Assembly (NCBI GenBank): GCA_013076295.1
Contig: RQOL01000855.1
Coordinates: forward strand, 2,914,001-2,978,000
Direction of reading: 5' to 3'
Length of the DNA stretch: 64,000 nt
DNA from: Sanderia malayensis
Lineage: Eukaryota > Cnidaria > Scyphozoa > Semaeostomeae > Pelagiidae
Part shown: piece after piece, positions 1-64,000 of the stretch
Layout of the letters: each line of letters starts with the position of its first letter
How positions within the stretch are numbered: the first letter of the stretch is position 1
Notes under the pieces: model-generated
Databases searched by the model: none
Told to the model about the DNA's origin: nothing
The model's input: only the letters and a program-made list of their open reading frames with translations
Made by a program: the position numbers and the translations under genes

Positions 1-885
1 TGCCCGCCTTGATAGTCACGGACAACGCGAAAACGTTCAAATCAGCGTCTAAACAACTATCAAGGCTATTTGAGTTGCCAGAAGTCACTAACTTCCTTAC
101 AAAGGGCAGAATCACATGGCAGTACATACTGGCACGTGCTCCATGGTGGGGTGGATTTTACGAAAGATTAGTCAAGAGTGTAAAATCCTGTCTAAAGAAG
201 GTCGTTGGCAATGCAAGGTTGTCAACAGATGAACTACGAACAACGATAATTGAAATTGAAGCAGTTATAAACTCTAGACCCTTGACACACATCTACGATG
301 ATAGTCTAGAAGATCCTATCACACCTTCACACCTAGTAATAGGAAAGAAGTTGATTGCTGTACCACATCAACAATACGAAGAACCAGAAGACCCCGACTT
401 TGGAGATCAGGGAAACATTCAAAGACGAGCGAAACGCTTGAGTTTGGTTCTGAAACACTTTCAAACAAGATGGAAAACAGAATATCTTTCAGATCTCAGA
501 GAACAACATCGAAACGCGAGCAAGAAACTTCGCAAACCATTGATAACGACGGATGACATTGTTACTGTCATGAATGAAAACAACTCAAACAGAAACGTCT
601 GGAAGCTAGGCCGAGTCGAGTCACTTGTGATTGGGAAGGATAACGAAGTGAGAGGTGCAAAAGTAAGGTTGGCGAAACCAACAACAAATAACAAGGCCAC
701 TTCAGAAACTTTTCCCGTTGGAAGTTTGCAAAGAGAAACAGACTGACGAAAAAGAGAAAGCTCTTCCCAGTACAGAAATTGTAAGCAACGAGAAGAGAGA
801 CAATCCCCAACGAAGAACAGCAGCGGTCGTTGGAACTGCTAAGAGACAATTGGTTGATCAGTTATTGGCAGAAGATATAGACTGA
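1..885 (+). pseudogene. BEL/Pao retrotransposon integrase, 3' end of pol, frameshifted
   Basis: The reading frame is already open at base 1, so the element starts left of the window. It encodes the C-terminal part of a BEL/Pao integrase: a DNAKTF block near the start and the typical APWWGGFYERLV block around bases 135-175, followed by the usual conserved tail region. The first frame stops at 744-746. From about base 690 the family-like tail is instead read in the next forward frame and runs to a stop at 883-885. One base has therefore been gained or lost near 690 and this copy cannot make an intact polyprotein. Assignment to BEL/Pao is by recognised motifs; the frame change is seen directly. 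Confidence 0.85.
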
Positions 886-901
886 TTAAGTTATAACTGA
901 T

Positions 902-1080
902 CAAGGGGGGAGTGTGCAAATTAATATAGCCTCGTATAATATAGCCTCGTATTCAAACTTATATATAGATTTATTACTGTAATGTTAGTTTAGTTGAATG
1001 AAGAGATAGAAATGAACACACGAACATCCGTTGAATTTATCGAACCTGAACTAAAAATACAGTCTCCTAAATGAACGGGC
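902..1080 (+). mobile_element. Polypurine tract and start of the BEL/Pao 3' LTR
   Basis: Just after the end of the pol reading frame is a purine run (902-912, CAAGGGGGGAG) followed by TGTGCAAATT at 913. That is the expected order of polypurine tract and LTR start. A short unit reading ATATAGCCTCGTA is present twice at about 923-951. The right end of the LTR cannot be fixed without the 5' LTR, so the end given is approximate. Confidence 0.6.
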
Positions 1081-1684
1081 CATTGTGCTATGCTAGGCTG
1101 TCCTCTCCGAAAGAACAACACAACAATTCGCACAAACACAAACCAGTTGAATCTGTACACAGGCTACTCTTTCTAAGCTTTCTTGTATTATATTTTTAAC
1201 CTCCTTTTTCACTGCTCCTTTGTTACTTCTAATACACTCTCCAGCTTTACTCCTATTTCTTCTGCTAATCTTTTGTATTTTTAAACAAGTTCTTTCCCAA
1301 ATTCGTTCTTCGATTATCTGTTTACCTAACCTATTCTTATCCGTTGTTGTCATCTGGCTGTGTGCTTTGTGAGCAAAACAATCGACGTTACTAAAAGAAC
1401 AGGCGGAACAACGGAACATACCAGAACAATCCAAGAACAGGCTGAACACTCCAAGAACAATCCTAGAACACCCCAAGAACAGGTCTAAATAATCGTTAAA
1501 TACCGCGAAGGCGCAGCGCAACTACTCAGCCTACGATGTCATATGATGATGCTGGGCATGTATGTAATAATGAGTCACTACACATAGTTTACAAACTTCT
1601 AGAACTTGATTTACATAGTATTCCTCTTCTTGAAGATGAGAAAGGAAATGACTCAGTTTATGTATGTAATCTTACTTACTTATA
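1081..1684. other. Intergenic, no supported gene
   Basis: There is an open frame on the minus strand (1093-1521), but it has no recognisable domain and partly overlaps imperfect short repeats of the form CCAAGAACA at about 1,405-1,490. I do not call a gene here. Confidence 0.5.
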
Positions 1685-2481
1685 CAGTCAACTCTGTCTA
1701 ATTCGAACTCGTGTAATTCGAACTTTTACTAATTCGAACCAAATTCTGTGGTCCCTTGAAAAATTCCTAACAAACCCTTATAAAAAACCTCTATAATTCG
1801 AACCTCTGTAATTCGAACTTTCTGTAATTCGACCATTTATTTTAGTCCCCTCAAAGAAAAAACCTCTGTAATTCGAACTTTGTGTTAATCTCAGTTAATT
1901 ACCTGATGACAGTACTTCTTTTTTTTGCTCTTGTCTCTGGCAAGCCCATTGAAGCTTGCGTAATATAAAATTCGTAGGCCAATATAAACGAAATTTCAAT
2001 TCATTTCGATGCTGAACTGCCGGTTATTGTTACAAAAAATTCGAGCGTTCTATCTCATGAAAAAGGTTATCACGTGTACCAAAGTGTATGAAGACCTGTA
2101 TAATTAATAAAGCTTTAGAAGCTAAAAGACAACCAGAGAACCCAACGAATAAATATGCCGTGGGTGTGCTCAAAGATGACAAAGTTTGGGGCACTTAGAC
2201 AAAGGCAGTAATGAACGCTTTGCAAAACAATTTTCCATGTTGTGACGTTATCCATATATTTTTGTTTTCTATTATAATAATTAATAAACTGTTTTGCTTC
2301 TTTAAAATGCCTTTAGTCCATAACAATGGTAAAAAAATATAGTTTATGCCATAAAACGGAGATATGGGGGTAACTAGGGGTAAAATATGGCACTTACATG
2401 AAAACTCGTATAATTCGAACTTTCTGTAATTCGAACAAATTGGGATTCCCCCATAGAGTTCGAATTAGACAGAGTTGACTG
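1685..2481. mobile_element. pogo/Tigger-like MITE, 797 bp
   Basis: It is bounded by inverted termini beginning CAGTCAACTCTGTCTAATTC and flanked by TA on both sides (1683-1684 and 2482-2483), the Tc1/mariner/pogo target duplication. Subterminal TAATTCGAAC motifs recur at both ends. No transposase frame is visible, so it is non-autonomous. A second copy of the same element, interrupted by a later insertion, is at 55,684-59,123. Confidence 0.8.
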
Positions 2482-2483
2482 TA

Positions 2484-3441
2484 TCTTAGATTTTATTGGA
2501 CAACATATTTTATATGTTACCTTATATGGATAAATCTTGATAGACGTCTTGTCATGTAAAACCTTGTAACGGTGAGTCTGTTGTCAGAGTCTCATGTAAG
2601 CGTTAAGAATGAAGAGATGAGAATTGATATCGATATGAGATCTGCTACGAATTTGTCTAATTCTTGAGTGATTTCTACGTTGTGCTAAAAGAAAAGCATA
2701 AAAGGAGTAAAATCCCTACTGACAGTACACTTGGAATATTTGTGCTCACAGTCGAAAGCCGGCCCCTTCATTGGCTGTTGCGTCTTAACCTGGTTTCTAC
2801 GATATATATAACGAATATTTTAGAGCTGTTGCCAAAAATTAATTTGGTACGTCCAGTAGATTATTAATCCAACAGAAGAATTCCTGACATATAGTTGGAA
2901 TTTTCATTCTTTCAAGACCCCCCAAGAATAGCCATTTATTTTCGTCCCTGCATTCATGGGACATTGCCTCTGAGGGGCGGGATTTGATGGTTTGTCACTT
3001 AGGTTAGATTAGCCCCCCTGGTGCCCAGTCTATTTGCATCATTTGGGTTGTCCGTCCGATCAAAAGCGCCGAAGTGATGTCCGCATATCACGAGAGATGA
3101 CAAGTTGAATCTTGTCAGAAGATTGTGGTGGGTTGAAATTTTTTTTCTTTTTTTCTCACCTCAGACAAATAATATAATGCGCGGTAAATATTCGGACAAC
3201 GAAAGCTTTATAGACTCAAATTAACCACGAGAAACAATTTGTATTACTTCACTATTGCTGGATAATTGCAGATTATTTGTTTTGGGCCTAAGAAGGAGAG
3301 GCTGTCCTCAAAGATTGGGAAAGAAGGCAACATTTGTCCATTTAACAGGACTTGTTAATGTTTAATTTTCTTCGTGGTTTGGATATCTGACGTCGAAAAG
3401 TACATCATAGATTTGGTCACTTCACGTATTATCCGATCAAA
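2484..3441. other. Intergenic region upstream of MOB1
   Basis: No coding region, RNA gene or clear repeat is seen. The last few hundred bases must hold the MOB1 promoter and 5' UTR, but I find no convincing TATA box. Confidence 0.5.
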
Positions 3442-5265
3442 ATGAGTTTCCTCTTGTAAGTATAACTATTATGTTCAGTTTTTTACTTTCATGAACTTCC
3501 TTGGCTTTTCTTGCTTTGACCTGTCCTTACTCGGCGATGTCGCAATGATAAGAAGGAATCGAATTTTCACGACGGCAGAGTTTAGATATTTTAAATAGTT
3601 AATAAATATTATCAAACATGATAATATGACAAAGCTCCCCTAATATTATCAAATATGATAATGTTTCAGCGGTGGAAAATCAACAAAGACATTTAAACCT
3701 CGCAAAAGCATCCCTGAAGGAACTCATCAATATGATCTGTTGAAACATGCTGAAGCTACTCTTGGCTCTGGAAATTTGCGATTGGCAGTCGTTCTGCCAG
3801 AAGGGGAAGATTTAAACGAATGGGTGGCAGTCAATTGTAAGTATCCAGGACTCAGTTTCTTAGCAAATATCTGACTTGAAATATTATATCATAATGTTTT
3901 GTTTGCAGTGTTATTAACATTCATTCAGACTTATTACACACGAATCCACGTACATACAGCTAAAACTAAGTAAAATACACATTCATTTACTTGTTTTCAA
4001 AGATGGTAACATTCATTCACACCTATTACACATGAATCCACGTAAATACAGCTAAAACTAAGTAAAATACACCTTAATTTACATGTTTTCAGTGATATTA
4101 ACATTCATTCACACTTATTACACATTTGTTCACATAAATATAGCTAAAACTAAGTATTTACATGTTTTCAGGATATTAACATTAATTCACATCTACCAAC
4201 TGCATTTCTTATCATTACTTTATAGCTGTTGACTTCTTCAATCAAATCAACATGTTGTATGGAACAATAACAGAATACTGCACACCAGAATCATGCCCTG
4301 TCATGTCTGCTGGACCAAAGTAAGTCATTCACTGTGTAATATTTTTGATGCCCATTTGCCACATGTCAGCATAGTCAGCATGCAATCATTTCCAACAATT
4401 TTTCTTCCAAGATGCGAATCAAACAATATATTTTTAATCCTAAAGCAGCTTGTCTGAATTTAAGGCCTGTATTTCTTTATTTCAAGGTTTGAGTATCTGT
4501 GGGCAGATGGAACAAATGTGAAAAAGCCAATTAAATGCTCAGCACCAAAATATATTGATTACTTGATGACATGGGTACAGGAACAATTAGATGATGAATC
4601 TCTGTTTCCATCAAAAATTGGTAAGTATCGTAAATCCTCAAATTACCCCCTTGACAAAGCCCTCCTCAAATTAGCTCCCTTCCTTAGATAACAAACTGTT
4701 AATAAGCTCACCCCCTCAAATAAGTTCCCTTCCTTAGATAACAAACTGTTAATAAGATTGCCCCACTCAAATAAGCCCCCATTGCTAGATAACAAACTGT
4801 TAATAAGCCTGCCCCCATCAACTAAGTCTCCATCCTCAGATAACAAACTGTTAAAATGATTGCCCCCCTCAAATAAGCTTCCCCCCAAGCATGTTGATTT
4901 TGCTACCATATCCTTATGACACATCATTTTTTTACCCCAAGCCAGTGCATTTCCTTATATGTATGATGTCATTGTATTTTGAGGATTTGCTAATTTGAGG
5001 ACTTACGGTGTGGTGTTTTTTTTTAGGTGTACCTTTTCCAAAAAATTTCCTCACAATTGCAAAGACAATCTTGAAGAGACTGTTTCGTGTTTATGCCCAC
5101 ATTTACCATCAGCATTTTGGGCAGGTTGTGAACCTAGGCGAAGAAGCACACTTGAACACATCATTCAAACACTTCATATTCTTCGTTCAGGAATTCAGTC
5201 TGATTGATAAACGTGAACTTGCCCCTTTGCAAGAGTTGATTGACAAATTGACAAGCAAAGGTTAA
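3442..5265 (+). CDS. MOB1: MOB kinase activator 1 (MOB1), 5 exons
   Basis: Exons are 3442-3455, 3670-3836, 4226-4319, 4487-4620 and 5027-5265. All introns are GT-AG and the joined frame encodes 215 residues, against 216 in human MOB1. The product follows MOB1 almost residue for residue. It keeps the zinc-site cysteines in CTPESCPVM, the paired histidines in HIYHQHF, and threonines at positions 12 and 35, which MST/Hippo kinases phosphorylate in the vertebrate protein. Family knowledge: MOB1 is the adaptor that binds and activates LATS/NDR kinases in the Hippo pathway and mitotic exit. The first exon codes for fewer than five residues. Intron 2 holds a 92-bp tandem repeat and intron 4 holds a MITE. 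Confidence 0.95.
3914..4190. repeat. Tandem repeat in MOB1 intron 2, about 92-bp unit, 3 copies
   Basis: The motifs TTAACATTCATTCACAC, CAGCTAAAACTAAGTA and ACATGTTTTCA recur in the same order three times, starting near 3,914, 4,007 and 4,099. The third copy is shortened and a partial fourth starts near 4,177. Confidence 0.75.
4629..5008. mobile_element. MITE with CGTAAATCCTC-type ends and internal 50-bp repeats
   Basis: The left end CGTAAATCCTCAAATTA pairs with TAATTTGAGGACTTACG at the right end. Inside, a unit of about 50 bp containing GATAACAAACTGTTAATAAG occurs four times between about 4,686 and 4,870, with CCCCCTCAAATAAGC spacers. It fills most of MOB1 intron 4. It resembles the CCGTATTTCC family elsewhere in the window, but the termini differ, so the family is uncertain. 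Confidence 0.55.
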
Positions 5266-5742
5266 ATGAATATTATGTATGCACATTTTCATAGTGATGG
5301 CAGCCCTTGTGATTGTCAATTGCAAACCGTGATTATTTTGAGTCTCGCCAAATGTCTGCTTTACTTGTATCATGATATTGGTTCTCCTTGATTTTTCTTT
5401 AATAATTGAAAACATTATTGGCTAAATAATGCTCTGATCGGAGTGTTTGTTTAACATTGTGTAGTACCAATTTTTCAGTATACACGTCACATCACTATAG
5501 TTTGTTACATCTTATATCAATAGACCATATATTGTATCATCTTAGATCGTTTTAGAAGTGATGCTACTATAAAATCATTCTATCGAAAAGTTTGAAAATC
5601 ATTCTTGATACATTTCTTGAAACATTTCTAAAGCATTGGAAGGGTTTCTTCGCAAAAACGAAATGGTGATTAGCGAAGGTGGAAGGTACAGACGCCGGCG
5701 CGGCGCGCACTGTTTCGATGAGCTTGTTGCATTCGTACCAAA
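5266..5742. other. MOB1 3' UTR and INTS12 5' region
   Basis: No gene. The two genes run in the same direction 477 bp apart. No canonical AATAAA is seen close after the MOB1 stop. The stretch just upstream of 5,743 is GC-rich (GACGCCGGCGCGGCGCGC near 5,690), as expected of a promoter or 5' UTR. Confidence 0.5.
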
Positions 5743-8700
5743 ATGGCTGTGGAGTTGGACCCTTTATTCTTAAAAGCCATTGCTTTACTGCACTCCAGGC
5801 ACCCAGATTCAGGCCAACAACTGCAAACATTAATTCAAAACTACAGAGATAAGCTGAGTGGAGACCCGAAGTGTGAAAAGGTAACAAATATGCTAAAAAC
5901 ACGAGGGCAAGTGGCTTGGAATTTCCACATTTCTATCGCTACAGGTCATCCTTCTTTCCGTTCTTTACGTCATAAAACATTGCTAAATAAGGAAATAAAT
6001 ACTACGTTATTAGCTATTTTGATAATCTATTATTGTATCTCATTATATTATGCTGAAGATCCTTCTCCTCTAATTAATTCATATGGTTTGGCGTGCGTGG
6101 GCTGGGTGGTCAAGGCCATGCAGGGGGGCGTAGCCCAGCTTTTCAAATTTTTGTTTTTCCCCATGAATTTCGCATTGCTTTGGGTTGCGCATATGCGTTT
6201 AAATACGCATCACTTGCATAGATATTGATAAAAGGTCGTGTATTACTCACAAAGCTATGCAATGCAATGGTAGATGACCTGGAACTTAGCTGCTTCAGTC
6301 TTCTATAGGATGTGCTTTGATGATAAGCTAATGAAATTTAATGGTGCGATAATAATGTTATAGGTTGAAAAAAGAGATGCAATATCTGGTACAAAGAGCC
6401 CAAAGATTGCAGAGAAGCCAATTCAGATCCAGGAGAGGTCAAAATCACCCATTTTTACTCCAACATTTTCCACTTCGTTATCTGCAAAACCAGTTGAAAC
6501 AGTTTCCAAGACCTCTGCCATGGAGCTGGTTGAAACTGTTGAAGAATTGAGTAGTAGTGCATTCCACCAAGAGAGCATAACAGATGAACAACTGGATGCA
6601 GGCATGGTTGAAAGTCTAGCTGAACTCAACTCAAGTAAGGATTAGATTTGTTTGTAATCATATCTCTAATGATAAGAGGAATTTTTGGCAAACACCATTG
6701 AATAGTGCTCAATACACATATGTGTAGAGCAGTATATATAGAATTAAGTTACACTCAGTGAAAATCTGCTTGATGAGTGCATAAACAAGAAACTCAGAGT
6801 TGCAACGAATCATGCGTCTTTTTCACTGAGTGTCACTTAATTTTAATCATATCTCTATTTTCATTATTTGCAAAATACATTGTTTATTATTATTATATTA
6901 CTCGGTGTATTGTCCTAATCCTAAAGATATCTCTGTTAACAGGTTTTGGAGAATCGGTAATAGAAGAGCTAAGTTCGAGTTCACTGCTGGAACTCGAACC
7001 AATCACAAAAAAACAAAAAATTGATGTTGAAGATGAGCATGCCGTGATTCCTGTTTCACACGAAGATGAAAGCCACACCTCTGTTCTTGAGGAATCTGTC
7101 AGTTTGGATCTAGACGGACCTATGTGTTGTGTTTGTCAAAGGTACAAATCTCTTCAATGCTTTATGTTTTACTCCTGTTGATCTGCTTTCTAAATCTATT
7201 GTTATTTCCTATCTATCTATCTATCTCTCTATCTATCCATCTATATGTTACTGTACATGACCAACTAATTGGTATTCTGACCGTGGTTAGTATGTTAGTA
7301 AAAACGAAAATAATGTGATTCAGCAGTTTAGTCCCACCATTTAGTTAGTTGTAATATGAGATCAACCATAAGATTTCCAGTGGATATCCTATTGAATCCT
7401 ATTGAATAAGCTTTTTAAGATATAAATCTTAAGGATTGGCAGTGTATGATAATCTGATGTCTCAAATAATCGCAACAGTATCCACCTATTAATGACCCCT
7501 GCAGAGGACTAAAATGTGCCATCAGTAAATATGGGCAGCCAGAATAGGTTGTACCATGAAACAGCTTTAAGGGCCAGATGTTTATTGCAAACTCTATGAA
7601 AATGTGATTTTACTCTAGCTTACTGTGGCACAGAGCATTCCACTGGTTCTACTGCAGTTTGTTGTATCATGCTCTTTGCATGGCTATTGACGTCACTTTC
7701 TCACGAACGGTTACATTCGAACTACATTACCAGGATTTGCCGTAGCATGCCGTGTACTGCGTTGCGATGGCGCTTAATAATGCGAGTTCTTCTTTCGTTT
7801 CAGCCACGAGACGGACAGTGCTGACAACTGCTTGGTAGAGTGTCACGAGTGTCATAATTATTACCACCAAAGATGTCACAAGCCACCGATGACAAACAAG
7901 GACGTGCACGATCCGAGATTTGTGCTCTACTGCAGTCAATGCTCAAAACGAATGCGTAAAGAGATGGTATGTACACTATGGGGGTAATACGCTATAATTT
8001 ACACCCCCCTGGAAATTCAATGCTTTATCGTGCTTAGCAATGCTCCAGCCACTCTTTCCGGGGGTGGCATAGTTCGTTGAGATGTGCGTATGTTCACATA
8101 CCGTATTTCCTCTAATTAGCGCGCACCCTCTTTTAACCGCCCCCCTCCAATAAGCCCCACCCTAAAATCCAAAAGTGTGAACTATTTCTTAAATTTTCAC
8201 TGCTTGGTTCAAGTAATTTTGCCAAATATTGTTCTAATTTTGCAAGATATTTATTAAGCGCCCGGGCGCTTATTAGAGGAAATATGGTATATCAAATTGT
8301 GAGTAAAATGAGGCGCATAGCTCAATCTAGTATCAGTATAATGAATTATTTATTCATTACATCGGTTTTTTTCTGTCCCTCAGCAGCAAGCAGCTCAGCA
8401 GTCCACCGCCTCGTCGTCTACAGTGACACAAGAAACTAAAACAGCCGCCAAACCGGTTACGAACCCTTTCCAGCTACCCAAAGCGCCCTTTCAACAGCCG
8501 TTCAGAAGGCCACCCAGTGCCGGAAATCCAGAAACTAGCAAGGTGCGTTATGCTTGCAATTGTAACAGTTGAAGGCGATCAACCTTTAAGGAAACCAGAA
8601 ATAGCCATTGGTTATAGTAGATGCTCATCGTACGAAAAGTACTCGTGATAGGGGTAGTAATGATGGTAGCAATAACAGTGATGCAGTATTTCCCCGCCAC

Positions 8701-9516
8701 TTAGAAATTGGTTACTTGAGACGAGTGTGTTGTTTAAAAATCAATAGACTATTGTTTATATCTATTGTTTTCAGAACAATTTTAGGCTCAAGTTTCTTAT
8801 AAGTCACTTTCTCAGTCGCGGGGTAATACTGCAGTGATAAGAGCGATAAGTAATGGCGACAGTGGTAGAATAGACCAGTTCAAGAGGTGTTTAATTTTTT
8901 ACACTCGGAGTTACTTTGCATGGAGGGTTTTTCATATCGAGATTCCAATGCTGATAGCAAAGCCACAAACGCTTAGTATACAATTATGTTTATTCTGGTT
9001 AGAAATATATTAATCTTCACCAGTGCCTCAACTGACCAAGATTTGAGATCGAGATTTCAATACACAGCAAATACACATATAAGAACCAGCGAATTAAGAA
9101 CCTTCCAGGCTGAAATCCCTGCTGAAAACAATAGAAGAGACAATAGGCTATTGTATTTGAACAATAGGCTTGATGCAGAATTCACAGGTTCTTATATGCG
9201 GGTGTTTACTGTATTGCAAGACGACTATTTAATTTGTTTACGGGTTTACCACCTTCATGTTTACTCTATTGTCAATTCGGTCTATTTGGTTACTTAACTT
9301 GTTAATATTGGTACTCAACCGCGTCCACTTCGTCAACAGAATATACCCTCAACTTCAGCCTCGTTGACATCTGGTAACGGAAACAACGGTGGCCAGGCAC
9401 AGAACTCACAACGAGGCTCGGCCTTCTTGCCTCAAAACGCGCAGATGAAGTCGATGAAGAGACTGGAACTGGTTAAAAAGAGGGCCAAAATTCAACAGCA
9501 AATGAGGAAAAGGTAA
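5743..9516 (+). CDS. INTS12: Integrator complex subunit 12 (PHD-finger protein), 6 exons
   Basis: Exons are 5743-5880, 6364-6634, 6943-7141, 7804-7966, 8384-8542 and 9340-9516. Phases fit at every GT-AG junction and give 368 residues (human about 462). Three parts match INTS12. The N-terminus (MAVELDPLFLKAIALLHS) is the short helix that characterises the subunit. A C4HC3 PHD finger lies at about residues 198-252, with CCVC, CHECHNYYHQRCH and YCSQC. The lysine-rich C-terminus contains MKSMKRLELVKKRAK. The linkers are low-complexity Ser/Gln/Pro. Known role: subunit of the Integrator complex, which processes snRNA 3' ends and terminates paused Pol II. The shorter length comes from a shorter Ser-rich linker. 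Confidence 0.93.
7210..7245. repeat. Imperfect CTAT microsatellite
   Basis: A run of CTAT/CTCT/CCAT tetranucleotides in intron 3 of INTS12. Confidence 0.8.
8101..8287. mobile_element. CCGTATTTCCTC MITE, 187 bp, in INTS12 intron 4
   Basis: The ends are CCGTATTTCCTCTAATTAGC and GCTTATTAGAGGAAATATGG, flanked by TA at 8099-8100 and 8288-8289. Both ends are rich in AATAAGCGC-type motifs. It is the same family as 51,288-51,711. The TA duplication suggests mobilisation by a Tc1/mariner-type transposase. Confidence 0.75.
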
Positions 9517-12488
9517 CAGCGGCTGAAACCATTAATTAACAAGGTTGGTATTTTCATTTCATTTGTTTGTCGATCTTTGAGAAACATTTCCTCGGGTGTC
9601 TCAAATTTTCCACTGCTTAAAGTGGTTTCATAAAAGGCCGTGCATTGCCCTACACGTCACGTGTCTGATTTTGACGTCATCGATGCTTTTGACGTTATTA
9701 TCCGAGACTATTCGTATGATTTTTGTCGTAATATGTGGAATTGCAAGCCCGTGTATTTCAGTGCATATATTGAAGCATCCCTAACTTCAATATATCTTAT
9801 ATCTTATATATCTTATATATATATATATATATTCCTTATTAGAGCATAGTCAATAGAATATGTTAAATAGAATATAATTCTAATCATAGTCTATTGGCTT
9901 TAATTAGAATTAAGACTATTTGAAAGTCACACCCACAAGGCTATCCATTCAACAAAGTTTTTAATCGCCTTATATTGTTATCATATATATTCTTAAGCCC
10001 AATAAGACGTATTATCATTTATCTCGTTTTGTTTCATCTCACACGGCAATACCGAGCACTTCTGCTTTTATTGTTCATCGTCCCATTGAATTGGCTGTTC
10101 CTGTTTCGTAACACTACAGTGGCAGCCAAATGTCTTTGGGACACTCGCAAAAATACGGAGTAACGACTATCTATGTGCGATACTTTTTCCCATGGACTTT
10201 ATTCAACCCCCACTTCCTCTAAACTAACCAATGTTGTTTTTCAATCAGAATCTTCTTTTAGAAGGAAGACAGTAATCAGTAAATGTAGATGTTTCACCAT
10301 GCAAATTGAACTGTCTCAATATCATGTGGGCCTTTTTTGAAAAAAACATTGCTGGGGGGGGGAGGAAGAGAAAAATGCGTGCAGAACTTGAAAGATCGAA
10401 AGTATCTGTTTGGCCACCATTGTCGTCCTGCGCAGTATATCTTCGACTTGGTTCCTTCGTTGATCGATCAATAATTGTTAAACATCTGCCTGAGTCACCT
10501 GTAAATGTGGAGGATTCTCATGTTTTGTGGTTAGCGGACACATCTGTTGGAGATTGCAATCTCATTGCATATTGAAAGAACTTCTGTTCGACCGAAAGAA
10601 GACTGAATTGTTTGCGGACAGCAAGGTATAATCTGCAAGGCAGGTTTCCGTTTTTCTTTCAATTGCTTACTTATTTTCTCTTTCGTGTTGTGGGGGAGTT
10701 TCAGTGCGCACTTGAAGAGCATTTGTAGGGAGTTTGGCACAGAGAAGAAGAGTTTGATATTCGCGGAATGAGATATAAGAAGAGGACTGCGTGAAAAACG
10801 AGGTTTTATGTTTTTATCGAGCTTCACACTGGATTGTTAACGGAATATTAATTAGAAGCTTTTCATATGACTAGGAGGATTTTCTGTTTGGTGGTGGCAT
10901 CAAGCTTTGTCTGATTTGAGTTCAGATAACCAAATAGCTGCTTATGAAAGTAGGTGGTTTGAGAATCCAGCTGAAGACACAGTGAACATAAAGATACCTA
11001 CGTTACGGAAATTGCTTACTGATGTGTTTTTCATAGTGATAAATTCGATTTTCATGGTGATAAATTCGATTTAAGTGGTGAGCACTGGTAGTTGAAATTA
11101 CCATTACATAGCAGGTCACCCAATGATCAGTGTCTGATTCACAACGTTGTTCGGATAGCAACAGCGAAAACATATGTCGATTCATGGTTGAGTGAAGTGT
11201 ATAGCTGAATACAAGCGATTCACTAGGAGCTGGAAGCTTAATTCAACCGTATAGCAGGTTGTACCGAATGGTCGTGAGTGAATGGACTTGTGATAAAGCC
11301 AACGTTCGGGGCGAGACCATACTGAGTAGTGGCTATTGTCAGATTCAGCGTTTTGTTAGCAACGGGGAAGACTTCCACCCGTGTGAAATGTGAATGCAAT
11401 AGCATGCATTGATTGATTAATATATGTACGTTCGCAATGAATTGAAAGAAAATTTGCGTGAGTACCATTCACACTGATATCATTCGCAATTGCTATTAAA
11501 AGCAGCTTGATTAAAACAAGTGACACTGATGCATGGAGCAAATTTGCTCTGCTATTACTGATCGCGTCTTCGTGTTAATGCAATTTGCCGTTGTGGTATC
11601 GAACTAACGTCGAGGATACTTTGAGGCTGCGTAAATTAGATTGGTTAAATTGGGATTGTTTTCACTTGCTCCGAACCTGTCACGTGAAGTTGTTGTGATG
11701 CGACAAGGCAATGGTAAGCATCCATGAATGATGTTTTACTCTCATTACTACAGAGGGGTCTCAATGTGAAGCAAAACGTTGAAGAGGACCCACTTAAAAT
11801 GCACGTTTTTTATAAGTAGCCGGTTTGTAAGAAACTAGAGCTTGGGTTTAAGTGCTGGGCTCTTTTGATTTTGATCTGTATGAGATGAGATTTGTTGTGA
11901 CAATATCCGTCTAATAGTGTCCCTGTCCAAAAGTGTCCATGTCCAAAAGTGCTGGACTTCAAAAAAATAAGGTACCTTTGCTTAGAGGCTTTTACTAGTT
12001 ACTAAATCACCAACATTGCCATTGCAAGTTAAGGAACTTTCAGTACTATGCTGATCGAGTTTCTTGTGAAATAAAATACGTGTATTTCGTCACATCGAGA
12101 GTTCATTGAACACTGAACTGAGCTGCCCTGAGAAGGAATTAAGTGTTGAGCTCACTTATTACATATATTAGCTTGCTATATATTTCAACGAGCTTTTGAC
12201 ATATACTATATTAATCTTTAGAACATGGGTTATTTTTGTTTTTTCATATCTGTAATGAGAAGCCACGTTGCGCTTTGATTGCATGCTGCAGTCTTTAACC
12301 TTTTCTTTTCATTCGATCAGGGCGCACTGCTTGGGCGAATCGAATGCTGTGTGGGCGAACTTGTGGACTAGAGCAATAACATCGTGTTGTGCTTTTGTTA
12401 ACAAGTCGTTTTGCAAGCAAGTCAAAGCAACGTCTTGATAGCAATCAGTGAAGCAGCGCACTACACACATACAACAAGAAGTAAACAC
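9517..12488. other. Intergenic, 3 kb, no gene seen
   Basis: The first part must hold the INTS12 3' UTR. It contains an AT dinucleotide run near 9,785-9,832, an AT-rich inverted repeat around 9,845-9,925, and a short direct repeat (GGTGATAAATTCGATTT type) at 11,034-11,073. Open frames are short, lack domains and do not show a coding pattern. Confidence 0.5.
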
Positions 12489-13394
12489 ATGTTTTGTACC
12501 GAGCAACAAAACCAACCGAGCAAATTCAAGCCCTACCATTCCGTCATGTCCATCAGATCACCTGTCGTACGTGACACGCGTGTACACGATGGATCGCACG
12601 GTCACAATAATAGTAATAATAATCAACCTCAATCTTCGTCGAAGCAAGATACAGTGCATCTTCCCGATATTCGGGAACGAGACTCGGCGAAAATGAGGTC
12701 GGACCGGAAATCTGGCAAATTCTTGTCGTTCTCCCACGACAAGCAAAGCTTCACGGAGAATCTAATAGCATTTTTTACGGGGAACAGAGATAGTAATAGA
12801 GACACAAGAGCGGCACCTCTCATGCCGAACATTTCTAAAAAAGCCGCGCCAACTGACAACGGCGTTGCGGAGAATAAATATTTTAGACACGCAGCTGGTA
12901 ATAAGAGTCATCAAGCCAGTATTAATAGACGTAACCACGAAGCTGGCAATGCAAGAACTGGCAATGCAAGAACTGGCAATTCAAATGCAGAAGCTAAAGC
13001 AAACGGACAACATCATGCCGCGCAGAAACAGAAAGCGCAGCCGCTAAAGCGCACGGACGGCGGAAGAATATCCGCGTCCGCGAGGTCGCAAGCGTTTAGA
13101 CCAGTCACATCAAGTTCGGCCGCCAAGGCGGTGAACGGCAGCGGCAAGCTCGGCGAAGAGGGCGGTGACGTCGGTGGCTATGAATGCATGTATAAAACGA
13201 AACAGCCGGCTAGTAGATTCACAAAAACGCGTAAGCCCGCGACGGAACTTAGCGAGTACTTGCGGAAGGAAAACTACCGTTACAACGAAAGAGTCGCAAA
13301 ACAGTTCTTGTTTCAAAAATGGCTGAAAAGTACTGAGACTGAATTCCCTGAAAATTTAGCCGAGAAGAAGAATCCAGAGCCGCGAGGCGAGTAG
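12489..13394 (+). CDS. Orphan single-exon gene, basic, low-complexity protein of about 301 aa
   Basis: The open frame continues upstream to 12,411, but the first ATG is 12,489; a second possible start is 12,546. GC content and codon use rise sharply over the frame compared with the AT-rich flanks, and the frame stays open for 900 bases, so I think it is coding. The protein is rich in Ser, Asn, Lys and Arg and has a short internal repeat (GNARTGNARTGN). Its least biased part is the C-terminus, a charged helical stretch including ELSEYLRKENYRYNERVAKQ. No signal peptide, membrane segment or known domain is recognised. It sits tail to tail with CCDC93. The function is unknown; it may be lineage-specific. 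Confidence 0.55.
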   Translation: MFCTEQQNQPSKFKPYHSVMSIRSPVVRDTRVHDGSHGHNNSNNNQPQSSSKQDTVHLPDIRERDSAKMRSDRKSGKFLSFSHDKQSFTENLIAFFTGNRDSNRDTRAAPLMPNISKKAAPTDNGVAENKYFRHAAGNKSHQASINRRNHEAGNARTGNARTGNSNAEAKANGQHHAAQKQKAQPLKRTDGGRISASARSQAFRPVTSSSAAKAVNGSGKLGEEGGDVGGYECMYKTKQPASRFTKTRKPATELSEYLRKENYRYNERVAKQFLFQKWLKSTETEFPENLAEKKNPEPRGE

Positions 13395-13674
13395 CTAGAT
13401 ATCGCGAATAGAATTAATATTAATGACTTAACTAAAGCTGTTGGGTATTGATGGCAGTCTATTCAGTTAATTAAGAGCGGGGCGGAGTTTCAGCTTGTTT
13501 GACAACATGATACCTAAGAAAGGTTTTTGACAATAGTAACCATCATTATCGTTATCATCATCATTATTAAAATTGTTCTCGCTCTGGCGCATGTTCTTTT
13601 AAGAATTCTGTTAGTCGACAAAAAAGATTCGCTTAATCTTGATTGAAATGCTTTTGAGTAAATTCGACTCATGT

Positions 13675-13746
13675 GATTAAAGTATTTGATTCAATTTGAT
13701 TCAGGCGATTAAAGTATCTGATTCAATTTGATTCAGATGATTATCT
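13675..13746. repeat. Two tandem copies of a 32-bp unit
   Basis: GATTAAAGTATTTGATTCAA recurs 32 bases later with one or two changes, followed by a third partial GATTA. Confidence 0.65.
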
Positions 13747-13880
13747 TTACATCATATGATTAAACATATATAACAATTAATGAATTTTGCGACTGAATCA
13801 TTCCAATGTGACATCCAATTTCCTTTCCCTCTATTCTCTTGAATACAATATAAAAAAATTGTTCCATCCAAGTGATGAAC

Positions 13881-15716
13881 TTATTGAGCCTCGAGTTTTG
13901 CTTGGATCATTTCGCTTTTGCGACATTCTTCCTTAAACTCCCTGATACTTTTAAAATACAATCTCTGTTGGTCTAGAATGTCAAGGTGTTGATCGTTCAA
14001 CATGTCCCGTTTAATCTTCTCATTACGTTTCTTCTTGTCGACATTATCCTTGTTCCGCATCACTCCCTTCAGGATGTTTTCCATCTGCTCCAAGAACTGG
14101 TCCTTGGAGCTCGATGAGGCTTGCAGCGCCTGCTCAAAACTGTCGTGAATTGAATTCAGCAGGCTGACCTCCTTTTCAAGGTAGAGTTTCGTGTCATCCA
14201 GCGTGTTATACAGCGTGTAGAACTGTTTGGTTTCCTTGTGCGTGGCAGCAACCTGTTTGTACAGTTCAATGAACCGCTGCTGGTACTGTGCGAGCTCAGC
14301 TCTCGACGGCACGTCGTCTATCTTCAATTGCAACGAGGCTATGTCTCTGTTTCGTTTTGCTGCTAGAAGCCTGATCTTCTGCAGTTTCTCCTTGTCTTTG
14401 TCGAGCTGTTCGATAACCTGTTGCACCCTCTCTGATTCTTCGTCATTTCCCTCAAAAGCATCTGTTTTTATCTTCTCAATCTTCTCTTGCAGTTGCACCA
14501 TCTCTTCTTTGCAATGAGCTCTGAACTCTTGCTCTTGCTTTTTTATTGTCTCATTCATTGCCACCAAAGCTCGAAGCTTTTCCAGCACGGATTTGCTCTG
14601 TCCTTGCTCCTGCTGGACAACCTCTTTGAGGGCATTTTCCAATTCCTCCTGTTTGGCAACCGACTTCTCGTGGTCCTTTTTCGCAGCTTCGAGCTTCGCC
14701 AAACATTCCTTCAGATCTTCTTTTGCGTCCTCCAGCTTTTTCTCCTCAGCTGTTACCCCTTTCTTCAGAGCTGCTACCTGCCTCGCGTGTGTCTGCTTCA
14801 CGTCAATCTTACTCAAAGCACTTGACTCTTGCTGCAACTGGGCCTGTCGTGTTGCATATTCTTCAGCCATTTGAGCTATTTCTTCAGACTGCAGACCGAC
14901 AAGGGAACCAACAGCATGTGAAGACAGAATCTCTTTCATGTCTGCCCCAGACATTCCAGCCATCAGCTCTTCCAACTTCTGTTGCTGTTGCAAATAGGCT
15001 TCCTCACTGTCATCTTCGGCAACAGAACTCTCAGCAGCAATCAATCCAGCTTTCATTGCTCTTTGCTGCATCGAGTCATCTTTTTCGGACTTTGGAGCCT
15101 GCTTGCTGAACCCATACTGTTTGCCATATTCAAGCAATGTGCTTTGCACTTGCGTTTCTTCATCTGCTGCTCTCAAAGACAGTGGCTTCTTGAACACTCT
15201 CTGCGGTTTATATGCTCCTTTCACTGTTTTCACAGCCTCAGTGGCGCTTTCAAGTCGTTTTCTGTACTCTTCATCTTGCGGCATGGAATGATTCTTGTGG
15301 AACTGCATCAGTGAATATTCTCGAATTTTATCACCCAACTCTTCCCTGGTCTCTATTGCACGTTTTACAAGCCACTGCACCACCGGATAAATGTGAATAA
15401 AATCCAATCCCTGAATCTGATGTGGCTCTATTCTGTGCGGACATTTCATTCTCGGCAAAACAGCTACGATTTTCTCAGTCAGTGCAATTTTTTGACCAAT
15501 AGTAGAGTTTTCTTGGAACAGCAAATCGACATCAATGTCAAAATCACAAGTTGTTATGCACCACACCATTCCACCAACTATCTTATCGAACGGAGAAAGG
15601 CCCTTTATTCGTGCTCTGAAGTATCCTGCAGCTAAGAGGAGTTCAATAGTCTCGTCAAACTTGACACCCTGCTCCTCATCTTCCCTTGTTTCAAATTTAA
15701 GCTCGGAGGCAGACAT
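13881..15716 (-). CDS. CCDC93: CCDC93 homologue on a single exon
   Basis: This is one uninterrupted minus-strand frame. The start at 15,716 (MSASELKFETREDEEQGVKF) gives 611 residues, close to human CCDC93 (631). The frame is open further up to 15,908, but no upstream ATG matches the family. The N-terminal calponin-homology-like NN-CH region is strongly conserved (LLLAAGYFRARIKGLSPFDK; WCITTCDFDIDVDLLFQENS; PRMKCPHRIEPHQIQGLDFI). The rest is coiled coil, with conserved blocks such as DDVPSRAELAQYQQRFIELY and KETKQFYTLYNTLDDTKLYL. Known role: CCDC93 is part of the Commander/CCC complex (COMMD-CCDC22-CCDC93), which acts in endosomal recycling. The vertebrate gene has many introns, so an intronless frame here is odd. 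A splice-acceptor-like sequence at about 15,911 suggests at least a spliced 5' UTR. Confidence 0.93.
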   Translation of the reverse strand: MSASELKFETREDEEQGVKFDETIELLLAAGYFRARIKGLSPFDKIVGGMVWCITTCDFDIDVDLLFQENSTIGQKIALTEKIVAVLPRMKCPHRIEPHQIQGLDFIHIYPVVQWLVKRAIETREELGDKIREYSLMQFHKNHSMPQDEEYRKRLESATEAVKTVKGAYKPQRVFKKPLSLRAADEETQVQSTLLEYGKQYGFSKQAPKSEKDDSMQQRAMKAGLIAAESSVAEDDSEEAYLQQQQKLEELMAGMSGADMKEILSSHAVGSLVGLQSEEIAQMAEEYATRQAQLQQESSALSKIDVKQTHARQVAALKKGVTAEEKKLEDAKEDLKECLAKLEAAKKDHEKSVAKQEELENALKEVVQQEQGQSKSVLEKLRALVAMNETIKKQEQEFRAHCKEEMVQLQEKIEKIKTDAFEGNDEESERVQQVIEQLDKDKEKLQKIRLLAAKRNRDIASLQLKIDDVPSRAELAQYQQRFIELYKQVAATHKETKQFYTLYNTLDDTKLYLEKEVSLLNSIHDSFEQALQASSSSKDQFLEQMENILKGVMRNKDNVDKKKRNEKIKRDMLNDQHLDILDQQRLYFKSIREFKEECRKSEMIQAKLEAQ

Positions 15717-16378
15717 TTTGACTTGATTTTGCAGAGGAAATGAAGTGTTGTTGCTGTTGTAATACATCTCGTGATTCTTCAATCTTTTTCCGCTCCTTCC
15801 CAGTAACTCCTGGCACTGAGGAGGAGTGTAATGTGCGGAGTATCTTATTTTTTGGTGAGTTGGGAGGAGCTTTGGCCTAGCCAACGGGTCACAGTGGTTG
15901 TTGAACAAAGCTGTGGGAATGAAAACACAAAGTTGACGACATTATCAGGTGTTGAGATTATTTGCTAATGATTGTCGGCCGGCTGCTTCATATCGAGCTT
16001 CTCCACCTGCAAACTGGTGCAAGATTTGTCTGCACTTTATCTTTAAAGGTTTCTGCAAGCCTCAAGTGAGTCTACAAAGACGATTGCAAGTGGAGTTCAT
16101 CACAGCGTTCCTGATGCTGATAGCGATAAACCATAATATCTAGCGCTGTACAGAATAATGCAACAATATTGGGAGGTATAGTATGTGGCTGAATGGAAAT
16201 TTTCTTGCACGTTTCCTGCTTAAAAACCAACTAGAGGAAGTCTAACGTGTGGCTAAAGGCTAAATGACTTAAGAAAAGAACAACACGGTGTTATTTTCAA
16301 GCAAATTTTGCAATTAAGCTACTAACTTTTTACGTCGTTTTAGTAATTGAAGTGAGGCATAAGCCACAAACTACAGAA
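15717..16378. promoter_or_regulatory. Shared 5' region of CCDC93 (-) and SHOC2 (+)
   Basis: The two genes are head to head, 662 bp between start codons. A minus-strand acceptor (TTTCATTCCCACAG, exon edge 15,910) and a plus-strand acceptor (TACGTCGTTTTAG ending 16,343) suggest both 5' UTRs are spliced. The first noncoding exons cannot be placed with confidence. No TATA box is evident. Confidence 0.45.
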
Positions 16379-19300
16379 ATGTGGAAGGGAAAAGCCACTA
16401 AGCAACCCACCCAATCTCAAGAATCCGAGTCGTTGATAAGTCCTGTATCAGGCGACGGCTCGTCCTCTCTAACCAGTGAATTTGGAGAGTTGAGTTTAGG
16501 CCAGCATAGGGCTTCGGAGAGTGAAGATGTGTTCAGCATTTCGAGCCCGACGAAGGAGAAACCCGACCACTCCGCTGCGACAGGATCTTCGACTTCGTCA
16601 AGCAAGGAGACCAGCAAGAAAGGAGGTAACGGAGAGTCAAAACATGTCATGATTGAGGTTCAACCCGGTGGTGGGGAGTACAGAAAAACGAAGAAAGCAG
16701 TGAAGAAAAAACAAAAACACGGGCACGATAGAAGTGCAGTAAGTTGTTTTGCAAAATTTCTATTTTATTTGAATCCCTCTTTATACCGTGCACTTTGCAT
16801 GCATTTCGAATTTTATCAGAAATTTGAATAGCCTGAATATAGCTCTCGTGTGCTTGGTTTGATAGCTTGAATAAAACGGTGCAAAAATTGCAGGTAGATT
16901 TTACGTGGCTCTCTAAATGCACAGCTGCAGTATGGTAATATTGAAGAGTATTGAAAAATATTTCTACATTCCTCTCAAAATATATAGATGACGTGATAAT
17001 TTTTGGAGTTTTGTTCAATCGCACATGAATGATTAATGAGACCAGGAATTGTTGCACATTTCAATATTAGCTAATCATAAAAATTGATCTGATAATGCTT
17101 TATGTTCAATTTTTCAAATTGAAATGATATCGTGTTGTGTTTGTTTAATCAATCTTTGTATAGAGATGTTGTGCAGTATTCTTATCCAAAATCAGCAAAT
17201 AATGGTGTTTAAATGCACGTGTATCTGACAGTTGTGTGAGGGATTGAGTTGCATAGCTCTTAAGGGTTCCAAAATTTTTTTCTAAAGTTAGCATTTAAAT
17301 TCTTTTCCATGTAGGAAATTGTTAAACTTGTATCAAAGTGCAAAGAAGAAACATCACACAGATTGGACCTAAGCAACCTGGGAGTAAGTGCTTTGTTTGA
17401 GTACCTACATGCTTTTCACCAATTCGTAGCAGTCTTGGCTGAGTCTTGGCTCATCTAAGCAGAAGTTCTGGCTGACCAATGTAACACATACAATCCATTT
17501 ATGCAATTTTTTGGTCACCCAAAGTTAGTGTTAAATTAGTGCTTATCACGGTTACTTTATCACACTTAGAATTAAAATATTAATTTTTTTTGTAGACCAA
17601 TACGTTGCCAACCAAAGATTTGAAGGAGGTAAAGTTTTCATTCACCTGTTTCATACCTAATTTTAAGGGAAATGCATCATTGCACACTTTGGGTTAGGGC
17701 TTCCAAAATTTGTGTGGGACCACATCCTTTATATTGGCTATTAATGTGAGCAACATTAATTTTACCATGAAGGAAGTGCTTATGGAAACGCACACAAAAT
17801 GCCAGCTATATTCTTATGTGCCTCATATTGTGTATGTGTGTGCTATGTAACATTGATTTATCTGTTGTGTTGCAGTTGACGCTGCTACGGGAGCTCTACC
17901 TGTATGGTAACAAACTGGTGAAGTTGCCAGTTGAGATCGGTTTGTTGAAGAATCTGGAATTTCTTGCATTGAATGAGAATATCCTGACAAGTCTCCCAGG
18001 TGACGTTTCATTCATCGTATTTGTTTCATATTTGAAGTTTGCGTTTATTTGAGTATTAGAACCTTGTTCTGATGTTGTCTCGATTTCAACAACGCTTGTT
18101 CATCACAGCTGAACGCTTTTGAATTTAAATGAGACGTCTGAAAATCCTGTTATGTACAGCTGAACTCGATATTTCAAACTTCCCTTGGTAAATTAAAAAT
18201 TTTCTTCAGCCATACAAGCGAGGTTTCCAACGCTGTATGCGGAGGCTTCCAACACTGTATGCGGAGGCTTCCAACACTGTATGCAGAGGCTTCCAACGCT
18301 GTATACGGAGGCTTTCAACGCTGTACACGAAGTTATCAGGGTCCGAATCTCCGCTTTAGACCCTGTTATCTTCGTGCAATCACAACGCAAGTCAATATCG
18401 GAGTAGACAGATCAGATGAAATTTTCGACATATAATCAATCGAGTCTTCAACCGCATACAAATATAGCTATTTTGCCATTGCTAAATGCGACAAGAGAAC
18501 CACGTGTGCTTTCTCGTATTGTTTGAAAAGTGTTCTTGCCGATATTAAAGTACAGCTGTTTGTGCTTTGTGCTCATCTTAAGACGGTTGTAGTTCGGCCG
18601 AGTGTCTGTGATCATTTCGTGTTATTGTGAATTGATGCGTGGCAGAAGCGATTGGATTCGCTTGCTCTCAGCTAAAACTGTTCACTCACGCTGGTGCTCA
18701 GAAGAAGGCGACCGAATTTTATTTTCCGGTCGAAGCCGCTTGCTATTGATGTTTCTCTTGATTGTGGCGCTCTTTGCTAATCATTTTTGATTTTTACAAA
18801 TTTCCACGTTTTTCGATCCAACAACAACAACAACTCCAATTGACGTCATTTTTTGTTAGACTCACTACATTGCGTCCCTGTGCCTCACTCGTTTTGCTCC
18901 GTGTGTTGAGCGAGTTGCGAGCGAGGCACTGGGACGTAATGTAATGAGTCTAATTTTTTGTCCCCGCGTTTATTGCAATACAGTCAAATCTGCATAGTTC
19001 GAACTTGTGTAATTCGAACTCTATCTAATTCGAACGAAATTCTTTATCCCTTCAAAGATCACTAATGAAGCAACTCTTATAAAACAAACCTCTATAATTC
19101 TAACTTTTTGTAATCCGAACATTTTCACGCTTCCCCAGGATGCTCGAGTTAGACAGAGTTGACTGTAGTTCAGGTTGAAACAGGGCCTTTCCGAGAGGCA
19201 GGCATGCATGCGATGCATTGCGCTATTTACTGATACTCAGTATCAAGTTATATCTATCATACCATCATACTGTCATATAAGTGATGTGTGACTATGGAGA

Positions 19301-22300
19301 ACACGAGGCCCGTTTTTGCCAGCTGACAATAATCTATAGGAAGTTGATTAGCTTTTTTCATTCTCATTTGCGTGGTCGTTTTCACACTGACGACATTTTG
19401 CCAGTTCAGATAATTTTCTTGAATCACGCTTGAAATGAGTTTGAGTCACCATATCGAAGCTCGCAAGTGACTGGCACCAGAAAGAGGCCGACAGTCTTCT
19501 TTCTGAACTGATATGAGCTCATGACCTACGTAGATACTTGCGATGGTACTCATATCAATTTCATCATCAATTAATGTTATTTCTTTTGTTTATTACAGAG
19601 GAATTGCAATCTCTGAAAAAGCTCAAGGTTCTTGATTTAAGACACAACAAGTTAACAACGGTAATATCTTCATTGATAGTATTCTAAACAAACTAACAAT
19701 TAAAATAACTTGATTTTTGTTTGACTTTATCCATTGAAATTGAAGTGAACTGTTTCCTTTATTTATTGGTTTCAATTAACAATGGCGTGTAGTGTACGAG
19801 ATTTTGAATTTCCCGCCAATTGCGCTGCATTCGCTAACGCCCATGCCCCTTTCAAGCCCACGTACAATGGGTTATGATATTGTCCGCCATTTGACTCACA
19901 CATCCCAACTTGTGTCGTTTGCAGATCCCAGCAGTTGTATTCCAGTTAAAATCTCTTACAACTCTCTACCTGCGTTTCAATCGAATTACAAACGTCGAAA
20001 GCGAGATTGGCAATTTATCTGTACGTATCTTCAATACCTTGCCACCTTATTGTGCCGTATGTTATTTAATGTCACCCTCTTGCTTGTTGCATCTTGTTGC
20101 TTTGAGCTCAGCATTACTTGTTGCTCTTTCTCGTTCTCAATTCCACCATCTTTCTGCTATTCTTGTGTTAATAACTGCGATTTCTTACATTTTAATCCGC
20201 TTATTATTGCAGCAATTAACGATGCTGAGTTTGAGAGAAAACAAGATCAAAGAGCTACCATCCTCAATTGGTAAATTCAAATTTATCAATGTAAAACGTT
20301 TTTGTACATTGATGCACTATCATCTATTGAAGTCACTGCTCTATTTCATGGTTGTATTGTATTGTATTATATTGTATTGTGATGTATTGTATTGTATGCA
20401 CACTTATTTTGTATTGTATTGTAATTCATTTAATACTCAAATGTGTTGATCTTTCATAGTTTATAACTGCTTTGTGATTTTTGTTTTCAGGTAAACTTGT
20501 CCACCTTGTCACATTTGATGTGGCTAATAACCATCTGGAACATCTTCCCATCGGTATGACAACAATGCTATATTTGATCTTCTACTTGGGACTATTACCG
20601 TAAATTCCCCCTCTCTATTAAGCCCCCTCTAATGAACCAACCTTTTGAAACTAGGGCTCATTAGATAATTAAATAATTAAACCCCCCTCTCTATTAAGCC
20701 CACTTTTTTGAAGTTGTGATTGACGAAAAGCTGATAAAAGGAGCAAGAGTAGGGAAATATATGCTTTATCTTTGTTAGAAATTGGCAACTGTACGCAAAT
20801 CAACTCATTGGATCTGGTCTACAATGAACTAACCGATCTGCCAGATAGCATCGGCAACCTACGTGCAATTACAAGACTAGGTCTTAGGTATGTGTGCTCC
20901 GTACTAATAGGTTTGGAGTGCTGATAAAATGTTAAACGGCCATGCCTTTTTACAGGATTGTAGTGCTAATTGGTGATGTGTACTTTTTTGTACACTTTAG
21001 TTATTGTTGGCTAACGGAACAGTTTTGTTGGTGAAGGGTGCTCAGTTGATAGACCGTGTACTGGAAAGTGTTATTTTTGTTTCAGGTATAACCAGCTTAC
21101 TTCCTTGCCCGATACCCTGTGTAATTGCAGTTTGCTAGAAGATTTCAATATTGAAAACAATCGAATTGCGACTCTGCCAGTAAGTCAATCCGTTTAATGT
21201 TTATTTATAGAAAAGATATGGGACAGATTCGATTTCATATACCATTAGCATACTTATAAGTGCAACAACTTTTAGATATGATGCGTGTATTGTTAGCTTT
21301 ATGATGTTTTTATTTTCAGGATGGCTTGCTAATCGCATGTCAGAAGCTAGATTCATTAACCCTGTCAAGAAATCAGTTTGCTTCCTTTCCCAACGATGGA
21401 CCAAAGCAGTTCGCATCGATCTGTGTAAGTTGATTTATTTCATTTTTTATTTCCTGATATTGTCCGCCATTTGCAATTTAAACTTGCTTGGTATGTCTTC
21501 GCGGAGTTCAGCATACCTGAAGCATAACGTTGCATGATGCATTTGCATAGATTGCAGCTTAGCTATTGCATTAGCATCTTATAAATGTCTCTATAGATTG
21601 CAGTATCTCTGAAGCATCAGATTGCAGCGCAGCTATAGCCTATGGCCTTACCCTAAGGTTGCACGATGCATTTTAGCTGCTTTAAATGTCTGTATTTATA
21701 GACTGCAGTGTGATAAATTTATTGAATACATTCATTTATGCTTCTATCTCTTTCTCTTCTAGTCGCTAAATATGGAGCATAATGAAGTTGGAAAGATACC
21801 TTTCAGTGCGTTTTCAAGAGCTAGATATTTGGTAAAATCTTTCGCATTTTTTATACTTTCTGTTCTGTTCATTATACTTTCCCTTATTATTCATACGATG
21901 TACATTGGAAGGTTTTATCTCGTTTCTTTCTGCTTCTAGACAAAAGTGAACCTTAAAGACAACAAGATAACATCTCTTCCTTTGGGTAGGAATATTTTCT
22001 CGCACCATCGTAATGTATCGATGAAGTTAAAGTCTTCAACAAGATTTTGCTAATCACTATTATCGCTATGAGCTCATTAAGAATCGAACATTTGATTTCT
22101 TGTTTACTCAGATTTTGGCAGTTGGATTAACATGGTGGAGCTGAATGTTGGTACAAATCAGCTACAGATCCTTCCAGGTTATTTATCCTTCATTTCTACC
22201 ATATTTTTATTGGATTGTCACATAATTTTGGTTTGTCATGTTTAAATGCCAAACTTGAATCGATCTATGTGAGACCAGCTCACACGATGGATCGATCTAT

Positions 22301-24775
22301 GTTTTACTCTGCAAGTGTTGTAAAAGCTAGTGTATAAGAAGCAATGGATCAAGAACCCTTAAAGGCTCTTGTATACAGGCTTCAGCTTTATTGTTCAATA
22401 TAATCTATTCGTGCGTGCAATTATTTCTATGTCAGATGACGTACAATGGTTGGTGAATTTGGAGGTTTTAATCATGAGCAACAACCATCTCCGGGTAAGT
22501 AGTGTTGCTTCTTCCATGCTCATTAGATACAATAAGAGCTGTTATTAACCGACCTATGGTTCATTCAACCAAGGCGTACGAGACTGTAACAGTGACATTT
22601 CCTTATTCCTTACGTTCTCTATTCCATTTCCAGAGAGTGCCTCGAGTAATTGGCTATTTAAAAAAGCTGCGTGTTCTTGATTTGGAAGAAAACAAGATCG
22701 AGTTCTTGCCTCCGGAGATTGGTAAGTTAAACATCTCTACTGAACAATATGCTTCATTTATATAACAGTATAAATCTGTTGTGTCGTGTCTACTTTATGC
22801 TATGGCCCGGTATGCTGAATGTGGTGCTTATAATTGCCTTTATTTTTGTGTGAGCTGGTCTTTATTTCTTTTGCAGAGCATTTACGATCTTTGGAGAAGC
22901 TGATTCTGCAGTCGAACAAGCTGACAACGTTACCAAGATCGATCGGGTGTGTATCTTAGAATATATAGCAGCATGTATAGACGATGTTAGTTAGCAAGAC
23001 TGTAGTAGGGATGCAATGCAACCTCCATATTACGGATGCCATTGGGCCAATGTTCTTGTCCGTTGTAGAGAGGTGTACGTTATGGAGATGTTTTCGTTGT
23101 ATAGAGGTGTCCGTTGTATAGAGGTCCGTTGTTCCATTGTATGTTTTGTTCCCTGATATTATCTAACTTGTTGTCTGCGTAACATTGACCACTGTAAAAC
23201 AAATGGCTAAACAGTAAATTTCATTTCCATTAGTAGTATAGGTGTACATATATTGTAAAAGCCCCCTTTCCGCCCCTTTGACACGAGATTTTGAATGAAG
23301 ACCCCTATGTTACTGAAATTGTGAACGATGATGACATTATTCACCATTAAAGTTCATAACAATTAATCTGCACTTATTATGATTACGTCTCCTAATAAGC
23401 CTCATTTTTCAATAAGCCCCCTCTGGAAGATGGAAACCTAAATAAGCCTCCTTCCTCTCGGGGGCTTAATAGATCTTTTACGGTATATGACATAGAATAC
23501 ATAGTGATATATGATGATGTATTTCTTACTATATAAAGCAACAATAACCTATTTATTTTTAACCTTCAACGCTTTGTTCATTCACTTATATATGTTTTTC
23601 ATTTTTTGCAGGCACCTTAATCAACTCACTTTTCTCAGTTGTGGTGAAAATGACATCCAGTGTGTGCCTACAGAAATCGGTAGGTTCAATCAATGAGTAT
23701 AGTAACTCTCCACAGTACATGTAGCGTTGCCATTTCCCTGAAAAAACGGGGGTAATCGTAACTAAATAGTCTCAATGCTCTGTTTATCGTCAATGCATAG
23801 GCACTTTGGAATGTCTGGAGCAGCTATACCTGAATGACAACATCAACTTGCACTCTCTGCCGTATGAACTGGTCCTTTGTCAATCGTTGCAAATTATGAA
23901 CATCGATGGATGTCCACTTACAAGCATTCCACAGGAGATTGTTGCTGGAGGTCCTTCTATTGTGATTCAGGTGATATTTCAAGTCAATATGCTCCATTTA
24001 CCGCTATCACTCTATTTTCATTATCAGACCAGTATCTGTCTGTGTTAAGCCTGGTTTCCATATGGTCGTTGAGGGTCTTTGAGGGTCGCTCAAAGGATTA
24101 AAGTCAACTTTGGATAATGTCTCTATGTGATTTTTAATCCCTTCAGCGACCCTCAGCAACCCTCAGCGACTTTCAACGACTATATGGAAACCAGGCTTTA
24201 TTATTTACATATGTCGGCTTAGTTGAACCTTTATTAATACTTTGTTGAACTTTCCAGTATCTACTTTACGCACTATATTCTCTGTATGTAAGAGTATTTG
24301 CTTTGCTTATGATAAGTGCTGCTTTTCGCTATGTGCTCTTTAAACAGCTTGGTCATTGGTAAAAATACGTGTTTGGGCAACAAGTTTGATTAAAAATAGA
24401 ATAACCAGAAGCTTCATATTTTCTACATTTATAGCTACATCTTTTCTTTAAAATATGAAGCTTCTGGTTATTCTATTCTTAATCAAGCTTGGTAATTACT
24501 ATTTGCAGTTTGCTCTGTGAAGGTCCAATCATTGTTCCAGACCTTTGTGCTAACTTTGAATATAGCTTAGTAATGCCTCTTATTATTTCTTAACACCTGC
24601 TTTAAGTCATGCAAAACTGATTAATGCCTTGTACACCAACCTTAAATTGTTTGCGACACTTTGTGCTAACAGTTTTTTTATGGTAGATTTTGCTTTTTAT
24701 TTAATTTATTGATTTTATTATTTACAGTACCTGAAGATACAAGGTCCTTATGCTGGAGTTTTGAGCAGAAGCTGA
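16379..24775 (+). CDS. SHOC2: SHOC2, leucine-rich repeat scaffold of RAS-MAPK signalling, 20 coding exons
   Basis: Exons are 16379-16738, 17315-17383, 17596-17628, 17876-17999, 19599-19660, 19925-20020, 20213-20270, 20491-20553, 20779-20887, 21086-21179, 21320-21424, 21763-21831, 21940-21985, 22112-22177, 22436-22494, 22634-22721, 22877-22946, 23612-23679, 23801-23970 and 24728-24775. All are GT-AG with matching phases, giving 618 residues (human 582). The N-terminal 120 residues are Ser/Lys-rich and disordered and do not align with vertebrate SHOC2. The rest is about 20 leucine-rich repeats ending [20 protein letters not shown], the diagnostic SHOC2 C-terminus. Known role: SHOC2 binds MRAS and PP1C and dephosphorylates RAF. 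Several exons are about the length of one repeat (59-70 bases). AATAAA at 24,912-24,917 may be its poly(A) signal. Confidence 0.94.
18221..18330. repeat. 22-bp minisatellite, 5 copies
   Basis: The unit AGGCTTCCAACACTGTATGC plus two bases repeats five times in register in SHOC2 intron 4, with a few substitutions per copy. Confidence 0.85.
18859..18950. mobile_element. Short inverted-repeat element, 92 bp
   Basis: GACTCACTACATTGCGTCCC at the left pairs with GGGACGTAATGTAATGAGTC at the right, and inner parts (GCCTCACTCG, CGAGCGAGGC) also pair. TTA precedes and TAA follows. It looks like a small hairpin MITE, possibly Harbinger-type, but the flanks are inverted rather than direct repeats, so the family is uncertain. 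Confidence 0.55.
18981..19165. mobile_element. pogo/Tigger-like MITE, 185 bp, in SHOC2 intron 4
   Basis: It runs from CAGTCAAATCTGCATAGTTC to AGACAGAGTTGACTG, with TA on both sides. It is a short member of the family at 1,685-2,481 and has the same TAATTCGAAC motifs. Confidence 0.8.
20352..20432. repeat. TGTAT-type microsatellite
   Basis: ATTGT pentamers repeat with interruptions in SHOC2 intron 7, just after exon 7. Confidence 0.75.
20597..20712. mobile_element. Relic of the CCGTATTTCC-type MITE in SHOC2 intron 8
   Basis: TACCGTAAATTCCCCCTCTC followed by repeated CTATTAAGCCCCC motifs resembles the left ends of elements at 8,101 and 51,288. No clear right end is found. Confidence 0.45.
23256..23486. 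mobile_element. Degenerate CCGTATTTCC-type MITE in SHOC2 intron 17
   Basis: AAGCCCCCTTTCCGCCCC near 23,259 and GGGGCTTAATAGATC then TTTTACGGTATA near 23,461-23,487 form diverged inverted ends, with AATAAGCC motifs inside. Confidence 0.45.
24048..24197. mobile_element. PIF/Harbinger-like MITE, 150 bp, TTA target duplication
   Basis: The ends AGCCTGGTTTCCATATGG and TATATGGAAACCAGGCT are inverted, and TTA is duplicated at 24,045-24,047 and 24,198-24,200, the PIF/Harbinger signature. The subterminal bases also pair (GTCGTTGA, TCAACGAC). It lies in SHOC2 intron 19. The terminal AGCCTGG is shared with the element at 61,801. Confidence 0.8.
24381..24490. repeat. Near-perfect foldback with arms of about 40 bp
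   Basis: CAAGTTTGATTAAAAATAGA and the following AATAACCAGAAGCTTCATAT are mirrored by ATATGAAGCTTCTGGTTATT and TCTATTCTTAATCAAGCTTG after a loop of about 27 bases. It lies in SHOC2 intron 19. Transcribed, it would form a long hairpin; no evidence shows that it is processed. Confidence 0.8.
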
Positions 24776-25524
24776 GGTGGTGAAATTTTGTAATTACTGG
24801 CGTGAAGTTGTGTATTCATGGTATTCAATGTTCGTCTCAATCCGTTGAAATTTGGTCATTTGTGGTTCATTCTGATACAAAGTCCAGGTATGCATGTGAT
24901 GAACTAATATGAATAAATCATCTTTGTTTGACCACCATTATTAATAACAATTTCTACTATTCATTTCATATTTCATACATTCGTACGATTAGTTCAAAGT
25001 TTTTCAATATTTTCTTTCGTTATCATGTTTCAGACAAATGCCGGGAGCTCGTATTAACTACTTAGTTAATCTACCCGGCGTTTAATTATTCTGTGAGGCC
25101 CATTTAAGATTCTTTCTGCAAAAATAGGGCGTTTATTGAGTCGCTTCACAAGCTCGTGTTCAAAATTGCAGAGTTGTGTTGTATTTAGCCCACAAGCTAA
25201 ACGCATATCCAGGGAGGGATTTCTTTTCTATTATTTAATTTTTTGCTGGTCATTTGTATCTATTATTTTTTATTAGGTAAGTAGCATGTTAAGCACAATT
25301 GCATTTGCAATATAATTTTCAAGCAGTTTGTAGAATTTAATCCTGGTCTTATGTCATAATGCAGTTTTACGACGGCCCTTTTATATGATTTCTTTCTTGT
25401 TTTTTTATTTTCCTTTTATACAATAGTTTTCAGCATAATTATTAACTAAGGCAGAGAATTGAAGCAATGAAAAAGCAGTGAAATTTCAGTCCGTACATTT
25501 TATAATTCCAATCGCAAACTACAA
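24776..25524. other. Tail-to-tail intergenic region, SHOC2 and RPL32
   Basis: It holds the SHOC2 3' UTR with AATAAA at 24,912-24,917. A small palindrome sits at about 25,037-25,080: ATTAACTACTTAGTTAAT inside CCGGG/CCCGG arms. No gene is seen. Confidence 0.55.
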
Positions 25525-26413
25525 CTATTCGTTCTCCTCGCTACGCAATTTAGCGTTTCCATTAGTAACTTTGATAGAGAGCTGCTGAGCACGTTCAACA
25601 ATGTCCTTTCTCTTTCTGCTGGATACATTATGTGCAATTTCAGCTGCATGGGTTCCCTTCAGCATGAGAAGCAATTCGAGTTCCTGGAATTATAATTTGT
25701 GCAACATGTTAATGGCAATCTAACCGGGCAGACAGGGTAGGTAAACAAGCAGTACTGCTCAGTACTGCTAAAAATATTCTGACCCTCTGAGGCAGCCACT
25801 CACGAGATGTGAGATTTCTCTCCAAGACCCAGATGCTAATGAATATTATAAATGTAAATTTCTGAATTGAAGATCATGGTTATTGACAATAATGTCATAC
25901 CAGACTGTACGTGGGAAATTTTTAGTCTTTCTCTGTCCAGGTAAAACACCTTTCATCGCATGTTAAATGCTTTAAGAAGCATTTAAGCAGCTACAGGTAT
26001 ATCTACTGGAGAGATTATGCCGTCGGAGATAGCAAGAGAAAAGAAGACTGGATTGGAAATCTCTACCTTGACGTTGTGAACAACAAATTTCTTGAAACCA
26101 TCAGGCATCAAATGTCTGGTATTTTTGTTGCTGCCATAGCCAATGTTGGGCATAAGATATTGTCCCTTGAATCTTCTACGAACTCTGTTGTCAATACCCT
26201 TGGGTTTTCTCCAACTTGGCTAGAGAAAGAAAAAAGATCTTAGGCCTATACTTTTACTTGTTACAGAAGTACGAGTTGGGCTTTGGAGATTTCCATTACA
26301 ATACTTTTAAAATTACCACATACCTTCACTTTATCATATCTGTCGGACTGGTGACGGATAAACCTTTTAGTTCTCTTTTTAACGATTTTTGGTTTTACTG
26401 TAGGAACTACCAT
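25525..26413 (-). CDS. RPL32: 60S ribosomal protein eL32, 3 coding exons
   Basis: Coding exons in transcript order are 26413-26324, 26219-26067 and 25683-25525, with GT-AG junctions in phase, giving 133 residues (human 135). The sequence follows RPL32 closely: [56 protein letters not shown], and the end KLRSEENE. It is a structural protein of the large ribosomal subunit. An acceptor immediately before the ATG (TATCTTGCAG) and a donor at 26,602 define an untranslated first exon beginning near 26,640. The sequence there starts with a pyrimidine run (CTTTCCTTTCACC), as expected of a 5'-TOP mRNA. Confidence 0.96.
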
Positions 26414-26852
26414 TTTGCTGCAAGATAATATCGCAATGCTTAGGCCAAAATTAGGCTGACAGTTACAATAACAACCAAAGTTATTGCCGAGCTCGCGTGA
26501 AGTAAAATTTAAGCAAAATATTTCCTACGATAATTTACGCTACTGAGGGATAAAATTGTCAATGGATTGCAGTAATAATACTTGATTACAAAACTCTCTT
26601 ACCCTGCCTGTTTGCTTCGATTCCCTACAAGGTGAAAGGAAAGTTTATCGCGAGAGCTTCGAGGAGAATGGATCGAGGCAGCCTCGATTTCAAGTCGAAT
26701 GTTTACATGCGCACGTGTGTAATGGCGGATGCTTCTTCTTCTTTTTGAAGTTGCTGCACACTTTGAGGTGATATAACTTTGAGATTTTCGTTGTTTAAGT
26801 AGCATATTTACTTGATTTTTTTGGCTCGATTTAAGCTCAAAGCAACCCTACG
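26414..26852. promoter_or_regulatory. Bidirectional promoter region, RPL32 (-) and MRI1 (+)
   Basis: Only 439 bp separate the two start codons, and the untranslated first exon of RPL32 (about 26,603-26,640) lies inside, so the two transcription starts may be within about 200 bp. On the RPL32 strand a polypyrimidine 5'-TOP-like start is visible. Confidence 0.55.
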
Positions 26853-28173
26853 ATGGCTACCCTTGAAGCAATCAAGTATGACGATGGAGAACTTTGCATT
26901 TTGAATCAACTACTTTTACCACAAGAGTCTGTTTTTGAAAAAATAACCGGTGTCCAGGACGGTTGGAATGCAATAAAGGAGATGAAGGTATTACAGCTGA
27001 TATCCGCTATCTTGAGCATTCGCTTTCTCCAACTATTTTCCATTTCCCTTTGTTTTGGTATAGTATATTTGGGACATCCGTTATACAGCATTTGTCAACT
27101 TTAATTAGATGTCATTGTGTTCATTAGCACTACGTTCTATCCCTTTGTTTTTGTTAAGTATTTCATCTCATTCGCCAGATTTATTTTTACTTTGTTCTGA
27201 GGTCCGCGGTGCGCCAGCTATTGCAGTTCTTGGTTGTTTGAGCTTAGCTGTTGAGCTCAGAAAAGCAGAGTTCGATTCCACGGAGTCTCTGTGCATGTAC
27301 GTGGATGATAAGCTTGATTATTTGACAACTGCCAGGCCAACTGCTGTAAACATTGGTAAAGCAGCAGTGTCCTTGAAGAACTTTGTACAAACACAGGCGG
27401 CCAAGAATCCATCTATTGCTGAGCTCAAGGCATCTATCATAAAGGAAATTGAGAACATGATTAAAAGTGACGTAGATGATAACATGAAGATCGGCGAATA
27501 TGGTGCAGAGCATATTTTGCAAATGACCAATGATGCAAAAGTCAAAGTGATGACACATTGTAATACAGGATCATTGGCAACTGTGAAGTACGGGACTGCT
27601 CTTGGTGTGATCAGATCATTGCAGAGTAAAGGTAATGTGATGCCTTAGTTTGGTTTACAGTCAAATCTGCATAGTTCAAACTTGTGTAATTCGAACTTTA
27701 TCTAATTCGAACGAAATTCTTTGTCCCTTCAAGGATCACTAATGAACCAACTCTTATCAAATAAGCCTCATGCTTCCCCAGGGTGTTCAAATTAGACAGA
27801 GTTGACTGTATTTACATTTTTAAGCTATTTACATACTGTGCAACGTAGCCATATTGTGTGTTAGAGAAATGATTGTCATTCTTTCTATAAGGTCGGCTTG
27901 ATCATGCATATTGCACCGAAACAAGACCATACAACCAAGGAGCAAGACTAACAGCATATGAACTTGTTTATGAAAAAATCCCTTCCACATTAATTGTTGA
28001 CTCAGCAGTCTCTTTGGTTCTGAAGAAGCACAAGTTTTCAGCAATCGTTGTCGGAGCTGACAGAGTGGTAGCAAATGGAGATACTGCCAATAAAATTGGC
28101 ACATATCAATTGGCAATATCAGGTTAGCATAATAGACATAATAAGCATAATGAAATTTATTAAAATTTTTGAC

Positions 28174-28205
<32 letters not shown>

Positions 28206-28570
28206 GAGATTTAAAGATATATTATCTTAAGGATGACACTTAGAGGTCTATCCCTTGAAAAATCATTATTTCAAGATCATTATTTTTGTCAGCAAAGTAC
28301 CACGGTGTTCCGTTTTACGTGGCTGCCCCAACAACATCCGTTGATTTGAATTTGGAAACGGGAGAACAGATTGTTATTGAAGAAAGAAGCAAAGAAGAAA
28401 TAACACATTTCAGGGGAGAAAAATGTGCAGCTGATGGGATTGAATGTTTTAATCCTGCATTTGATGTCACTCCAGCCGATCTCATTACTGGTGGCATTAT
28501 TACAGAACTTGGAGTTTTTAAACCCAGTGAGCTCAAAGAAATTATAAGCAAACATTTGGTGAAGAATTAA
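26853..28570 (+). CDS. MRI1: Methylthioribose-1-phosphate isomerase, 4 exons
   Basis: Exons are 26853-26987, 27202-27631, 27892-28122 and 28293-28570, in phase, encoding 357 residues (human 369). It belongs to the eIF2B-like aldose-ketose isomerase family. [19 protein letters not shown] and TARPTAVN form the substrate site, the catalytic cysteine is in HCNTG at about residue 165, and the catalytic aspartate is in [19 protein letters not shown] at about 245. The enzyme converts 5-methylthioribose-1-phosphate to methylthioribulose-1-phosphate in methionine salvage. A Tigger-like MITE lies in intron 2 and a TTA microsatellite in intron 3. AATAAA at 28,643-28,648 is a likely poly(A) signal. Confidence 0.95.
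27658..27808. mobile_element. pogo/Tigger-like MITE, 151 bp, in MRI1 intron 2
   Basis: It runs from CAGTCAAATCTGCATAGTTC to AATTAGACAGAGTTGACTG, flanked by TA. It is very similar to 18,981-19,165 and 42,363-42,500, so it belongs to one young subfamily. Confidence 0.8.
28175..28204. repeat. TTA trinucleotide microsatellite
   Basis: About ten perfect TTA repeats in MRI1 intron 3. Confidence 0.85.
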
Positions 28571-28923
28571 AGGCAGTTTTCTTTAATATGTGAGTGCATG
28601 CGTTGTATCCTTTATAGAATTAATTAAATACAAGATAACTGAAATAAAGGATTTGGAAAGAAAGTAAGGTATCCAGGTATTGTATCTGATATCTTTGAAA
28701 CAATAAAATATGTAACATATTGATAAAAATAATTGTTTTTGGTTTGTTTCTCAGTGAATCAGTCACTCATCAGTCAAAAAAATCAACAAGTATGCTCTCA
28801 AACTGATTTTGCAGTGCCACAGTTATATCCAACTTATCTTGGCAATTTCAACAAATAATGCAAATGACACAAAATCTGCAAAATAATCCTCTTTCTTGTC
28901 TAATCCACTGCAAACATAGCAGC

Positions 28924-29888
28924 TCATAAAGACTTCCAAAAGTTTGGATCTATTTGCAATTTTCTTTCAAAATTAAGGTACCATGTTTGTAAAGTACTGA
29001 GTGGTATGTACGTTTCGGTTGGATTTGGTGCCATTAGCTGCTGTGTGGTAGCAAATGAGGATGCAAAATTGAATAAACTTTGCAGCATTTTTTGAGTAAA
29101 CTCTACAAATGCAACAGCTCCTGATGGGGTTGCACTTTGCTCTGGTACTTGCTGGGCAATTTCAGATAACGGCTCTAAAGAAATTCCGATTTGAGCCACG
29201 GTGTGATCATCAAGACTTGACATTGTTGCAAATGGATTGTGCCCACCTTCTAGCAGTTTGACCTGAAATTCAAAGGATGTATCATAGTTACATCATAGCT
29301 GAATTATATTGTACAGTTAAAGGTGCATAATACAGTTGCAAATGGCAGTTGGTGGGGCATATACTTATTACGAGAGCCATTTGAGAAAGCATTACCAAAG
29401 AAATAATTGAATTTAACACACCTTGGAAATCTTGAAGATTGCACTTGGCTTTTCGTTTGATATGAAACCAAGAAGATGCCAGCTAGTTTGCATTTTTGGC
29501 CAACAAAAATAAACAGATCCACCAAACCCTTCAGGAAATGGTTGAGCACCAGTTAAGAAAATAACCACATGATTAATGCTTTCACAGTCTGGAAGATTGA
29601 ACACCACTTGCTTCTCACTGATTTGCAAGAAATCTGTAGTCACCTTGAAGAGAAATAAAACAACATTATGTTGTTGTTGTTTCGTTATTGGAAGCAGAAG
29701 GGGGCGGCCTGATTCAATTAACTTTTCTGCGCGTGGAAACGGATTGAAAGAGGTAAATGGGGATTTAAAACCATGCTCAAGCTATAAATGAATTAAATTA
29801 TTTGCGAATAATAGATTGATTTCATCAGAAATATCCTTCAATTACTTACAAGGCGACCAGATACCAAACAACCGAACATTCCAGTCAT
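28924..29888 (-). CDS. HIKESHI: Hikeshi, HSP70 nuclear import carrier, 3 exons
   Basis: Exons in transcript order are 29888-29850, 29643-29422 and 29262-28924, giving 199 residues (human 197). The start used is the first ATG; the family's own start (MFGCLV) is three codons on, at 29,879. Conserved blocks include [64 protein letters not shown] and [17 protein letters not shown]. Known role: Hikeshi (Opi10 family) carries HSP70 into the nucleus during heat stress by binding FG-nucleoporins. It ends tail to tail with MRI1, 353 bp away, and starts head to head with PSMC3. Confidence 0.95.
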
Positions 29889-30006
29889 CTTGATGGAGAT
29901 GGAGTTCAAATCTTTTTAACTTGACGTCTTGGGTCCTTGTGCTTTATTGAAGCATTGCCTTGACTAGTGCCAGACTCCCAAAAACTACAGCAGAAGAACA
30001 GAGAAA
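29889..30006. promoter_or_regulatory. Compact bidirectional promoter, HIKESHI (-) and PSMC3 (+)
   Basis: Just 118 bp separate the two start codons, so both promoters and 5' UTRs must share this stretch or overlap. No TATA box is visible. Both products belong to protein quality control, which would make shared regulation sensible, but that is inference. Confidence 0.6.
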
Positions 30007-33999
<3,993 letters not shown>

Positions 34000-34045
34000 T
34001 TCAGATGAGATGAATCCAAATGCTAATGGCTTGTTGTGGACCACA

Positions 34046-34051
34046 AATAAA
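34046..34051 (+). terminator. Poly(A) signal of PSMC3
   Basis: AATAAA stands 47 bases after the stop codon and is followed by a T-rich stretch. Confidence 0.6.
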
Positions 34052-34273
34052 ACACAGTAAACTCTTGCATATTTAATTAGCAATTGCAAATGTTTTTGCC
34101 CTGATAAATTGTTGTATAAGAGGCTCTATTGTTACATGAAAGATACAATGGATTTGTAGATGAGAAATGTGAGGAAAACCTGGGTGAAATGCTAATGTAA
34201 GTTAATAATGATTTGATATTTTGCAGCGTTAGTAGATAATGTTTAGTTTTGAGGGTTAAGAACAATCTGTTTT

Positions 34274-35071
34274 TCAAGTTGGCATATCTGGATCATCTTC
34301 AAGGTTTGTTTTCCTTATGTTTCTTTTTATTTTTCTGTGTCCTTGAAACTTTGTTTGCTCTCCTACATGCTCTGCACTTTTACCCTCACCCTCTGTATTC
34401 ATAATTTCTTCATCTTTCTCATCCAAATGACCTAATGCTAGTTCTTTTTCAGGCATTTCTTTTTTCTCTGTTGCATTATCTTTTGATTTCTTGTCTCCCT
34501 CTTTTCTCTCCTGCCCAAATTCATAAGTTTTCATTGTAAAAAACTTGCCAGCCTGTCCAACAATATTTTCATCATCATCATCATGACCCCTTTCTTCATC
34601 CATCTCAACCTTGTCCCTCTTGCGTTTCAAACTACTCGGTTTATGGAAGACAATTTTTTCCTCTTCCATATCCATTTTCTTTGAATCAACGTCACTTTTA
34701 TCATTGACTTGAACGTTTAGTCTCTTTCTCTCGCTTAATTCCTGCAAAAAATCAGTGGCAATTTTCTCATTCAAACTGTCCCCACTCTTGTTTTCACGCC
34801 CCTGGTGATGATGGTGACTAGATCCTGTACCATCTTCCTCCAGACTATACTTTTTCCATTTGTCTGGCTTGAGGACATGCTCTGGTACACGGCTAGGCAC
34901 TCGCTTCCCACGCCGTCCTCCTTCAAAATTCTCTGCAAATGGGTCCTCCACGGGAATTTCTTTTTCATGTTTCTTTTCCAGGTTTGCCAGATTTGAAAAT
35001 ATGGCATCGCTGCGTGACTGAAATTGACCATCAGCATTCAAATGCGTAAAAGAAGTATCATCTTTTTCCAT
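34274..35071 (-). CDS. TSSC4: TSSC4 homologue, U5 snRNP assembly factor, single exon
   Basis: One frame of 265 residues starts at a true ATG (35,071). Overall similarity is low, but the three short blocks that define TSSC4 are present in order: FQSRSDAIFSNL (about 17-28), VPEHVLKPDKWKKYSLEE (about 61-79), and IVFHKPSSLKRKRDK, followed by a late basic FQGHRKIKR block. The remainder is charged and disordered, with His, Lys and Glu/Asp runs. Known role: TSSC4 binds U5 snRNP and PRPF19 and helps form the U4/U6.U5 tri-snRNP in the nucleus. A single coding exon is normal for this gene. It lies tail to tail with PSMC3. Confidence 0.8.
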   Translation of the reverse strand: MEKDDTSFTHLNADGQFQSRSDAIFSNLANLEKKHEKEIPVEDPFAENFEGGRRGKRVPSRVPEHVLKPDKWKKYSLEEDGTGSSHHHHQGRENKSGDSLNEKIATDFLQELSERKRLNVQVNDKSDVDSKKMDMEEEKIVFHKPSSLKRKRDKVEMDEERGHDDDDENIVGQAGKFFTMKTYEFGQERKEGDKKSKDNATEKKEMPEKELALGHLDEKDEEIMNTEGEGKSAEHVGEQTKFQGHRKIKRNIRKTNLEDDPDMPT

Positions 35072-35168
35072 GTTTACTAAGGGTAAACATATGATATTTA
35101 TTTTTTATCTCATTTGACACTTACGTTCATTATTTCCCCTTTTCAATTTAAAAGTAAACATGTTAGGC

Positions 35169-36258
35169 CAATGATATAAAGCGCCGAAGGCGCTAGATAC
35201 CTGACTCGCGTCGAATCAGTGAAGCCAATAAAAACTTGGCGGCCATCTTAAAAGGGGGCAAAAAGTTGATGTTGGTCATCAAGTCAATACAGAAACACTA
35301 CAATTCAATGCTTGTTTTGGGGATAATAATGGTGAAATAAGTCGATATATACATATTTCTACAGAGCATACAATATGATGATACTATTGAAATTGCTAGA
35401 ATGGCAAAAAACGCACCATGTATCAGTATTTTGTTTATTTATTGCGGAGCGACGGATCCGGCCTAAATTCATTGAATTACAAAAACGTTGTAAAAATTAA
35501 TACTTTTGGATGTACTGGATAATATGTATGCTCAAATTAAAGGTAAGTGACATGGTCTTGACATCCCAGAAGCTTATTAAAATATTAGCTGATGCGACAC
35601 GGGATTTTACTGGAGTATTTTAAAACTTTACCAAAATCTGAAATTCCAACTTAAGTAACACCACACGGTTTTGGTTGCTAAAGGTTCAACAACGAGGAAA
35701 ATCAATTATCTTCAGCCTAAGTGACTTTAAATATGTAACAGAATATCAGACCGCTACGATTCTATGAATTAATTCACTTGTAAAAGGTATAATCTGCCAC
35801 TGCGTTTCCTTTCCTTTCGAATTGGAGAAGTGTTGTATTTGCTAATATTTCAGTACCTAAGCTTTTGGGATATCAAAACCCTGTCACTTACCTTTAATTA
35901 GAGCTTACAAATTATATCCAGTAAATCCAAGACTTTTAATTCAACAACTGTTTTTGTTATTCGATTAATTTAGGCCTGTTCCATCGTTCCGCAAAAAATA
36001 AACAAAATACCGATATTTGAAACGTTTTTGTCATTATCTAAATTCTACTAGTATCCTCATATTATGTGCTCTGCAACAGTATGCATATGTCAAATATTTT
36101 TACAATTATTTTCCTCCAGAGAGAGCATTTAACTTTGGAATCGTTGATTTACAAAAGCTATTTGCCCCCTTATAAAATGGCCGCCAAATGGCATCACTCT
36201 TGTCTGCACGAATCGTGCGGAGTCAGGTATCTAGCGCCTTCGGCGCTTTATATCATTG
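35169..36258. mobile_element. Non-autonomous DNA transposon with 8-bp target duplication, copy 1 (1,090 bp)
   Basis: The termini CAATGATATAAAGCGCCGAA and TTCGGCGCTTTATATCATTG are perfect inverted repeats. TGTTAGGC is duplicated exactly at 35,161-35,168 and 36,259-36,266. An 8-bp duplication fits the hAT or P superfamilies. The ends contain the small palindrome GCGCCGAAGGCGC. A subterminal block (TTGGCGGCCAT near the left end, ATGGCCGCCAAATGG near the right) is also inverted. No transposase frame is visible. Confidence 0.9.
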
Positions 36259-37089
36259 TGTTAGGCCAATGCAAATTTAGGCCAAGGCCAAATCAAGAAA
36301 TAGGCCTTGCCAAAACGAGGCAAGGATAACAATGATATAAAGCGCCGAAGGCGCTAGATACCTGACTCCGCAAGATTAGTGCAGACAAGAGTGATGCCAT
36401 TTGGCGGCCATTTTAAAAGGTGGCAAATAGCTTTTGTAAATCAACGATTCCAAAGTTAAATGCTTGCTCTGGAGGAAAATAATTGTAAAAAAGTTTCACA
36501 TATGCATACTGCTGCAGAGCACATAATATGAGGATACTATTAAAATTTAGATAATGACAAAAAACGTTTCAAATATCGGTATTTTGTTTATTTTTCGCGG
36601 AACGATGGAGCAGGCCTAAATTAATCGAAGAACAAAAACAGCTGTTGAATTAAAAGTCTTGGATTTACTGGATGTAATTTGTAAACTCAAACTCAAAAAA
36701 CTCTAATTAAAGGTGAGTGACAGGGTTTTGATATCCCAGAAGCTTACTGAAATATTAGCAAATACAACACTTCTCCTATTCGAATCGAAAGGAAACGCAG
36801 TGGCAGATTCAGATTATACCTTTTATACAAGTGAATTAATTCAAAGAATTGTAGCGGTCTGATATTCTGTTACATATTTAAAGTCATTCTGTTACTACTA
36901 GGCTGAAGATAATTGATTTTCCTCGTTGTGGAACCTTTAGTAGGCAAAACCGTGTGGTGTTACTTAAGTTGGAATTTCATGTTTTGGATGAACTACTTTT
37001 TGGCCGGGGATTCAGCCGTGGATTGGGCCTAAGGAAACTACTATTTGGCCGTGGATTCGAAGTGATGTTATTTGTGATTGTTATTGTGG

Positions 37090-37970
37090 GCTTACTACTT
37101 GGAATTTTACGATGAAAATTCATTCGCATCTGTAGCACATAGAATACATCCTTGTCTAAAAGTTTCAACTCTCTAGCCGTTACCGTTTTCCAGGGAAAAC
37201 TTTGTTTGTCCGAAAGTCGTGAGTATGTGACTCTGAGGTGCGTGACCAAAATGACCCCCGGAAATCGAAATTACTTGGAATTTCGCGATAAAAATTCATT
37301 CGCATCTGCAGCACAAAGAGTGCATCCTTGTCTGAAAATTTCATTTCTCTAGCTGTTACCGTTTTCCAGGGAAAACTTTGTTTGTCCGAAAGTCGTGAGT
37401 ATGTGACTCTGAGGTGCGTGACCAAAATGACCCCCGGAAATCGAAATTACCTGGAATTTCGCGATAAAAATTCATTCGCATCTGCAGAACAAAGAGTGCA
37501 TCCTTGTCTCAAAATTTCATTTCTCTAGCTGTTACCGTTTTCCAGGGAAAACTTTGTTTGTCCGAAAGTCGTGAGTATGTGACTCTGAGGTGGGTGACCA
37601 AAATGACCCCCGGAAATCGAAATTACTTAGAATTTTACAATGAAAATTCATTGCATCTGTAGCACATAGAATACATCCTTGTCTGAAAATTTCATTTCTC
37701 TAGCTTTTACCGTTTTCCAGGGAAAACTTTGTCCGAAAGTCAGGAGTATGTGACTCTGAGGTGCGTGACCAAAATGACCCCCGGAAATCGAAATTACTTG
37801 GAATTTTGCGATGAAAATTCATTCGCATCTGCAGCACAAAGAGTGCATCCTTGTCTAAAAATTTCATTCCTCTAGCTTATACCGTTTTCCAGGGAAAACT
37901 TTGTTTATCCGAAAGTTGTGAGTATGCGACTCTGGGATGCGTGACCAAAATGACCCCCGGAAATCATTCA
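37090..37970. repeat. 176-bp tandem repeat, 5 direct copies
   Basis: CCGTTTTCCAGGGAAAACTT recurs with a spacing of about 176 bases at roughly 37,184, 37,360, 37,535, 37,705 and 37,881; one unit is slightly shortened. Each unit also carries GTGACCAAAATGACCCCCGG. Two further units in reverse orientation are at about 38,780-39,080. The open frames inside are the same translation repeated and look fortuitous. Confidence 0.85.
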
Positions 37971-38166
37971 CCTAAAGAGCTGCGAACCTAGCGTATGTTA
38001 ATTACAAATGATATCGTTGGTTCAGGCTACAATAGTTCAGTGTTCATCACAATAGTTGAATTGAGAGGCATATTGTAAAAATTTTTGACCTTCCAGTACA
38101 GACACTCAATATGACATTTGAGGCAGTTTCTGCATCTTCAATGCATGTCTAGTTTATGCCGGTGTA

Positions 38167-38576
38167 CACGCTTTTTTTTATAAGGAACCGTTTATAAGGA
38201 ACCAACATGTAGAAGGTCGAAAAACTTAAGGAACCTTTACTACTAAAGGCGAAATCACTAAGGAATTTTTTAATTTTGAATATATTTATATTTCCGCACA
38301 ATTTACAATTAGGAAGCCGGTTCCAATGATTTTCAGTACTTTTACATTATATGAAGCTTCTTCATGTTTTAACCTGCTATCTTTTCACAAGTGTATAGCA
38401 AAACGTTGAATTTGAATGCTTTTCTTGCGTCTGTACTAATTATCTCCACTAAATGTGAACTTAAAATTAAGGAACTATTAAGGAACTTTTAGAACTGCAA
38501 AGTGGTCAAAAGAGGTCTCAAAATAAGGAATTTAAAGAACTAGGCCCGAGCTAGGTTCCTTATAAAAAAAAGCGTG
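38167..38576. mobile_element. Tc1/mariner-type MITE, 410 bp, TA target duplication
   Basis: Ends are CACGCTTTTTTTTATAAGG and CCTTATAAAAAAAAGCGTG, flanked by TA at 38,165-38,166 and 38,577-38,578. Several internal AAGGAACC motifs are present. It is the innermost layer of a three-level nest. Confidence 0.75.
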
Positions 38577-39306
38577 TAGTAGTTCTTGACTCAACTCAAT
38601 TAAAACCACGAAAAAAATTCCCCTGGAAAACAAAAGTACACTTTTTTTATTTACATGAAACCTAGCTAAAGTTGTTGCTATCTTCCGTATTCCAAATCAG
38701 TTATTATCCGTATTTCCGTATTTCATAGAAGTTGTTATCTTCCGTATTTCAAACAAGAATAAAAAGTTGTTAAGTTTCACATACTCCTGACTTTCGGACA
38801 AACAAAGTTTTCCCTGGAAAACGGTAAAAGGTAGAGAAATGAAATTTTGAGACAAGGATGCACTCTTTGTTCTGCAGATGCGAATGAATTTTTATCGCGA
38901 AATTCCAAGTAATTTCGATTTCCGGGGGTCATTTTGGTCACGCACCTCAGAGTCACATACTCACGACTTTCGGACAAACAAAGTTTTCCCTGGAAAACGG
39001 TAACAGCTAGAGAGTTGAAACTTTTAGACAAGGATGTATTCTATGTGCTACAGATGCGAATGAATTTTTATCGTAAAATTCCAAGTAGTAAGCCCACAAT
39101 AACAATCACAAATAACATCACTTCGAATCCACGGCCAAATAGTAGTTTCCTTAGGCCCAATCCACGGCTGAATCCCCGGCCAAAAAGTAGTTCATTTAAC
39201 CAAAATCAACTTTTTGCCCCCTTCTAAGATGGCCGCCAAATTTTTATCGGCGTCACTCGTTCGACGCGAGTCAGGTATCTAGCGCCTTCGGCGCTTTATA
39301 TCATTG

Positions 39307-40543
39307 AAGGATAAGGAATCATGATCAGTACGAGGTCCGATGTTCGTGTTGCATTTTGGTCCAAGAATTCCGATCCTCGCGGACCAAGGAATTGACTTGG
39401 AATACCAAATTTATTTCAATTTAATAGAATTACCATGGGTGTTTTTATAGATTGAACTATCGTTTATATTTCTATTACTTTTAGGAATTAACCTGGATAT
39501 GGTGTTGTCATCTCTGTTAATTTGGTTGCAGACAACAAAGTTTGTGGCATCAAGAACCAGTTGCTCTGTTCTTTTAACGCATGCGCTCTCATAAGTTCCC
39601 ACGTCTAATATACAACCAAGTCATGCAGAAGAAGGATGGTATGAAAACTACATCTTTGGTGATCAATGCCTGTATCATATGCCACTGGGATATTTCGGCA
39701 CTTTCGTTCGGAGATCCGATATTTCCATCGGCGAAATGAGAAAAGAGGTTGAGCTATGGTGGCTGCTCGGTACATGGCATTGGTTCCCCCGGGGAAGATG
39801 GGGTTTCGCCGTTTTTTGGCGAAATTTTATTGGAACCGGTTGATTTCAAAATCTATTCCAATAGAATTTCAACTTAATTATTTTCTTTATTGACTAATTG
39901 TAATATTTGTTGTTGTAGGCAAACAACAAAAACATCTGAAAAAAGTCTCGACCTTTGGCAATTAAGCTCAAAGGTTTTGACAACTCGCACAGAAGTTTAT
40001 GTGCCCTCAACAAACCTGCACAAAAACTGTAAGCTGATTAATGCTGTTAGTTTCTTAGCCGAGTGATGGATGCCGATTTGACCTGCAGTCATGCTATTTC
40101 GTGATGCATGTGGGGGTTTTGAGAGTAAGCATGCGCAAATATGGATTTGATTTCTTCGTGAACAACTCGTTTTGAAGCATTTCCGGTTCTTTTGTCTCCA
40201 TGTCCAAATATGGTCCTCTTAGGCTAAACATGTGGTGCCCAGTCTACGCAGAGATGCAGGCACGAGTATAAAAAGACTTGCACATGGAATTTGGGTTTTG
40301 GTCTTCAATTTTCATTTGGTAAGAGGTGAACAGCAAAGATGGGAATGAACGAAGGAGAAGCACAGCAAATCCATACAAAACACCAATCATTCTGTCATGA
40401 AACCAACATGTCTGCACGAAAGAACGTTAAACAGTGAGGTGTTTCAGCCTTTCGTTGACCAAAAGGAAGCAAGTAAGCCCATGTTGTTGATATAAATTGT
40501 TTTCTTTCCATGTATTAGCTTTTAAATATGAAACAGAAAAAGT
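39307..40543. other. Intergenic region with a candidate promoter for the 40.5-kb gene
   Basis: No transposon or coding region is recognised before 40,250. TATAAAA at 40,267-40,273 is followed at the usual distance by a strong donor (CATTTGGTAAGAG, exon edge near 40,319) and a second donor (GAAGCAAGTAAGC near 40,470). A promoter and one or more 5' UTR exons of the gene starting at 40,544 are likely here. Confidence 0.4.
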
Positions 40544-41174
40544 ATGACCGAAGCAGCAAAGATGGCCGAATCGAAGGCTCATCGAAGTATCAGGTATCCA
40601 GGTATATTAAAAAGATATCCAGGGTTCGTTTTATATCGAAGTATCTTTTTAATGCGAATAGTTTATAGTGTCGTATTTATTTATTTATTTATGCTTTCCA
40701 TCTCATTATTACATTGATCTATTTCAATTTTTAGCTGTCACACATGGAGGAATGTTGAAGCATCGCTGTAAATTTTCAGGTAATGTCGATTAATTTTGAT
40801 TTATGTCTCTCTTCACTCCCATCTGAACTATGCAGTACATCCATAACACACATTTGCAACAAGATTGTCAGAATTTTGTTATTTGAAACACCCAATTTTT
40901 ATATGAAGAAATGGACGGTAATTTTCATTGAATTCTATTACCATATATTAGCAAGCCTTTTTACTACTAAAAAGTTTCTTACTTTGTATTGATTCATTCT
41001 AGCTTTAAAAGTCTTATCTTATTTCTAGAAATCAAATCTGAAGATGCTCAATTTGTATATGAAGAAAGAAGATCTTGTGATGAAAAACGCCGTGACTGGA
41101 GAAAAACGAAGAAAAAGAACAAAAATCACGTTAACTTATCACAAGGATTGATATCTGAATTTAAATATGATTGA
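40544..41174 (+). CDS. Predicted small basic protein, 3 coding exons, unrecognised
   Basis: Predicted coding exons are 40544-40601, 40735-40779 and 41029-41174. The acceptors are good (ATGAAACAG, CAATTTTTAG, TTATTTCTAG). The donors are GTATAT, a weaker choice forced by frame, and GTAATG. The joined frame is open for 82 residues and ends at TGA, followed by AATAAA at 41,192-41,197. The product starts MTEAAKMAESKAH and has a charged C-terminal half with YEERRSCDEKRRDW and a Lys-rich run KTKKKNKNH, perhaps a nuclear or RNA-binding peptide. I do not recognise the family. An alternative donor eight bases earlier would break the frame. Confidence 0.45.
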
Positions 41175-41405
41175 CAATTATATCTATGAAAAATAAATGT
41201 GTACAAGTTATTATATCATTATTGTCTGACTTTCTGAAAAGCACACTTCACCGTCGTACGCCACTTCCCCCCACCTTTTGAAACTTATCTTTTTGAAGAT
41301 ATAACAACAATATTAAAATGCCGGATGAACTACAGCAAACGATGAATAAATGCTTGTAAATGGCTTTATATTGGATCGCCTCCTCTACTTGCATATCAGC
41401 GAGTT

Positions 41406-44400
41406 CTACGTTAGCTTAATCTTCGCCAGTGCTTGTGCCCTACGATTGGTGTTCTGAAATAGAGCCTTGATCAGACATTTCACCTCCCATGCATCGAAAC
41501 ATTGCGCCAGTGGACCCTTGGGAAAAAAATAACAACAATACATACACAGATACACTAACAAGGCACACCAGTTAAATGAGAAATCACTGTAACAATTACA
41601 ACATACCTTTCCGTCTGCCCATCTATCCACAATTCCCTGCAATGATGAGTCCATCATACTCACAATCTCGTTAAACTTCTGCCATGAATGCAGGTGCACT
41701 ATGAAGCCCTGAAATTCAAAACCATACACAACATCAACTAATGTAAAAAAACATCCACACCAATCTATGCTGACTACAGTAAGTACCCGCAAATAAGAAA
41801 CAGGTCTCATTTTCTTCAGCAAGGGTTAACTTTATAAGAAACAATTAGGGTGTAAAATTAAAATGTTTCTTGTCATGTTGTGTTCGTAAATGCAACCAAG
41901 TATTCCCATAACACTGTTATGTAATGTAGAAAAGTAAATACCTACTCAATTCAAAAAGTAGTTTCTCAATCGCGGATACTTACTCTGCCTACACATGAAT
42001 CACTACCAATAAAGGCATTCACTAAACTGCAAGATAATATCTATTGCCTTAACAAACAGCAAATCCACCTTAGACTTCTCATTAACAATAGAAGAGCATA
42101 AAGTAAGACAATACATAGAGAGAACAATAACTTGCCATGTCTTGAGGTGTATTTTCATCATTTGATTTTAGGTTGAAAATCTCCCCAGCTCTGTTTATGA
42201 GTATCTTCAGAACCCAATGGAACTGAGTGGCTTCCTCGGCAGAAATATCCTGAATTACAGAAAGCATTTATGATTACCAGTAACACATGCCATATATCCT
42301 AGTAATCACTTGCAAGGTAATCGAGCCAAGTACCAAGTTGTGTAGTAAATGTATTGCAAGTACAGTCAACTCTGTCTAATTCGAACACCCTGGGGAAGCA
42401 TGAAACTGTTCGAATTATAAAGGTTTGTTTTGCAAGAGTTAGTTAATAAGTGATCGTTGAAGGGACAGAGAATTTCGTTCGAACTATGCAGATTTGACTG
42501 TAGCAGAAAGTTTACACCAAGAATTTTATTAATAACTGCACACTATAGCCTTCATAGCCCAATATTAAATGAAAACCTAGCTAGAATTTCATGCTTGCAA
42601 GTAAGGGGGCTTATTCAAGGATGTATGGTAAGTCAAATAGAGTTATTATTTAAGGATTTATGGTAAGTCAATATGCCACGTCTAATGTCTCAAGGCTGTT
42701 GAGCATGAAATAAATTCTCCACACAATTAGTATGCTTTTCACTGTCATCAAGAATTATCAACTCAAATGAGGCATTTATACAATACAAGTTGCATAGTAA
42801 GCATTGAAAATCGGGTCTCGAGTTACCTCTAGCTTGATTATCATTGCTGCAATGTCGTCTAAAACAGTGTTGAAAAGAGAACCGAGCGATTTGTCATATA
42901 TGTTTTTCGGTAAAACACCTCTCCACACTCTGCTTAATTTCACCAACAGATCAAGTATCTGAAAAGAAATCAACCAAGTTCAACTGTTGTTGCTAAGTTG
43001 TTCGCAATTAAATTGGATTGCTGAACGTTCAGTTAGTGTCTGAAAAGGTAAATGTTCATAGTAAATGTGCAGTTGGTTAATTCAGTATCCACGTGGAAGC
43101 TTGGAATTATACGTGTCTACTGAATACTACCTCACCAAAGAGCTATCCAACATGGAGTAGTGGATGTAATTAGAAACAAATATCACTGCATAAAGCATAA
43201 GCGTAGGTGCCAAAAATGTGCAGATATTTTGCACTTAATACCTGTTCGAATGCCTTTTGTGCTGCAAATACGTTCTCTTCGTTGTCAAATTCTGTAAAAT
43301 CGTTGCAATATTGAAGTATCTCTTGCAACTGCAATTTCTGCTTTCTCTACAAATAGAATTTACAAACTTGAAATGAAGATGTAATAGCAAGGATAGCAGT
43401 ACACAGGGGAATGGTAGTAATAAGAACTCTAAAAATAGATCGAAACTAGTGATGTGGTGAGTATGATCAGCGTCATACTGTGAGAATTAAAATTAAGTCT
43501 GAAAAAACCTTAACCTAAGTGTTTACAGAACTCAAACGTGGATCTTAAAAGTGTTTAAACATGTGCTTTTGCAGAGCTCAAGCGTAGACCTCAAAAGAGT
43601 TCAAGCATGAGCCTTTAAAAAGCTCAAGCATAGGTCTTAAATAGCTTAATACGCTCCTCAATGCTTACTAGCTGTTCGAGAAAACACTTCTCCCCGCTTT
43701 TTCTCAGCACTGGAACGAGATCAACAAACGTGACGATGCCTTGAGTGAGAGGCAGCGAATGCTTGAACTGATGCCCAAGTGTCAAGCAATGATGAGCCAA
43801 ATACATGCTGTTGTTGTAATGAAGAGCAGCCATTTGTGGTAGCCCAAGGTTGTCCTTGTGATACGTCGGTACAACGTCACAGAATAACTCAAACATGTTT
43901 CTCGCACTATAGAACAGCTGAATTGCCCTAAAATCAAAATCAAAATGTGTCAATTGCCAAACACTTCTGATTAATATAAAGGATTGCTAATTGAGTGTCT
44001 GCAAACTTCGTAAAGATGCCAATTAAATCACAACTCTAACTAATAAAGCTACCACTTAAATCACCTCTCAGACCGATGGCTTAAGCATGTGATAAAGCAC
44101 GCAGAATAAAAAGACGCAGTTCCTAAACAAAATCAAATGCCTGAAAAGTATACTTATCAGCAGGCCATGCTATGCTAGGCTTGACAGTGCTTTGAATTTT
44201 GCATTAACTTACACTTCTGGTGTCGACGAGGCAGCCTCCAGTAGTGTCTCATAAGCCAGGTTCATCAATTTTTGTGTGCTCTCACTGATTCGACATTCGG
44301 GGAACAGAAACATCTTCGTACTCAAAAAACTGCCTGGGATTTGCTTCAATCCAGAGAGCTGTACAAAGATAACATACTGATAAGTGCTATGAATGCAATT

Positions 44401-47400
44401 ACATCTATATCTACCGATTACTGTCTTCCTTCCAAAAAGAAGATTCTGACAGGTTACAGCCAGAATGGATAGTAAACAGATACTAACTGAAATTTAGAAG
44501 TTTGATTTGGGTAAATCAGTCCAGTACATTAGTGGAAGTACCCATAAACTTCAAAAGGTGCATAATTAGTTGGAGCATATTAATAATAGATTAAACTACA
44601 GCATAGCGCACAGAACAGTATGAAATGTGTATTACAGCACCTTTACAGCCATTCACCCAGAAGCCCAAGCAGTATTTAGCTATACTTAGAAAGAATTTCA
44701 GGAAGAAAGAAATTGCGAAACTCAATAAATATTTACCATCAATTTCGTTTCTTTACTAAAGTTCTTATCGTCTTGTAACTCTATGATAAGCCGAGCCCTG
44801 TCGTTATCTGGTTCCACCTTAACCATGCCATGAATCACTGACGTCATTAGGTCACGTGCCTCAACCAAGAGGTCTTGACACTGGAACAAAAAGAGGTACA
44901 GATGATGAAAAAGTGACTCTGACATCCAAGACAAATTATGATCACAGCATCTGCCATTGCTTACTTTCTTGTTTGCGAAATGCACATTAATATCCTTCGC
45001 GTACGTCGAAAGGGTATTCGCATCGGCGTCAAGAAACCCTGCATAAGCACAAGAAAAATACGATAATTAAACGTCGAAACTCAGCACGTAATTCAATTTG
45101 CACACATAATCTTCAAGAGCTTGGTTATAAAAGTTGCAAGCATTTAAAAAAGTAAAGCAATGTACCAAGTTTGTGCAATTCTTCTTCGAAATCGTATGTA
45201 ATCTTGATTATCATGTCATATTTCTTGAGCTAAATAGAAAGAAACATAGATTGAAAATTGTTGTTATTGACAAAATTCCACGTGTGAGAGATCTGAGCAG
45301 AGAGAGGTTATAGTTTAAGTTGATAACCGATTTTGATACGCTTAGAAAGGCCTTTACCTGGCTGTGGTTAGTGGGGACAGAGCTGGATAAACATTCATTG
45401 ATGATCAATTCAGATAGCTCTGGCCAAATCAGCGATTCTAGAATAGAACAGTCTTTGATCGGTACAGAACTTCGAAATTGCTTTGAAAATCGGAAACATA
45501 GCGAAACACAATTGTTCGTTAGGTTTTCATTTTCGTTCTCTTTCTGACGTACTACTCTGATGAGTGTCAGACGAAAAGCTTTAGTATTTATTATGTTTCG
45601 CTATGTTTCCGATTTTCAAAGCAATTTTGAGATTCTAGAATAAGAGAATTATATGGTGTTGTCATAGAGAAGATGAGAAAAGAAGAAAATGAAAGAAGAT
45701 GATGGGAAATAAAAAAAGATGATGGGAGATGAAAGAAGATGATGGGAGATGAAAGAAGATGATGGGAGATGAAAGAAAATGATGGGAGATAAAAGAAATG
45801 ATGGGAGATGAAAGAAGATGATGGAAGATGAAAGAAGGTGATGGGAGATAAAAGAAATGATGGGAGATGAAAGAAGATGATGGGAGATGAAAGACCATGA
45901 TGGGAGAAGAAAGAAGATGATGGAAGATGAAAGAAAAAGATGGGAGATGAAAGATGAAAGAAGATGATGGGAGATGAAAGAAGATGATGGGAGATGAAAG
46001 AAGATGATGGAAGATGAAAGAAAAAGATGGGAGATGAAAGATGAAAGAAGATGATGGGAGATGAAAGAAGATGATGGGAGATGAAAGAAGATGATGGAAG
46101 ATGAAAGAAGATGATGGGAGATGAAAGAAGATGATGGGAGATAAAATAAGATGGTGGAAGGAAAGGATTGGGGGAAAGAAGAGGAAGACAAAGGCAAGAA
46201 ATACTCACGCAATTTAGCACAAGGCCCATTCCGTAAAACATTGTCTGCTTTGCTATCATCTTCAGCCGTCTCTTTCGATTTGTCACCAGGCGTGCTTGGG
46301 AATACATGGCATGCCACAAAGCGTATTACATCAGCTACTTTTTGGTAGACAGTGCCTAATAAGAAAATTGCAAAGTCAACATTAATCAACATCTTCTAGT
46401 AAGGTGATTTAGATAGTACAAATAACTCAACAGGGTAGTTCTATTAATAAACAATTATAGATTAACCATGCAAAATAAACAATCATTTATTGATTATATA
46501 CAATAAACAATAAAGTTTGTGTGTATTAATTGAATGAATTGTATATAAAGAAAGACCTGCTAATAGTTTTCGGGAGAATTACAGGAAAAAATGTTTTGTT
46601 TTGTTTTGTTTTTTGGCTGAAATAGCTGTAGGTTTTATAATAGGCGACCACCATTTTTGCTTCCTCCACTTAAGCCCGCCCTCAAGGAAGGGAACGTAGC
46701 GAGCGCTCCCGGTTAGTATATAAAAAAAGAATTAAATTATAACTACCAGGGTCAGGCCTCCTTGACTTGGCCTTTTTATCTTCCTTTGCAAATCTTAGAT
46801 GGAATACCTGCAATGAAAAGGAAGACATAGTTTACGCTGACACTGATGAGAACAAAATTTCAGTGATAGTATAATTGTTGATAAATTACCTTATCTCTTT
46901 CAATCACTGGCTTTATTCTACGATAGAAGCAAATTAGGTGGAGTAAAAAAAAGTGGAGTAAAAAAACGTATAAAGTGAAAAAAAAGTTATTCAAGTTAGA
47001 TAACGGCTGTAGATGCAGGAAACGTTGACAACCATCATTGAGAACACAGATGCATACCCAGGAAAAATGACCAGTGGCTTTAGTAGAAAATTCATCATCT
47101 TCTTTGCTGGAAAAAGCAAACAAATAAACTCGATAATAAGGCTATTTATCAGACCCAATAATGTTGATACAACATCCATTGCATAGTACCATGAACATAC
47201 AACAGTTATGCTCAAAAAACTAACGATAACGGGTATAAGCCTGAAACATTGTTAAAATTTATTCAATATTCAATGGTACTTTTTTCTTACATTTGAACAC
47301 TTTTATTTAACAGTTATGCTCCAATAGGCAACAACGATAGTTAAAGAGAGAATAAAGCAATAATCTGCAGAACGAGAGATTGTAGCTTCATACCAGATTT

Positions 47401-50400
47401 GCTACGTTTACATCTACATAACAATAAGAGTGTTCATTAATCTTACCGAAAACGTTTAATCTTGCATCGAATATTTCCAGACAATCCATAGCTTTGTAAA
47501 GACTTGTAAGAGAAGTGACTCCATGAGCAGAAGACTTCAAGTCAACTAGAAAAAGACAGAGTCTTCAACTACAACATATTTCATTCTACGACCTCTGTAA
47601 TTCATGTAATTTCATCCTGTAATCTCCATTTACACTGTTAGCATGTCCTCTGTATTTTTGCATCTATTTACCTTTGCATCTCTTTACACAATGTTTACGT
47701 AATTTATCAGAGCATGGGCGCGGTAGCTGGGCCGCAGGGGGGCCTAAGGACAGCATCATTTTGAGGGTGGCATACACTATAGCATGTCCTTTTACTAACT
47801 TATTATGAGAAACCAGCAAATTCTATTGGAGGACGAGGTTGGATACAGTGAACAGACTTTTTAATATACTGTAATTAGGTATGGCCCCCTAATATTGTTC
47901 AATATACATTAAATGTTCAATACCGAAATATTGTTCACAATATACAGCGAATATTGTTCAATATACATTAAGCAATATTCGGGGTTTATTATTGATAGGG
48001 TTGGGGTTAATTTCGGGGTTATTGTACTCCTTCTACAACACCTGTATTCAGCCCCACTCCAGCCCAACCCTATCAAAATTAGCGGAAGGCAACAATCCAA
48101 TTCAATCTGCATAACATCAAATGCTCACCAGTGAGATTGTAGACTTTTAGTGAGGTTTTAAGATGACCTTCGACGCTATCCCATGATGCCGTTGTTGCAG
48201 TGTTCCATTCAAGCAGCTCAGACCAACTGGCTTCAAGCTTCGACCTCAACAGGGCTTTCTTCGTCCTGTACTCATCCTGTCAAAACAATAGTAGGACCGT
48301 AAGAGCGGGCTACTGAGATGAGGATAAAAGCTAGACCTTAATAATATTGTCACTGGAACAATTCCAATTCTGGAGGGGGCCAAAGGTAGAACGGGGTCTT
48401 TCAAAAAGAAAAAAGCATGGTTTGTATAAAGAAATGGAGATATTGCTCGTTTGAAGAAAAATGCATCGCAATGTGTATAAGCATAAATAAAGCAATGTGT
48501 TTTGAAAAAATAAGAACATTTTAGTTATACTATTGAAGGAGAACATGTCTGTATTGCCATCCTCTCAGTTACGACAGATATCCGTTAAGCCGTGCATGTT
48601 ATCTCGAAGTCTCATGATTGAATACCATGACACTCCTTGTAATTGAGGGTCAAATACATAGAAAATTTAAGCTTGTGGAATTTCTGATTTCCATGGAATG
48701 AAAGTAATACTTTGTAGGAGAGGTAGAAAGTTACGCTTACCCTGACAGCCTTGAATATCTGTGCCTCGCAAGTGCCTGATGACAAGTTGTTCAAATATCC
48801 CCGCTGTAATAGGAACAGACACAACGGTGCAAAGAATACAGAAGAAAGAAATATCTTCATTCACATCTCAACAATTTTTGCTTTCATGTGCCTCGTTTTG
48901 ATGCAAAGTATTCTTTGGGCACTTCATAAACACGAGACTCCTTGCGGGAGCTCTTGACGGCAAGGAAACTGCAGTGAAGAACTACTTTTTTAGCGTGGCT
49001 AGCTTAAAAACATGCGAGATTGCTAACTGGAAATGCCAACAACGGATAGACAGATAGGCAGACAAATTAACCACGTGGCTACAGGGCAACGTAGATACAG
49101 TTGACACCCGCTTACTCGACCTCTGAAGGGAAATCGAAATTTGTTCGAGCAAGCAAATGTTCGAGTTAGCGAGCAGTGAGTTCTATACGTAACCCTATAG
49201 CAAAACCAAGGGAAATGAAAATTTGTTCAAGCAAGCGAATGTTCGAGTTAGCGGGTATTCGAGTTAGCGAGCAGTGAGTTCTATACGTAACCCTATAGCA
49301 AAACCAAGGGAAATGAAAATTTGTCCGAGAAAGCAAATGTTCGAGCTGAAAATCTGCGCATTTTCAAGAGATTGCCATGCGCATATTATTTAAGGGGTAA
49401 CAGAGCTTGACAACATGCAGACAATTATTACCATATCTTTAACAGCTTTTGCGGCTTTCAAGTAATCTTTATAATAAAGACCATTTGCACAGGCTTGAAT
49501 ACTCTCATGTATCTGATGGAAAAGTAATCAAATTGATTTGAAATACAATACATTGGGAATGTGTTTAATGCAATCAGGAAACGGAGGCATGTTTTGTGAA
49601 TATAATACAGGCATACCATGGAGTAAGCCATCCACAAAAACACAAAAAACATGTTATCATAGAAGGAAGGAACCTCAAATGGACAAGACAAATGGCTCAT
49701 AATGGAATTCTTACAATGTCAAACAACAGTCTATTCAATAACATACCTTGCACAGTTTTCGAAGGGCCTCTATAATTCCTTGGTTTTTATTATACTCTTT
49801 AGTCAGCTCTATAAGATCATCTTCAGCTGTTTCCATTCTACTCAATGTGTTATCCTAAACCAGCAAAGCAAATCAATTTGATCAAAAGCCACTCATTTAT
49901 AACCTTAGGAAGAGATGTTGCCTGTTCAAGATGTAGTTAATTATAACTTTGTATCTAAAAGAGCTAAGTATCTAATCCTATCCAATCTATCTAATTTGTA
50001 TCTAATCCTAAGCTGTACCGGATGTTTAAGGCACAATTCCAGATATAAACAATAAAAGCAACATATTCTTTGAGTCATCAAAAAATTGTTTACAATGATC
50101 TGAACTTCCTCTACTGCATAAACTACACAGAATTGCACAGAGGTAACTTAAACATTACTTGCTTCCTTGATGAGAAAAATGATAGAATTATACCTGAATA
50201 TCATCACCAAGTTTATTCATTTCTTTGACCAGTTTTCCAAGCTTTTTGTTCAACTCTTCACCAAAGTTAAATGCATGATAAAATTCTGTGTATTGTTTAA
50301 AGATCTCACCATAGATTTGGCTCTAGAATAGAAAAATGTACATGTATATTACTTTACTTTACTTTAGCGCCATTACTGGGCATCGCTTAAAGCATTTTGT

Positions 50401-51213
50401 TCAATATTACTATCTTATTTCACAACCAAATGATAAAGCCAGGGCAATGAATTTACTAACACTTTCCTTCCTTCCTCCCATATTTCTGTCCCAAATGTGC
50501 AAGTGCCGTGCACTACACATCTTTGAATTCTTTATCAAACTGCCCATATATTATAGCAGTTTGGGCCCTGTTCTTTTCATACCAACTTTTTATTGCTTTA
50601 TCTTCAATTGGGATTAAAATTTTACCACTTACCTCCAGAAGATAAAAAAAACTCCCAGGCAAGCCAGCATATTCTAGTCAATAAAGCAGTAATTTTCAAG
50701 GGCAAGTAGGCATTTTTAAGTACCCAAGATGGTTTTTCAATATCTTATCATCATATCGCCAATTATTTTAAAGTCTGATGTTTTGGCTGTGGTCAAGCCA
50801 TTTAACTTATACCTTTATGGCAATTGGCATGTGCATGAAATACAAATTTAGCAGAAATTAACTCGTTTTTACAATTTAGAAAGCTGAAATAAACTTTTAG
50901 CAGTGAATATCTGTTAATACTTCATGTCTATGTTCTATAAAGACTTAACCAGAAGAGGGCTATGCGCGTCACTATAAAAACTAAATAGTGTGAATAGGCC
51001 TAAATTTGCTATTACCTTCAATACATCAGTTTTTTGGGACAGGCCCTTCATTGCTTTGTTGAGAGAATCAGATTTAGTGAGCTCTTTTCTGCTTAAGACG
51101 TCTGCAACGATGCTTGGAGAGCTTTTTGGCTGAGCCATTTGCTCTCGGGTGCTATTTACTTCATTCTTTAATGAAGAGTCTTCAGTGTTTAGGGGAGATG
51201 TGGGTGACGCCAT
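41406..51213 (-). CDS. ZW10: ZW10, kinetochore and vesicle-tethering protein, 22 exons
   Basis: Exons in transcript order are 51213-51016, 50322-50194, 49854-49747, 49512-49432, 48803-48741, 48276-48129, 47545-47447, 47106-47058, 46917-46890, 46807-46747, 46355-46209, 45437-45358, 45229-45166, 45038-44965, 44880-44737, 44358-44213, 43927-43669, 43346-43242, 42958-42827, 42249-42136, 41708-41607 and 41516-41406. All phases agree and give 813 residues (human 779). Diagnostic blocks are [72 protein letters not shown] and the end [17 protein letters not shown]. The N-terminus is less conserved. Known role: RZZ complex at the kinetochore and NRZ complex in ER tethering. The intron after exon 20 starts with GC instead of GT. 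Confidence 0.95.
42363..42500. mobile_element. pogo/Tigger-like MITE, 138 bp, in a ZW10 intron
   Basis: CAGTCAACTCTGTCTAATTC to ATGCAGATTTGACTG, flanked by TA. It is the reverse orientation of the 18,981 and 27,658 copies. Confidence 0.8.
45477..45625. repeat. Perfect 31-bp inverted repeat
   Basis: ATTGCTTTGAAAATCGGAAA and the following bases at 45,477-45,507 are matched exactly in reverse complement at 45,595-45,625, with a weaker GATTCTAGAATA match outside. The left arm begins 40 bases beyond the acceptor edge of ZW10 exon 12, on its intron side. Confidence 0.8.
45672..46150. repeat. About 20-bp purine-rich minisatellite in a ZW10 intron
   Basis: The unit GATGATGGGAGATGAAAGAA repeats more than 20 times with 18-26 bp variants and short internal duplications. 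It occupies most of the 771-bp intron between exons 11 and 12. Long minus-strand frames across it are by-products of the repeat. Confidence 0.92.
49098..49345. mobile_element. Truncated pogo-like element with about 90-bp internal tandem repeat
   Basis: It starts after TA with CAGTTGACACCCGCTTACTC, a pogo-like terminus. Inside, a block from GTTCGAGTTAGCG through TATACGTAACCCTATAGC to AACCAAGGGAAATG is duplicated with small changes. No right terminus is found. It lies in a ZW10 intron. Confidence 0.55.
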
Positions 51214-51287
51214 TGCTTCTTGCTGTGATATGGCCAGTCAGTAAAAGTCTCGTGTCGTGTCTCGGCTCGAAAAGCTGGCGCGAAATA

Positions 51288-51711
51288 CCGTATTTCCTCT
51301 ATTAAGCGCCCATCCTCTATTAACCGCCCCCCTTCAATAAGCGCCCACCCTAAAATCAAAAAGTGTGAAATAAGCGCCCCCCTCTATTAACCGCCCAGGG
51401 CGGCTAATAGAATTCTTACATTTTCACTGTTTGGTTCAAATAATAGCGTAGAAACATGTGAATAGACAGCAATTCCTTTCTTTTATCAATGGCAACATAA
51501 GCAAGCAGTTTAAGACCAAAGTTAGTTATTATATCTTAAAGAAAATATCCATTTTAATGTTTATTGTTTTGTTTTTGAAGATGCTCGATGTTAAAATTTT
51601 AGGACTATGAAATAACCGCCCCCCTCTAATAAGCGCCCCCCTCTAGTAAGCGCCCACCCAATTTTGCGAAATATTTAATAAGCGCCCGGGCGCTTAATAG
51701 AGGAAATACGG
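51288..51711. mobile_element. CCGTATTTCCTC MITE, 424 bp
   Basis: Ends CCGTATTTCCTCTATTAAGC and GCTTAATAGAGGAAATACGG are perfect inverted repeats flanked by TA (51,286-51,287; 51,712-51,713). The ends carry repeated TATTAACCGCCC and AATAAGCGCC motifs. It lies between the ZW10 start and thioesterase copy 1, within 75 bp of the ZW10 ATG, so it may affect its promoter. Confidence 0.85.
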
Positions 51712-51913
51712 TATTTCAATCAAAACAAAACGAGGTTGGAAAAAGATAAAAATTCAAAGAATTCTGGTACATTTCAATGGTAGAAATAACAAAAGATAAT
51801 AAAAAAAATGAAGAACGATAAAAATACAAACATTAAAACCATATAATTTATTCCAGCTTGTGTATTATTTTATATATTATTCTGCAGTGTATGACAAATA
51901 CAAGGAAACATTA

Positions 51914-53284
51914 TTAAAGCTTATTCTTTGGTACTTCAATTATATTACTTTTCAAAAAACTTAACATACTCCTCCAGGAATGCTCTTGCGCTGCGGCATG
52001 CTGCACAACATTTCCACCCCAAGCCATTAGACAATCATAAAATTTATGGAACGAAACAGAGCAGAAAGGCATATAAGGAGGCTCAATCAAGTGTCCTGTT
52101 CCAGGATATGCTACATGTGTGACTTTATTTGGAATAGCTTCTCTCATTTCCTCAGCAAATCGACTGGCATTTAAACTTTGGTCATCCTCCCCTGTTACAC
52201 ACAACACTTGGCCAGAAATATTTTCAACACTAATCATACTATCACGGATAGCTTCTGGATAATTGTCAGAAGCATTTCTTGAAATTACTACCTCATTGCA
52301 GACTTCTACATCATCAATTGTATAATCTATAGACATTCCAATGAGCTCATTCTTGTACTTAATTCTGGTTCCAAGAAATGTAGGAGAGGATATTGCTACA
52401 ACGGCCTTCACCAAACTGCTCAGAGAAGCAACATGCAGAGCAACTTGCCCTCCATATGATACACCAACATACCCAACTCCATTTTTATATACCTTCTCAT
52501 GTTTTGAGAACCATTCGACAGCCTCAAGAAAGTATTCAATATCAAGATCAGATAATTGTTCGGGCAAGTCTTTGTATTTCATAAATGCAAGTGCAAATGT
52601 TGCAAAACCATGTGATGCCATAAGAGCAGCCCGATGTTCCAAAAGTCCACCAATAGACCCAAACATTTCGACAACTCCTGCAAAAAACAATGAATCTCAG
52701 ACATCTCACAAGACCATTGTTATGACATAATAAGATTAAATATAGTTTCATGTCTTCGACATGGTTGAAAAAGCAAATTCCAAGGGAATTTAATTACCTG
52801 GGAATCTCCCTTCGCCTTTTGGAAGAAAAAGATTGCCCCTTAATCTTCCCACATTTATTTCTTTCTTTTCCACCCATGGTGCAAGATATGTCCTCAGAAC
52901 GGTAGTAGATGCCAGTAAAGTTTTCTCAGAGCAGCTTTCAATGTGTCCATCAAACAACTCTACTTCAAACTTCATCGGCTTATCGATATTTTTTGGAATA
53001 TACCTCAAGCCCCTTCTTTGTCCAGGAGCTGGTCGAAGACTCCAAAACAACCCCATCTCATCAATTCCTGTGTAAGTACCACCAAATGATGGATCTTTGT
53101 TCAGGCTAACAGCTCCATTCGAGTCTGCAATAAAATGGCCTAATGCTTCGTACACTTCATTCTTCTCCGACCTCAACTCAACCCTCGACGTAACCTGTTG
53201 AAATTGCTGTAAATTTTGCACAACTATTGCAAATCTTTCGTCGACTAGAACGGGCCTACTTGGAGCAATGATTATCGGCCGCAT
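51914..53284 (-). CDS. Acyl-CoA thioesterase / BAAT-family protein, copy 1, 2 exons
   Basis: Exons are 53284-52798 and 52677-51914, encoding 416 residues. The N-terminal thioesterase/BAAT beta-sandwich domain covers about 1-150 (FGGTYTGIDEMGLFWSLRPA; GRLRGNLFLPKGEGRFPG). The alpha/beta hydrolase domain follows. Its catalytic triad is visible: Ser about 236 in GVSYGGQ, Asp about 327-328 in GEDDQ, His about 358 in GTGHLIEPPY. Serine rather than cysteine at the nucleophile predicts thioester hydrolysis, not bile-acid conjugation. The tail is NKL, a weak peroxisomal-signal-like end. The start chosen aligns with the other copies; the frame is open to an earlier ATG at 53,386 that would add 34 residues. 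The ACOT/BAAT family hydrolyses fatty acyl-CoA. Confidence 0.9.
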
Positions 53285-53462
53285 CGTGATATCTTTTATC
53301 ACAATGTCTCTTCCCAAACTCAAAATTTTGATGCATTGGGAAGAAAGAAAATCTTGAAGATCGAAGTCCGCGTGAAAGCATGACATGTGACAAAAAAATG
53401 CACAAGATGGGACAAATGACAGAACAAACAGGTATTTCTTAAATAAATTAGACGCCTGGGGC

Positions 53463-53850
53463 GGTTATTTATTCAAGCACCTTCACGGAAGAGACTGCAA
53501 GCCCCTACTCTTAATGAGGAAAAGCTAACATAAACAAACGAAAAAGGGTACTCAGCGAAATTGAGTTGGGACAAAGAACCAGCACATAAACACAATTCTC
53601 GGATAATTATTTCTAATGACCACACCTACATGCCACACCCTCTTTTCGGCGAACTTGAGACATTACACCTCTAGTAAAACCGCACCCCTGACGGCCCTGT
53701 ACCAGTTGCAATGCAACTTATACCCTGTAGGCAAAAAATTCAGTAATAGTAAATAGTAATCATACATATGATATATAAAAAAGCATAGTTACAATGTATT
53801 AAATTTCTTCGAGGCTTTGAGCGACACAAAAAAAGTTACATTAAAACTCA
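53463..53850. repeat. Duplicated intergenic block 1 of the thioesterase array
   Basis: Motifs such as GAGACTGCAAGCC, TGACCACACCTACATGCC and CCGCACCCCTGACGGCCCTG recur in the same order at 63,546-63,962, and the first part also at 59,148-59,290. This is the downstream flank of one gene copy and part of the tandem duplication unit. Confidence 0.75.
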
Positions 53851-55618
53851 CTAAAACTTACTTTTTGGTACTTCCAGTAAATTATTTTTCAAAAAACTTA
53901 ACATACTCTTCCAGGAATGCTCTTGGGCTGAAGCATGCTGTACAACATTTCCACCCCACCCCGTTAGACGATGGTATACTTTGTGGAATGAAACAGAGCA
54001 GAAAGGCATATAAGGAGGCTCAATTAAGTGTCCTGTTCTAGGATATGCTACATGTGTGACTTTATTTGGAATAGCTTCTCTCATTTCTTCAGCCATTTGG
54101 CTGGAATTTAAACATTGGTCATCCTCCCCTGTTACACACAACACTTGGCCAGAAATATTTTCAACTTTAATTCTACAATTACGGATTGCTTCTGGATATT
54201 TGTCAGGAATATTTTTTGTGACTACCACCTCATTGCAAATATCTGCATTATCAACCTTATAAAATGCAGACATTCCCAAGAGCTTATTCTTATATTTAAT
54301 AGTGGGAAAAAATGTAGGAGAGGATATTGCTACAACAGCCTTCACTAAACTGCTCAGAGAAGCAACATGCAGAGCAACTTGTCCTCCATATGATACACCA
54401 ACATAACCAACTCCATTTTTATATACCTTCTCGTGTTTTGAGAACCATTCGACAGCCTCAAGAAAGTATTCAAGTTCAACATCAGCTAATTTGTTAGGTA
54501 AGTCCTTGTATCTCATAAATGCAAGTGCAAATGTTGCAAAACCATGTGATGCCATAAGAGCAGCCCGATGTTCCAAAAGTCCACCAACAGTCCCAAACAT
54601 TTCAACAACTCCTGCAAAAAACAACGAGCCCTGAATCTCAGACATGTCACAAGACCATTGTGATGAAATGATAAAATTAAATACCGCAATACTTCGATTA
54701 AACGCCCTAGGCGTTTGTTAAATTTTTTAATATTTTAGGAGAGTGTCTTTTTGAAGGGGGCATTTAAGAGGGAGGGTTTATTAATAAATATCTAATGATG
54801 ATTGCACTGAATGTGAAACTCTGAGTGACAACTAAAAAGTCTGGTTCCAGAGGTATTATTTTAAAAAACATTTAAATATTTAGTTGAAATCAACATCATC
54901 TTTCTCGATGATGTTAAAAGAAGGGCGAGCTTCGGTTGTATTTCGAATACACGCCCCTCTAAAATGGGGCGTCTATTCGAGGGGGCGTTTAATAGAGAAG
55001 GTCGTTTATTGACGAAGTTTTCAAATAGGGGGCGTTTAAAAGAATGGGGCGTTTAATCGAAGCATTACGGCAATATTTTTGTGTCTTCGACATGGTTGAT
55101 AAAGCAAATTCCAAGACAATTTAATTACCTGGGAATCTCCCTTCGCCTTTCGGAAAAAAAAGACTGCCCCTTAATCTTCCCACATTTATTTCTTTCTTCT
55201 CCACCCATGGTGCAAGATATGTCCTCAGAACGGTAGTAGATGCCAGTAAAGTTTTCTCCTCGGGATAACTATCGATATGTCCATCAAACAACTCTACTTT
55301 AAACTTCATCGGCTTATCGATGTTTTTTGGAATATACCTCAAGCCCCTTCTTTGTCCAGGAGCTGGTCGAAGACTCCAAAACAACCCCATCTCATCAATA
55401 CCTGTGTAAGTACCACCAAATGATGGATCTTTGTTCAGACTAACAGCTCCATGCGAGTCTGCAATAAAATGGCCTAATGCTTCGTACACTTCATTCTTCT
55501 CCGACCTCAACTCAACCCTCAAAGTAACATGTTGAAATTGCTGCAAGTTTTGCACAACTATTGCAAATCGTTCGTCGACTAGAACGGGCCTACTTGAAGC
55601 AATGATTATCGGCTGCAT
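53851..55618 (-). CDS. Acyl-CoA thioesterase / BAAT-family protein, copy 2, 2 exons
   Basis: Exons are 55618-55129 and 54611-53851, 416 residues, very close to copy 1 throughout. The nucleophile Ser (GVSYGGQ), acid (GEDDQ) and His (TGHLIEPPY) are kept; the residue before TGH is Arg where the others have Gly. The tail is SKF, close to a type 1 peroxisomal signal. The 517-bp intron contains a 387-bp MITE (54,684-55,070). An acceptor-like TTTTTAG near 55,650 hints at a spliced 5' UTR. Confidence 0.9.
54684..55070. mobile_element. MITE, 387 bp, in the intron of thioesterase copy 2
   Basis: Ends CCGCAATACTTCGATTAAAC and GTTTAATCGAAGCATTACGG form inverted repeats with one extra base on one side. 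TA precedes and CA follows, so the target duplication is slightly decayed. GGGCGTTTAAT motifs are repeated inside. It is related in style to the CCGTATTTCC family. Confidence 0.7.
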
Positions 55619-56597
55619 GGTGATATATTTTATCACAGTTGCCTAAAAACATTGCAGAAGAGAGACAAATAACAGAACAAATACAGTCAACTCTACTCTA
55701 TGGGGGAATCCAAATTTGTTCGAATTACAGAAAGTTCGAATTATACGAGTTTTCATGTAAGTGCCATATTTTACCCCTAGTTACCCCCATATCTCCGTTT
55801 TATGGCCATAAACTATATTTTTATGACCATTGTTATGAACTAAAGGCATTTTAAAGAAGCAAAACAGTTTATTAATTATTATAATAGAAAACAAAAATAT
55901 ATGGATTACGTCACAGCATGGAAAATTGTTTTGCAAAGCGTCCATTACTGCCTTTGTCTAAGTGCCACAAATTTTGTCATCTTTGAGCACACCCACGGCA
56001 TATTTATCCGTTGGGTTCTCTGGTTGTCTTTTAGCTTCTAAAGCTTCATTAATTAGAGGTCTTCATACACTTTGGTACACGTGATAACCTTTTTCATGAG
56101 ATAAGCAGTTCAGCATCGAAGGGAATTGAAATTTCGTTTATGTTGGCCTTAATACCTCCTCTGCATCTTCAATGAGCTTGACAGGTTTGGGTACTTTAAT
56201 TAGTGCAAAGTTCAACTGATCAAATCTAACTTCTAGAAAGTGCCACGCTTAAACTGGGTCGTAAAAATCACTGTCTGGCATCCCGTACTAAGTCCCAGTA
56301 AGTCAATTTGCGTCAATTTACCCAATGACGCAAGCTTCAGTGGGCTTCCAGGGGCAAGAGCAAAAAAAAGAAGTTCTGTCATTAGGTAATTAACTGAGAT
56401 TAACCCAAAGTTCGAATTACAGAGGTTTTTTCTTTGAAGGGACAAAAATAAATGGTCGAATTACAGAAAGTTCGAATTACAGAGGTTCGAATTATAGAGG
56501 TTTTTTTATAAGGGTTTGTTAAGGCGGATTTACACGGTACAAGTTGGCTACAAGTTTTTTCGATATTGGACTGCAAACTTGAACTTGTATTGTGTAA

Positions 56598-57707
56598 AGG
56601 CGGGTTTACACGATCGTTTTTTGCCAACATTTTTTTTGATATTGGACTGCGAAGCTGAAGAAGGATCGTGTAAATGGCCAAAATTGTTGGCTGGGCATGC
56701 TGTTTTTAATCCGCTTATCTGTTGTTAATCACCCATCGTTGTAAATTTTATTTTGATTCAAGGTCAAAATAAAATCGCTCCATCATTTTTTTTCAAAGAC
56801 GCCGACAATGCCTGACGTCATGCTTGACTCGAAGGGATTCGAAATCACAAAGTTGGGGTGAAATAAGAAACACTAGACCTTTAATTTGCTTTTTCATCAA
56901 CAGAACAAACGGGAATACTATATTTTTAGGTAAAATATAACAGTTTATACGCAAAAGGTTTTTAAACGAGAAAATAACAAGTGAATATAGCAACACAAGA
57001 ACAACAATTGAAGAACATATCTACGAGAAATTTATACTATAAACACTTCCATTGCCATGGAACCTGTCCAGGCCCAAAAAATGGTCTGCAAATGTCTGTC
57101 GAACACTTTTTACAGAGGCCTTGGTATTGTTGCCTTTGGATCTGGGAGGTAAAGGCTGAAGGCATGTATTCGATTTCGCTTGTCTCCATCGTCGTTCGAT
57201 AACAACGTTGCAGAACAGTTTTTGGGCCTGGACAGGTTCCATGGCAATGGAAGTGTTTATAGTATAAACTTCTCGTAGATATGTTCTTCAGTTTGAATTG
57301 TGTTGCTATATGTATATATTCACTTGTTGATTTTTCGTTTAAAAACCTTTTGCGTATAAACTGTTATATTTTACCTATAAATATAGTATTCCTGTTTGTT
57401 CTGTTGATGAAAAAGCAAATTAAAGGTCTAGTGTTTCTTATTTCACCCCAACTTTGTGATTCTCGAAACCCTCCGAGTCAAACATGACGTCAGGCATTGT
57501 CGGCGTCTTTGAAAAAAAATGATGGAGCGATTTTATTTTGACCTTGAATCAAAATAAAATTTACGACGATGGGTGATTAACAACAGATAAGCGGATTAAA
57601 AACAGCATGCCCAGCCAACAATTTTGGCCATTTACACGATCCTTCTTCAGCTTCGCAGTCCAATATCAAAAAAAATGTTGGCAAAAAACGATCGTGTAAA
57701 CCCGCCT
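56598..57707. repeat. Left 1,110-bp sub-palindrome
   Basis: It begins AGGCGGGTTTACACGATCG and ends with the inverse. Inside, CCATGGAACCTGTCCAGGCC near 57,056 is mirrored at about 57,225-57,244, so this unit is itself an imperfect palindrome centred near 57,152, with arms of about 480 bp that differ at scattered bases. Confidence 0.85.
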
Positions 57708-57851
57708 TTACATGAAGTAGCGATTTGCTGCGTCTTTGAAAAAATGGTGTGAACTGAAAACTTTTTGACATCGAGTCAGAAATTTTTCGACTGTGATGGA
57801 GGATTAACGTCAATCAAAACAACAGGCGTGAACAGAATTTTAGGGCATTTA

Positions 57852-58961
57852 AGGCGGGTTTACACGATCGTTTTTTGCCAACATTTTTTTTGATATTGGA
57901 CTGCGAAGCTGAAGAAGGATCGTGTAAATGGCCAAAATTGTTGGCTGGGCATGCTGTTTTTAATCCGCTTATCTGTTGTTAATCACCCATCGTCGTAAAT
58001 TTTATTTTGATTCAAGGTCAAAATAAAATCGCTCCATCATTTTTTTTCAAAGACGCCGACAATGCCTGACGTCATGTTTGACTCGGAGGGTTTCGAGAAT
58101 CACAAAGTTGGGGTGAAATAAGAAACACTAGACCTTTAATTTGCTTTTTCATCAACAGAACAAACAGGAATACTATATTTATAGGTAAAATATAACAGTT
58201 TATACGCAAAAGGTTTTTAAACGAAAAATCAACAAGTGAATATATACATATAGCAACACAATTCAAACTGAAGAACATATCTACGAGAAGTTTATACTAT
58301 AAACACTTCCATTGCCATGGAACCTGTCCAGGCCCAAAAACTGTTCTGCAACGTTGTTATCGAACGACGATGGAGACAAGCGAAATCGAATACATGCCTT
58401 CAGCCTTTACCTCCCAGATCCAAAGGCAACAATACCAAGGCCTCTGTAAAAAGTGTTCGACAGACATTTGCAGACCATTTTTTGGGCCTGGACAGGTTCC
58501 ATGGCAATGGAAGTGTTTATAGTATAAATTTCTCGTAGATATGTTCTTCAATTGTTGTTCTTGTGTTGCTATATTCACTTGTTATTTTCTCGTTTAAAAA
58601 CCTTTTGCGTATAAACTGTTATATTTTACCTAAAAATATAGTATTCCCGTTTGTTCTGTTGATGAAAAAGCAAATTAAAGGTCTAGTGTTTCTTATTTCA
58701 CCCCAACTTTGTGATTTCGAATCCCTTCGAGTCAAGCATGACGTCAGGCATTGTCGGCGTCTTTGAAAAAAAATGATGGAGCGATTTTATTTTGACCTTG
58801 AATCAAAATAAAATTTACAACGATGGGTGATTAACAACAGATAAGCGGATTAAAAACAGCATGCCCAGCCAACAATTTTGGCCATTTACACGATCCTTCT
58901 TCAGCTTCGCAGTCCAATATCAAAAAAAATGTTGGCAAAAAACGATCGTGTAAACCCGCCT
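57852..58961. repeat. Right 1,110-bp sub-palindrome
   Basis: This is an inverted, nearly identical copy of 56,598-57,707. It is flanked by TTA on both sides (57,849-57,851 and 58,962-58,964), so it looks like a complete Harbinger-type insertion in its own right. The left copy has TAA and TTA instead. Confidence 0.85.
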
Positions 58962-59147
58962 TTACACGATACAAGTTCAAGTTTGCAGTCCAATATCGAA
59001 AAAACTTGTAGCCAACTTGTACCGTGTAAATCCGCCTTTAGGAATTTTTCAAGGGACCACAGAATTTGGTTCGAATTAGTAAAAGTTCGAATTACACGAG
59101 TTCGAATTAGACAGAGTTGACTGTTGTCATTTCTTAAATTAGACGCC

Positions 59148-59756
59148 CGGAGGCCCTTATTTATTCCAGCAGCTTCTCCGAAGAAACTGCAAGCCTGAAT
59201 ATATATTCTTAAATAGTAAAAGCTAATATAAACGAAACGAGAAAGGGTCCTCAGCAAAATCAAGTTGAGACAGAGAACCGGAATAAACACAATACGTATT
59301 TTTAGATTTCTTTCGTTTTGCTTTGCCCTCTTCTCGATCATTTCCTCTACATATTTCATCATCTCGCGCCATTCAAGTTACATCATTCTATTTTTATTTA
59401 TGCATCGTCACTCTTATCCTTCTAGAAACACTTTTGCTTTGTCATCATGATTTTTAGAGTAATATAATACGTGTAAATTATTGTAATTAGTCAGTCAGAA
59501 CCAGTCATTCAAAATCAACACACTGAATCGTTTCTCTCTGGCTCCGTGCTCCTTGCACGTAAAAGACATAAGCTGGAAAGCAGCGTTCGTTGGATTGTCT
59601 CTGTACATAGAGGAGAAGACACACACGCAGGCCTCTTCATATTAGGAACACAATTCCTAAAATACATATGGTTTATAAAATGCTGGAGTTAAAATGTATT
59701 TAATAAATTCAAGCCTTTAAGCGACACAGGAAAAGTTACATTAAAACTCACTAAAA
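59148..59756. repeat. Duplicated intergenic block 2 of the thioesterase array
   Basis: The first 140 bases and the last 60 bases before copy 3's stop match the blocks at 53,463 and 63,546; the middle is diverged or replaced. No gene is seen. Confidence 0.6.
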
Positions 59757-61250
59757 CTAACTTTTTGGTCCTTCAGTTATATTATTTTTCAAAAAATTTA
59801 ACATACTCTTCCAGGAATGCTCTTGGGCTGCAGTGTGCTGTACAATACTTCCACCCCAGCCCGTTAGACAATCATACGTTTTATGAAATGAAAAAGGGCA
59901 GAAAGGCATATAAGGAGGCTCAATTAAATGTCCTGTTCCAGGATATGCTACATGTGTGACTTTATTTGGAATAGCTTCTCTCATTTCTTCAGCCATTTGG
60001 CTGGATTTTAAACATTGGTCATCCTCCCCTGTTACACACAACACTTGGCCAGAAATATTTTCAACTTTAATCCTACAATTACGGACCGCTTGTGGATATT
60101 TGTCAGGAATATTTTTTGTGACTACCACCTCATTGCAAATATCTGCATTATCAACATCATAAAATAATGACGACATTCCCAAAGACTTATTATCATGCTT
60201 AATATTAGCAACAAAAAATGATGGGGTATTTATTGCTACAACAGCCTTTACCAAGCTGCTCAGAGAAGCGACATGCAGAGCAACCTGTCCTCCATATGAT
60301 ACCCCTACAAACCCAACTCCATTCGCATATACCTTCTCGTGTTTTGAGAACCATTCGACAGCCTCAAGAAAGTATTCAATATCAAGATCAGATAATTGTT
60401 CAGGTAAGTCCTTGTATCCCATAAATGCAAGTGCAAATGTTGCAAAACCATGCGATGCCATAAGAGCAGCTCGATGTTCCAAAAGTCCACCAACAGACCC
60501 AAAAACATCCAACACTCCTACAATAATTTAAATGTTATATAAAAAAGGCAACCGCACCTATTGTTTTGCCGTGTCGTAGACATCGGCGCTAACTGACAGG
60601 ATTTTTTTTGGACAGGGTGGCGAAAGTGCTAGAAATATAAATGCCAGAAATATATGTAATATACAACATCATGAACAACATGTGCATCGCCCTTGACCTG
60701 CCTGTTCGCGCCTTCGGTAGCAAAAACAAGAATTTAAAGAAGAATATTCGTTACGCACGTTACCTGGGAATCTCCCTTCGCCTTTCGGAAGAAAAAGACT
60801 GCCCCTTAATCTTCCCACATTTATTTCTTTCCTTTCCACCCATGGTGCAAGATATGTCCTCAGAACGGTAGAAGATGCCAGCGAAGTCTTTTCAGAGCAG
60901 CTGTCAATATGTCCATCAAACAACTCTACTTTAAACTTCATCGGCTTATCGATAATTTTTGGAATATACCTCAAGCCCCTTCTTTGTCCAGGAGCTTGTC
61001 GAAGACTCCAAAACAACCCCATCTCATCAATTCCTATGTAAGTACCACCAAATGATGAATCTTTGTTCAGACTAACAGCTCCATTCGAGTCTGCAATAAA
61101 ATGGCCTAATGCTTCGTACACTTCATCCTTCTCCGACCTCAATTCACCTCTCAACGTAACACGTTGAAATTGCTGCAAATTTTTCACAACTACCGAAAAT
61201 CTTTCGTTGAATAAAACGGGCCTTTTTGGAACAAGAATTTTGGGCCACAT
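59757..61250 (-). CDS. Acyl-CoA thioesterase / BAAT-family protein, copy 3, 2 exons, C-terminal tail lost
   Basis: Exons are 61250-60764 and 60517-59757, giving 415 codons. The catalytic residues are all kept (GVSYGGQ, GEDDQ, GTGHLIEPPY). It is the most diverged of the three full copies (MWPKILVPKRPV at the start; VLDVFGSVGG after the intron). Where copies 2 and 4 end PKSKF, this copy ends PKS, because the next codon AAG has become TAG. It therefore lacks the peroxisomal-signal-like tail while the rest of the enzyme is intact. Confidence 0.88.
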
Positions 61251-61800
61251 CGTGGTATTTTGCCTTTTGCTGGAATGAATTGTCTCTCGAAGCTTGAACC
61301 TCAAAGAACTCAACTCCCAAACCCCCGAGGAAGGTACAGGTAACCGCAGACTAAGGAATACAATTTCCTACAGTTTAAAGAACTTGCCAGGCATTACGCT
61401 CTTCCTTCTATGCTCAAATTCAATCCTTTTGTTGCAATGCAACCACTATGAACGCAAAATCTACGCGTTTTTCGTTTTCCAGATATTCCAGACTGTCTGG
61501 AAAATTTTGTTCATTGCTTCGAACAGAATGCGAAATCGGGGACTCCTCCTGGATTTTTTTCCCTAGCTTTGCGCAAAACGCACCGATCTGTTTTAAATAT
61601 TTTCGTGTAGTAAAATCAGATTTACTTTTGGTGAATTTCTCTTTTGCCTTCGAAATATTGAGCCTTTTCTAAATCGAAAAACTTTGTGAGGAAATCTTTT
61701 GTTTTTTATGTAACTTTAAGCAACCGGATTCCTGCCGCTGAGTCAGGGTATACGTTACTATTTGTCATTTGAGATGTTGGTTATTCAGCGTGTTTCCTTA
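61251..61800. other. Upstream region of thioesterase copy 3
   Basis: No gene or repeat is recognised. It should hold the copy 3 promoter. The minus-strand frame stays open to 61,313, but without an ATG. Confidence 0.45.
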
Positions 61801-62469
61801 AGCCTGGTACTCACTTGAGGTTTATCACGATAGCGATAACGATTACGATAACGAATAAATTCCTTGCCTGCGGGGTATCATGTACTCACTGTCATTCGCA
61901 TTTGTCGTTATCGTGAAGTAAAAATGGCGGTTGAAGGAAGCAAACTCCTTAAAATCAACCAGAGCGTTTGATTTCATTTCGCAAACGCTCAGAAAATAAT
62001 CAGAGAGTTAAAGAGCGAAGAAAAGAAAGGTTCTGGGTTAGAGAAACAGTTTTAAAAACAAATCTTTCAAAAAAGTCACGGGTTGGACCAATAATTGAAA
62101 GATAACGATCCCGAATTTTGTTAAAGATATTTGCAAATGCGAAAAGAAAACTTGGGCCAACAATTTACTGTTGGGGAAGCAAAAACAACAGCAAAAGATA
62201 CATTTTACATGAAATTTTCTGTGCCCCAGACACTGTTTCCCCATCATAAATTTTTCGCATTCCTTAGAACAAAAGACGGATCACGATTACCACGAAAAAA
62301 TATCAAAACTTTTCCTTTTCTATTCGTGGTAATCCTGCCGGTTTTATCACGAAAATCGGACATAACACGATTACAAATTATGTACTCACTTGGTTTTATC
62401 ACGAATACAACCTAATCGTTATCGCTATCGTTATCGTTATCGTGATAAACCTCAAGTGAGTACCAGGCT
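61801..62469. mobile_element. PIF/Harbinger-like MITE, 669 bp, TTA target duplication
   Basis: Ends AGCCTGGTACTCACTTGAGG and CCTCAAGTGAGTACCAGGCT are perfect inverted repeats, with TTA at 61,798-61,800 and 62,470-62,472. Subterminal GTTATCGCTATCGTTATCG-type hexamer repeats occur at both ends. It shares the terminal AGCCTGG with 24,048-24,197. Confidence 0.85.
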
Positions 62470-62636
62470 TTAGAATGGGCTAAAGCTTGCGCAACCGCAA
62501 TCTGATACTTGGTTGCCAAGATTACTTTCTGACACTTCCATGGAAGCAGAATTTGTATCACATTCCGCTAGATTTCGAATAACAACGCACGTGCTATCTG
62601 AGAGAGAAAATCTTGCAATTCTCGAAATTGAGATAA

Positions 62637-62830
62637 GGCTGCGTTTACACGGGATGGGTTCCATTTGGAACCGTACCATAATGAGTACGATTAGGCCTTC
62701 CATTTACACGGGACCTGTCGGAACCGTTCCAAATAGAACTGCTAGCCGTACCGAAATGGGATGGCTCAGAAAAAGTCCCATTTGGAACCACTTCACTGAA
62801 CCGTTCCAAAATGCTCGTGTAAACGCAGCC
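62637..62830. mobile_element. PIF/Harbinger-like MITE, 194 bp, TAA target duplication
   Basis: Ends GGCTGCGTTTACACGGG and CTCGTGTAAACGCAGCC, flanked by TAA at 62,634-62,636 and 62,831-62,833. The inner GGTTCCATTTGGAACC-type palindromes recur three times. The GTTTACACG core is shared with the 56,522 element. Confidence 0.85.
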
Positions 62831-63119
62831 TAAAATGGTTGTTCGAGCTACAGTACATGGACGCTGGATGCAAGTAGAGTAAAGGATTCGCTACTCTCAA
62901 TTGTGACGAAGAACGTTTTGGTAACAAAGAATATTTTTGTCTTAAATTTTCTTCATGCAGGCGGCTCATTATAATTCGGGTTGAGATATAAATGCACTTG
63001 AACAGATATGTTATTGAAATAATATACCAATTTTAAACTTAAATCGCGCTGTGTGCGAACTTTGACAACAACTATCTGATAAGTTGTCCAATTATAGAAG
63101 CAAATTGAGCCACGTGACA

Positions 63120-63429
63120 TCCTATCTGTTGCAAGTCTCTCTTCACAAGAAATAGCCTTTCGCATATGGGTGTTTTGCTTGGTAATCTTGGGTTTGATTT
63201 TATCACATATCTCCTGGAAGACAGCTTCGTTCACTCAGAAGTACCGCTTATACATGGGCCTATCTTCAGCTGCTAGTTCTTGGACCAAGTGGTTGAAAAT
63301 TCCTTGTTCTCTTCTACGGAAACTCCACCCACGCACCCAAACAGACCTACATCGTTGACGACATCTCCTTCTTCTTAAAATAATTAAAACCAAAAGGGCT
63401 TTCGACTTTAATTTTCCTAAACCCGCCAT
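63120..63429 (-). pseudogene. PIF/Harbinger (HARBI1-like) transposase relic, N-terminal part
   Basis: Reading down from an ATG at 63,429, the frame gives a basic start and then SVWVRGWSFRRREQGIFNHL and VQELAAEDRPMYKRYF. This is the typical N-terminal block of PIF/Harbinger nucleases (WV...R...G.fn.LvqELr.eD...yf). An in-frame TGA follows at 63,235-63,237. The same frame then continues with EAVFQEICDKIKPKITKQNT and an EERLA motif, as in intact family members, before similarity is lost. It is inactive here, but shows that a source of Harbinger transposase existed locally. Confidence 0.7.
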
Positions 63430-63545
63430 TTAAATTTTCCCGCCAATTTTACTAGATACCATTGAGAATGTGCGCATGCACGAATCGCTGTTCCTCTCAA
63501 ATCGGAGGCCAACAACAGGGAGGTGGCGCGCCAGGCGCGCTAGCC

Positions 63546-63962
63546 TTTCTAAGGGACTTCACGTAAGAGACTGCTTAATTTCAAGCCTGAATATATTCTT
63601 AAATACTTAAAGCTAACATAAACAAACGAGAAAGAATCCTCATCAGAATCATGTTGAGACAGAGAACAGGAAAATAAAAACAATTCTCAGATAATTAACT
63701 ATAATGACCACGCCTACTGACCACGCCCTCTTGTCGGCAAACTTAATACATTACAACCCCAACAAAACCGCACCCCTGACGGCCCTGTATCTGTTGCAAT
63801 GCAACAAAACCTTGTAGGCAAGAAATTCAATAATAGTAAATGACAACAAATGGTATCCAGTAACAGCTTAATCATGAACGTGGTATATAAAATGCTACAG
63901 CAAAAATGTATTTAATTTCTTCAAACCTTTGAGTGACACAAGAAAAGTTACATTAAAACTCA
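63546..63962. repeat. Duplicated intergenic block 3 of the thioesterase array
   Basis: It is collinear with 53,463-53,850, sharing TGACCACGCCTACTGACC, CCGCACCCCTGACGGCCCTG and TTGCAATGCAAC in the same order, and it runs directly into a fourth gene copy. Confidence 0.75.
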
Positions 63963-64000
63963 CTAAAACTTACTTTTTGGTCCTTCAATTATATTATTCT
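63963..64000 (-). CDS. Acyl-CoA thioesterase / BAAT-family protein, copy 4, last codons only
   Basis: The last 38 bases match the C-terminal end of copies 2 and 3 and read EGPKSKF then TAG at 63,963-63,965. The SKF tail is intact. The rest of the gene lies beyond the right edge, so the array has at least four members. Confidence 0.8.
   Translation of the reverse strand, partial: NNIIEGPKSKF

What the first reader, a model, noticed from the sequence alone, without database searches (positions are those of the whole stretch)
56522..59037. A palindrome built of two palindromes, inserted as one Harbinger-type unit
The 2,516-bp element is a long inverted repeat whose two 1.19-kb arms look almost identical, and each arm contains a 1,110-bp unit that is itself a palindrome. 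Both scales end in AGGCGG...TTTACACG, and the outer unit has a clean TTA duplication inside an otherwise known MITE. This could be a composite in which two inverted foldback MITEs moved together, or a product of hairpin replication or gap repair. Near-identity of the outer arms against diverged inner arms says the outer inversion is much younger, or is being homogenised.
Basis: partly seen in the sequence, partly recalled or inferred. Interest (0 to 1): 0.8.

Follow-up and report, generated by a model that had tools for sequence, protein, structure and literature searches.

The report
Palindrome built by nested jumping genes
This 2.5-kb palindrome made of palindromes consists of one small mobile element sitting inside another; its left half was likely made when the transposase used one end from each element and re-inserted the block between them in mirror image.

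Summary
The 2,516-bp unit (56522-59037) has mirror-image arms of 1,186 bp with one difference. Each arm holds a 1,110-bp palindrome (U), and TTA is duplicated outside. It is not two MITEs that moved together but two PIF/Harbinger families: the outer 76-bp ends and 144-bp core belong to a ~1.08-kb foldback family (F2); U is another family. Coding relatives with each kind of end carry DDE_Tnp_4 and MADF reading frames. U2 is an ordinary insertion at a TTA in F2's right end. U1 is not: its flanks, TAA and TTA, do not match (14 of 15 paired U-ended elements match; U1 is the exception). Its outer flank mirrors U2's, its inner flank is another TTA of F2, and F2's left half is gone. The mirrored block runs exactly from U2's inner end to F2's outer end, so I infer that a hybrid-ended block re-inserted in reverse and F2's left half was then lost. 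Neither characteristic junction was found in another F2, so there is no sign that the composite moves. Inner-arm divergence is largely inherited within the U family. New variant of a known kind.

The parts
56519..56521 (+). left target-site duplication TTA of the outer unit
   Evidence: empty-site comparison
56522..56597 (+). A: F2 terminal segment, left copy (AGGCGGATTTACACG...GTGTAA)
   Evidence: 76 bp; 94.7-98.7% to full-length F2 ends elsewhere; 1 difference from A'
56598..57707 (+). U1: 1,110-bp palindromic Harbinger MITE, flanks TAA / TTA (no matching duplication)
57092..57207 (+). unpaired centre of U1, similar to the part of L056 that encodes the transposase C-terminus
57708..57851 (+). 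144-bp core: inner part of the right arm of F2; its first three bases are the TTA that abuts U1
57852..58961 (-). U2: exact reverse complement of U1, flanked by TTA on both sides
58962..59037 (-). A': F2 right terminal segment
59038..59040 (+). right target-site duplication TTA
56522..57707 (+). left outer arm [A-U1], 1,186 bp, bounded by an F2 end and a U end
57852..59037 (-). right outer arm [U2-A'], 1,186 bp, proposed hybrid transposable block
1684..1887 (-). uninterrupted copy of the repeat that was the target of the outer unit

Best explanation
The 2.5-kb palindrome is a PIF/Harbinger foldback element (F2) with a second, related foldback element (U) sitting in its right end, and its left arm is a mirror copy of the block from U's inner end to F2's outer end, likely made when transposase took those two ends as one transposon and re-inserted the block in reverse at a TTA inside F2. 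Shown by sequence: an F2-ended unit lies in a repeat with a TTA duplication; U2 lies at TTTA|CACG in F2's right end with a TTA duplication; the left arm equals the right arm from terminal repeat to terminal repeat; U1's flanks do not match; F2's left half is missing. Inferred: the hybrid-ended re-insertion, the donor gap refilled from the sister chromatid, and removal of F2's left half by recombination between the two A copies that would then lie in direct repeat. The transposase would come from coding relatives such as L056 or L077.
For: F2 identity: the 144-bp core and 76-bp ends recur together; in all 42 core copies read outside the composite (some loci overlap) the inner flank is CAAACC or CAAGCC followed by TTAC. 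U2 insertion: core plus one TTA plus A' (217 bp, U2 left out) matches 39 of 39 F2-type end records (either end, coding relatives included, some loci overlapping) at 97.7-99.5%, best 1 difference in 217 (L010). U1 anomaly: 14 of 15 paired U-ended elements and 17 of 17 paired F2-ended elements have matching duplications; U1 is the only mismatch (from exact patterns that require TTA or TAA). All 13 other full U copies fetched also match. The mirrored block starts exactly at a U end and stops exactly at an F2 end. The inner junction is at a TTA, and TTA starts at 2.4% of window positions. Cross-recognition is plausible: the two transposases are 75% identical and the MADF proteins 56% over the aligned part; Ping and Pong, at 77% and 62%, both mobilise mPing (PMC2836001, passages). 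TTACAC is a favoured target: 4 of 26 distinct F2 right contexts against 46 of 2,984 TTA sites in the window, p = 6e-4. About 1.5e-4 further U copies are expected by chance in one given F2, with 25 U copies assumed, which argues against independent arrival.
Against: No intermediate was found: none of the 58 F2 ends and 37 U ends listed has the inner CAAACC or CAAGCC|TTA as its flank, and U is joined to A in no other F2 found. Two steps are needed, and the second (A x A loss) leaves no scar of its own. TTA occurs at all the expected joints, so it cannot separate this route from repair-based copying. In what I read, alternative transposition is documented for Ac/Ds and cited for P elements; for a Harbinger-bearing repeat I saw it only as one of two undecided possibilities (PMC1952172).
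Confidence: 0.55

Rival explanations
1. Fold-back gap repair: after U2 entered F2's right end, a break in the left arm was repaired from the inverted right arm, copying U across, and the repaired end was joined to a TTA in the core with loss of F2's left half.
For: F2 is itself palindromic (arms 96.5% over 396 bp, L010), so A can pair with A'. U itself looks like such a product: it matches the right end of L056 (4785 to 4182) joined to an inverted copy (4299 to 4785), with the joint inside the transposase reading frame.
Against: Copying should run on into the core; instead it stops exactly at the U end and the joint falls on TTA. A non-homologous join at that exact place is unlikely (about 1 in 1,000 for the U end, times 2.4% for TTA; rough estimate, TTA frequency).
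Confidence: 0.27
2. Independent U insertions (left outer, right outer, right inner sites) followed by recombination between two U copies that deleted F2's left half.
For: U copies elsewhere can be 100% identical (L039), so identity does not prove copying. Both sites are TTA, and TTACAC is a favoured target context.
Against: Expectation for a further U in one given F2 is about 1.5e-4, and about 3e-6 at an exact mirror site in the mirror orientation (assumes 25 copies and no local hopping). U was found next to A in no other F2.
Confidence: 0.1
3. Two inverted MITEs transposed together as one composite unit into this site.
For: The outer ends are intact F2 ends with a matching TTA duplication, so the whole could in principle move.
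Against: No second copy was found: the U1-core junction is exact only here (two matches with 3 mismatches on another contig were not examined), and A-U in F2 only here. An F2 insertion followed by rebuilding in place accounts for the same outer duplication.
Confidence: 0.05
4. Assembly or long-read fold-back artefact.
For: Perfect inverted repeats can be made by fold-back reads; raw reads could not be examined.
Against: Left and right flanks differ and together rebuild the uninterrupted repeat. The inner joint is a biologically sensible TTA. The window contains no N.
Confidence: 0.03

Closest known systems
PIF/Harbinger transposons and their MITEs (Ping/Pong/mPing type)
   Same: DDE_Tnp_4 transposase plus a Myb/SANT-like (MADF) protein in the coding relatives; 3-bp TTA/TAA duplications; short non-coding derivatives
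   Different: Long terminal inverted repeats (about 362 and 430 bp in the coding relatives) and palindromic derivatives; here one derivative nested in another and mirrored
Foldback elements / Galileo (long inverted repeats)
   Same: Long near-perfect arms around a short centre; a dynamic structure of the terminal repeats is described for Galileo (PMC4168063, passages)
   Different: [quoted passage not shown] here Harbinger, 3 bp
Alternative transposition / composite insertions of maize Ac/Ds and hybrid element insertion of P
   Same: Uses the ends of two nearby elements and gives duplications, deletions and composite insertions (PMC4270019 and PMC3744419, passages)
   Different: Those involve separate neighbouring elements of one family; here the two ends belong to two related families, one nested in the other, and the event is inferred from one locus
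Anopheles gambiae 2Rj inversion repeat (long inverted repeats with Harbinger1_AG fragments)
   Same: Inverted-repeat block with Harbinger fragments for which the authors weigh alternative transposition against homologous recombination (PMC1952172, passages)
   Different: 14.6-kb block that the authors take for a segmental duplication, with 8-bp rather than 3-bp duplications; not built from intact Harbinger ends
Fold-back inversions at double-strand breaks (yeast, human)
   Same: Inverted duplication mediated by fold-back or hairpins (PMC7467729, PMC10622511, PMC3907307: search listings only)
   Different: The joints here fall on transposon ends and TTA

Membership tests
PIF/Harbinger superfamily (U and F2) | DDE_Tnp_4 transposase in full-length relatives with the same ends | tested here: met
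   L056 E=4.9e-26 and L077 E=4.7e-27; ends AGGCGG(G/A)TTTACACG shared
PIF/Harbinger superfamily (U and F2) | second reading frame with a Myb/SANT-like domain | tested here: met
   MADF_DNA_bdg E=1.1e-13 (L056) and 2.7e-15 (L077)
PIF/Harbinger superfamily (U and F2) | 3-bp TTA/TAA target duplication | tested here: met
   14 of 15 paired U-ended and 17 of 17 paired F2-ended elements (the patterns require TTA or TAA); the miss is U1. One F2 copy outside that set, L015, has TAT on both sides
PIF/Harbinger superfamily (U and F2) | actual mobility by that transposase | not testable with these tools
   needs a transposition assay
Foldback-type MITE (U unit) | multi-copy and near-identical, with long inverted arms and no complete transposase frame | tested here: met
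   13 other full copies at 95.6-100%; arms 94.4-99.6%; no listed window frame of 170 aa or more overlaps it
Composite mobile transposon (whole 2,516 bp) | more than one copy of the composite with its own duplication | tested here: not met
   no second copy found in this assembly
Product of alternative transposition (hybrid ends) | duplicated block bounded exactly by ends of two elements | tested here: met
   56522-57707 and 57852-59037
Product of alternative transposition (hybrid ends) | target duplication on both sides of the re-inserted block | tested here: inconclusive
   TTA abuts both ends of [A-U1], but the left TTA is also that of F2

The most novel reading that the evidence does not exclude
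Related Harbinger families with near-identical ends let the transposase pair an end of the nested element with an end of its host; the hybrid block then jumps in reverse into its own host. Repeated, this turns foldback elements into palindromes of palindromes and gives Harbinger elements a macrotransposition route known from Ac/Ds.
Probability: 0.42. Interest if true: 0.62.

Novelty: new variant of a known kind. Interest (0 to 1): 0.46.

Why it matters
To my knowledge it is poorly resolved how foldback MITEs gain their long mirror arms. This locus catches a second round of arm formation with both parent families, coding relatives, uninterrupted target sites and a diagnostic mismatched duplication all present in one genome. 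It points to ends of different families being used together, which is testable. It also matters for annotation: such a unit would be called a single long palindromic element although it is a nested product.

Tried and rejected
Homogenisation of the outer arms: not needed, since an independent U copy is identical. Dating the outer inversion against the inner arms: rejected, since most U copies share the inner-arm divergence. Two MITEs moving together: no second copy found. Fold-back priming by microhomology at the U1-core joint: only about 1 bp of overlap by inspection of the sequences. Sister-chromatid transposition using two same-facing ends: worked through on paper, does not give the observed order. 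C815:597200-599700 (L079) was read as a possible second composite: it is F2-ended but has no U match.

Literature: searches (20 of 35 papers listed; 15 of 165; 12 of 28; 12 of 15; 5 of 5; none found) listed no paper whose title or abstract start describes a palindrome of palindromes or alternative transposition by Harbinger. PMC1952172, opened for passages, mentions Harbinger fragments in long inverted repeats and alternative transposition as one of two undecided explanations. Other papers were seen only as listings, so this is no claim of absence from print. I opened passages of PMC4270019, PMC2836001, PMC4168063, PMC7305137, PMC3744419, PMC8225341 and PMC1952172; none was read whole.

Host identity: best named transposase hit is the jellyfish Rhopilema esculentum (75% over 92%); an entry without a species name is 98% identical over 56%. 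The Sanderia malayensis assembly (184,371,355 bp, 970 scaffolds, PacBio-based; PMC7305137, passages) is close to this genome (184,004,477 bp, 918 contigs), so Sanderia is likely but not proven.

Full report
What is there. The arms 56522-57707 and 57852-59037 are 1,186 bp each and differ at one position, 56591 (T against C). The difference lies in the left A copy; the right copy has a CG dinucleotide there, and so do the F2 ends that one search matched through TTTACACGATACAAG. Each arm contains a 1,110-bp unit, U1 and U2, which are exact reverse complements and are themselves palindromic, 95.4% over about 500 bp with a centre of about 116 bp. Folded as single-stranded RNA, U1 makes one long hairpin of -850 kcal/mol (no shuffles are given at that length).

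Outer insertion. Joining the flanks across one TTA recreates an uninterrupted repeat that matches 9 of 9 fetched loci (L030-L038, out of 39 other loci matched by the left flank) and a copy at window 1684-1887, 205-209 bp at 98.0-99.5%. So an element with TTA duplication entered a dispersed repeat here.

Two families, not one. A 181-bp query across the 144-bp core gave 40 genome matches, and only the window's own covers the whole query into U on both sides (40 of 107 candidates were scored). Elsewhere the core lies directly beside the 76-bp terminal segment A, mostly in foldback elements of about 1.06-1.10 kb, here called F2; shortened and one-core variants also occur (L011-L013, L016, L019, L022). 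U is another family: 13 other full-length copies were fetched, 95.6-100% identical to the window's U. The PF13359 transposase domain is itself abundant in the genome (151 matches with 150 of 710 candidates scored).

Coding relatives. L056 and L057 (3.78 kb, U-like ends with 98% identical 362-364-bp inverted repeats) and L077 and L078 (3.90 kb, F2-like ends with 98.8% identical 430-bp repeats). In L056 and L077, DDE_Tnp_4 and MADF reading frames were found, the PIF/Harbinger pair; L057 and L078 were not scanned but are 99.7% (5.8 kb) and 99.96% (5.1 kb) identical to them, so each pair may be one locus assembled twice or a segmental copy. The transposases of L056 and L077 are 75% identical, the MADF proteins 56% over the aligned part. 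Ping and Pong proteins with 77% and 62% identity both act on mPing (PMC2836001, passages read), so shared use of ends is plausible here; it was not tested.

How U arose. U bases 1-611 match the right end of L056 (4785 down to 4182) and 611-1110 match the same end in the other direction (4299 up to 4785), 92-93%. The joint lies in the C-terminal part of the transposase frame. U therefore looks like an inverted duplication of one end. The window's composite has the same topology one level up.

How the composite arose. U2 is an ordinary insertion: TTTA|U2|TTACAC, and core+TTA+A' without U2 matches 39 of 39 F2-type end records at 97.7-99.5% (either end, coding relatives included, some loci overlap, and the search expression admits only F2-like ends). 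U1 is not ordinary: TAA on its outer side, TTA on its inner side. Of 15 U-ended elements with both ends found by pattern, 14 have matching duplications and U1 is the exception; 17 of 17 F2-ended pairs match, including the outer unit. The patterns require TTA or TAA; one F2 copy outside that set, L015, has TAT on both sides. U1's outer flank is the mirror of U2's outer flank. Its inner flank is the TTA at the inner edge of the core, which in all 42 core copies read elsewhere (some loci overlap) follows CAAACC or CAAGCC. F2's own left half is absent. The left arm therefore equals a mirror copy of [U2-A'], bounded on both sides by terminal repeats.

Preferred mechanism (inferred). Transposase paired U2's inner end with F2's right end; the hybrid block re-inserted in reverse at the inner TTA, while the donor gap was refilled from the sister chromatid; the resulting direct A repeats recombined and removed F2's left half. 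Alternative transposition with ends of two nearby elements, giving composite insertions, duplications and deletions, is documented for maize Ac/Ds and cited for Drosophila P (PMC4270019 and PMC3744419, passages). Repair copying from the inverted arm is the main rival; it does not explain why both limits of the copy are transposon ends and why the inner joint is TTA. Independent insertion is unlikely: about 1.5e-4 further U copies expected in a given F2 (assuming 25 U copies, no local hopping).

Target context. TTACAC follows the insertion point in 4 of 26 distinct F2 right contexts and 3 of 20 for U (two of these three are the window's own), against 46 of 2,984 TTA sites in the window (p = 6e-4 for F2; contexts with C at the first pattern position were not sampled, and the background is this window only). 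The elements' own TTTACACG motif contains this target, which may favour nesting of one family in the other.

Mobility and age. The A-U junction with a U end occurs exactly at the two window sites and at C829:5721747, which is the flank of an ordinary U copy (L040). The U1-core junction is exact only here; two matches with 3 mismatches on C829 were not examined. Nothing shows that the composite has moved. One difference between arms means a young event, but U1 = U2 = L039 means identity alone is weak evidence of copying. Inner-arm identity is 94.4-95.8% in 11 of 13 other U copies, 98.2% in L050 and 99.6% in L051, so most of the inner divergence was already present in the family.

Limits. No raw reads were available. 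Genome searches score only the best candidates, so counts are lower bounds. Host: likely a scyphozoan jellyfish, perhaps Sanderia malayensis, inferred only.

Noticed in passing
window 51914-61313 (-): Reading frames of a tandemly repeated gene (I take it for a BAAT-like acyltransferase/thioesterase, from recall only) occur in three diverged copies; the composite sits between the second and third.
   Followed up: partly
window 9-746 (+): Reading frame resembling the integrase region of a Pao/BEL-type retrotransposon (recalled, no search).
   Followed up: no
window 45591-46392 (-): Low-complexity repeat read in two overlapping frames as [21 protein letters not shown] repeats.
   Followed up: no
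L079 (C815:597200-599700): Another F2-ended element, 2,326 bp with matching TTA, carrying an insert with 69-bp perfect inverted ends at the A boundary (11 bp of F2 repeated at its edges) and a scrambled right part.
   Followed up: partly
L076 (C428:27300-37299): One-core F2 variant with a shortened left end, repeated about every 6.1 kb on C428; two of the copies were read.
   Followed up: no
L015 (C859:1369132 region): F2 copy flanked by TAT on both sides instead of TTA or TAA.
   Followed up: no
L051 and L050 (U copies): Inner arms 99.6% and 98.2% identical, against 94.4-95.8% in the other 11 copies: possibly nearer to the founding palindrome or converted.
   Followed up: no
L052 and L053 (C675, C641): U-ended elements interrupted by an insert; in L052 it holds a short tandem repeat (read as SGIRNPE-like residues). 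Both contigs show the same pattern of U matches.
   Followed up: no
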